NCBI GenBank assembly: GCA_026397235.1
Contig: JAPLVG010000020.1
Coordinates: 26,367 to 64,321, forward strand
DNA from: Candidatus Berkelbacteria bacterium
GTDB taxonomy: Bacteria > Patescibacteriota > UBA1384 > XYA2-FULL-43-10 > CAINNR01
Length of the DNA: 37,955 nucleotides
Reading direction: 5' to 3'
A model generated the notes under the pieces. It did not search any database and had not been told where the DNA came from. It saw only the letters and a list, made by a program, of their open reading frames with translations. The position numbers and the translations under genes are program-made. This document shows, one piece after another, positions 1 to 37,955 of the stretch. The stretch's first letter is position 1, and each line of letters begins with the position of its first letter.

Positions 1-40
1 AAACAAAAAGCTGGCTACTGATCAAAAAAATTTAGTTCAT

Positions 41-133
41 GGGCTAGGAAGCCAGTTTGGGCTAAGAAGTTAGAAGTGGAAGTTGGGATAAAACCAACAA
101 CAATCTTCAAACTTCCAAACCGGCATCTTAACC
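41..133. repeat. Imperfect inverted repeat, family A copy 1
   Basis: The left arm reads ...GGAAGCCAGTTTGG... and the right arm ...CCAAACCGGCATCTTAACC, so the stretch folds into a long imperfect hairpin. The arms are built from iterated words such as GAAGT and CTTC. A second member of the same family lies at 30973-31074. It ends about 30 nt before the start of the first gene. I see no coding sequence in 1-165. Confidence 0.6.
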
Positions 134-165
134 TTTTGACCATCATCAAATAACCGGAGGGATAA

Positions 166-522
166 ATGGGTAGAGATTTTGTCGTCACCAATTCGAGTTC
201 AGCAAACATTGGAAGCAAAAAAAGAACTGTTGGCAGAAAGTTTTCAATTGGACCCAAAGCTGCTAGATTTATTGCTATAATAATTTTTGGTGCTCTTGGG
301 CTTTTATATCTCACCCAATCGACTCAAGGCGCAGACAGAAGTTATAAGCTTCGAGATCTTTCAAGCCAAAAATCACAGCTTTCTGAGCAGCGGGACAGGC
401 TGCAGGTTGAATCGTCGCGATTGCAATCACTGAACGAAATTGATAAATCGATAAATCCGGCAGCTGCTGATGCTGCTAAAATGCAACAAACTGGTCAGGT
501 TAATTATTTGCCAGCAAATTAA
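166..522 (+). CDS. ftsL: FtsL/DivIC-like division protein
   Basis: The 118-residue protein has the layout of FtsL or DivIC: a basic cytoplasmic tail (residues 1-33), one membrane segment (about 34-50), then a short extracytoplasmic part rich in Q, S, E and R (about 58-95) that should form a coiled coil. FtsL works in the FtsQLB complex that recruits and activates the septal synthase FtsW/FtsI. Sequence conservation in this family is low, so the call rests on topology and on the position just before ftsI, the normal dcw location. The start is supported by a strong GGAGGG ribosome site 5 nt before the ATG. Upstream mraZ/rsmH, if present, lie outside the window. Confidence 0.75.
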   Translation: MGRDFVVTNSSSANIGSKKRTVGRKFSIGPKAARFIAIIIFGALGLLYLTQSTQGADRSYKLRDLSSQKSQLSEQRDRLQVESSRLQSLNEIDKSINPAAADAAKMQQTGQVNYLPAN

Positions 523-580
523 TTATTATTTTTGAGAGTTTAAGTCAAAGATACTGACAGGGATTTATGTTGGATAAATA

Positions 581-2299
581 ATGAAAGAGGAAAAAACAAT
601 TGCACGTATCAAGTTTGTTGCGGCATTTTTTATGCTGCTTTCTGTCGTTCTGTTGGCAAGGTTATTTCAAAAACAGATAATTGAAGGCAAAAGTTATATT
701 GCAGAGGCAAAAAGCCAGCAACAATTTTCCAAAATTGAACTTCCTGAGCGAGGGAAAATCTATTTTCATGATTCAAACGAAAATCTTTTAGGTAGTTATG
801 CCATGGCATATGACACAAAAAGTTTCGCTCTTTTTGTAATACCAAAGAATTTAAAGGACAAACATTTAGTTGCGTCAAAGTTGGCATCATTCACCGGTAC
901 TTCAGAAATGGATGTTTACAATCAAATCAATAACGATAAAAGCTATCTTCCTGCTTTGAAGAAGGGGTTGAATTATGATGACGCCGATAAGATTGAAGCA
1001 CTGGACCTAACTGGAGTTTATGTACTTCCGGAATATAAACGGTACTACCCTGAATCTGAATTTTCTTCACAACTTTTGGGTTTTGTTGATAATGAAGGTA
1101 ATGGGAAATATGGTTTTGAAGGTTTTTATGATAAGGAGTTGCAGGGCTCGGCAGGTAAAGTTACCGGTGAACAGGACACACTTGGTAGGATGATTAATCT
1201 TTTGTCTGAAGACTCGCCGAAAAATGGTACCAGCTACTTATTATCAGTAGACCGTTCAGTCAACTTTTATATGTATCAACAATTACGCCAGGCGATGCAG
1301 GACTATCAAGCTGAATCAGCGATGGCAGTCGCTGTGGACATTAAAACAGGTAAAGTTATTGGAATGGCGTCTCTACCTTCGTTTGATCCAAATAATTTCT
1401 CTCAGTATGCAAATAATAATCAAACAGAACTTTTCAAAAATCCAGTCATTTCCACTGCATACGAGCCAGGCAGTATTTTTAAGCCAATAATAGTAGCGTC
1501 AGGCCTTGATACTGGGAAAATCACTCCCGATTCGGGGTCTACTTTCGGTGCATCAGTCGATGTCCAGGGTTTTACGATCCATACGGCAGAGAATAAAGCT
1601 TTTGGTGCAGAAAAGATCGGCGATATTCTTAAACACTCAGATAATGTTGGCATGGTCTGGGTTGGACAACAAGTTGGCAGCCAGATTATGGATCAATATA
1701 TTCAAAAATTTGGTTTTAAGGATAAAACTGGGATTGATCTTTCTGGTGAAGGCGTCGGCATAATCCAGCCACTAAAAAACTGGGGGCAAATTGGACAAGC
1801 TACAATGAGTTTTGGTCAGGGAATTTCTGTGACACCAATTCAATTGGTAATGGCTTATGCTGCACTTGCGAATAATGGAAACATGATGAAGCCTGAAATT
1901 GTTGATAAGATCTTGAAAGATGACGGAACTACTTCCGGTGTTGATCCTGTGCCAGTAGGCAAAATAATTTCAGATCAGACGGCGGATGAGATAAAACAAA
2001 TGTTGATTGGTGTTGTTGAAGAAGGCTACGGCAAAAAAGCTGGAGTAAAGGGTTTTTGGGTCGCTGGGAAAACAGGTACGGCGCAATTAGTAGACCCAGC
2101 AACAGGTAAATACACGGAAGGCATATTTAATCACTCCTTCGCTGGTTATGCCCCAGCTGATGACCCAAAGTTTGCTATGATAGTTGAACTGAACAAGCCG
2201 AAAAATGCTAAGTTTGCCGAATCATCCGCTGCCCCAGTTTGGGGAAGTATTGCAAGTTATCTCTTAAACTACTATTATCGAATAGCGCCGAATAGATGA
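581..2299 (+). CDS. ftsI: Septal peptidoglycan transpeptidase (PBP2/FtsI type)
   Basis: A 572-residue class B penicillin-binding protein that cross-links septal peptidoglycan. It has one N-terminal membrane anchor (about 11-28), a PBP dimerisation region (about 50-205) and a transpeptidase domain (about 245-560). All three active-site motifs are visible: SIFK with Ser298 and Lys301, SDN at 353-355 and KTGT at 497-500. Length is normal for the family. It lies 58 nt after the ftsL-like gene and before murF. The usual intervening murE is missing. No clear Shine-Dalgarno is visible before the ATG; the upstream bases are only GGATAAATA. Confidence 0.93.
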   Translation: MKEEKTIARIKFVAAFFMLLSVVLLARLFQKQIIEGKSYIAEAKSQQQFSKIELPERGKIYFHDSNENLLGSYAMAYDTKSFALFVIPKNLKDKHLVASKLASFTGTSEMDVYNQINNDKSYLPALKKGLNYDDADKIEALDLTGVYVLPEYKRYYPESEFSSQLLGFVDNEGNGKYGFEGFYDKELQGSAGKVTGEQDTLGRMINLLSEDSPKNGTSYLLSVDRSVNFYMYQQLRQAMQDYQAESAMAVAVDIKTGKVIGMASLPSFDPNNFSQYANNNQTELFKNPVISTAYEPGSIFKPIIVASGLDTGKITPDSGSTFGASVDVQGFTIHTAENKAFGAEKIGDILKHSDNVGMVWVGQQVGSQIMDQYIQKFGFKDKTGIDLSGEGVGIIQPLKNWGQIGQATMSFGQGISVTPIQLVMAYAALANNGNMMKPEIVDKILKDDGTTSGVDPVPVGKIISDQTADEIKQMLIGVVEEGYGKKAGVKGFWVAGKTGTAQLVDPATGKYTEGIFNHSFAGYAPADDPKFAMIVELNKPKNAKFAESSAAPVWGSIASYLLNYYYRIAPNR

Positions 2300-2314
2300 T
2301 ATATAGGAAGAAAC

Positions 2315-2350
2315 TACACAGATTTTAAACACAGAATTAACACAGAAAAT
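2315..2350. repeat. ACACAGA-word repeat before murF
   Basis: The ftsI-murF spacer contains three spaced copies of ACACAGA (ACACAGATTTT, ACACAGAATT, ACACAGAAAAT). The same word builds the hairpin at 7295-7349. It takes the place where a ribosome site for murF would be. Confidence 0.45.
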
Positions 2351-2351
2351 A

Positions 2352-3617
2352 ATGAAAGAATCAATTTTAAACTTAATTCAAAAATATCTGCAGTTTTTGG
2401 CCAGATGGAAAATTAAACGCGCAAAGCCGAAAATAATTGTAATTACTGGATCTTACGGAAAAACTTCCGCTAAGGAAGCAGTTTATTTTGTATTAAATAA
2501 AAAATTTGGCACAGATGTTGGCAAAAATTGGGGCAATATGAACTCAGTTCTAGGTTTGCCCTTAGCAATTCTAGGACTACGAAAATACTCCTTTGGTTTT
2601 GGTTTGTTGTGGAATATTATTCAGGCGAAGTGGAATTTTTTCTTTTATAAATTGCCGAAAATATTAGTTTTAGAAATGGGAATTGACAAACCGGGAGAAA
2701 TGTCACAATTGCTATCGGTCGCTAAACCTGATATTGCCATTATTACCGGAATTTCTGAAACTCATTTGGAAGGTTTAAAAAATCTTGAAGGTGTAAAGAA
2801 GGAAAAGAATTTACTTTTTGAAACTCTGGGAAAAAATGGGGTTGCAATTATTAATGCCGGTGATGAAAATTCTGGTGATTTGAAAATTCCCGATGGCGTC
2901 AAAAAATTAACTTTTGGTAGCATAGACGCTGATATTTCAGCATCCGACGTTGAAGTTACTACCGGTGGAACTGATTTTGAATTAAATATTCTAGGCAAAA
3001 AAGTTTCTATCAAATCAAAACTTATCGGAAAACATTCCATTCAGAATCTATTGATCGCGGCTGTGGTTGCTGATCAATTTGGAATTAATATTGAAGAAAT
3101 TAAAGTGTTGTTAGAGCAAATTAAACCGCAAAATGGTCGGATGAAAATAATTAAAATTCAAAATCAGATAACGCTAATTGACGACAGTTACAATTCGAAT
3201 CCAAAATCAGCCGAAGAAGCACTTTTGGCTTTGTCAGCAATCAAACATAGTGGCAGGAAAATAGCGATTTTAGGGAATATGAATGAACTCGGCAGTTACA
3301 GCGAGGAAGCTCACATTAGAGTTGGTAAGGCTGCTGGAAAATCTGTTGATTTATTCATTGCTACTGGTGATAATGCTGATTATCTGGCTAGCGGGGCCAA
3401 AGAGTCGGGAATGGATCAAGACAAAATTATTAAGTTTGGGTCAACCGAAGAATTAATTAAAAAAATTGATAGTGTCATCAAACCAGAGGACTTAATTTTA
3501 ATAAAAGGTTCTCAGAATCGTGTTCGGCTTGAACGATTGGTAAAATATTTAGTAAATGATGATGAATCAGCGAAAAAAATTCTTGTACGACAAGAGAAAA
3601 AGTGGCAAGATAAATGA
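2352..3617 (+). CDS. murF: UDP-MurNAc-tripeptide--D-Ala-D-Ala ligase
   Basis: A 421-residue Mur ligase. The ATP loop GSYGKTS is at 33-39, followed by the central Mur ligase domain and the C-terminal domain. The motif DDSYNSNPKSAEEAL (about 277-291), then the LGNMNELG stretch and the final IKGSQNRVRLERLV block, are typical of MurF rather than MurE. MurF adds D-Ala-D-Ala to UDP-MurNAc-tripeptide in the cytoplasm. An N-terminal stretch resembling the usual MurF substrate domain is short, since the ATP loop comes only 33 residues in. Neither murE nor ddl, which make its substrates, is in the window. Confidence 0.88.
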   Translation: MKESILNLIQKYLQFLARWKIKRAKPKIIVITGSYGKTSAKEAVYFVLNKKFGTDVGKNWGNMNSVLGLPLAILGLRKYSFGFGLLWNIIQAKWNFFFYKLPKILVLEMGIDKPGEMSQLLSVAKPDIAIITGISETHLEGLKNLEGVKKEKNLLFETLGKNGVAIINAGDENSGDLKIPDGVKKLTFGSIDADISASDVEVTTGGTDFELNILGKKVSIKSKLIGKHSIQNLLIAAVVADQFGINIEEIKVLLEQIKPQNGRMKIIKIQNQITLIDDSYNSNPKSAEEALLALSAIKHSGRKIAILGNMNELGSYSEEAHIRVGKAAGKSVDLFIATGDNADYLASGAKESGMDQDKIIKFGSTEELIKKIDSVIKPEDLILIKGSQNRVRLERLVKYLVNDDESAKKILVRQEKKWQDK

Positions 3618-3660
3618 TAACTAACAAATATTAAATAAATTTGAAAATCCAAGGAGTTTT

Positions 3661-4683
3661 ATGGACAAAATTGAGATGATTGTACTGTATAAGAACGATT
3701 TTATTCGTTTTTTCTGGTTGACGGGGTTATCATTTTTAATTGCCATGATTTGGACGCCGTTTTTTACTAATTTTCTCTATAAATATAAATTAGGCAAGCG
3801 GATTCGTGTTGATAAAAACACGCCAATTTATTCAAAGTTGCATGCTCACAAGGCTGGCACTCCAGCAATTGGTGGCATATTAATTTGGGTAACTACCGCG
3901 GTGTTAACTATTATCTTTAATTTATCGCGCCAGGCAACTTGGCTGCCGCTTTTTTCACTTATCAGTGCGTCAATAATTGGTTTAATTGACGATTTAATGA
4001 ATGTTTATGGTATCGGTGTCCACGGTGGAGGTCTTAGATTTCGAGAAAAGCTTCCGTTATATATTGCTATTGCCGCTGTTGGCGGTTGGTGGTTTTATTC
4101 CAAGCTTGGCTGGAACTCTATCCACATACCAGGTGGAGGCGATCATATTATTGGCGGCTGGTATATTCCACTGTTCATTATTGCTCTTGTCTGGGCTGCG
4201 TTCGCATCGAATGCCACAGACGGCCTTGACGGCCTTGCTGGCGGAGTATTTGCCACTTCATACGGCGCTTATGCAATAATTTGTTTGGTTCAAGGGAAAA
4301 CTGGCCTAGCACTTTTTTGTGGTACCGTTATGGGTGCTCTACTAGCATTTCTATGGTTTAATATTCAACCGGCTAGATTTTTTATGGGTGACACCGGTTC
4401 AATGGGTTTAGGAATTACTTTGGGTGTCATTGCTTTTCTAACTAATTCGATTATTGTATTTCCTATTATCACCTTAATATTTACGATTGAAGGTCTGTCT
4501 TTTCTGGTCCAGCGGTTCTGGAGAATTACCTTTAAAAGAAAATTGTTTTTGTCGTCACCAATTCATCATCACCTAGAAGCAATCGGTTGGCCTGAGCAGA
4601 AAATTGTAATGCGCTTCTGGGTCATTAGTGCAGTTTCAGCTTTTATTGGCTTGGCGATTGCACTTTTTGGCCACGGATTCTAA
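3661..4683 (+). CDS. mraY: Phospho-MurNAc-pentapeptide transferase
   Basis: A 340-residue multi-pass membrane enzyme that transfers phospho-MurNAc-pentapeptide to undecaprenyl phosphate to form lipid I. Family motifs are visible: IDD at 109-111, NATDGLDGLAGG from residue 184, the FMGDTGSMG block from 241 and the HHH at 302-304 in SPIHHHLE. Length is typical. An AAGGAG ribosome site precedes the ATG. It follows murF by 43 nt in the same direction, so the two are probably co-transcribed. Confidence 0.95.
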   Translation: MDKIEMIVLYKNDFIRFFWLTGLSFLIAMIWTPFFTNFLYKYKLGKRIRVDKNTPIYSKLHAHKAGTPAIGGILIWVTTAVLTIIFNLSRQATWLPLFSLISASIIGLIDDLMNVYGIGVHGGGLRFREKLPLYIAIAAVGGWWFYSKLGWNSIHIPGGGDHIIGGWYIPLFIIALVWAAFASNATDGLDGLAGGVFATSYGAYAIICLVQGKTGLALFCGTVMGALLAFLWFNIQPARFFMGDTGSMGLGITLGVIAFLTNSIIVFPIITLIFTIEGLSFLVQRFWRITFKRKLFLSSPIHHHLEAIGWPEQKIVMRFWVISAVSAFIGLAIALFGHGF

Positions 4684-4700
4684 TTATTTAATAATTGATT

Positions 4701-5051
4701 ATGGGAATTGCGGTGGAATTTAATCCTGATTTAGCACTTCGTGATTATAGTCATTACAAATCAGGCAAAAGAAAAAAAGAGGAGTGCTTACCTTTGAAAT
4801 TAGAAAAAGGTAAAATTTATAATTTTTTGAAATCCGGACAGAGAAATTATTGGCTGGAGGGTGAATTGCCGCTGTTGGAAACAAAAGGAAACCAAAAATT
4901 ATCCCGCCCGTTTGCTAGTATTAAAATTTTAGAGACGATTCATTTTCTCTATAATAATCAGCCATATACAAAAGGAAAATATAAAGTTATCGAAATTTTT
5001 GACATCGATTCGCCAAAAATTAATTTCGAGAGTTATAAAAGAATAAAATAA
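4701..5051 (+). CDS. Conserved small protein of unknown function
   Basis: A 116-residue soluble protein with no membrane segment or signal peptide, starting MGIAVEFNPDLALRDY. I recognise it only as the type of small conserved protein found in CPR genomes, not by function. It has an acidic/basic mix and a central YWLEGELPLLETKG stretch. A TTG six bases earlier is a possible alternative start, but the ATG at 4701 is more likely. It sits 17 nt after mraY and so may share its transcript. No ribosome site is obvious. Confidence 0.65.
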   Translation: MGIAVEFNPDLALRDYSHYKSGKRKKEECLPLKLEKGKIYNFLKSGQRNYWLEGELPLLETKGNQKLSRPFASIKILETIHFLYNNQPYTKGKYKVIEIFDIDSPKINFESYKRIK

Positions 5052-5120
5052 TTGAAATCTTAAGTTTAGTAAAAAACGAGCTCAAAAGAGAACCGTCCCC
5101 TTATGTCCTTTTAAAAAATC

Positions 5121-5792
5121 TTATTCTGCTGGATTATAGGTCGTAACAATTTGATGGACTAAGTCGGTAGCAGCTGCTTTTGTTATGGTGCCGTATTTTT
5201 CATTAACCGAAATACCGTATTCAATTTTATTGACACCATCAAGTAAATTTATCAAAAAGAAATCGTTGTAATACCCAGCGGAAGCGGCTTCATTATGCAT
5301 ACCAGTAATGGTGTAATTTGCGCCTGCGGGAGCTACTGTTTCAGTCGGACCAGTGGACCAGTCATCGCCAACACCTGTGCGAAAACAAGTATTTGAAGTG
5401 TCGGCACTACCAACTAAAACATAATAATTATCTGTTGAAATCTTGATGCATTTTGAATGAGCAATGTCGGCAGCTTTTGGATTACTTAAGTCTTCAATTT
5501 TGGCATCTGCGGGGTAACTAATCATATAACTAGTTAAAAAATTGGCATATGTTAACCAATCGGCATGAGTATTGCCCGGGTTTGACCGCTCTGAAACCAC
5601 GCCAGTGCTTGATGTTCCAGCCGTTGTGGAATTATTGGTCACCGTTGACGTCGGAGAAGAGGTTTTTGCTTCATCGGTTTTCTTTTGATCCTGTTTTTTG
5701 TGATAGTACTTAACTCCGGCGTAGATCCCAGCGCCAAGAATTATTGCAACTAAAATACAAGCCACCACGATCCAAATTGCTTTTTTAGACAT
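5121..5792 (-). CDS. Membrane-anchored extracytoplasmic protein
   Basis: The 223-residue protein has a short basic N-terminus, one membrane helix (about 7-28), a charged linker (29-45), a Thr/Ser/Asn-rich low-complexity stretch (about 46-70) and a globular extracytoplasmic domain of about 150 residues with two Cys (in HSKCIKI and NTCFRTG). It lacks a lipobox. I do not recognise the domain. An AGGAGG ribosome site 5 nt before the ATG fixes the start. It runs against the cell-wall operon, so it is an inserted transcription unit between the mraY and murD parts of the cluster. Confidence 0.7.
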   Translation of the reverse strand: MSKKAIWIVVACILVAIILGAGIYAGVKYYHKKQDQKKTDEAKTSSPTSTVTNNSTTAGTSSTGVVSERSNPGNTHADWLTYANFLTSYMISYPADAKIEDLSNPKAADIAHSKCIKISTDNYYVLVGSADTSNTCFRTGVGDDWSTGPTETVAPAGANYTITGMHNEAASAGYYNDFFLINLLDGVNKIEYGISVNEKYGTITKAAATDLVHQIVTTYNPAE

Positions 5793-5842
5793 TTATCCTC
5801 CTGTTATTTGCATTGTTTAGTATTATTATACAATTTTGGGCA

Positions 5843-5871
5843 TTGGAAATAAAGTATATTTAAGATAGAAT
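5843..5871 (+). promoter_or_regulatory. Leaderless promoter of murD
   Basis: TTGGAA (5843-5848), a 17-nt spacer, then TAGAAT (5866-5871). The -10 box ends 6 nt before the murD ATG, so transcription should start at or next to the start codon. No ribosome site is present. Confidence 0.6.
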
Positions 5872-5877
5872 AAAGAT

Positions 5878-7284
5878 ATGGTTTTAGACAAATTTAGGGG
5901 CAAAAAAGTCGCGCTTCTTGGTTTTGGCATTGAAAACATCTCAGTTGCCAAGTTTTTGTATAAAAATGGAATTAATTTTACTGTTCTTGATCGGGCTCCG
6001 GTGGGAAAAATGACCGAGGAAGCGCAAAAATTGGTTGCCAGTTGCCAGTTGCCAGTTGCCAGTGGGGAAAAATACCTGGAAAATCTCGATCAGTTTAATG
6101 TCATCGTTCGTTCTCCGGGCGTTCCGTATTTAACAGCGGAAATTCAAGCGGCTAAATCATCTGGCTCAGAAATTACATCTTCGACTAAACTATTTTTTGA
6201 CTTATGTCCAGCGGAAATAATTGGTGTTACTGGCACCAAAGGCAAAGGAACAACCGCTTCAATAATTAAAGAGATTATTGAGCGGAATTTTCAATTTTCA
6301 ATTTTTAATTTTCAAAAAAATACTCCATCAGCAAAAGTTTATTTGGTTGGGAATATTGGAGTGCCATCATTTGATATTATCGAAGAAGTTAAAATCGATG
6401 ATTTTGTAGTTTTTGAACTTTCCAGTTTTCAGCTTCAGGACATGGAAATGTCTCCACATATTGCGGTTGTTGTTAACTTGGCTGATGACCACCTGGATTA
6501 TCATCAGACAATTGAAGAGTATAGAGCAACAAAACAAAACATTTTGAAATATCAAAATAAAAATGATTTCGCAATAATAAATTGGGATTATCCTGAATCA
6601 AGAAAGCTAGACAAGTTTGGTGCAGCGAAAAAATACTATTTTTCTTCAAAAGAGAAAGTTGTTGGTGCTTACGTTAATCAGGGAGGGGATGTTTTTCTAA
6701 CTAATGGCCGTGAAGAGAAAGTCTGTAATCAAAGAGAATTAAAGCTTATCGGTCGACATAATTTAGAAAATATAGCCTCAGCTGCGATTGTTGGGCATGT
6801 TTTGGGAATTAAAACAGGGGAAATCTCCAAAGCGGTTAAAGATTTTGATGGATTACCGCATCGGCTTGAATTTATTCGCCAGGTTGACGGTGTGAAATTT
6901 TATAATGATTCGTTCTCAACCAATCCAACACCAACGATTGCTGCAATAAAGTCTTTTAGTACTCCAATTACAATTATCCTTGGTGGGTCAGAAAAGGGTG
7001 CCGATTTTTCCCAACTTGCCGAGGTAATAAAATCGTCAAGTGTCAAAAATATCATAGTTATAGGCATTGAAGGACCAAGAATTCGTCAAGCCATTATTGA
7101 TACTAAGGCCAAAGTGAATATAATTAATGGTGGAAAAAGCATTGATGAAATTGTTAATATTGCGATGAAAAATACTCAAAATGGTGGGGTTGTCTTATTT
7201 TCTCCTGCCTGCGCGTCATTTGACATGTTTAAGAATTACAAAGATCGTGGTGAAAAGTTTATCAATGCTGTAAATCAGCTATAA
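5878..7284 (+). CDS. murD: UDP-MurNAc-L-alanine--D-glutamate ligase
   Basis: A 468-residue Mur ligase with an N-terminal Rossmann-like domain (LLGFGIENISVAKFL), the ATP loop GTKGKGTT at 119-126, a central ligase domain (FELSSFQLQDME, then NLADDHLDYH) and a C-terminal domain (FYNDSFSTNP, ILGGSEKGADF). It adds D-Glu to UDP-MurNAc-L-Ala. Two segments look like DNA repeats read in frame: residues about 53-63 come from four tandem GTTGCCA units, and residues about 137-147 from a TTTTCAA-rich stretch. Both fall where the family has loops, so the enzyme may still work. It starts a new transcription unit with its own promoter. Confidence 0.93.
   Translation: MVLDKFRGKKVALLGFGIENISVAKFLYKNGINFTVLDRAPVGKMTEEAQKLVASCQLPVASGEKYLENLDQFNVIVRSPGVPYLTAEIQAAKSSGSEITSSTKLFFDLCPAEIIGVTGTKGKGTTASIIKEIIERNFQFSIFNFQKNTPSAKVYLVGNIGVPSFDIIEEVKIDDFVVFELSSFQLQDMEMSPHIAVVVNLADDHLDYHQTIEEYRATKQNILKYQNKNDFAIINWDYPESRKLDKFGAAKKYYFSSKEKVVGAYVNQGGDVFLTNGREEKVCNQRELKLIGRHNLENIASAAIVGHVLGIKTGEISKAVKDFDGLPHRLEFIRQVDGVKFYNDSFSTNPTPTIAAIKSFSTPITIILGGSEKGADFSQLAEVIKSSSVKNIIVIGIEGPRIRQAIIDTKAKVNIINGGKSIDEIVNIAMKNTQNGGVVLFSPACASFDMFKNYKDRGEKFINAVNQL
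6034..6063. repeat. In-frame tandem repeat (GTTGCCA)x4 in murD
   Basis: Four exact 7-bp units plus two bases, 30 nt in all. They encode part of VASCQLPVAS in the N-terminal domain of MurD. Being 30 nt long it keeps the frame. Confidence 0.85.
6286..6316. repeat. TTTTCAA-word low-complexity repeat in murD
   Basis: Iterated TTTTCAA/TTTTTAA words inside the coding region encode FQFSIFNFQ just after the ATP-binding helix. The same style of iterated word occurs in intergenic hairpins of this window. Confidence 0.6.
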
Positions 7285-7294
7285 GGACGTAAGC

Positions 7295-7349
7295 CCACAG
7301 ATCTTCAGCACAAATAAAGCACAGATAAAGCATTTGTGTAAATCTGTGG
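7295..7349. repeat. Inverted repeat between murD and ftsW
   Basis: Nested arms CCACAGAT / ATCTGTGG and CACAAAT / ATTTGTG enclose further ACAGAT words. The hairpin fills most of the 93-nt murD-ftsW spacer. No U-run follows, so it is not a typical terminator. Confidence 0.65.
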
Positions 7350-7377
7350 TAAAAATCGGTGGCAGGACACTACAATT

Positions 7378-8478
7378 ATGAATTATTCATACAAAAAGAG
7401 GAAAACAGCTGATTACCTTTTAATGGTCTTGGTTTTTGGTTTGATCGCTTTTGGTTTGATAATGATTTATTCCGTTTCCAAATATTTATCGTTGCAAATT
7501 ACAAACCAGGCTAGCGACAAATATTATCTTGTGCGTCAGCTGGTTTCTTTGGGTATCGGAGTTATTGTTTGGGCGGTTTTTCAAGCGATTGATTACAAGT
7601 TTTGGCATAAATATACCGGAACAATGCTCTGGATCACAATAGTTTTACTGGCTTCAGTTTTTTTGTTTCGTACCGGCAATGGTTCTCGTTGGATAAATCT
7701 CTTTGGTTTGGGATTTCAACCATCAGAATTTGCAAAACTTTCCATGATAATATATCTTTCTGGCTGGCTCTCAAGTAAAAAGAAATCTGGAGACATTAAC
7801 GATTCGTTTGTGCCATTTCTGCTTTTTGTTGGCGGTGTTTCGCTGATGATGCTAATTCAAAAAGATTTGGGGACTTTGAGCGTAATACTAATTATTGCGG
7901 CCTCAATCTTTTTTGCTGCTGGGGCAAAATTACAAAATCTAGCGATTGGTGGTTCACTCGGAGTTTTTCTTGTCTGGCTGGCGATTAAAATTGAGCCGTA
8001 TCGGATGCAACGGTTGACCGCCTTTTTTAATCCAAACTCAGGTTCGCTTTCGACCAGCTATCATATTCGTAATGCCTTGATTGCCATCGGCTCTGGTGGC
8101 CTTTGGGGATTAGGTTTTGGGCAGAGTCGGCAAAAATATTTATATCTACCGGAAGCGCAGACTGACTCAATTTTTCCAATTATCGCAGAGGAGTTAGGTT
8201 TTTTACGTGCTTCGGCGGTGATTATTGTTTACGGCCTGATAGCTTACCGAGGTTACTCAATTGCTAGAAGAGCGCCAGACGATTTTTCGCAGCTAATGGC
8301 GGTCGGAATTACTACTTGGATTATTTGGCAGACCTTTGTCAATTTGGGTGCTATGATGGCACTTTTGCCCCTAACTGGTGTTCCGCTACCGTTTATTAGT
8401 TACGGTGGAACGTCTCTTATTGCTTTTTTGGCTGCAATTGGTATACTTCTTAATATTTCTAAACAAACAGTGGATTGA
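7378..8478 (+). CDS. ftsW: Lipid II polymerase FtsW (SEDS family)
   Basis: A 366-residue SEDS-family protein with about ten membrane helices. Motifs include FQPSEFAKLS, the GLGFGQSRQKYLYLPEAQTD loop with EELGFL after it, and PLPFISYGGTS near the end. SEDS proteins polymerise glycan strands from lipid II; here the dcw position next to ftsI's cluster and murG favours FtsW over RodA. Its TGA stop overlaps the murG ATG by one base (TGATG), implying translational coupling. An AGGA lies upstream of the start. Confidence 0.92.
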   Translation: MNYSYKKRKTADYLLMVLVFGLIAFGLIMIYSVSKYLSLQITNQASDKYYLVRQLVSLGIGVIVWAVFQAIDYKFWHKYTGTMLWITIVLLASVFLFRTGNGSRWINLFGLGFQPSEFAKLSMIIYLSGWLSSKKKSGDINDSFVPFLLFVGGVSLMMLIQKDLGTLSVILIIAASIFFAAGAKLQNLAIGGSLGVFLVWLAIKIEPYRMQRLTAFFNPNSGSLSTSYHIRNALIAIGSGGLWGLGFGQSRQKYLYLPEAQTDSIFPIIAEELGFLRASAVIIVYGLIAYRGYSIARRAPDDFSQLMAVGITTWIIWQTFVNLGAMMALLPLTGVPLPFISYGGTSLIAFLAAIGILLNISKQTVD

Positions 8479-9566
8479 TGAATAAAAAAACCATCTTTCT
8501 GGTTGGGGCGGATACGGGCGGTCATGTCGTGCCAGTTTTTGCATTGGCGCAAGAGTTATCAAAGCAAGATAATATCCGAGTTGTTGTTATTGGCGTTGGT
8601 TCGGCAATTGAAAAAAAGTTCTATTCTAAATTATCCAATGTTGAATATAAAATTATTACCGCCGGCAAGTTCCAATTCAAAAATGTTTGGAATAATTTTG
8701 TTGCAGTCTTAAAATCGGGGATTGGTTTTTTTCAATCAATCGGCTTAATCATAAAATATCAGCCCAAAGTAATATTTCTTAAGGGAAATTATGCCACCGT
8801 ACCGGTGGCATATACCGCCAGACTTTTTGGAGTCCCGATTCTTGCTCACGAGTCTGATGCGATCATTGGTAAGAGCAATAGATTAATTACCAAATTTGCC
8901 AAGAAACTTTTCGTTAGTTATCCGATTGAAATCTTTAATCATCCAAGCAAAAATTTAGTATATTCTGGACCGATCTTGCGACCAGAATATACTGAAAAAA
9001 TCATACAAAATCATAAAAAGTATGACAAACCAGCAATTTTAGTTCTCGGTGGTAGCCAGGGTGCTCATGCAATTAATGAAATTATTTTCACTACATTGAA
9101 AGAATTAGCATCAAGTTTTCGGGTTATTCATCAAACCGGTATAATTGACATTGCGGCAGCAGAATCAAAGAAAAAAGAATTGCCGAAAGAAATCGCTGAA
9201 AATTATTTACCATCAGCATTTATTGAAAATGATTTTCAAAAAATTTCTGAAGCTGATTTAATAATTTCCCGAGCTTCATCATCAATTTTTGAATTTGCTG
9301 CTTTCGCAAAACCTGTCATTTTGATACCATATCCTTACGCTAGCTTGGATCATCAGTTGGCCAATGCAAAATATTTTTCTAATCATAATGCTGCTACCGT
9401 TTTAGTGGAAAATGATTTATCACCAGCAATTATTTATAGCACGATTTCAAAAATTTTATTCTCAGATAAAAGGAAGAAAGAGTTGGGAGAAAATCTAGCC
9501 AAATCAATTAAACTTGGCGGCGAAAAAATAATTATAAACGAATTATCTAAATATATGAGGAAATAA
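8478..9566 (+). CDS. murG: UDP-GlcNAc:lipid I GlcNAc transferase
   Basis: A 362-residue GT-B glycosyltransferase that converts lipid I to lipid II at the inner face of the membrane. The N-terminal glycine loop reads GADTGGHVVPV, slightly different from the common GGTGGH form. The C-terminal donor-binding region has LGGSQGAHAINE and the later SRASSSIFEFAAFAKP and LIPYPYASLDHQLANA blocks typical of MurG. The ATG overlapping the ftsW stop is preferred over the in-frame TTG three bases earlier. Its TAA overlaps the murC ATG. Confidence 0.93.
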   Translation: MNKKTIFLVGADTGGHVVPVFALAQELSKQDNIRVVVIGVGSAIEKKFYSKLSNVEYKIITAGKFQFKNVWNNFVAVLKSGIGFFQSIGLIIKYQPKVIFLKGNYATVPVAYTARLFGVPILAHESDAIIGKSNRLITKFAKKLFVSYPIEIFNHPSKNLVYSGPILRPEYTEKIIQNHKKYDKPAILVLGGSQGAHAINEIIFTTLKELASSFRVIHQTGIIDIAAAESKKKELPKEIAENYLPSAFIENDFQKISEADLIISRASSSIFEFAAFAKPVILIPYPYASLDHQLANAKYFSNHNAATVLVENDLSPAIIYSTISKILFSDKRKKELGENLAKSIKLGGEKIIINELSKYMRK

Positions 9567-10849
9567 TGTGGTATCACTTGGTTGGAATTTCCGGTATTTC
9601 GATGCGGGCAATAGCCCAGATTTTAGAAAGCCAAGGCCATAAAGTTACTGGTTCAGATTTAAAACTATCGGGACATTCGGCAGCAAATATTGTTGACGGC
9701 ATCGATGCCGTGATATATACCTCGGCAGTTACACCTAATTCGGCTGGCTGGGTTGAAATTCAGGCGGCCAAAGATAAAAAAATCAAACTGATTAAGCGCG
9801 GCGAAATGCTGGCAGAATTAGTTAAAGATTATAAAGTTATTGCAGTTTCCGGAACTCACGGAAAAACCACGACAACCTCAATGATCGGCTTAACACTGAT
9901 TGAAGCTGGACTTGATCCGTTGGTTATTGTTGGTGAAGAAGTTGCCGATTTGGGTGGAACCGTTAGGTTTGGAAAAGGCGAGTGGGCAGTTGTTGAAGCC
10001 TGTGAATACGATAGGAATTTTCTTAATTTTTATCCGCAAATTGCCGTAATTACCAACGTCGAAGAAGAGCACTTGGATCATTACCCTGGCGGATTACCTG
10101 ATTTGGAGGCGACATTTGCCAAGTTTGCCGGTCAAGTAGCTGGCGACGGAACAATTATTATTTGCGGAGACGATCAGAATACTTTAGAAACGGCGAAACA
10201 AATTAAAAATACCAAGGCAAAAATAATCTCTTACGGTTTAGACAAAAGTAATAATATCAATGACCTGCCATTTGAATTATCAATTCCCGGTGATCATAAC
10301 CGGCGCAATGCTTTGGCCACAATCGCTATCGCTAAGGTATTGGGCATCAACGAAAAAGTTGTTGAGTCTGCAATAGAGGATTTTCATGGTGCCGACCGTC
10401 GTTTTCAGATTAAAGGTGAGAAAAACGGCGTTGTTGTAATTGATGACTATGGCCATCACCCAACTGAAATCGCCGCTCTGCTCTCAGGTGTTAAAGAAAA
10501 ATATCCTGATAAAAAAATTTACACAGTCTTTTGGCCTCACCAATACAAACGAACAAAAGTCTTTTTAAAAAAATTTCCACCAGCGCTAGAAATCGCTGAC
10601 AAGATTATTGTAAAAGAGATATTTTTTGTACCGGGTCGCGATAGTAAAGAGGACGTTTCTGGTCAAGATATTGTTGATCTGATCAATCAAGATGAATCCA
10701 ATAAGGCGGAATTTATTGACGACGATGCTAAGATACTAGACAAGTTAGTAGAAGATCTGTCTCCGGACTGGGTGCTGGTAACTGTTGGAATTCCACCAGT
10801 ATATAAAATCGCCGACGCATATTTAGGAGAAAAAAATGATAAATGTTGA
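9566..10849 (+). CDS. murC: UDP-MurNAc--L-alanine ligase
   Basis: A 427-residue Mur ligase that starts the peptide stem by adding L-Ala. The N-terminal nucleotide loop reads LVGISGISM, where most family members have GIGGIGM. The ATP loop GTHGKTTT is at 96-103, with EACEYDRNF, NVEEEHLDHY and the DDYGHHPTEI motif all in place. The start overlaps the murG stop by one base, and the end overlaps the murB start by 14 nt, so murG-murC-murB form one coupled block. Confidence 0.94.
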   Translation: MWYHLVGISGISMRAIAQILESQGHKVTGSDLKLSGHSAANIVDGIDAVIYTSAVTPNSAGWVEIQAAKDKKIKLIKRGEMLAELVKDYKVIAVSGTHGKTTTTSMIGLTLIEAGLDPLVIVGEEVADLGGTVRFGKGEWAVVEACEYDRNFLNFYPQIAVITNVEEEHLDHYPGGLPDLEATFAKFAGQVAGDGTIIICGDDQNTLETAKQIKNTKAKIISYGLDKSNNINDLPFELSIPGDHNRRNALATIAIAKVLGINEKVVESAIEDFHGADRRFQIKGEKNGVVVIDDYGHHPTEIAALLSGVKEKYPDKKIYTVFWPHQYKRTKVFLKKFPPALEIADKIIVKEIFFVPGRDSKEDVSGQDIVDLINQDESNKAEFIDDDAKILDKLVEDLSPDWVLVTVGIPPVYKIADAYLGEKNDKC

Positions 10850-11731
10850 TGAACTAAGGGAAAATCTTGGAGATAAATTGGAAGAAAATGTACTTCTTAG
10901 AGATTTTACATCAATGGGAGTTGGTGGTGTAGCCGACTATTTTTTCCGGGCTGGGAAGGTTGATGATTTAGTTGGCGCAGTTTCATATTTATCCAAAAAT
11001 GGCATCCCATACTTTATATTAAAAATGAAGTAAAAGATATTGTTTTTTCTGGTGATAGCACTGAAGTGATAGTCGGTTCTGGAGTTGAAATTGGTCGGCT
11101 ATTAATGGATAGTGCCTCCCGTGATTTTGGCGGACTTGAATTTTTATTTGGAATTCCAGGGACTATTGGCGGTGCTGTTTATGGCAACGCTGGTGCCTTC
11201 GGCCACTGCGTTGGAGATTTTATAAAATCAGCAACTTTATTAATTCCTGGAGATGAAAATCACGAGACAAGAATTGTTCGTCACACTGCAAAATGGTTTG
11301 AATTTGGAAACCGCACTTCTAAATTAAAAGAATTTGTTAAACTTCATTCTCTTGCAAATAGACCAGTAATTCTTTCTGTTAAACTTCAGTTGGCTCAGGG
11401 CAGAAAGGATGTTATTCTGCGCAAGATGCAGGAAAATCTAAAAACTAAAAAAACATCCCAGCCACTTGGTGTAAAGAGTGCTGGCTGTTTTTTCAAAAAT
11501 CCTGGCATCAGCAGAGAGCAATCAGCCGGGTTTCTTTTAGATCGATCGGGCGCCAAGAGATTTCAGGTTGGCGACGCTGTTGTATCGAAAACTCACGCAA
11601 ACTTTGTTGTTAATAAAAATAAAGCAACAGCTGATGATATCAGAAGACTCGCTGGTCAGATGAAAGATGCGGTTAGGGCCGAATTTCGGACTGTTCTCGA
11701 AGAAGAAGTTGAATACGTCGGCAAGTGGTAA
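10836..11731 (+). pseudogene. murB: UDP-N-acetylenolpyruvoylglucosamine reductase, disrupted
   Basis: MurB makes UDP-MurNAc and would be the last enzyme before MurC. The first part (65 codons, 10836-11033) reads to NGIPYFIL and then hits TAA. Homology resumes in another frame from about 11018 (IKNEVKDIVF) and runs to 11731. The second part has GGLEFLFGIPGTIGGAVYGN, the active-site region GCFFKNP (Cys in place of Ser, a known variant), HANFVVN and the final EEEVEYVG. What is missing is the conserved glycine-rich FAD-binding G-x-GSN stretch that should follow YFIL, about 16-17 residues. A deletion of about 50 nt (3n+1) explains both loss and frameshift. It may be a real lesion or an assembly error. 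Confidence 0.85.
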
Positions 11732-11734
11732 ATT

Positions 11735-11848
11735 ACTACTAATATACGAATATAGCTAATATACTAATAATGCATTAAATTAATCAGATTTATTCGTATA
11801 TTCGAGAAATTAGCCCACAGGGTCAGCTTCGCAAGATATATTAGTAGT
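11735..11848. repeat. Inverted repeat between murB and ftsQ
   Basis: Perfect 12-bp arms, ACTACTAATATA at 11735-11746 and its complement at 11837-11848. Iterated AATATACGAATAT words form further imperfect pairing inside. It occupies nearly the whole spacer and ends about 12 nt before the ftsQ start. Confidence 0.75.
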
Positions 11849-11860
11849 TGCTGGAGGGTT

Positions 11861-12679
11861 ATGCGGTCGAGCGAAAAATATTCATATTCCAAATACCGCA
11901 ATAAAGAATCTGTGCCAACAGGCAGCGGAAAAGTTTTTGTTGGGTCTAAAATAGAATACACTCATAACCCAATAGTTAATTTGCCGGCAAAATTTTGGGG
12001 CAACATTTTCCTCATTTTATTAATTCTCGTGGCGCTATGGCTGATATACTATTCAAGTTTTTTTAAGATCAAAGAAATCATTATAGAAGGGAATACTTTA
12101 GTACCTTCACAACAGATACTTAATAATGTCACAACTGGACAAAACATTTTCCGTTTTAGTATTTCTTCAGCTCAAGAAAGAATTATGGAGTCCAGTCCGA
12201 TGATCGCTGACGTGGCAATTTATCGCGGGATTCCAAATGCTTTAAAAATTGTTGTTTTAGAGAGAAAGCCGCAAATGGTTTGGTTATCTGCTGGTAATTA
12301 TTATTTGGTTGACGATGCAGGGGTGGTTGATAAACAAATTTCCAGCGATGAGTTTGTAAACTTAATCCACGTATCCGATCAGAAAAATATGCCGGTGAAA
12401 ATTGGCGAGCAATTAATCTCAGCTGGATTTATTAGTTTCGCTGAGAACATCAGTAATAAATTTTTTATCATTACCAACATTCATCCAACTGGGTATTATA
12501 TTACGGAAACAACTTTTGATATATACGTTCAGACAGATGCAGGTTTTTATGTTAAGTTTGATACAATAAGGAATGTGGATAAACAACTGGAGAATTTAAA
12601 AAATATTATCATAGCTTATCGCCCGAACATTCATGAGTACATTGATGTCAGAATTAACGGTTGGGCTTACTATAAATAA
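11861..12679 (+). CDS. ftsQ: Cell division protein FtsQ/DivIB
   Basis: A 272-residue bitopic protein. A basic N-terminus (1-45) leads into one membrane helix (about 46-64), then a POTRA-type domain starting FFKIKEIIIEGNTLVPSQQI (about 67-135) and a beta-rich FtsQ domain. It belongs to the FtsQLB divisome complex at the outer face of the membrane. The position at the end of the dcw cluster supports the call. A GGAGGG site 3 nt before the ATG supports this start. ftsA and ftsZ, which often follow, are absent here. Confidence 0.88.
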   Translation: MRSSEKYSYSKYRNKESVPTGSGKVFVGSKIEYTHNPIVNLPAKFWGNIFLILLILVALWLIYYSSFFKIKEIIIEGNTLVPSQQILNNVTTGQNIFRFSISSAQERIMESSPMIADVAIYRGIPNALKIVVLERKPQMVWLSAGNYYLVDDAGVVDKQISSDEFVNLIHVSDQKNMPVKIGEQLISAGFISFAENISNKFFIITNIHPTGYYITETTFDIYVQTDAGFYVKFDTIRNVDKQLENLKNIIIAYRPNIHEYIDVRINGWAYYK

Positions 12680-12708
12680 TAATTTTCAATTTAAAAAATG
12701 GAGGAATT

Positions 12709-13086
12709 ATGGTGACGGAGACGATTAATCCAGCCGAAATTGGCAATGAAATTGACAAAATTGATAAAGCGGCTCATGTGCTTTATCGATATGCTCAAAT
12801 GCCTACTGGATCTAGTGATCTTGAGGACATCGGCGCCAAATTAAAAATATTAGTTGGAGAGGTTGATTCTGGAAATCATGACCAGGCACTGGAGTTAGAA
12901 ACGGAGATTTATGAATATTTTAATCAGCATGTAAATTTACCTCCTGACCCCGAAAAGGATTCAGCTAATAAGCTAGAAGAGAGGGAAAAAGTTAGAAATT
13001 TAATCGATCAACTTGGAGCATTAGCACTTAAATACTCAGAGTTTGAGTCTGAAAATGATGAATCACAAAATATTGCTGCGGCTTAA
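12709..13086 (+). CDS. Small acidic protein of unknown function
   Basis: A 125-residue, acidic, probably all-helical soluble protein with no membrane segment. The start is well marked by GGAGG 5 nt before the ATG. It follows ftsQ by 29 nt in the same direction. I do not recognise a family. The C-terminal part (about 85-118) is charged and suited to a helical hairpin. Its last codons overlap the region that acts as the recJ promoter. Confidence 0.65.
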   Translation: MVTETINPAEIGNEIDKIDKAAHVLYRYAQMPTGSSDLEDIGAKLKILVGEVDSGNHDQALELETEIYEYFNQHVNLPPDPEKDSANKLEEREKVRNLIDQLGALALKYSEFESENDESQNIAAA

Positions 13087-13100
13087 ATATTTCTTATAAT
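13073..13100 (+). promoter_or_regulatory. Leaderless promoter of recJ
   Basis: TTGCTG (13073-13078), 16-nt spacer, TATAAT (13095-13100), then six T residues and the recJ ATG. The -10 box is again exactly 6 nt from the start codon, and no ribosome site is present. Confidence 0.6.
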
Positions 13101-13106
13101 TTTTTT

Positions 13107-14789
13107 ATGAAAAAGATTTGGGAACTGAAAGAAAAGAAGTATGATGATATCATACAACAACTTTTATATAATCGTGGAATAATTGGTGATCAGGTTGAAG
13201 CAAAAGATCTAGATAAGTTTTTAGATCCTGATTTTGAACAGGATTTTTTTTATCCGGAACTATTGCCTGATTTTACACGTGCTGCCCAGCGAATAAAATT
13301 GGCGATAAAAGATAATGAAAAAATAGGTATATATGCTGATTATGATGCTGATGGAATTCCTGGAGCTGCATTTTTGCAAAAAGCTTTAACTGCTCTTGGG
13401 TTGGAGACAGAAGTATATATTCCAGCTAGAGTAAACGGCTACGGATTTAATCAGAAGGGGATTGATTATTTGATTAATCTCGGCTGCAAATTAATTATCA
13501 GTGTTGATTTGGGAATCAGGGAGTTAAAATTCGCTAAATATATATCCGACAAGAAAGTCGATCTCATTATTACCGACCATCATGAACCAGATGACGAATT
13601 GCCGAAAGCGGTTGCTGTTGTTAATCCCAAAAGAGCTGATTCAAAATATCCATTTCGTGAGTTATGCGGTGCTGGCGTAGTCTTTAAGATTATTCAAGGT
13701 CTAGCCAAGTCATATCCAAAAATAATTAATGAAAAATTTCTAAAATGGAACCTCGACCTGGTGGCAATTTCAACAATCTCAGATGTTGTTCCACTTATTT
13801 CTGAGAATCGGATTATCGCCAAATTTGGCTTAAAAGTTTTGTCCAAGACAAAGAATATTGGTTTGCAAGAACTTTATAAAATTTCAAACATCGATCAAAA
13901 TAAAATTGACGCTTACACTGTTGGATTCCAAATCGGGCCACGGATAAATGCTCCAGGCCGCTTGGATCACGCCACGGAATCATTTAAGTTGTTGATTACG
14001 TCAGATCAAAATGATGCCTATAACAGTGCAGTTCATTTGCAAACAAAAAATGAAAAACGCCAAATTGAAATGGACAAGATTTTTGATTCGGCATCTAAAA
14101 TTATCGAGCGGGAGAATTTAATATCTAACAAAATAATTATTGTCAGACATACCGGCTGGCAGAAAGGCGTCATTGGCCCAGTCGCTAGTCGACTAGTAGA
14201 AAAATATTCTCGACCAGTAATAATACTATCTGAATCGGATGGAGTTCTTGATGGTAGTTGCCGAAGTATTTCGAACTTTGATATTACCAAAGCGCTCACA
14301 TCAACTGATAAATACTTGATTGGGTTTGGTGGCCACGCAGGTGCTGCCGGTCTTCATTTGGAGTGCAAAAAGTATGATGAATTCCTAAATAGTATGATTT
14401 CTTATGCGGAGAAAAATATTTCAGATGACGACTTGGTACCGAAATTAAAAATTGATTTAGAGCTTCATAAGAACAAAATCAAAATTAATCTTTTTAAAGA
14501 ACTGGAAAAGCTAGAACCTTTTGGTTTGGGCAATCCGCGACCGGTTTTTATCACCTCAAACATCAAATTAATTTCCCATCGGCTTGTTGGTAGGGAAAAT
14601 AAACACTTGCAGTTGCGTTTTTCCGACGGATTAAATGAAATAAAAGGGATTATATTTAATCATGACATTGATACGAAAAATTTATTGTCTAACTCAAACT
14701 ATGATATTGTTTATCAGCCAGGTGTAAATTTCTGGAACGGCAAAAACTGGATTGATTTAAGAATTATTGATTTAAAAATTTCGGAGTAA
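13107..14789 (+). CDS. recJ: Single-strand DNA 5'-3' exonuclease RecJ
   Basis: A 560-residue DHH-family nuclease that degrades 5' single strands in recombination and mismatch repair. The metal-binding motifs are visible: DYDADG at 78-83, SVDLGI at about 132-137, and DHH at 157-159. The DHHA1 motif GFGGHAGAAG (about 405-415) and a C-terminal OB-like domain follow. Length is normal. It is separated from radA by only 2 nt, so the two repair genes form an operon with a promoter inside the preceding gene's end. Confidence 0.93.
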   Translation: MKKIWELKEKKYDDIIQQLLYNRGIIGDQVEAKDLDKFLDPDFEQDFFYPELLPDFTRAAQRIKLAIKDNEKIGIYADYDADGIPGAAFLQKALTALGLETEVYIPARVNGYGFNQKGIDYLINLGCKLIISVDLGIRELKFAKYISDKKVDLIITDHHEPDDELPKAVAVVNPKRADSKYPFRELCGAGVVFKIIQGLAKSYPKIINEKFLKWNLDLVAISTISDVVPLISENRIIAKFGLKVLSKTKNIGLQELYKISNIDQNKIDAYTVGFQIGPRINAPGRLDHATESFKLLITSDQNDAYNSAVHLQTKNEKRQIEMDKIFDSASKIIERENLISNKIIIVRHTGWQKGVIGPVASRLVEKYSRPVIILSESDGVLDGSCRSISNFDITKALTSTDKYLIGFGGHAGAAGLHLECKKYDEFLNSMISYAEKNISDDDLVPKLKIDLELHKNKIKINLFKELEKLEPFGLGNPRPVFITSNIKLISHRLVGRENKHLQLRFSDGLNEIKGIIFNHDIDTKNLLSNSNYDIVYQPGVNFWNGKNWIDLRIIDLKISE

Positions 14790-14791
14790 AA

Positions 14792-16078
14792 ATGGTAAAA
14801 AAATCTGAACGGACTATTTTTGTTTGTGATAACTGCGGCAATGAATTTTCAAATTGGGCCGGTCGTTGTAGCGCTTGTGGCGAGTGGAATACTTTGAAGG
14901 AATTTAAATCGGAAACTTTATCATCAAAATCGGTTGAAATAATTTCAGCAAAAAAACTTAACGATTTTTCTGTTACTTCCAAAACTAGAATCCAGACTGG
15001 TTTCTCGGAGGTTGACCGGGTATTTGGTGGTGGAATTGTAGACGGGTCAGTAATTCTTCTTGGCGGTGAGCCGGGGATAGGGAAATCAACTCTTCTACTA
15101 CAAATCGTCGATAATTTGCCAAGAACTTTATACATTTCTGGCGAAGAATCTGGTCAGCAATTAAAACTTCGAGCCGAGAGGTTAAAATTATCAGGAAAAA
15201 ATATTGAGGTTTCTAGCGCTGTTGATATTGCTGCTTTGGAAGCGGCAATAATTGAAATTGAACCAAAAATTATTGTTGTCGATTCAATTCAAACAGTTTA
15301 TGATTCCCATGTTTCAGGGACTGCTGGTAGCCAAATTCAAATTAAAGAATCTGGTTTAGTTTTGCAGCAATTGGCAAAAAAATATAGTGTTGCGATTATT
15401 ATTGTCGGCCATGTGACCAAAGAAGGAACTGTTGCCGGGCCGAGAATGTTGGAGCATTTAGTTGATGTCGTGGTATATCTGGAAGGGGAACGAAGTCATG
15501 ATGCCAGAATTTTACGAACGGTCAAAAATCGTTTTGGAAATACAGATGAAATTGCGGTGTTGAAAATGGGAGAATCAGGGCTAGTGGAAATAAAAAATCC
15601 CGGAGCATTTTTTCTGTCTGAAGCTGATAATTTGCCCGGTAGTGCGACAACAGTTTTACTTGAAGGATCGCGGCCGCTGTTGGTTGAAATTCAAGCTTTA
15701 GTGACGCCGACGACTTTTGGCTATCCGCGACGAACAGCTTCTGGTTTTGATTTAAATCGCTTAAACATTATTATCGGTGTTTTAACCAAGCGCGCCGGAT
15801 TGAATTTAGGCAATCAGGATGTTTATATCTCGGTTGCCGGTGGACTCTCAGCCCGCGAGCCATCAGCTGATTTAGCGGTAGCCTTGGCGATTGCCTCATC
15901 ATACAAAAATAAATCTTTGCCGGAAAAATCTGTCTATTTTGCTGAAATTGGTTTAACAGGAGAATTAAAAAAAGTTATGGCTGCCGACAAACGCAAAAAA
16001 GAAGCCGAAACACTAGGTTATAAAGTATATTCGAGTTATAAAAACATAAGTATAGCGCTTGAGAGAACTTTGTTATAG
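14792..16078 (+). CDS. radA: DNA repair helicase-like ATPase RadA/Sms
   Basis: A 428-residue RecA-related protein that drives branch migration in recombination. It has an N-terminal zinc finger (Cys12, 15, 26, 29), the Walker A loop GGEPGIGKST at 91-100, the RadA-specific KNRFG motif at 245-249, and a C-terminal Lon-protease-like domain (GYPRRTASGFDLNRLN onward). All family parts are present. A GGAG ribosome site overlaps the end of recJ. It is co-oriented and tightly coupled with recJ. Confidence 0.96.
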   Translation: MVKKSERTIFVCDNCGNEFSNWAGRCSACGEWNTLKEFKSETLSSKSVEIISAKKLNDFSVTSKTRIQTGFSEVDRVFGGGIVDGSVILLGGEPGIGKSTLLLQIVDNLPRTLYISGEESGQQLKLRAERLKLSGKNIEVSSAVDIAALEAAIIEIEPKIIVVDSIQTVYDSHVSGTAGSQIQIKESGLVLQQLAKKYSVAIIIVGHVTKEGTVAGPRMLEHLVDVVVYLEGERSHDARILRTVKNRFGNTDEIAVLKMGESGLVEIKNPGAFFLSEADNLPGSATTVLLEGSRPLLVEIQALVTPTTFGYPRRTASGFDLNRLNIIIGVLTKRAGLNLGNQDVYISVAGGLSAREPSADLAVALAIASSYKNKSLPEKSVYFAEIGLTGELKKVMAADKRKKEAETLGYKVYSSYKNISIALERTLL

Positions 16079-16133
16079 TTTGCTTTGGTATCAATCATTT
16101 AATTTTTAATTTGTTCTTAATAATTAGATTTGC

Positions 16134-16177
16134 TAATATTATCGATTTGGCGCGATCGCGCCAAATCGATAATATTA
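16134..16177. repeat. Perfect 44-bp palindrome, CGATCG family copy 1
   Basis: Perfectly self-complementary over 44 bp. The left half up to the centre ends ATATTATCGATTTGGCGCGA. It overlaps the TAA stop of the PaaX-like gene 1 (16175-16177). The central 38 bp recur on the other side of that gene. Confidence 0.97.
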
Positions 16178-16720
16178 TTTCTTTAAATCCGCCTTAAATA
16201 ATTGGACTAAATGATCATCAATGTCAGTCTTGTCTACCCGCAGGCAAGCAACATATTTTCGTAGTGCAAGTTCTTCGATGATTAAATCAACTTCATCAGC
16301 TTTTACGAATGGACAAGCCCACAAACTTTTTTGCACTTGCTTATAACCAATCCGCCGAATTGACCGCGACAGATGCCGTCTTTTTGTCTTTAAGCTTTCG
16401 GGAATATCCCATGACACCATCCTCCATTTTCCATCAACCATTTTCTCAGAGGAATTTTCGATAAGTTTTATCCTTCCTTTTCTGGTTAGTTCCACGCTGC
16501 CATAATTTCGATCAATTTTAATATATCCGCGGTGCTCGATACTTTTAAGGTTGTTGTAATACCACTTAGTGTGTCTCCGCGGATCGCCTTGTTGGTAATA
16601 AACACTTCTTTTGTAAGCCTCATAACTGAACAATTCGTGTCCTTCTTCCAAAATGTCAGAAATTGTTTGTAAAATAGTAATGGTAGTATTTTTGATTTTT
16701 TCCAGATCTATTTTGATCAT
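16175..16720 (-). CDS. PaaX-like regulator with Cas2-type domain, copy 1
   Basis: The 181-residue protein has an N-terminal winged-helix-like part (about 10-85) and a C-terminal domain (about 96-175) resembling the Cas2-like middle domain of PaaX. It reads KWRMVSWDIPESLKTKRRHL, and then SIRRIGYKQVQKSLWACPF. Asp105 sits where Cas2 nucleases carry their conserved beta-1 Asp. PaaX proteins are GntR-like repressors that bind palindromes. The gene is alone, against the neighbouring genes, and is tightly bracketed by two perfect palindromes of identical core. A GCTATAAT extended -10 is 6 nt before the ATG and 3 nt from the upstream palindrome, which suggests autoregulation. Catalytic activity is unproven. 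Confidence 0.8.
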   Translation of the reverse strand: MIKIDLEKIKNTTITILQTISDILEEGHELFSYEAYKRSVYYQQGDPRRHTKWYYNNLKSIEHRGYIKIDRNYGSVELTRKGRIKLIENSSEKMVDGKWRMVSWDIPESLKTKRRHLSRSIRRIGYKQVQKSLWACPFVKADEVDLIIEELALRKYVACLRVDKTDIDDHLVQLFKADLKK

Positions 16721-16726
16721 AAATCA

Positions 16727-16732
16727 ATTATA
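16727..16732 (-). promoter_or_regulatory. Extended -10 promoter of PaaX-like gene 1
   Basis: On the minus strand TGCTATAAT lies 6 nt before the ATG, giving a leaderless start. No -35 box is recognisable. The place where it would be is the palindrome 16736-16775. Confidence 0.6.
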
Positions 16733-16735
16733 GCA

Positions 16736-16775
16736 AAATTATCGATTTGGCGCGATCGCGCCAAATCGATAATTT
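16736..16775. repeat. Perfect 40-bp palindrome, CGATCG family copy 2
   Basis: Perfect palindrome over 40 bp. The left half is AAATTATCGATTTGGCGCGA. It shares its central 38 bp with 16134-16177 except the outermost A/T bases, and it abuts the promoter of the PaaX-like gene 1, so it is a likely operator or a mobile-unit end. Confidence 0.97.
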
Positions 16776-16956
16776 AATCAGCCTGATTGTTTTTTGATAA
16801 AGAGTATTTACCAGAGAGTGTTTACCGGTTTGATGAATAATAATTTATCGCAAAATTTCCCTATAGCACTTAACTACTACTGCAATCTAAGATGGAAACA
16901 GAAAAGTTTTTTATTATTAAATGTATTTAGCCTAATAATTAAGTTGAGAGGAAAAA

Positions 16957-17253
16957 ATGAGTGAAAAAATCGGCAGTTTTGATACTGATTCACAACCAGC
17001 TGATCACGAAATTGAAGTAAACCCTGAAAAACTAGAAGCATCCAGAGAAGTTTCGTCTCAAGAATATGTTGTAGTGTTAGAGAGAGTATTGACAAGACCA
17101 AAAAGAGAACAATGTCTGGATCGAATGAGAGATCTGCTCGGAAACTATTTGTGGATTCCCGCCGGAGTTTACCCTGTGGGCGGGAATAACAAGATCAAAA
17201 TAACTCTACACTTCCCATCGCACACTTCGGAAGTGGAATGGGGGAAGTGGTGA
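16957..17253 (+). CDS. Small protein of unknown function
   Basis: A 98-residue protein with an acidic N-terminal half and a C-terminal part (about 45-98) with YVVVLERVLTRPKREQ, then LWIPAGVYPVGGNN and KIKITLHF, which looks like a small alpha/beta fold. I do not recognise it. GAGAGGAAA before the ATG is a good ribosome site. It converges on the PBP gene: only two bases separate the stop codons, with no terminator between them. The 180-nt region upstream (16776-16956) shows no other gene. Confidence 0.6.
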   Translation: MSEKIGSFDTDSQPADHEIEVNPEKLEASREVSSQEYVVVLERVLTRPKREQCLDRMRDLLGNYLWIPAGVYPVGGNNKIKITLHFPSHTSEVEWGKW

Positions 17254-17255
17254 TA

Positions 17256-20048
17256 TTATAGCGAAGTTTTGAATGAGTAATCGTCTGAGTTAATGATGTC
17301 GCCGGTTGAGTTTACAGAAACAACACGGAAATGGTAGGTTGTATTTGGCGTCAGACCCGAAAGTCCAACTGAATGGTTAGTAGCAAGCGAACTGTTTTTT
17401 GAACTTGAGGAAATATAGTCGTTGTGATTTCCGTGGGAAATTGTGTCGTAAAAAACTTGTGAAGTTCCGCTAGCAGAAGTCGTCCAGAAGATTTGTGCAG
17501 TGATGTTGTCGTGACTACTACTGACACCGGAGATTGTAAAGCTGCTATCAAGCGAAAAAAACGAAACTTCTTTGATATCGGTTGTGCCATTGTTGCCAGT
17601 GGCAATAACTTTAAGAACATGACGACCGGCAGTTAGAGCATTAAAATTATATGACATTGAATATGGCGAGCTGCTATCAGAACCAATTGAAGCACCATCG
17701 ATAAAGAATTCAACCTTTTGCGTGTCACCAGATGTTGATGCGTTTAATGTGGCGTTACCGCTTAGAGTTTGGTCGGCTGTTGGTGAATTAATTAAAACCG
17801 AAATACCAGGGCCAATATCGCAAGTGCCAGCTGGTTGCGGGTTAAATAGTCCTGCGGCAACTGCCCAGTCGTGTACCGGTCCCTCCCAGTTCGGGTTGTT
17901 TGGCATCTCAGAGTGGATATTGGAAAAAACTATTGAATTTATCAAATTATCCGGCGTGCCATCCGGAGCTTTTAACCCGTTGGATTTACAGACTCTAATT
18001 GCAACATTAACATCATCTTTGTCGGTCGGTACCTGCCAGGAGGCAAAAATATCTGTTGTTGTCTCTTTGGAGAACTCTGTTGGTAATTTATTTGACCACT
18101 TTTCAACTGTTAGAGTTTGAATTTCTTTTGGAGCAACAAACTGTTCGACTGGTTTGCCGGACATTTCTGCCGCCATAAATTGATGAAAAATCGGTGCGGC
18201 AACGACAACGCCGTCTGCGCCGGAAGACATTTGATGGTTATTATTATTGCCGACCCAAACGCCAATAGCCAGTGACGGAGTATAGCCGACTGTCCAGGCG
18301 TCACGGAAGTCAGAAGTCGTACCGGTTTTAGCTGCGACCGGTCGATCGGTAAATTTAAGCGGAGTATTGGTGCCAAAAACCATAGCTCGGGCACTATTGT
18401 CGCTCATGATATTTTGCATTTCGTAAGCGATTTGCGGATCAAGGGCTTGTTTGCCCTTATCTTCTTCTGGTTTATATTCGTAAAGAGTTTTACCGCCATT
18501 ATCAACGACTTTTAGCATTGGATGGATATCGTGGTGAACGCCATTGTTAGCGAAAGTTGCAAAACCATTAGTATGCTCCAGTGGTGAAATTTCGCCAACA
18601 CCTAACCCAAGAGAGAGTCCATAGCGATCCTTTTGTGTCAGTGATGTAATTCCCATGTCGGAGGCTGTTGTTAAAACATTATCAATTCCATCAATTGCCG
18701 TGGTTTTGACTGCCGGAATATTCAGGGAATTATCAAGTGCAAAACGAGCGGTTAATGGTCCATGAGTTTTGCCGTCATAATTGCGGGGAATATAACCGCC
18801 ACCAAAGTCGGTGGTAAAATCAAATAATATTTTACTCGGTGAAAAATCCTTTCTTTTGAATGCGGTGGCGTAAACATATGGTTTAAAAGATGATCCCGGC
18901 TGGCGAAGCGACGTTGTAACATTAACATTGCCATCAATTCCGATATCAAAAAAATCTTTACTTCCAACCATGGCCAAAACTTCACCGGTTTTTGGATCAA
19001 TAGCTACCAGAGCACCATTGGAACCACCATATTTGGAGACTTTTGCCATACCATCATCAACAGCTTTTTCTGCCAACTGCTGTTGGGTGTAATCAAGTGA
19101 GGTATAAATTGATAAGCCCTCTTTTTCAACCCGTTGCTCACCAAACTCTGTTGCAGCTTGCTCTAAAACATACATTGAAAAGTGTGGCGCCAGCATTGAC
19201 ATTTTTCTTGGTTTTATAACTGTCCCGACTGTTGTCGTATCTTCTTTTTTGGCAGCATCGGCTTGGTCTTTGGTGATATATTTCATTTTGACCATTTGAT
19301 CCAATACATAGTTTCGACGATAAACTAATTTGTCTGTGTGGGTGCCATATGGAGAATAGTAAGTCGGGGCCTGTGGAATCGCAGCTAGTGTCGCTGCTTG
19401 AGCCAAATCTAAATCTTTTGCCGGTTTTCCATAATACATAACCGATGCTGCTTCAATGCCAGCGCTTTGTCCGCCATAGGGAATTTCATTCAAATACATG
19501 GTCATAATTTGATCCTTTGAATACATAAACTCTAACTCGATTGAAAGAATTACTTCTTTAATTTTTCTGGAAATTGTTTGATTCGAATAAAGCAGGGCAT
19601 TTTTAACATACTGCTGGGTAATTGTTGATCCGCCTTGTGTTCCGGAGCCAATATGAAAAATGTCGCGAAAAGCTGCGCGGGCAATTCCTTTAAAATTGAG
19701 TCCGTGATTTTGGTAAAATGATTGATCCTCAACAGAAACAGTTGCATCTTTAATATTTTGTGGAATTTGATCTGAGGTAACCAGAGTCCGTTTCAAGTCT
19801 CCGGTTTCGTAGAGCAAAACCCCGTTTCGGTCAAAAATTTTTGTAGATTGACTCGGTTGCATTTTGGCAATTTTGTCAGGTGTTGGCAGATCCTTTGAAT
19901 ACCAAGCAAAAACTATCGAAACCGACAACAAAACAGCTAACAGTGAATAGCCAATTATAATTAATAACCGCTTTTTGTTTATCGGTTTACGTTTTTTTGA
20001 GTTCGATCGTAACTTGAGCGGATTTAGCAGTCCAAAATTAAATGCCAT
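17256..20048 (-). CDS. Class A penicillin-binding protein with Ig-like and Fn3-like tail
   Basis: A 930-residue bifunctional PBP1A-type enzyme. A membrane anchor (27-49) precedes the GT51 glycosyltransferase domain with EDQSF (catalytic Glu107) and GGSTITQQ (139-146). The transpeptidase domain has SSFK (Ser386, Lys389), SLN (441-443) and KTGT (574-577). After about residue 750 come a Big/Ig-like domain (INSPTADQTLSGNATLNAS) and a fibronectin-III-like domain (SGLTPNTTYHFRVVSVNS) to the end. Such C-terminal domains bind wall or surface polymers in other bacteria. A GAAGGA ribosome site precedes the ATG, and this exact leader is duplicated 114 nt upstream around a REP-like insertion. Confidence 0.94.
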   Translation of the reverse strand: MAFNFGLLNPLKLRSNSKKRKPINKKRLLIIIGYSLLAVLLSVSIVFAWYSKDLPTPDKIAKMQPSQSTKIFDRNGVLLYETGDLKRTLVTSDQIPQNIKDATVSVEDQSFYQNHGLNFKGIARAAFRDIFHIGSGTQGGSTITQQYVKNALLYSNQTISRKIKEVILSIELEFMYSKDQIMTMYLNEIPYGGQSAGIEAASVMYYGKPAKDLDLAQAATLAAIPQAPTYYSPYGTHTDKLVYRRNYVLDQMVKMKYITKDQADAAKKEDTTTVGTVIKPRKMSMLAPHFSMYVLEQAATEFGEQRVEKEGLSIYTSLDYTQQQLAEKAVDDGMAKVSKYGGSNGALVAIDPKTGEVLAMVGSKDFFDIGIDGNVNVTTSLRQPGSSFKPYVYATAFKRKDFSPSKILFDFTTDFGGGYIPRNYDGKTHGPLTARFALDNSLNIPAVKTTAIDGIDNVLTTASDMGITSLTQKDRYGLSLGLGVGEISPLEHTNGFATFANNGVHHDIHPMLKVVDNGGKTLYEYKPEEDKGKQALDPQIAYEMQNIMSDNSARAMVFGTNTPLKFTDRPVAAKTGTTSDFRDAWTVGYTPSLAIGVWVGNNNNHQMSSGADGVVVAAPIFHQFMAAEMSGKPVEQFVAPKEIQTLTVEKWSNKLPTEFSKETTTDIFASWQVPTDKDDVNVAIRVCKSNGLKAPDGTPDNLINSIVFSNIHSEMPNNPNWEGPVHDWAVAAGLFNPQPAGTCDIGPGISVLINSPTADQTLSGNATLNASTSGDTQKVEFFIDGASIGSDSSSPYSMSYNFNALTAGRHVLKVIATGNNGTTDIKEVSFFSLDSSFTISGVSSSHDNITAQIFWTTSASGTSQVFYDTISHGNHNDYISSSSKNSSLATNHSVGLSGLTPNTTYHFRVVSVNSTGDIINSDDYSFKTSL

Positions 20049-20065
20049 ATTTTCCTTCTATTTAC
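20047..20065. repeat. 19-bp direct repeat, left copy
   Basis: ATATTTTCCTTCTATTTAC, identical to 20161-20179. This copy is the ribosome site and leader of the PBP gene on the minus strand. The pair looks like a target-site duplication around 20066-20160. Confidence 0.9.
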
Positions 20066-20160
20066 CCAACTGTCTTGTCATCGCGAGGAACGAAGCAATC
20101 TTTTCAATCCAGATTGCCACGAGCCGAAGAATCTTGGCTCTCGCAATGACGAGCGAGCAA
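20066..20160. mobile_element. REP/MITE-like palindromic insertion
   Basis: A 95-nt non-coding element with inner ends GTCATCGCGAG and CTCGCAATGAC and a second internal hairpin (GAGCC-GAAG...-GGCTC). It is of the widespread GTCATTGCGAG repeat type. It is flanked by an exact 19-bp direct repeat. A shorter relative is at 30582-30620. Confidence 0.8.
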
Positions 20161-20179
20161 ATATTTTCCTTCTATTTAC
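20161..20179. repeat. 19-bp direct repeat, right copy
   Basis: Exact copy of 20047-20065, now separated from the PBP start codon by the REP-like element. The remaining 20180-20275 is argS leader. Confidence 0.9.
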
Positions 20180-20275
20180 ATTATAATGCTTTGTCGGTAC
20201 TATGTAAAATAGTTAATCGTAATTTAGTAAAACTCTAGTAGTCTATGATAAACTCTAGCCAACTGTCAAGCACAA

Positions 20276-21952
20276 ATGGAAGAATTGAAACAAAAAATTG
20301 AGACTGCCATTAAAGTAGCCGGATATGAGGTTCCGACGAGTTTTGATTTCACAATTCCACCAAGTGATAAGATGGGGGATTATTCGACTTCTGTTGCACT
20401 GGCAATAGCTTCGAAAAATAAGGTAAATCCCAAAGAAATTGCTGAGAAAATTGTTGCCGGTTTAAAATCATCAGACATCACAAGTGCAGAAATTGCTGGG
20501 CTAGGATTTATTAATATTAAATTATCGGATGATTTTTTTCACAAATATCTTAAATCAGTTTTACAGGCTGGAACTGACTTTGGTAAAAGCCAAGTTGGTA
20601 AAGATCAGAAAGTTTTAGTTGAATTCATCTCGGCCAACCCGACTGGCCCACTTCACATAGGCAATGCTCGTGGCGGTCCAATCGGTGAGGTATTAGCAAA
20701 TGTTCTGTCCTGGCAAGGCTATCATGTCGAGAAAGAATTTTATGTTAATGACACCGGCAATCAAATTAAAAAGTTTGCTGACACACTGGCATACTATTAT
20801 ACCGTCAAATCCGATCCTAAATTTAATTTTCCTGAAGGCGGATATCCGGGCGAATTTTTGCGACAAGTGTCAGAAGAAATTCAAATTGAACATAAAACTG
20901 AAATCTCTGAGCTGAAAGATAGTGAGCTGTCGGACTTTTTTGCTAAAGTTGGGTTGGAAAAAACTATCCGACGAATCAAAGAGGACATTGCAGCGCTGGG
21001 AATTTCTTTCGACCGTTTTGTTTATGAAAGCGATTTTCTTAACTCTGGTAAAAGCATAAAGATCGTTGAAAAGCTAAAAGCCGATGGTCATACTAATTCC
21101 CGTGAAGGCGCGTTGTGGTTTACATCAAATGACTTGGATCCGAATGATCGGGAAACCGTTTTGCTCCGATCTGATGCTGACAAAACTCCGACGTATTTTG
21201 CAACGGACATTGCTTACCACAAGGATAAATTTGAGCGTGGTAATGACCGCCTCATCGACGTTTGGGGCGCTAACCACCACGGCCATATTGCCAGGTTAAA
21301 AAGCGCAATGAAAGCTATTGGTTGTGACGAAAGTAAATTATCGATTATTCTTTACCAAAATGTTCGGCTTAAAAAAGATGGCGAAACTAAGCAAATGGGG
21401 AAGCGACTGGGAAATTTCATTAATTTTGCCGACTTAATTACCAAGCTAAAAGTTCCAGCCGATGTTTTTAAATACATGATAATTTCCCAGGCAACGTCGT
21501 CAATTATTGATTTTGATCTAGATGTAGCGCTGGAGCAATCAGAAAAAAATCCGGTTTATTATCTACAATATGCTTACGCTCGAATCTGCAGTATTCTGCG
21601 TAATGCCGATGCCGAGCTTTTAGTCGAGGCAGAAAAAATTGCCAATGGGCAGGGGACGATCAAACCGCAAGACTTGGAAAAACTGACAGATAAAAAAGAG
21701 ATTGTGCTGATAAAAACTCTGGCTGGATTATCCGACGTGCTGGAAAAAGTCAGTGGCGAATTTCAAATTCAGGCGCTCCCCCATTTTGCCACCGAAATTG
21801 CCAGAGCATATCATAACTTCTATTCATCCTGTCAGGTATTATCCGAAGACAAAGAGCTTACTCGCTCTCGCCTACTTTTAGTTTTGGCAACTAGAAATGT
21901 ACTTAAAATCTCTTTAATGTTAATGGGGATCTCGGCCCCAGAGAAGATGTAG
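20276..21952 (+). CDS. argS: Arginyl-tRNA synthetase
   Basis: A 558-residue class I synthetase that charges tRNA-Arg. It has the N-terminal additional domain (1-100), the SANPTGPLHIGNARGG signature with HIGN at 127-130, a degenerate KMSK-like loop KQMGKRLGN near residue 375 and the all-helical DALR anticodon-binding domain at the end (YLQYAYARICSILRNA onward). Length is normal. It is divergent from the PBP gene across the REP-like region. No Shine-Dalgarno is seen; TATGAT at about 20244 could be its -10 box. Confidence 0.96.
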   Translation: MEELKQKIETAIKVAGYEVPTSFDFTIPPSDKMGDYSTSVALAIASKNKVNPKEIAEKIVAGLKSSDITSAEIAGLGFINIKLSDDFFHKYLKSVLQAGTDFGKSQVGKDQKVLVEFISANPTGPLHIGNARGGPIGEVLANVLSWQGYHVEKEFYVNDTGNQIKKFADTLAYYYTVKSDPKFNFPEGGYPGEFLRQVSEEIQIEHKTEISELKDSELSDFFAKVGLEKTIRRIKEDIAALGISFDRFVYESDFLNSGKSIKIVEKLKADGHTNSREGALWFTSNDLDPNDRETVLLRSDADKTPTYFATDIAYHKDKFERGNDRLIDVWGANHHGHIARLKSAMKAIGCDESKLSIILYQNVRLKKDGETKQMGKRLGNFINFADLITKLKVPADVFKYMIISQATSSIIDFDLDVALEQSEKNPVYYLQYAYARICSILRNADAELLVEAEKIANGQGTIKPQDLEKLTDKKEIVLIKTLAGLSDVLEKVSGEFQIQALPHFATEIARAYHNFYSSCQVLSEDKELTRSRLLLVLATRNVLKISLMLMGISAPEKM

Positions 21953-21961
21953 AACTTTGAA

Positions 21962-22009
21962 TAAAAAAACTGATCGCCGTACTCGTGACAACCAGTTAGT
22001 TGGATCAGC
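21962..22009 (-). terminator. Possible terminator of the 22005 gene
   Basis: On the minus strand CTGATC and GATCAG pair across a loop of about 27 nt and are followed by a T-run. The long loop makes this only a fair candidate. Confidence 0.4.
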
Positions 22010-22331
22010 TTGTGTATTCGCTGATCAGGACGTGTGAAAACGCGTGTTTTCCATCAAAACATCGTTGTTTCCCGTCGATGGTGACGACGAAGCTGAAGTT
22101 TCCGGGCGCTGTCCAGAAATTCTCCAGCATTGGAACAGCTGCTTCAAAAATCTGTTTAGCGACTTCGGGGTTGTCGGTTAGTAAATGTGGGATGTACAGA
22201 CTGACTCGATTGTACGTGGCGCAAAAGCACGGCTTGTCACCGTCAACATTTCCGAAACCAGCAGGGGTAACTCCGTCATCTCTGATCTCAGGGTACTGAG
22301 GTATGGTTCCGTCAAGTTCCAGTGTGGGCAT
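22005..22331 (-). CDS. Orphan small protein, composition unlike neighbours
   Basis: A 108-residue protein starting MPTLELDGTIPQYPEI, with two Cys in CFCATYNR and no membrane segment. I do not recognise a family. GGAGG 6 nt before the ATG gives a convincing start. GC is near 50%, clearly above its neighbours, and third positions are G/C rich. It shares this with the orphans at 25507-25917 and 30058-30477, which suggests recent acquisition or a different expression class. An overlapping plus-strand frame exists but has no ribosome site. Confidence 0.6.
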   Translation of the reverse strand: MPTLELDGTIPQYPEIRDDGVTPAGFGNVDGDKPCFCATYNRVSLYIPHLLTDNPEVAKQIFEAAVPMLENFWTAPGNFSFVVTIDGKQRCFDGKHAFSHVLISEYTS

Positions 22332-22394
22332 TTACTGCCTCCATATTCTCCAGTGATAACCGCATTTTATCGATAATATTTTGTTTTGTCAATC

Positions 22395-22417
22395 AATCAA
22401 AAAAATCGGAGTAATCC
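22395..22417 (-). terminator. Rho-independent terminator
   Basis: On the minus strand ATCGGA-TTAC-TCCGAT is followed by seven T residues. It lies just past the fragment 22447-22495, so it was probably the original terminator of the PP2C/propeller gene before the PaaX-like unit came between them. Confidence 0.8.
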
Positions 22418-22446
22418 GATAACTATAAAATTGCTATTTAAAGATT

Positions 22447-22495
22447 TAGGTGTCGAGTTCGAAGACTTTGGTGTCGGAAATCAGCCAGAGTTTTT
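22447..22495 (-). pseudogene. Duplicate 3' end of the PP2C/propeller gene
   Basis: These 49 nt match 23232-23280 with three differences. On the minus strand they encode the last residues LWLISDTKVFELDT and the stop of the 713-residue protein. One difference is synonymous, and upstream codons still read TSLQK where the intact gene has EKLKK. It is a gene remnant or one arm of an att-like direct repeat around PaaX-like gene 2. Confidence 0.85.
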
Positions 22496-22536
22496 GCAGT
22501 GATGTTTATTTGTTTTGCGTTGTTCACTGAGTGTTT

Positions 22537-22570
22537 ATTCAGATTTATACCGAACGGGACAAATCTGAAT
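22537..22570. repeat. 34-bp imperfect palindrome, 3' of PaaX-like gene 2
   Basis: ATTCAGATTT and AAATCTGAAT arms around a CCGAACGG core. A close copy is at 23148-23181 on the other side of the gene. It lies 44 nt after the gene's stop. Confidence 0.85.
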
Positions 22571-22613
22571 GAGAATGAATCAAACAATATAAATCAAATC
22601 GCGAAACGATAGT

Positions 22614-23138
22614 TCAATTAGACAACAATTTATTGATATGCGGTTCGGCGTTTGATTTTGAACAAACAAAATAGGCGATGTAATCACGTAGTTTTAATTC
22701 ATCAATTATCAAATCGATTTCATCGGCCTTTATCAACTTGCAAATCCACAAACTCTTTTGCATTTTTTTGAAACCAATTCTCCGAATTGAGCGACAAAAT
22801 TGTCGGCGTTTACTCGCCATTGTTTCCGGAATATCGTAAGAAATGATTCTGATTTTTCCATCTTCTCGATCGTCGCGAGACGTTTCTAGATCTTTAATTT
22901 TACCCTTAGTTGTAAGTTTGATGTCGTATGAGCCGTCAGTTTTTTTGTTCAACTCAATATAGCCGCTGCGTTTTAGATTTTTTAAATGATCGATTAATTT
23001 ATCAGCCAGAAATTCATTGCCATTCAAATTATTATCGAGCGACTTGGAATTTAAAAAAGAGCCAAGTAGTGCTTTTGGCACCCGTGCGATTATATTGATG
23101 AGTGTCCAGGTAATTTCCCCAAACTCTATATTTCTCAT
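22614..23138 (-). CDS. PaaX-like regulator with Cas2-type domain, copy 2
   Basis: A 174-residue homologue of the protein at 16175-16720. The N-terminal helix-turn-helix part (about 5-80) is divergent; the C-terminal Cas2-like domain is well conserved: KIRIISYDIPETMASKRRQF with Asp102, then SIRRIGFKKMQKSLWICKL and IKADEIDLIIDELKLRDYI. A GGAGG ribosome site 5 nt before the ATG fixes the start. Related but different palindromes from those of copy 1 flank it (22537-22570, 23148-23181), and the whole unit is bounded by a 49-bp repeat of the neighbouring gene's end. It may be a self-regulating repressor, a mobile-unit protein, or both. Confidence 0.8.
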   Translation of the reverse strand: MRNIEFGEITWTLINIIARVPKALLGSFLNSKSLDNNLNGNEFLADKLIDHLKNLKRSGYIELNKKTDGSYDIKLTTKGKIKDLETSRDDREDGKIRIISYDIPETMASKRRQFCRSIRRIGFKKMQKSLWICKLIKADEIDLIIDELKLRDYIAYFVCSKSNAEPHINKLLSN

Positions 23139-23147
23139 TTCACCTCC

Positions 23148-23181
23148 ATTCAGATTTGTACCGAACGGACTATATCTGAAT
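23148..23181. promoter_or_regulatory. 34-bp palindrome, likely operator of PaaX-like gene 2
   Basis: Arms ATTCAGAT / ATCTGAAT around CCGAACGG, lying between a probable -10 (TATGAT on the minus strand, about 23189-23194, with TTATCA 18 nt further upstream) and the ribosome site. A protein bound here would block transcription near +1. Confidence 0.65.
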
Positions 23182-23231
23182 AAATGTTATCATAATATTT
23201 AGAATAAGAAATTGATAATTTAGTAGAAGTT

Positions 23232-25373
23232 CTAGGTGTCGAGTTCGAAGACTTTGGTGTCGGAGATGAGCCAAAGTTTTTTTAGTTTTTCGTTAACGGC
23301 GAAACCTGTTAGCGGCAAAGAACTATCGAGAACATATTGTTTTTGATAAACACCAGTTTTAGTAAATTGCAAAACACGGTTGGCTGATTTGTCTAGAACA
23401 TACAAAGAATTCGAACTTTGGTCGGTGAAGAAATTGACCGGGGCCGTGATTTTTGTATCAGGTGTTGGAATTCCGGAAAGCGTAAAATTTGTATCCTCAA
23501 CCGATTTAGCAATTTTTACCAACACGCCATCGGATTTCAAATCCCAGACATTGCCGTCAACGGCTATTTTGACGCTGCCCTTAAGCGGGATCGGTTGTTT
23601 AGTAATATATGACACACCTTTTGAATAGCTACCAGAAGAGAGAGTGTGTTTCCAGATTTGGCCAGCGTCTCCATCCAGCAAATAAATGTTAGACGAATAA
23701 ACTGCTATTGCGGCTGATTTTTCCCAAGTTGCATCGGTTACCAGTTTGATCTCTGCAATTGATTTCGAACTAATGTCTAATTTAGCCACAGTTGGCTTAT
23801 CAGTCAGGAGAAGTATGGAATTATCACTGTCATTGTAAATGGCATCGACAACCTTTCCAAAATTGTTGTCAATTTGACCAAAACTTTCGGCAGTTTTTGC
23901 CCGGGTATCGTACTCGGCAATTTTGCCATCGGCTGATATTGAGAAAAGATTAGCGCCAACGGCATAAGTTCTAATTCCGTTGTCCGAAAAGGAAAAAGTT
24001 GGGCTAGTGGCGGCGGAAATCCGGGTAGCAACATTCAAAGTATCCAACTTGGCCTGGATTTGTGCCAGTAAATTTTTAGCTTCATCAGCAATTGCCGGCG
24101 TTGATGTTGCTTTAGAAGCCGCATCACGTGCAGCAATCAATTCATCTTTAGCACCAGTTTTCTTTAATCCCAAATCATCCAGCGCTTTGGAATATAAACT
24201 TCTGGCGGAATCTAAATTGGCGATATTTTGATTGGAGGTGTTAATGTTTTGGTTCTTTTTGCTATTCATTTGGATTTTAATGAATCCGATGGCCAAAAGA
24301 ACAACTAAAATTGTAATATAAAGATATTTGCGATTTTCCGGTTTTGCAAGTGCTTTTGACCATAAAATCAAGTTGGCAAAAAAATAATTGGTTCCAGACA
24401 GAAAACCTGATTTCTTATTTGATTTACGGTTGAAATAATTGACACGGGGAACGCTGCCAAGCCGTTCTGTGATTGGCTGCAAAGTTTTTCCGGAGGAATC
24501 TTTAATTCGGCTACCAATATTTTTAGTGCCAGAAGAAACCTTTGGTTGGATTTGTTTTGACCAAAATTCACCAAATTTCTTGGCGCCACGACCAGTAGCT
24601 TTTGCCCCGCGACCCAAGCCTTTAAAAAACATCTTAGTATAATGCATTGGCGCCGAATCGGGAATATCATCCAAGAAAATAATGTCAGGTTTTTCGTCTT
24701 CTTCTAGTTGGTTTTCCTCATCGAGTAAATCGAAGACCATTAAATTAACGTCGCGAATTTTAGACCGGCGCAAATTTTTTGTAATCTCGGCAATCGCATC
24801 TTTATAAGACAGTGTGGCGAAAATTTGGCGCAATCGATCAAGCGATAGGTGTGCGTAGAACTCAGTGTTGGCAATTATCACTTTATCAAGCGCGGCAACG
24901 CTGCCGTCAATAATTGAAACAAAGGTTTTGAGTGGGTGAGCTTCTTCATTTTCGACTGGTTTCTCGGTAATATGAGAGATTTTGTTACCGCGGAAAAGAT
25001 AGCCAGAAATTTTACCGGTTTGAGAAAAAATTAACTCGCCACCAGAAATAAGCCCAACAATAGCGTTTAATTTTCCAATCCACTCATGTTCACCAGCCTG
25101 TGAAACATCGCCAAGCGCGGCATTGATTTTTTTTATTACAGTCTCAAAACTGTCGGCATTATCACTGCCATCATGCCAGTCGTCACCCAAAGTTCCAACA
25201 ATAGCTTTTTTTATTTTTTCGCCATCAACCCAAGGAGTATCTATCTCAATCAAATAAAAAAACCGATCCAAAGAATCCTTTGGCTCTATTGTTCCAACGA
25301 AGAGAAATCTTTCCTTGTGCTTTCCCTTGGTCGCTATTTGCCCAATTCTAGCTACAAGATTTTTGTCTGACAT
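23232..25373 (-). CDS. PP2C-like / beta-propeller membrane protein
   Basis: A 713-residue protein. Residues 1-215 resemble a PP2C-type phosphatase fold (FLFVGTIEPKDSLDRFFYLI, GLISGGELIFSQTGKISGYL, then VSIIDGSVAALDKVIIANTEF), but the full set of metal-binding Asp motifs is not evident, so activity is uncertain. A basic linker (about 245-345) precedes a membrane helix (350-368). A short helical stretch (385-445) leads to repeated beta units (450-713) like an NHL/YVTN propeller, ending VLQFTKTGVYQKQY and LWLISDTKVFELDT. Topology suggests a cytoplasmic phosphatase-like sensor linked to an outside propeller. I know similar proteins only from CPR genomes. TTGATT-18-TAGAAT upstream is its likely promoter. 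Confidence 0.75.
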   Translation of the reverse strand: MSDKNLVARIGQIATKGKHKERFLFVGTIEPKDSLDRFFYLIEIDTPWVDGEKIKKAIVGTLGDDWHDGSDNADSFETVIKKINAALGDVSQAGEHEWIGKLNAIVGLISGGELIFSQTGKISGYLFRGNKISHITEKPVENEEAHPLKTFVSIIDGSVAALDKVIIANTEFYAHLSLDRLRQIFATLSYKDAIAEITKNLRRSKIRDVNLMVFDLLDEENQLEEDEKPDIIFLDDIPDSAPMHYTKMFFKGLGRGAKATGRGAKKFGEFWSKQIQPKVSSGTKNIGSRIKDSSGKTLQPITERLGSVPRVNYFNRKSNKKSGFLSGTNYFFANLILWSKALAKPENRKYLYITILVVLLAIGFIKIQMNSKKNQNINTSNQNIANLDSARSLYSKALDDLGLKKTGAKDELIAARDAASKATSTPAIADEAKNLLAQIQAKLDTLNVATRISAATSPTFSFSDNGIRTYAVGANLFSISADGKIAEYDTRAKTAESFGQIDNNFGKVVDAIYNDSDNSILLLTDKPTVAKLDISSKSIAEIKLVTDATWEKSAAIAVYSSNIYLLDGDAGQIWKHTLSSGSYSKGVSYITKQPIPLKGSVKIAVDGNVWDLKSDGVLVKIAKSVEDTNFTLSGIPTPDTKITAPVNFFTDQSSNSLYVLDKSANRVLQFTKTGVYQKQYVLDSSLPLTGFAVNEKLKKLWLISDTKVFELDT

Positions 25374-25506
25374 ATTGATATGTATTTATTCTAGCAGATT
25401 TTTTAGAAGTCAATCAAGCCAAGGCCGAAGCTATCGACAAATTAGTAATTTATTGATAATATATGCGACGAGCGATTACATCAAGATTGAAGGGTTGTGA
25501 GAAAGC

Positions 25507-25917
25507 ATGAATCTCAGTGGTATCATTGTCAGGCTTGCCGAAGGCAATAGGCTGGTGCTGATGACACGAGACGGCAATTTGCGTGCCGCTGGGCTATGCC
25601 ACCGGCTCTGCGAACTGGACTTCGATCCCGCTTCCCGAGGCACTTGGGCTGAGGCCGGCTCGGTCTGGGATGCGCTGGCTCAGCTCAATCTCAGTCTCGT
25701 GTTCGGACCGTGGAATTACGAACAGATGTACGGCCCGAACGGCTACTTCCCGACGAGGCATGGAGCGGAGACGTATGGACCGCTGGACGAGTTGGTCCGC
25801 GCTGGTCGCAAGGTGGACATTCGGCAGAGCGCGTCTTACAAGATCGAACTGACCTGCGGCGCACTGGAGATCGTGGCCGACAGCCTCGATGAGGCGATCA
25901 TGGCGGTCAGAACATGA
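25507..25917 (+). CDS. GC-rich orphan protein
   Basis: A 136-residue soluble protein (MNLSGIIVRLAEGNRLVLMT...), with Trp/Tyr/Gly-rich centre (FGPWNYEQMYGPNGYFPTRH) and a C-terminal alpha/beta stretch. GC is close to 58-60% against about 38% around it, so codon use is quite unlike the neighbours. No family is recognised. GAGAAAGC is a weak ribosome site. A hairpin with a T-run follows. The strong composition jump points to acquired DNA; I cannot name the donor. A minus-strand frame in the same place gives a much less protein-like product. Confidence 0.65.
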   Translation: MNLSGIIVRLAEGNRLVLMTRDGNLRAAGLCHRLCELDFDPASRGTWAEAGSVWDALAQLNLSLVFGPWNYEQMYGPNGYFPTRHGAETYGPLDELVRAGRKVDIRQSASYKIELTCGALEIVADSLDEAIMAVRT

Positions 25918-25941
25918 ACAAACGGGGGGGGGAGGTGCTTG

Positions 25942-25972
25942 AACGGTGGTCAACATGACGCCGTTTTTTTTA
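25942..25972 (+). terminator. Rho-independent terminator of the GC-rich orphan
   Basis: AACGG/CCGTT with inner GTC/GAC pairing, then eight T residues. It is 25 nt after the stop. A run of nine or more G residues lies just before it. Confidence 0.7.
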
Positions 25973-26155
25973 TTTCTTTTTCCTCAAATCACCCTCGTGA
26001 CCATGGCCGGGCTTGACGATTTTTTTAGCATGAGTGCGATAATCCTCGTGAATTGAGTCGCCAATATTAACGATCTCCTCAAACTTACCATCTTTGTCGC
26101 GAACGGCATAAAAGTTCTTTTTGCCACCAACTTTGACGATGTCTCTTTTTGACAT
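25970..26155 (-). CDS. Small basic protein of unknown function
   Basis: A 61-residue basic protein, MSKRDIVKVGGKKNFYAVRD... ending HGHEGDLRKKK. GGAGGTGTT just before the ATG gives a strong start. The pattern (basic ends, KNFYAVRDKDGKFEEIVNIG) suggests a small nucleic-acid or ribosome-associated protein, but this is a guess. It is divergent from the ABC transporter genes. Confidence 0.65.
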   Translation of the reverse strand: MSKRDIVKVGGKKNFYAVRDKDGKFEEIVNIGDSIHEDYRTHAKKIVKPGHGHEGDLRKKK

Positions 26156-26237
26156 AACACCTCCATGCTTAATTTCTATTAATTTTATCACAAAAATATG
26201 ATACGATGGTTTGGCAATTAAAGATAAAAGGAGACAA

Positions 26238-27434
26238 ATGGAAATTTTGCGAAATATGTGGCGGAGAAAATTTAGAACGTTCTTAACCATTTTTGGCATT
26301 GTTATTGGCATCTTTGCTTTCACTGTTATGGGTTCAATGGCCTTGAAATTAAACAAGATGATCTCAGGGGGGAAGAAATACGTTACTGGTCAAATTACAG
26401 TTTCGCCCAAGGGGTCATCATATGATTCTACTGGTGGTACATTGCCGCTTGATACAATCAACAAAATTGCCAAGGTGGATGGTGTGCAAAATGTTGCAGC
26501 CATGGTTTCACTTTTGGTCACCGACCCGGACCCAGACAACGCATCAGTTAGCATGGGCCAGTCGCCAACAATTTATGGAGCTGACAACAGTTCCGATTTC
26601 AAAAATCGCAACTGGGAAACGATGGATATGCGCGAAGGTAAGATGCTGGATAAAAACAGCACAGACGACGAAATTGTTGTTGGCATCAATATCGCGACTG
26701 ACCAGAAATTGCATACTGGCGATACTTACAAAATTCGAGGCCGAGATTTTAAGGTAGTCGGAGTTGTGGCGAAAACAATGACTGGACCGGACTCATACGT
26801 TTTTATGAATATTAAACCGGCGAGAGAACTGTTGATTGCCTCGAATCCATTTATGAAATCGTTAAATGATAGTGGAAAATTAAAAACTGAAGATGTGAAT
26901 TCCTCGGTGGCAGTTGCCTGGAAAGATGGTGCTGATTCGGAAAAAGTTGCAGCAGCGATTAAAGATCAATTTGGCAAGGACGTTACAGTTATGTCACCAG
27001 TTAAAATGGGCGAGTTGATTGATAAAGCTTCAGCAACATTTAACGCAATTATATTAGGCAGCGCAATGTTGGCCTTGATTGTTGGACTTTTCTCGATCGT
27101 CAATACCATGGTAATGTCGATTTCCGAGCGGACAAAAGAAATCGGAATTAAAAAGGCTATAGGCGCATCGCCCTCATCGATTGCTTGGGAATATACACTG
27201 GAAGCTGGATTTATCGGTCTTGTTGGTGGCGCAATTGGTATGGGGCTTGGAGTTTTAGCTGCAACCTTGGTCAACAATAAAATGGCCGCTAAAGGTGCGG
27301 AGATATTTCTGATCCAAACCAACTTTTTGCTTGGAGTTATTATTTTCTCGTTTATTGTTGGAATTATTGCCGGGGTGATTCCGGCAATTCGGGCATCTCG
27401 CCTTAAAGTTGTTGAAGCAATAAGAGAATTATAA
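26238..27434 (+). CDS. ABC exporter permease, MacB/FtsX-like
   Basis: A 398-residue permease of the MacB/LolC type: one N-terminal helix (about 15-36), a large extracytoplasmic MacB_PCD-like domain (about 37-270), and three C-terminal helices (about 276-303, 325-352, 362-385) ending RASRLKVVEAIREL. The coupling stretch ISERTKEIGIKKAIGA is typical. AGGAG six bases before the ATG at 26238 supports this start over an ATG nine codons upstream. It pairs with the ATPase gene 8 nt downstream. Substrate is unknown; such pumps move peptides, lipoproteins or antibiotics from the membrane. Confidence 0.9.
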   Translation: MEILRNMWRRKFRTFLTIFGIVIGIFAFTVMGSMALKLNKMISGGKKYVTGQITVSPKGSSYDSTGGTLPLDTINKIAKVDGVQNVAAMVSLLVTDPDPDNASVSMGQSPTIYGADNSSDFKNRNWETMDMREGKMLDKNSTDDEIVVGINIATDQKLHTGDTYKIRGRDFKVVGVVAKTMTGPDSYVFMNIKPARELLIASNPFMKSLNDSGKLKTEDVNSSVAVAWKDGADSEKVAAAIKDQFGKDVTVMSPVKMGELIDKASATFNAIILGSAMLALIVGLFSIVNTMVMSISERTKEIGIKKAIGASPSSIAWEYTLEAGFIGLVGGAIGMGLGVLAATLVNNKMAAKGAEIFLIQTNFLLGVIIFSFIVGIIAGVIPAIRASRLKVVEAIREL

Positions 27435-27442
27435 GGAATAAC

Positions 27443-28120
27443 ATGAATAAAATAGTTGTTGAAGCCAAGGGAATTGAAAAGACTTACAAAATGTCTAAGA
27501 CAAATATTGTCAAAGCACTTTGTGGAGTTAATATTGAAGTTCGGGAAGGGGATTTCTCTGCAATCATTGGCCCATCTGGTTGTGGCAAGTCAACGCTGAT
27601 GCATATTTTGGGTCTGCTGGATCGTCCAGATGCTGGTACACTGGAAATCGACGGCATTGATATGACTAAATTACCGGAGAAAAAAGCCTTCAGGATGCGA
27701 GCGAAAAAGATCGGCTTTATTTTTCAAGGATTTAATTTAATCCCAACATTAACGGCATTGGAAAATGTTGTTTTGGCCGGGCGATATGGTGGGATGAAAA
27801 AATCAGTTAGAATAAATCAGGCAAAAGAACTTTTGAAAATGTTGGGCCTTGGTGACCGAATGAATCATAAGCCATCAGAACTTTCCGGCGGTCAACAGCA
27901 GAGAGTGGCAATCGCTCGGGCTCTGATGAATGACCCGGCGATAATTTTAGCTGATGAGCCAACAGGGGAGCTGGACTCAAAAACATCTATGGAGATTATG
28001 GATATTCTTAAAAAGTTAAATCGCAATGAAAATAAGACTTTTCTAATAGTTACTCACAATATGGAAGTCGCGCAGGCTTGTAAAAAGATCATTAAGTTGC
28101 GTGATGGCAAAAATGCTTAG
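27443..28120 (+). CDS. ABC transporter ATPase, LolD/MacB type
   Basis: A 225-residue ATPase partner of the preceding permease. Walker A GPSGCGKST (about 43-51), Q-loop in FIFQGFNL, signature LSGGQQQRVAIARAL and Walker B ILADEPTGELD are all present. Its GLLDRPDAGTLEIDGIDM stretch is characteristic of the LolD/MacB subfamily. The gene is 8 nt after the permease and clearly co-translated. The 28121-28238 gap after it shows only a short CCAC/GTGG hairpin and no clear terminator. Confidence 0.94.
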   Translation: MNKIVVEAKGIEKTYKMSKTNIVKALCGVNIEVREGDFSAIIGPSGCGKSTLMHILGLLDRPDAGTLEIDGIDMTKLPEKKAFRMRAKKIGFIFQGFNLIPTLTALENVVLAGRYGGMKKSVRINQAKELLKMLGLGDRMNHKPSELSGGQQQRVAIARALMNDPAIILADEPTGELDSKTSMEIMDILKKLNRNENKTFLIVTHNMEVAQACKKIIKLRDGKNA

Positions 28121-28238
28121 TATTTTTATAACAAGATAACGAAAACCACGGCCGTAAGACTGTGGACAAGGTAAAGAATATCGCCGAAGGTGAGAACAAG
28201 GCGTCAATAAATAGTATTGGCTGCAAAGACGTGGTATT

Positions 28239-28619
28239 TTATTTACCAAAACCGCTTTTTTCCGCCACAAGTTTTGCCTCAATTTTGAATTTGCGAATTT
28301 GTCCATCAGCATCGACAATCTCTTCCTTTTTTGACTTTTGAAAGTAGTCGAAAAGTTCGGCCGAAAGAATATCTTTTAGTACTGCTAAATCCTGCGTATT
28401 GTTTTTGATCGTTTCCGCCAATTTCTGATTTTCCGGCAGCTGCATAATTTGGTCTTTAATTGCTTTCTTTTTCAGATTTGCTTTCTTTGCTTCATCACGG
28501 GCCTGGACATATTCCAAATCATTCTCAAGCTGATCCTTAATCGCTTTTTTAGCGGTTTTGACCTCCTGCTCTTCTTTGGTAATTTCTGCAATACGTTTTT
28601 GAATTTGCTCTGTCTCCAT
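28239..28619 (-). CDS. Coiled-coil protein of unknown function
   Basis: A 126-residue, highly charged protein (METEQIQKRIAEITKEEQEV...) predicted to be mostly coiled coil from about 1-95, with a short beta-like end. No family is recognised. The ATG at 28619 is preceded by AGGA; the open frame extends upstream into the tRNA-Pro gene, but that extension is not coding. It converges on the ABC operon. Confidence 0.6.
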   Translation of the reverse strand: METEQIQKRIAEITKEEQEVKTAKKAIKDQLENDLEYVQARDEAKKANLKKKAIKDQIMQLPENQKLAETIKNNTQDLAVLKDILSAELFDYFQKSKKEEIVDADGQIRKFKIEAKLVAEKSGFGK

Positions 28620-28647
28620 AAAAATAATCCTAATTAATAATATTTCT

Positions 28648-28736
28648 TGGTCGGAGAGATCCAGCCCTTTTTGAGAAAAGAGCTGGACGATCTCCGGACC
28701 CCCAGCCCGGCGCTCTACCAGCTGAGCCAATCCCCG
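28648..28736 (-). tRNA. tRNA-Pro(GGG) with elongated T arm
   Basis: The acceptor pairs CGGGGAT with CTCTCCG (six of seven), with C1-G72 and A73 as in bacterial tRNA-Pro, and CCA is encoded. D arm GCTC/GAGC and anticodon arm CCGGG-CTGGGGG-TCCGG (anticodon GGG) are normal. The T arm is not: GTCCAGCTCTT pairs with AAGGGCTGGAT in an 11-bp helix with an eight-base loop TTCTCAAA, adding 13 nt to the usual 76. It is either a functional but odd tRNA or a decaying gene. Confidence 0.65.
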
Positions 28737-28807
28737 GAAAGTTTTATTGGATAGAACTTTTTTATCGTATCAAAAAATATTAGACATTATAAGATATAAG
28801 AACAAAA

Positions 28808-28847
28808 ATATTAGTGATTTGAACCGATCGGACCGAATCGCTAATAT
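28808..28847. repeat. 40-nt palindrome, CGATCG family copy 3
   Basis: Left half ATATTAGTGATTTGAACCGA. Arms pair with two mismatches and two pairs that would be G-U in RNA. It aligns base for base with the halves of 16134-16177, 16736-16775 and 29958-29997. It lies between tRNA-Pro and rpmB, with no PaaX-like gene nearby. Confidence 0.85.
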
Positions 28848-28854
28848 GTTTAAT

Positions 28855-28903
28855 CAAAAAATCGCCCACTTCACTGCGTTCAGTGTAAACTAGGCGATTT
28901 TAC
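28855..28903 (-). terminator. Terminator of rpmB
   Basis: AAAATCGCC/GGCGATTTT outer stem with inner CACTG-CGTT-CAGTG pairing. On the minus strand it ends in a T-run. It begins 15 nt past the rpmB stop and could work in both directions. Confidence 0.75.
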
Positions 28904-28917
28904 TATCACACTAATTT

Positions 28918-29079
28918 TTACTTGTCTTCTTTTACGGCAGTACGCGAACAACGGGTACAGAGAACTGCGCCGTTAACTTTTTGTAGATTTGGTCGGAAAA
29001 ATCGTTTTGTGTGGCGCTGCGATTTGGAAACGTTTGAGCCGACAGTTTTTGATTTTCCGCAAATTGTGCAAATTGCCAT
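28918..29079 (-). CDS. rpmB: Ribosomal protein bL28
   Basis: A 53-residue L28 of the short form, with zinc-ribbon cysteines CTICGK and CTRC. The family core [19 protein letters not shown] is clear. It belongs to the large ribosomal subunit. The ATG at 29079 matches the L28 N-terminus; an earlier in-frame ATG would add a non-homologous extension. TTGCGG-17-TAAACT on the minus strand places the -10 box only 7 nt from the ATG, so the message may be nearly leaderless. Confidence 0.92.
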
Positions 29080-29093
29080 GATATCTAGTTTAA

Positions 29094-29237
29094 AACTAAT
29101 AACTAATAACCGCAACTCATAACGATTCAACTTTCAAAATTGAGTCAAATTTGTTACAATACTTAAGAATTCTAACATAAATGTTTTAAAAATTCAACTT
29201 TCCATAGCTATTCGTTATTCACTATTAGTTATTAGTT
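29094..29237. repeat. Inverted repeat between rpmB and the M50 protease gene
   Basis: Perfect 15-bp arms, AACTAATAACTAATA at 29094-29108 and its complement at 29223-29237, with partial pairing inside (ATAACGATT..., ACTTTC...). The arms are adjacent to both divergent start codons, so each could lie in a promoter. Confidence 0.75.
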
Positions 29238-29243
29238 AAAATT

Positions 29244-29891
29244 ATGTTTCTACTGAACCTACTATCTCAACCTGTTTTTGCCATTGCTGCTCTTGTTGGG
29301 TTGATTTTGGCAATCACTGTTCACGAATTCGCCCACGCTTGGGCGGCCAATAGATTGGGTGATCCGACAGCTAAACATTTGGGTCGGCTAACATTAAATC
29401 CGTTCAAACATTTGGATCCGCTGGGAACTCTGTTTTTGTTGGTAGCCGGATTTGGCTGGGGAAAACCGGTACCATATAATCCATCAAACCTAAAATCTGA
29501 TGCTGACGAAGTTAAGGTTGCATTAGCAGGAGTTTCGGCAAACCTAATATTTGCATTAATTCTTGGAATTCCACTGCGAATTGCTACCATGAATCATGTC
29601 GCAATCGATTCAAACCTCTGGTTGACGGCAATCGAACTGGTTCTGGAAATGAATTTGGTTTTAATTGCTTTCAATATTATCCCGATCCCACCGCTTGACG
29701 GTTCGAAAGTAATTTTTCAGTTCATTAGTTTTGATGCCAGAATTGCTTATGAGAGATATGGCCCGATCATTCTTTTTGCCTTAATTATCGCTAGCAATGT
29801 TTTTGGTTTTCCATTTTTAGTTCGATTTATGGAGCCAATAATTCGTGTGCTCTCGTTCGTGACCAAAGGAACCTACACAGCCATTTTCTGA
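29244..29891 (+). CDS. Site-2-protease-family metalloprotease (M50)
   Basis: A 215-residue membrane protein with about five helices. The zinc-binding HEFAH at 27-31 and the second motif NIIPIPPLDG, with Asp152, mark an M50/S2P intramembrane protease. A cytoplasmic or membrane-embedded role in cleaving membrane-anchored regulators is usual for the family; no target is apparent here. Length is typical of the short form without PDZ or CBS domains. No ribosome site is visible. Confidence 0.88.
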   Translation: MFLLNLLSQPVFAIAALVGLILAITVHEFAHAWAANRLGDPTAKHLGRLTLNPFKHLDPLGTLFLLVAGFGWGKPVPYNPSNLKSDADEVKVALAGVSANLIFALILGIPLRIATMNHVAIDSNLWLTAIELVLEMNLVLIAFNIIPIPPLDGSKVIFQFISFDARIAYERYGPIILFALIIASNVFGFPFLVRFMEPIIRVLSFVTKGTYTAIF

Positions 29892-29957
29892 CGAAAATGG
29901 AGTTTCTAATATTTAATTCCTAATTTCTAAACAAATTCTAAATAATGATGATAAAAA

Positions 29958-29997
29958 ATATTACCGATTTGGTTCGATCGAGTAAAATCGGTAATAT
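29958..29997. repeat. 40-nt palindrome, CGATCG family copy 4
   Basis: Left half ATATTACCGATTTGGTTCGA, right half pairing with a few mismatches near the centre. It lies between two convergent genes, so a terminator role is possible, but no U-run follows. Confidence 0.85.
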
Positions 29998-30006
29998 AAA
30001 TTTCAT

Positions 30007-30033
30007 AAAAAAAGCCTGACATGGACGGCAGGC
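30007..30033 (-). terminator. Terminator of the 30058 gene
   Basis: On the minus strand GCCTG and CAGGC pair across a ten-base loop and are followed by seven T residues, 25 nt after the stop. Confidence 0.75.
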
Positions 30034-30057
30034 GGTAGTCTATTGAAAGCTGGTGGA

Positions 30058-30477
30058 TTATCCGCTGTCATCAGTCTGAGCGACGGAATCAAAGAGTTTG
30101 GTCAGCGCTGTCTTTACATCAAAGCCGAGTTCTTCGCTTAAGGCATTGGCCATTTCAGATTGAAGTTCCGAGATCTTTGACTCAAGTCGGATTGCCAGAG
30201 CCTTGGCTGCATCTGGATTGTTCATTAGCCAAACCAGCTGTATGGCGTCCATGATGATTGCCATTTTTTTCAGCACCGAGCCGAAAATCGGAATCATCAC
30301 ATCCTTTTCCGATTCTGGGCAGAGCCGGTAAAACCGTGCGTTTAGAGTGTATCGAACTTCGCCCTCTGGTTCGCCAACCGGACGCTCGCAGGTCAGTACA
30401 AATTGGCAATTGTTGCCTTCGTCGTTGTTGCCCGAGTGATCGGCAACAGAAATCATTCTTCCGTACATCATTGCCAT
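30058..30477 (-). CDS. Orphan protein, composition unlike neighbours
   Basis: A 139-residue protein. The first half (about 10-60) looks beta-rich (CQFVLTCERPVGEPEGEVRY), the second (about 65-130) helical with an amphipathic pattern (AAKALAIRLESKISELQSEM). AGGAG eight bases before the ATG supports the start, and a clean terminator follows. GC is near 50%, as in the other orphans at 22005 and 25507. No family is recognised. Confidence 0.65.
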   Translation of the reverse strand: MAMMYGRMISVADHSGNNDEGNNCQFVLTCERPVGEPEGEVRYTLNARFYRLCPESEKDVMIPIFGSVLKKMAIIMDAIQLVWLMNNPDAAKALAIRLESKISELQSEMANALSEELGFDVKTALTKLFDSVAQTDDSG

Positions 30478-30544
30478 AGCATTTTCTCCTGTCAGATTTT
30501 TTCTGTCTGGGAGTAGTTTATAAAATTTTTACATTTTTGTCAAA

Positions 30545-30567
30545 CAAAAAAATGGCCGCTTGGCCAT
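30545..30567 (-). terminator. Terminator of the zinc-ribbon gene
   Basis: ATGGCC-AAGC-GGCCAT on the minus strand followed by seven T residues. It lies 65 nt past the stop, after the REP-like hairpin. Confidence 0.85.
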
Positions 30568-30581
30568 AAAATTCTTATTTA

Positions 30582-30620
30582 GATTGCCACGAGCCGAAGA
30601 ACATCGGCTCTCGCAATGAC
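30582..30620. repeat. REP-like hairpin (short relative of 20066-20160)
   Basis: AGATTGCCACGAGCCGAAGA and GGCTCTCGCAATGAC are shared with the element at 20066-20160; this copy has only one half. I see no flanking duplication here. Confidence 0.75.
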
Positions 30621-30630
30621 AAAACAAAAA

Positions 30631-30960
30631 CTATTCCGGGAGTTTTAGGCCTTTTTCGATTATTTTTTCATTTCGTTTTGCGATTTCTTTGTTGAAACAA
30701 TCCTCACAGAGAATATCTTCTGACTTTGGTTCGAAGGGGACTTCAGCCTTCTTTTTGCATTTCTTACATTTAATCCACTGCATTGGGTGTTTTTCCCGCA
30801 GTTGTGATTTAAACTTTTCGGCGCAAGGTTTGCAGCGCTTTGGAACATTTTGCAGACCTTTGTCATAAAAAAACTGCTGCTCGCCGACGGTCCAAATAAA
30901 TTTGTCACCGCAATCTTTGCAGACAAGAACTTGATCAGCAAATTGTGATGAATCGTTCAT
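30631..30960 (-). CDS. Zinc-ribbon protein
   Basis: A 109-residue protein with three CxxC-type pairs: CKDCGDKFIWT (about 14-17), CKPC (43-46), CKKCKKK (about 65-68) and a further CEDC near 84-87. The first block, with FFYDKGLQNVPKRCKPC after it, resembles the probable zinc-ribbon family often seen in CPR and other bacteria. Role unknown; nucleic-acid or protein binding is likely. Upstream lies the family A hairpin 30973-31074. Confidence 0.75.
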   Translation of the reverse strand: MNDSSQFADQVLVCKDCGDKFIWTVGEQQFFYDKGLQNVPKRCKPCAEKFKSQLREKHPMQWIKCKKCKKKAEVPFEPKSEDILCEDCFNKEIAKRNEKIIEKGLKLPE

Positions 30961-30972
30961 AAATAGAAATTA

Positions 30973-31074
30973 GGTTAAGGCTAGGATGCCAGTTTGGAAG
31001 TTTGAAATTGGAAGTGGATGTTTGACATCTAACTTCTACCTCTAATTTCTGTTTTCTAAACTGGCTTCTTAACC
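30973..31074. repeat. Imperfect inverted repeat, family A copy 2
   Basis: Left arm GGTTAAGG...ATGCCAGTTTGGAAG and right arm CTAAACTGGCTTCTTAACC. Both arms match those of 41-133. It lies between the divergent zinc-ribbon and holB-like genes, next to the zinc-ribbon start codon. Confidence 0.75.
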
Positions 31075-31114
31075 CATTAACTAACTTCTTATATTATCTC
31101 GTAGTCGCAATTTA

Positions 31115-31143
31115 TTGTCAATCAAAGCGAAATCTGTTAGATT
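31115..31143 (+). promoter_or_regulatory. Promoter of the holB-like operon
   Basis: TTGTCA (31115-31120), 17-nt spacer, TAGATT (31138-31143). The ATG at 31154 follows ten bases later, which excludes any start upstream of it. Confidence 0.6.
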
Positions 31144-31153
31144 TGACAGTAGG

Positions 31154-31867
31154 ATGAATAAAAATTCGCAGGCACAAAACTTGAAGGATAAAAAAGTTTC
31201 ATCTTTTATTTATTATGGATCGAATACAGAGGTTTCATACGCCGCGGCCAAAGATTTTGCCAAAAATGCCGGCATTTCCGACTTTGATACGGTAGAAATT
31301 GGACCAGAAGTTGGGGAAAAAAATTCGAAGGGTGAAATTGGTGTTAAAGCTGTTCGAGAAATGATTCGGCAAATAAACTTGACTCCTGGTCACGGCAGCG
31401 GTAAACTGGCGATAATCAAAGACGCCGATAAATTGGGTTTGGAAGCGGCCAATACGTTGCTAAAAACTTTGGAGGAACCAGCAAAAACTGCAACTATTAT
31501 ATTACTATCGAATGATTTGAAATTGTTGCCGACTATCCGTTCACGCTGTCAAATTGTCCGCTTTGATGATAGAGAAACTACTGCTGACAAAGAAGTTCTG
31601 GACGAATTTAGGAAAATTATAAAAGGCAACTTAAAAAAATCTTTCAAAGATGCGGAAAAGTGGAGCAATGATATTGGTTTAGATCAGAAATTAAACACTA
31701 TACTTTCCTCACTGAGAAATCAGCTGCCGGAGGACCCAAAAATAGACAAAGTTCGAATTATCAAGTCAATTTTGGCGGCCAAAAGGAATTTAAAAATTAC
31801 GACAAGTAAGCGATTAATTCTAGAAAATTTATTTTTGGACATTAAATATGGCAAAAGTAACAGTTAA
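31154..31867 (+). CDS. holB: DNA polymerase III delta'-like clamp-loader subunit
   Basis: A 237-residue protein resembling the AAA part of delta'. The stretch KLAIIKDADKLGLEAANTLL, then KTLEEPAKTATIILLSNDL and TIRSRCQIVRF, is diagnostic, including the SRC motif. Walker A is missing (YYGSNTEVSY in its place), as expected for delta', which does not hydrolyse ATP. It is shorter than the usual 300 or more residues. The gene's end overlaps the next start by 20 nt. It would load the sliding clamp with the DnaX and delta subunits. Confidence 0.85.
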   Translation: MNKNSQAQNLKDKKVSSFIYYGSNTEVSYAAAKDFAKNAGISDFDTVEIGPEVGEKNSKGEIGVKAVREMIRQINLTPGHGSGKLAIIKDADKLGLEAANTLLKTLEEPAKTATIILLSNDLKLLPTIRSRCQIVRFDDRETTADKEVLDEFRKIIKGNLKKSFKDAEKWSNDIGLDQKLNTILSSLRNQLPEDPKIDKVRIIKSILAAKRNLKITTSKRLILENLFLDIKYGKSNS

Positions 31868-32654
31868 AATAAAAAGTAGCGGACAAACTATTGAAGTCGA
31901 TAGTGGAAAGTTTGAATTTGTCGCCGGCGATTGGCTTTTGGTTGAAACAAGAGAGTGTAAAGAGGTGGCGATTGTTGTTGATCCACCTGCTGGCGGAGAT
32001 CATCTGAAAGAATCGAAGTCAGATGACCAAGAAGGTGGTGAGCCAGAAATTGAAATTATCCGTAAGTTATCCGGCAAAGATTTAGAGCAGTACAATGAAT
32101 ATAAAAAAATGGCTCAAGGATTGATTCCGGAGTGTCAAAAGAAAATTGAATTTCACAATTTGCCGATGGAATTAATGGATGCCGAATTATCGTTTGATGA
32201 AAAGAAATTAACTTTCTATTTTGCTGCCGAAGGACGGGTGGACTTCCGCTCACTGGTATCGGACTTGGCATCAACATTCAAAAAGTTAATCCGTTTGCAA
32301 CAGATTGGCGCTCGCGACGAAGCCAGATTTATCGGCGGTTGTGGCCGTTGCGGTCAAGTGCTTTGTTGTAGGAGATTTTTAAAAGGCGATTTGGATTCTG
32401 TGACGCTTGATATGGCACAAATTCAGGGATTAGCGGTGATGGGATCAAATAGAGTCACAGGTTGTTGCGGAAAGTTAATGTGCTGTCTGAAATATGAATT
32501 GGAAGAATATAAGGAAGCAGCAAAAAACTTGCCAAAAATTGGCGAAAAAATCAAAACTGAAAAAGGCCCAGGATTCGTCATCTCGCAAAATGTCTTAGCT
32601 AAAAAGGTTTTAGTCGAAGTTGAAGATGGGACGAAATTGGAGGTAGAGTGTTAG
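31848..32654 (+). CDS. PSP1-domain protein (RicT/YaaT-like)
   Basis: A 268-residue protein with the PSP1 domain: FYFAAEGRVDFRSLVSDLAS, then IGARDEARFIGGCGRCGQVLCC and the second cysteine set VTGCCGKLMCCLKYE. In Bacillus RicT belongs to the Fe-S Ric complex that acts with RNase Y in RNA maturation; the role in this organism is inference. The N-terminal part carries an acidic insert (about 55-75). The holB-like gene overlaps it upstream, the standard context (holB-ricT) in Firmicutes, which supports both calls. Confidence 0.92.
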   Translation: MAKVTVKIKSSGQTIEVDSGKFEFVAGDWLLVETRECKEVAIVVDPPAGGDHLKESKSDDQEGGEPEIEIIRKLSGKDLEQYNEYKKMAQGLIPECQKKIEFHNLPMELMDAELSFDEKKLTFYFAAEGRVDFRSLVSDLASTFKKLIRLQQIGARDEARFIGGCGRCGQVLCCRRFLKGDLDSVTLDMAQIQGLAVMGSNRVTGCCGKLMCCLKYELEEYKEAAKNLPKIGEKIKTEKGPGFVISQNVLAKKVLVEVEDGTKLEVEC

Positions 32655-33367
32655 AGATAGCTATAATAGTATGCGTTGCGGCAGTATTTGTCATTATCGC
32701 CGTTAGATTTCCAAAAACGGCGAGTTTAACTTTGGGAAGACGCGAGCAGAAATCATTTGATGACGATGCGGCAATTTTAGAAGCGAAAAAAATCTTAAAC
32801 GAGAAAACTCCGGAGGAATTACCGGAAGTTTTACTGGCAGGAACTGAACCGACCGATGAACTTGATGCTTATGACGAGGAGTTATCAGAGCTGTTAAAAT
32901 CGGCCAGAGAAAAAATTGAAAGCGGAAAGTATGCTTCAGCGGAAAATATCTTAATTGATGCCATATGTAAAAATAACAAATGTGCCTGGGCGTATGAGCG
33001 GCTTGGATTTATCTATTTGGTTATGGGGAAAAATTTATCTGATGCCGCTGAATCATTTTTAATGGCGACAAAATTAGACCACGATAATGACCGGGCCTGG
33101 TTCGGTCTTGGACAAATTTATTTTTCGCAGTCGCAGTTCAATAAAGCAATCGACGCATTTTCCAAAGCTGTTAATATCTCCCGAACTGATGCCGAATATC
33201 AGGCATTTTTGGGCAAAGCCTATATGGAAGTACGGCAATATGGCAAGGCATCAAAAGCATTGAAGCGGGCTGCGTCGTTGGACATTTCAAACCAAGAATA
33301 TAAAAAATTGGCATCAGTTGCCGAGGATAAACATCGCGAGCACTCAAGGGCGTCAAAACTAAGCTAA
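32648..33367 (+). CDS. Membrane-anchored TPR protein
   Basis: A 239-residue protein with an N-terminal helix (about 3-19), an acidic linker and three or four tetratricopeptide repeats (about 85-230; for example AWAYERLGFIYLVMGKNLSD, and AWFGLGQIYFSQSQFNKAID). Such repeats make protein-binding scaffolds. The start is GTG at 32648, overlapping the PSP1 stop by 7 nt. It ends the operon holB-PSP1-TPR. Confidence 0.85.
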   Translation: MLEIAIIVCVAAVFVIIAVRFPKTASLTLGRREQKSFDDDAAILEAKKILNEKTPEELPEVLLAGTEPTDELDAYDEELSELLKSAREKIESGKYASAENILIDAICKNNKCAWAYERLGFIYLVMGKNLSDAAESFLMATKLDHDNDRAWFGLGQIYFSQSQFNKAIDAFSKAVNISRTDAEYQAFLGKAYMEVRQYGKASKALKRAASLDISNQEYKKLASVAEDKHREHSRASKLS

Positions 33368-33373
33368 CCCCCC

Positions 33374-33402
33374 GTTGAAATTATCTGGAAATTCTGATAG
33401 AA
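33374..33402 (+). promoter_or_regulatory. Promoter of the tRNA cluster
   Basis: TTGAAA (33374-33379), 17-nt spacer, TAGAAT (33397-33402), about 30 nt before the first tRNA. Confidence 0.6.
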
Positions 33403-33431
33403 TATTGAGCGAAAGGGGCAGTTTTTGTTTC

Positions 33432-33507
<76 letters not shown>

Positions 33508-33590
33508 CGTAAAATCGTGGCAAGCCACGATCACGTGGCGCCGCCAGGATTTGGAGTGTAGCGTGATGAGCGAAGCGAATTTTACGCTAC
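33508..33590 (+). repeat. tRNA trailer hairpins after tRNA-Thr(GGT)
   Basis: Starting at the CCA end, CCACGT...ATCGTGGC-AA-GCCACGAT...ACGTGG forms a hairpin. Then comes a 41-nt stretch (33550-33590), with stem GTAGCGT/ACGCTAC, that is repeated exactly at 33713-33753. Confidence 0.85.
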
Positions 33591-33601
33591 AAACAATATT
33601 T

Positions 33602-33687
33602 GCTGGGATAGCGAAGTGGTCAAACGCATTGGACTGTAAATCCAACGGCTTACGCCTTCGTAGGTTCGAGTCCTACTCCCAGCACCA
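33602..33687 (+). tRNA. tRNA-Tyr(GTA)
   Basis: 86 nt, class II with long variable arm. Acceptor GCTGGGA/TCCCAGC, anticodon GTA in ACTGTAAAT, T loop TTCGAGT, encoded CCA. Confidence 0.97.
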
Positions 33688-33810
33688 CGTAAAAAGCGAG
33701 CTTGTGCGAGCTTTTGGAGTGTAGCGTGATGAGCGAAGCGAATTTTACGCTACGGTAATAATTAATTGCTCGCTTCACGTGGCACTGCCAGGGTTTGGAG
33801 TGTCTTGTGA
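33688..33810 (+). repeat. tRNA trailer hairpins after tRNA-Tyr
   Basis: CCACGT plus AAGCGAGC pairs with GCTCGCTT and ACGTGG about 80 nt later. The exact 41-nt repeat (33713-33753) sits inside that loop. GTGGCACTGCCAGGGTTTGG follows, matching GTGGCGCCGCCAGGATTTGG of the first trailer. The rest to 33870 shows nothing else. Confidence 0.8.
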
Positions 33811-33870
33811 TCCGAGTTTTCAATTATGGGATTTTGCGCGACTGAATTTGTTTGTAACCAATGACCTAGC

Positions 33871-34131
33871 ATGTATTACGTTTACATTATAGAAAATATT
33901 ATTGATAAATCTTGGTATATCGGATTTTCGACTGATGTTGATCGAAGATTATTGGAACACAATACAAAATCTGGTGGCAAATTTACAAGACAGAAATCTG
34001 GCCAATGGCGTCTGATATACACGGAAGGCTATCAAAATAAAATGGATGCACTGGGCAGAGAAAAGTTTTTAAAAAGCGGCAGCGGCAGAAGGTTTATTAG
34101 AAAACAGATAAAAAACTATCTTTCAAAATAA
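33871..34131 (+). CDS. Stand-alone GIY-YIG endonuclease
   Basis: An 86-residue single-domain GIY-YIG protein: YYVYIIENIIDKSWYIGFST, Arg in DRRLLEHN, and Glu in LGREKFLKSG. These are the catalytic Tyr, Arg and Glu positions. Many bacteria encode such small proteins, with likely roles in DNA processing or as remnants of homing endonucleases. No ribosome site is visible. It interrupts the tRNA cluster. Confidence 0.9.
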   Translation: MYYVYIIENIIDKSWYIGFSTDVDRRLLEHNTKSGGKFTRQKSGQWRLIYTEGYQNKMDALGREKFLKSGSGRRFIRKQIKNYLSK

Positions 34132-34161
34132 TTATTAGTCAAGTCGGTTTTCAGTGCGGAT

Positions 34162-34227
34162 AAAAAAACAAAAAGTGAGAGGCGTTGCTTAGGGCACGTA
34201 GCCATAAGTTCGTTTCTCTCTCATAAT
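34162..34227 (-). ncRNA. Candidate small RNA
   Basis: On the minus strand TTGACA (34258-34263), 18-nt spacer, TAAGAT (34234-34239) form a near-consensus promoter. About 66 nt follow that contain an outer stem TGAGAG/CTCTCA, an inner stem CTTA-GGC-TACGT-GCC-TAAG, and end in T-runs at 34161-34174. No open frame of interest lies in it. I do not recognise a known RNA family. Confidence 0.6.
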
Positions 34228-34322
34228 GTTTAGATCTTATCAAAATATTGCATATCTTGTCAAGCAAAATTTCACTGGAGATTTCAAAACCTTTTTTTGT
34301 TCTGATCGAAATATGATACGAA

Positions 34323-34351
34323 TCAAATGTTCCCGTTTTGGGAACATTTGA
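34323..34351. repeat. Perfect inverted repeat
   Basis: TCAAATGTTCCC-GTTTT-GGGAACATTTGA, 12-bp perfect arms with a 5-nt loop. It is upstream of the small-RNA promoter and upstream of the 34372 promoter. No T-run follows, so an operator or element end is more likely than a terminator. Confidence 0.85.
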
Positions 34352-34371
34352 GATTGTCAATCAATAAATTA

Positions 34372-34400
34372 TTGCCAAATTACGCTCAATAGGGTATGAT
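34372..34400 (+). promoter_or_regulatory. Promoter of the structured region
   Basis: TTGCCA (34372-34377), 17-nt spacer, TATGAT (34395-34400). Confidence 0.5.
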
Positions 34401-34406
34401 GAGTAG

Positions 34407-34490
34407 GGTGTAAGTTACTAGACTAGTGCAGGGCACCAATCCGAATTGCTAAATTTTAGCGATTCGGATTGGTGAGGCTTTATCATACTA
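34407..34490 (+). ncRNA. Candidate structured RNA upstream of the HTH/LAGLIDADG-like gene
   Basis: The region holds a 20-bp stem (34433-34472; CACCAATCCGAAT... with its complement, one wobble pair) and, in DNA or a longer transcript, an outer pairing GTATGAT/ATCATAC (34394-34400 / 34482-34488). It has no coding potential. It could be a small RNA or a leader of the next gene; the next gene, however, has its own promoter. With the small RNA this explains most of the 396-nt gap 34132-34527. Confidence 0.45.
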
Positions 34491-34491
34491 A

Positions 34492-34521
34492 TTGTTAACC
34501 AATAGATTGGTATGATATAAT
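34492..34521 (+). promoter_or_regulatory. Leaderless promoter with operator-like palindrome
   Basis: TTGTTA (34492-34497), 18-nt spacer, TATAAT (34516-34521), ATG 6 nt later. The spacer contains ACCAAT-AG-ATTGGT (34498-34511), a palindrome fit for an HTH protein. Its half-site recurs in the hairpin 34433-34472 (ACCAATCC). Confidence 0.65.
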
Positions 34522-34527
34522 CGGTTT

Positions 34528-35127
34528 ATGAAAAAAACTGAGAAAAAAATATCCCAATTGTATAATTCTGGTTTATCAGTTAACCAGATTTCTGAAAAAT
34601 TAGGAATAACTGCTTCGAGAATTCGGTATTTTATGAAAAAGAGTTTGATCATATGCAGAAACCACAGTGATGCTAGTAAATTACTTCATATGACGAAGTT
34701 TGGAAAAAAACAATTCCAGATTAAAAAAAATTTGACTGTGGAAGAAGAAAATTTGCGTGTTGCTGGGATTATGCTTTACTGGGGAGAGGGAACAAAGATG
34801 GGTAATAGCGTAGTTTTTAGCAACAGTGATCCACAGATGATTGTATTATTTCTAGCATTTTTAAGAACAGTTTGCGGAATTGATGAAAATAGATTACATC
34901 TTTTGCTTCATGTATACGACGATCAGAATGAAATGCAGTTAAAATCTTTTTGGTCACGAATTACAAATATTCCCATTAACCAGTTTAGTAAGACGTTTGT
35001 TCACCATGGAAAAACTGGTTCGTACAAAAAAGTCTCTAAATTCGGGACAATCTCCCTAAGATATTCTGACAAAGAGTTATTGAGAGTAATTAATGATTGG
35101 ATTGATAAATTTTGTTTGCCGATGTAG
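34528..35127 (+). CDS. HTH protein with LAGLIDADG-like domain
   Basis: A 199-residue protein. Residues about 5-35 form a helix-turn-helix (QLYNSGLSVNQISEKLGITA). From about 78 it resembles single-motif LAGLIDADG-type proteins: AGIMLYWGEGTK with the acidic Glu, then VVFSNSDPQMIVLFLAFLRT, LHLLLHVYDDQN, FWSRITNIP and FVHHGKTGSYKK. Similar proteins occur in Actinobacteria and CPR, function unknown; DNA binding or cleavage is likely. Its last codons and TAG stop lie inside the tRNA-Thr gene (10-nt overlap). Leaderless promoter, with a palindrome that may allow autoregulation. Confidence 0.75.
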   Translation: MKKTEKKISQLYNSGLSVNQISEKLGITASRIRYFMKKSLIICRNHSDASKLLHMTKFGKKQFQIKKNLTVEEENLRVAGIMLYWGEGTKMGNSVVFSNSDPQMIVLFLAFLRTVCGIDENRLHLLLHVYDDQNEMQLKSFWSRITNIPINQFSKTFVHHGKTGSYKKVSKFGTISLRYSDKELLRVINDWIDKFCLPM

Positions 35128-35192
35128 CTCAATGGTAGAGCAACACTTTTGTAAAGTGAAGGTTATGGGTTCAAGTCCCTTCATCGGCTCCA
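35118..35192 (+). tRNA. tRNA-Thr(TGT)
   Basis: 75 nt, acceptor GCCGATG/CATCGGC, anticodon loop TTTGTAA (TGT), T loop TTCAAGT, encoded CCA. The outermost anticodon-stem pair is A-A. The 5' end supplies the stop codon of the upstream gene. Confidence 0.93.
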
Positions 35193-35268
35193 TCTCGACA
35201 AAATTGTCTCGAGTGGCACCAACACCTGGAAATTACTGTGACAAAATTGTCTCGGGGACACTATTTTA
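35193..35268 (+). repeat. tRNA trailer hairpin after tRNA-Thr(TGT)
   Basis: CTCGACAAAATTGTCTCGAG starts at the CCA end and is followed by TGGCACC and a second GACAAAATTGTC copy. The layout is like the two earlier trailers, but the stem sequence is different. Confidence 0.6.
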
Positions 35269-35308
35269 GAAGGAAGAAAACTAGGAAAAATAAATCTGAA
35301 AGGATTGT

Positions 35309-35470
35309 ATGGCAAAAGATGCACGAAATGTTGTAACTTTAGAATGCGAAGTTTGCAAAGAAAGAAATTACCAGACTGAAAAAAATACCAAGTTGCAAAA
35401 AGAACGATTGCAATTGAAAAAATATTGCAAAAAAGATAAAAAACAGACTTTGCACAAAGAGGCCAAGTAG
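35309..35470 (+). CDS. rpmG: Ribosomal protein bL33
   Basis: A 53-residue L33, too short for common gene-finder cut-offs: MAKDARNVVTLECEVCKERN... with the family pattern CxxC then NYQTEKNTK and LQLKKYCKKDKKQTLHKEAK. Only part of the usual zinc-cysteine set is evident: CEVC plus a single C at 40. AAGGA upstream is the ribosome site. The tRNA-Thr ... rpmG-tRNA-Trp order is the usual context upstream of secE-nusG, which are not here. Confidence 0.93.
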   Translation: MAKDARNVVTLECEVCKERNYQTEKNTKLQKERLQLKKYCKKDKKQTLHKEAK

Positions 35471-35503
35471 TATTTTATTAAAAAGTCATCCTAGACCTCT
35501 GAT

Positions 35504-35577
35504 AGGGGTATAGTTCAATGGTAGAACGACGGTCTCCAAAACCGTTAATCGGGGTTCGAGCCCTCGTACCCCTGCCA
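35504..35577 (+). tRNA. tRNA-Trp(CCA)
   Basis: 74 nt, acceptor AGGGGTA/TACCCCT, anticodon loop CTCCAAA (CCA), T loop TTCGAGC, encoded CCA end. Confidence 0.97.
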
Positions 35578-35599
35578 GAGAATCGGGATGATTTTTTGA

Positions 35600-35605
35600 T
35601 ATAAT
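35600..35605 (+). promoter_or_regulatory. Extended -10 promoter of the dihydroorotase-like gene
   Basis: TGATATAAT, with the -10 box exactly 6 nt before the ATG; no -35 box is seen. Confidence 0.55.
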
Positions 35606-35611
35606 AAAATT

Positions 35612-36490
35612 ATGATTAATTATCCAATCATCGATTTGCATTGTCACTTGCGGAATGATATTGCCGGCCAAACGAAAACTGCCAAAGAGTCGGGAATTTC
35701 GACAGTGGTTTATATGGCCAATTCCGAGCCACCGCTGGATAACATCTCCGCGATCAAAAAGTCACTGGCAGCGAAAAGAAATTGTACGGCTTTGCCGGTT
35801 TCGGCAATAACTAAGAATTTAGAAGGGAAAGAATTGGTTGATGTTGACGCGATTAAAGATTTTGTTATTGGATTCTCGGACGATGGAAAATATCTTAGCG
35901 ATTTGAAATTGTTGGCGGAAATTTTGGCAAAAAATGTTTTAGTGATGGCACATTGCAGTCCAGACTATGAAACCAGTATCAAGCATCCAGAACTTGAAAC
36001 GCAGTATGTCAACAATTATCTCAAAGTTCTGAAAAAAGTCGGTGGCAGATTACATATTCAGCATGTGAATAAAAAATCATCAGTAGATTTAATTCGTCGT
36101 GCAAAAAAATCTGGCTTAAAATTCAGTTGTGAAACTTGCCCACATTATTTTACTTATACCGCCGCCGATTTATCAACAAAAACCAATCCACCGCTGGGAA
36201 ATCGCGATGACATCATTGCGATCAAAAAAGGTTTAGCTGATGGTACCATTGATGTCATTGCCAGCGATCACGAGCCGGAACCGAGAGTCAGCGGCATCGC
36301 CGGTTTTTCATCGTTTATTCCATTATCGTACGGACTAATATTATCGAAAGTTCTGTCAGAAAAACAGCTAAAAGAAAAGTTATATCTAAATCCAATGAGG
36401 ATTATCGGCCCTCCTTCGCTCAAATTCGTCTCGAGGACTGCGACCCTCGCCGACGAAGGTTCGCTTCGGAAGGGCGCAACAAACTATTAG
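35612..36490 (+). CDS. pyrC: Compact dihydroorotase-like amidohydrolase
   Basis: A 292-residue protein, shorter than class I dihydroorotases (about 420). Metal-binding motifs are present: DLHCHLR at 8-14, AHC near 113, LHIQHVN, CETCPHYFTY, TNPPLGNRDD and the catalytic Asp in IASDHEPEP. It would interconvert carbamoyl aspartate and dihydroorotate. It begins almost at the first barrel strand, so the N-terminal beta-sandwich part is missing, and the C-terminus is replaced after NPMRIIG by about 25 residues encoded by a GC-rich, repeat-like stretch (36407-36480). It may be a minimal enzyme or a decaying one. A related amidohydrolase role cannot be excluded. Confidence 0.75.
   Translation: MINYPIIDLHCHLRNDIAGQTKTAKESGISTVVYMANSEPPLDNISAIKKSLAAKRNCTALPVSAITKNLEGKELVDVDAIKDFVIGFSDDGKYLSDLKLLAEILAKNVLVMAHCSPDYETSIKHPELETQYVNNYLKVLKKVGGRLHIQHVNKKSSVDLIRRAKKSGLKFSCETCPHYFTYTAADLSTKTNPPLGNRDDIIAIKKGLADGTIDVIASDHEPEPRVSGIAGFSSFIPLSYGLILSKVLSEKQLKEKLYLNPMRIIGPPSLKFVSRTATLADEGSLRKGATNY
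36407..36480. repeat. GC-rich repeat-like insertion at the pyrC 3' end
   Basis: CCTTCG...CGAAGG and GAGG...CCTC words pair with each other, and GC is near 60% against 38% around it. The stretch encodes the last residues of the dihydroorotase-like protein. Confidence 0.5.
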
Positions 36491-36515
36491 ATTATTAATG
36501 AGTTGCGGAGAAAAT

Positions 36516-36944
36516 ATGAAACTTACTTCGACTGATTTTGAAGATGGGGGGCAGATTCCAGTTAAGTTTACCTGTGCAGGCGAGGGGATTCGACCGAATT
36601 TGTCTTGGTCGGAAATTCCTGATGGCGCCAAGAGTTTGGCTATTACTTTGATAGACCCAGACGCACCTGGTGGTGATTTTATCCATTGGTTGGTAATAAA
36701 TATTCCAGCAGCCACAATCAGTATTGCATCGGATGAAGTTGTCGGCGAGGAGATTCCAAATTCAGCCGGCAAGTCGGAATACATCCCGCCTTGTCCACCA
36801 AGCGGAAAACATCGGTATATTTTTACACTATTTGCTCTTGATGCCGACTGTTTAGCAGCATCATCATTCGAAAGTTTCACCCAGACAGCCGAACCTCACA
36901 TTATCGATAAAGCAGTTTTGACAGGTCTTTATCAGAAGATTTAG
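36516..36944 (+). CDS. PEBP-family protein (YbhB/YbcL type)
   Basis: A 142-residue phosphatidylethanolamine-binding-protein homologue with the two family signatures: LIDPDAPGGDFIHWLVINIP and PPCPPSGKHRYIFTLFALD. The bacterial members are cytoplasmic or periplasmic ligand-binding proteins of unclear role. GGAGAAAAT before the ATG at 36516 is preferred to an ATG six codons upstream, which would place the ribosome site inside the gene. Confidence 0.93.
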   Translation: MKLTSTDFEDGGQIPVKFTCAGEGIRPNLSWSEIPDGAKSLAITLIDPDAPGGDFIHWLVINIPAATISIASDEVVGEEIPNSAGKSEYIPPCPPSGKHRYIFTLFALDADCLAASSFESFTQTAEPHIIDKAVLTGLYQKI

Positions 36945-37007
36945 TTGTTAGATTTTTGCTCAGTTGGTATAATAAAAGTAATTAATGATTCATAAAGTTG
37001 AGGGGAT

Positions 37008-37955
37008 ATGAAGCCAATCAAAGTTTTTAAGGTTTTGGCACGACGTCGAATTATCATCGTTTGTCTGGTTTTTGTCCTAGTTTTGGGTATTGGCATCGGG
37101 CTAGGTGCCAATCTGTTGCAGAAAGCAAAGAAAGCCAAAGCAGTAACTTTTCTTGCCAATTCGGATTCTTTAGTCATTCCCGAAAACTCAATTGTTTATA
37201 TTGGCGCTGGAGGCTATATCAGCCAAAAGTTTTATACTCAAACAGCCGAATCATACAATCCGGCCCATTTCATTTCTTCTGCCGGATTAACGATGCCGGC
37301 CGACAGAATTTGGCAAACAAATTACAACGGTTGCAGTTCTGTGCCGACCCCAACAGTTTGGGCTGATACTTCATATTCGAATGGCTGTTACAGTTTTATC
37401 AGCGATGGTGCCGGTATGATATTGAAATATAATAAATCAATTGATATCTACGGGACTGTGGTTATCGGTGATCGCGTGGTCTTTGATGCTCCAAATATTA
37501 CCTTACATAGCGGATCAAAAATTTTTGCCAACGGACAACGGATACAACGGCAGCAGTTTGGATGGCTGGCAACCGGGTGGTATTCCGGCCGACCTCTATG
37601 TTTTGCACTGTAATGACAATCAGCCTGGCGGCGGTGCTCCGGCAGATGTGTCTGTCGGCGGACTATCTTACAGTCTTCAATCAGCAAGCACTCCTGTAAC
37701 TAACTATTTTACTGTCAATGGAGCACAAATTTTGGGCGGCAGAGGACAGAATGGCGGCAAAGCTTTTCAGGGAAGTAAATTTGGCGGATCAGCAGGAAGT
37801 GGAATTCTCGGCATTGGCGGCGGCGGCGGCGCCGGCGCAACCGGTAATAGCACTAGTCTTGATCACGGAAATGCCAGCGGGGCCGGTGGTGGATTTGGTC
37901 TTGTTTTCCAATCATCAAAATTAAATGTTTTTTCTAATGCTGATGTTAATGCTAA
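37008..37955 (+). pseudogene. Secreted glycine-rich protein, frameshifted and cut by the window end
   Basis: A membrane anchor or signal sequence (about 14-36) leads into a secreted region. In frame one the product ends at 37613. At about 37536 a single extra base (C in GGA-C-AACGGA) separates it from a longer frame that continues NGYNGSSLDGWQPGG, through PVTNYFTVNGAQILGG and a glycine-rich stretch with five consecutive Gly codons to the window end without a stop. The joined product would look like a surface protein with a beta-helix/glycine-rich repeat part. GAGGGG before the ATG supports the start. The shift may be a real mutation, phase variation or an assembly error. Confidence 0.7.

Follow-up and report, generated by a model that had tools for sequence, protein, structure and literature searches.

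Short winged-helix/Cas2-like genes between matched palindromes: a candidate family of small single-gene elements in tiny-genome bacteria

Short genes encoding a stand-alone protein with a winged helix and a Cas2-like domain, enclosed by a matched pair of ~38-bp palindromes, appear, in bacteria with tiny genomes, to form small mobile elements of a type not described before. The window, a 37,955-nucleotide stretch of a Candidatus Berkelbacteria genome, contains two of them (Table 1). The 174-aa gene and its palindromes, for which the number expected in shuffles is 0, form a unit of ~645 bp (22537-23181) that probably belongs to a phylum-wide family of single-gene elements, and the palindromes are likely its ends. 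The palindrome around the 181-aa gene is perfect and differs from the one around the 174-aa gene; each PaaX-like gene in the window therefore has its own matched pair. No description of such an element was found in the open literature that was searched for PaaX or Cas2 together with palindromes or with mobile elements; few subscription papers were covered.

Table 1. Features of the two candidate elements and of the neighbouring gene in the window
Feature	Positions	Strand	Basis
174-aa winged-helix and Cas2-like (PaaX_M) gene	22614-23138	minus	Pfam PaaX_M, E 9e-13
Palindrome 3' of the 174-aa gene, probable element end	22537-22570		Sequence, pair matching
Palindrome just 5' of the 174-aa gene start codon, probable other element end	23148-23181		Sequence, pair matching
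Detached copy of the 3' end codons of the 713-aa gene	22447-22495	minus	Matches 23232-23280 at all but 3 of 49 nt
Functional 3' end of the 713-aa gene, second repeat copy	23232-23280	minus	Sequence
Hairpin and T run, terminator-like, behind the detached 3'-end copy	22395-22417	minus	Read from sequence
713-aa gene, propeller-like, 3' end duplicated	23232-25373	minus	ORF
181-aa PaaX_M/Cas2-like gene of the second such element	16175-16720	minus	Pfam PaaX_M, E 4e-16
Palindrome of the 181-aa gene's element	16138-16173		Identical to 16738-16773 over 36 nt
Partner palindrome of the 181-aa gene's element	16738-16773		Identical to 16138-16173 over 36 nt

Matched pairs are a common property of the short genes. 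Two matching ~38-bp palindromes flank 63 of the 74 short genes of this type in the class, at a score of at least 50 that takes dyads and identity together. Long PaaX_M genes, present at about one per genome, serve as an internal control, and at the same score one of 24 has a matched pair; this exception (231 aa) may belong with the short genes. Both the pair-score threshold and the size cut-off between short and long were set after the data had been inspected. A similarity score of at least 14 between upstream and downstream flanks was reached at 63 of 102 loci, versus 2 of 600 mismatched pairings, and these 63 include a few non-palindromes, e.g. the 49-bp repeat discussed below. The genome of the window (G000, 0.93 Mb) has 11 genes of this kind and a fragment at a contig end, and its relatives in the first survey have 0 to 9 each. 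Of 287 genomes sampled across the phylum, 93 contain a match in a profile search, and palindrome pairs are also present outside the class. When a single protein was used as the query against the genome contigs, one weak relative was returned, in WWE3; this relative and the genome sizes point to Patescibacteria as the phylum.

The AlphaFold2 model of the 174-aa protein has a mean pLDDT of 84.7; confidence is high in the Cas2-like half and lower at the N-terminus. Foldseek ranks PaaX first, followed by Cas2 and VapD, all with E above 1e-3. The Pfam PaaX_M profile scores 48.6 bits (cut-off 24). The Pfam Cas2 profile falls just below its cut-off (22.3 versus 23.8 bits) and NCBIfam Cas2 further below (18.6 versus 24.5 bits), and membership in Cas2 was not accepted because these matches are under the curated cut-offs. 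NCBIfam PaaX does not match the 174-aa protein and gives the 181-aa protein 19.5 bits against a cut-off of 264.55. Since only PaaX and Cas2 models match these proteins, they would be annotated as regulators or CRISPR remnants. Asp102, Arg111 and Ser129 are invariant in 40 relatives; Asp102 occupies what we take to be the position of the Cas2 catalytic aspartate.

The palindromes have a layered structure. Across the 63 pairs, different families share a symmetric core at offsets 1-4, usually CGA|TCG. Offsets 12-18 are symmetric too, and are the same within an element and different between families, while offsets 5-8 are the least symmetric. This pattern suggests a double-stranded dimer site, at which the winged helices would contact the arms and the Cas2-like domains the core. 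Symmetry is lowest in the inner spacer of the site, which disfavours recognition as a single-stranded hairpin, an alternative that was also considered. Protein similarity and site similarity are weakly correlated (Mantel r 0.15-0.19), and 0 of 2000 permutations gave a value as high. Two genomes of one genus, each a single contig, have elements beside trmD whose proteins are identical at 90 of 160 aa; the arms are quite different, and the two palindrome copies match within each genome. Where orientation could be told, the two copies in an element are direct in 23 cases and inverted in 7. The upstream copy is usually within ~20-100 bp of the start codon.

Palindromes also occur singly outside the elements. 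BLAST with concatenated palindromes, rather than an unbiased whole-genome dyad scan, returned ~24 single copies in G003 and ~7 in G000 (E up to ~1e-3). They are cognate to elements of their own genome, with one weak cross-match between G000 and G003. The palindromes of G000, G003 and G001 gave no convincing single copy in G001 by BLAST. In complete genomes single palindromes are few; the single-contig genome G078 has one strong match. A number of the single palindromes sit between convergent genes or only tens of bases from a stop codon. The prmC gene carries one in-frame palindrome in G000 and one in G003, and G001 and G002 lack both. The G000 copy is 1 base in 38 off the palindrome of element C5_31013, and the G003 copy is of another family and at another position. 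The same prmC loop contains further apparent repeat-derived peptides in G003 and G008 (L255, L258: GSAEARK; CHPGLDPGS...LRGND). Another G003 locus (L135, G003:C18:36498-37554) has two small non-PaaX ORFs (146 and 147 aa) between two single palindromes that belong to one family, perhaps a cargo-carrying version. In three cases, spread over two genomes, a gene with a GPSEEDLQIRPGEPEGR motif is the neighbour of a PaaX element or of a single palindrome (L036, L044, L235).

Comparison between genomes supports gain and loss of the elements. G001, which is in the same genus as G000, lacks an element at the three loci that were read in detail (argS-propeller, radA-PBP and ABC transporter); its remaining loci were covered by a scan for strong dyads, which gave two, at the glycosyltransferase and GNAT loci. 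G003 has a different element at the radA-PBP locus, and single palindromes where G000 has elements at the 3' ends of the glycosyltransferase and peptidase genes. In the best pair of G000 copies (90% identity), similarity ends at the palindrome edge. From these patterns we infer that the elements move. The relatives compared are too diverged to show an exact empty/occupied junction or a target duplication, and none was found; G001 yields no exact junctions for this reason. There are no recent near-identical copies at two sites, and a genus-level search found no strain near-identical to G249.

A mechanism consistent with these sequence patterns can be proposed. The element protein would act as a homodimer, in which the two winged helices would recognise the outer arms of its own palindrome, ~15 bp from the centre on each side and specific to the family, and the Cas2-like domains would come together at the common core (usually CGATCG). 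By catalysis at the core, the protein or host enzymes that it recruits would multiply or move the palindrome, either by itself or together with the gene, and such multiplication or movement would leave dispersed cognate single palindromes. The protein would also control its own expression through the upstream palindrome, whose position close before the start codon makes autoregulation probable. We lean, by a modest margin over even chance, towards a system of palindrome-ended single-gene elements. A broader claim is that these single-gene elements, found across the phylum, are a new class of self-mobilising DNA and a Cas2-based counterpart of the REPtron: each family would have evolved a private palindrome of ~38 bp, which its stand-alone winged-helix/Cas2-like protein would recognise and multiply, with or without the gene; this we put forward tentatively, at a little under an even chance.

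The main rival is that the proteins are ordinary autoregulated repressors of the PaaX type, with the palindromes as operators, the single copies as a regulon and the copy number a result of horizontal gain. PaaX is a transcriptional repressor and is both the closest solved fold and the top structural match. The dyad resembles a double-stranded dimer site, the upstream palindrome lies where an operator could be, and single palindromes could be scattered operators (or recombination scars). However, most elements have a second copy past the stop codon. Single copies are found between convergent genes near stop codons and in frame in prmC, where an operator makes little sense, and the long, single-copy PaaX_M genes lack pairs. 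We therefore regard plain repressors as the less likely account, at roughly one chance in four, and prefer the palindrome-ended element.

Among known systems, the palindrome-ended element appears to work most like a REPtron, in which a RAYT transposase is associated with REP palindromes. RAYTs are tyrosine transposases of the Y1/HUH type and REPs carry a GTAG tag; as here, the gene is flanked by palindromes and single copies of the same family are dispersed (PMC3733652, PMC3116915). Both systems have several gene-specific families per genome, with copies near gene 3' ends and inside genes. In contrast, the protein here consists of a winged helix and a Cas2-like domain and is not Y1/HUH: no family of that type was found in a Pfam search of the element protein, whose fold matches PaaX, Cas2 and VapD. 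The palindrome of ~38 bp has a CGATCG-type core instead of the GTAG tag, and single copies number ~1-24, whereas REPs occur in hundreds. The PaaX repressor (PDB 8a39), the best Foldseek match, shares the order of winged helix and Cas2-like domain and the Pfam PaaX_M family. The 174-aa protein is, however, too short for the C-terminal domain of PaaX (305 aa in the crystal chain), and the element proteins score far under the NCBIfam PaaX cut-off and have flanking palindrome pairs. The C-terminal half has the Cas2 fold of Cas2 and VapD nucleases and weak Cas2 profile matches, but it is fused to a winged helix and its profile scores are under the curated cut-offs; no cas1 was seen beside an element gene within the window. 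Rickettsia palindromic elements are palindromes inserted in frame in protein-coding genes, which resembles the prmC insertions, and we know of no cognate protein for them, whereas every palindrome family here has one. These Rickettsia elements are discussed in PMC3767692 and PMC10969869.

If these proteins mobilise palindromes, REP-like repeats would have a second protein family behind them, unrelated to the first; one source of in-frame insertions into the genes of minimal genomes would be accounted for, and the Cas2 fold would have a role outside CRISPR. Each family is a natural pair of protein and DNA site, so that specificity is directly testable.

The unit in the window lies inside a 49-bp direct repeat with three mismatches, which encloses 736 bp (22496-23231), as described in an earlier note on this DNA. 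We confirmed that the enclosed DNA holds only the PaaX/Cas2-like gene and its two palindromes, and that the right copy is the real 3' end of the 713-aa gene, while the left is a run of detached codons followed by the terminator-like hairpin. The repeat extends to 60 nt at 88%. The name PP2C/propeller given to the 713-aa gene was not borne out: Pfam returned no match, and a beta-propeller repeat scored only below threshold. Of 61 genomes, 48 have an orthologue of this gene. A duplicate of the 3' end is found only in G000 and in G007, a genome of another family, among the propeller loci screened. In G007 the same gene has the same layout: it is followed by a 419-aa ORF and a 174-nt second propeller 3' end. 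The copies in G000 differ at six positions over 54 nt, five of them third codon positions, and those in G007 at 24, of which 20 are third positions. By our own binomial estimate against one third, this bias has a probability of ~7e-7 (G007) and 0.02 (G000). It indicates that both copies evolved as coding sequence, as the alleles of two lineages would.

The earlier note took the repeat for the att site of a very small integrative unit that lacks an integrase. A tiny, mobile-looking unit of this kind fits the wider data, and none of its 736 bp encodes an integrase; the att-site part of the reading is probably wrong. The repeat geometry and the restored 3' end do resemble such a site. However, the same propeller 3' end is doubled in G007 around an unrelated ORF, and the third-position differences also speak against it. 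The repeats sit 36-45 bp outside the palindromes. The PaaX elements surveyed mostly end in matched palindromes, none of the others is bounded by a copy of a neighbouring gene's 3' end, and those at other loci occur without the 49-bp segment that the note expected around them. An att-site unit is thus very improbable, and an old tandem duplication of the propeller gene, with the second copy deleted down to a 3' stub, hardly less so. The latter would leave a piece of the 3' end with the original terminator behind it. Yet the longer remnant of a second propeller gene that the note named as the sign of such a duplication was not seen in relatives, the longest second copy being the 174 nt in G007, and a decaying stub explains the third-position bias less well than two lineages do. 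We read the 49-bp duplication as a separate event unconnected with the palindromes, in which donor DNA would have been inserted through homology. DNA of a diverged relative, with an element behind its own propeller 3' end, would have recombined into the 713-aa gene and left the old propeller 3' end of the recipient stranded.

The G007 locus (L103, G007:C38 ~2590-4130) appears to be a cargo insertion at the same propeller gene without a PaaX gene; the 419-aa ORF has its own promoter region and terminator behind the propeller gene, and the 3'-end copy that follows is diverged. A 77-bp direct repeat, unrelated to the 49-bp one, lies outside a PaaX element elsewhere in G007 (L064, G007:C1) and contains TGTCATTGCGAG, which recurs nearby. 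The window also contains two genes whose products were assigned to no family: an apparent orphan ORF of 136 aa at 25507-25917 and, at 34528-35127, a gene for a 199-aa protein with weak helix-turn-helix matches.
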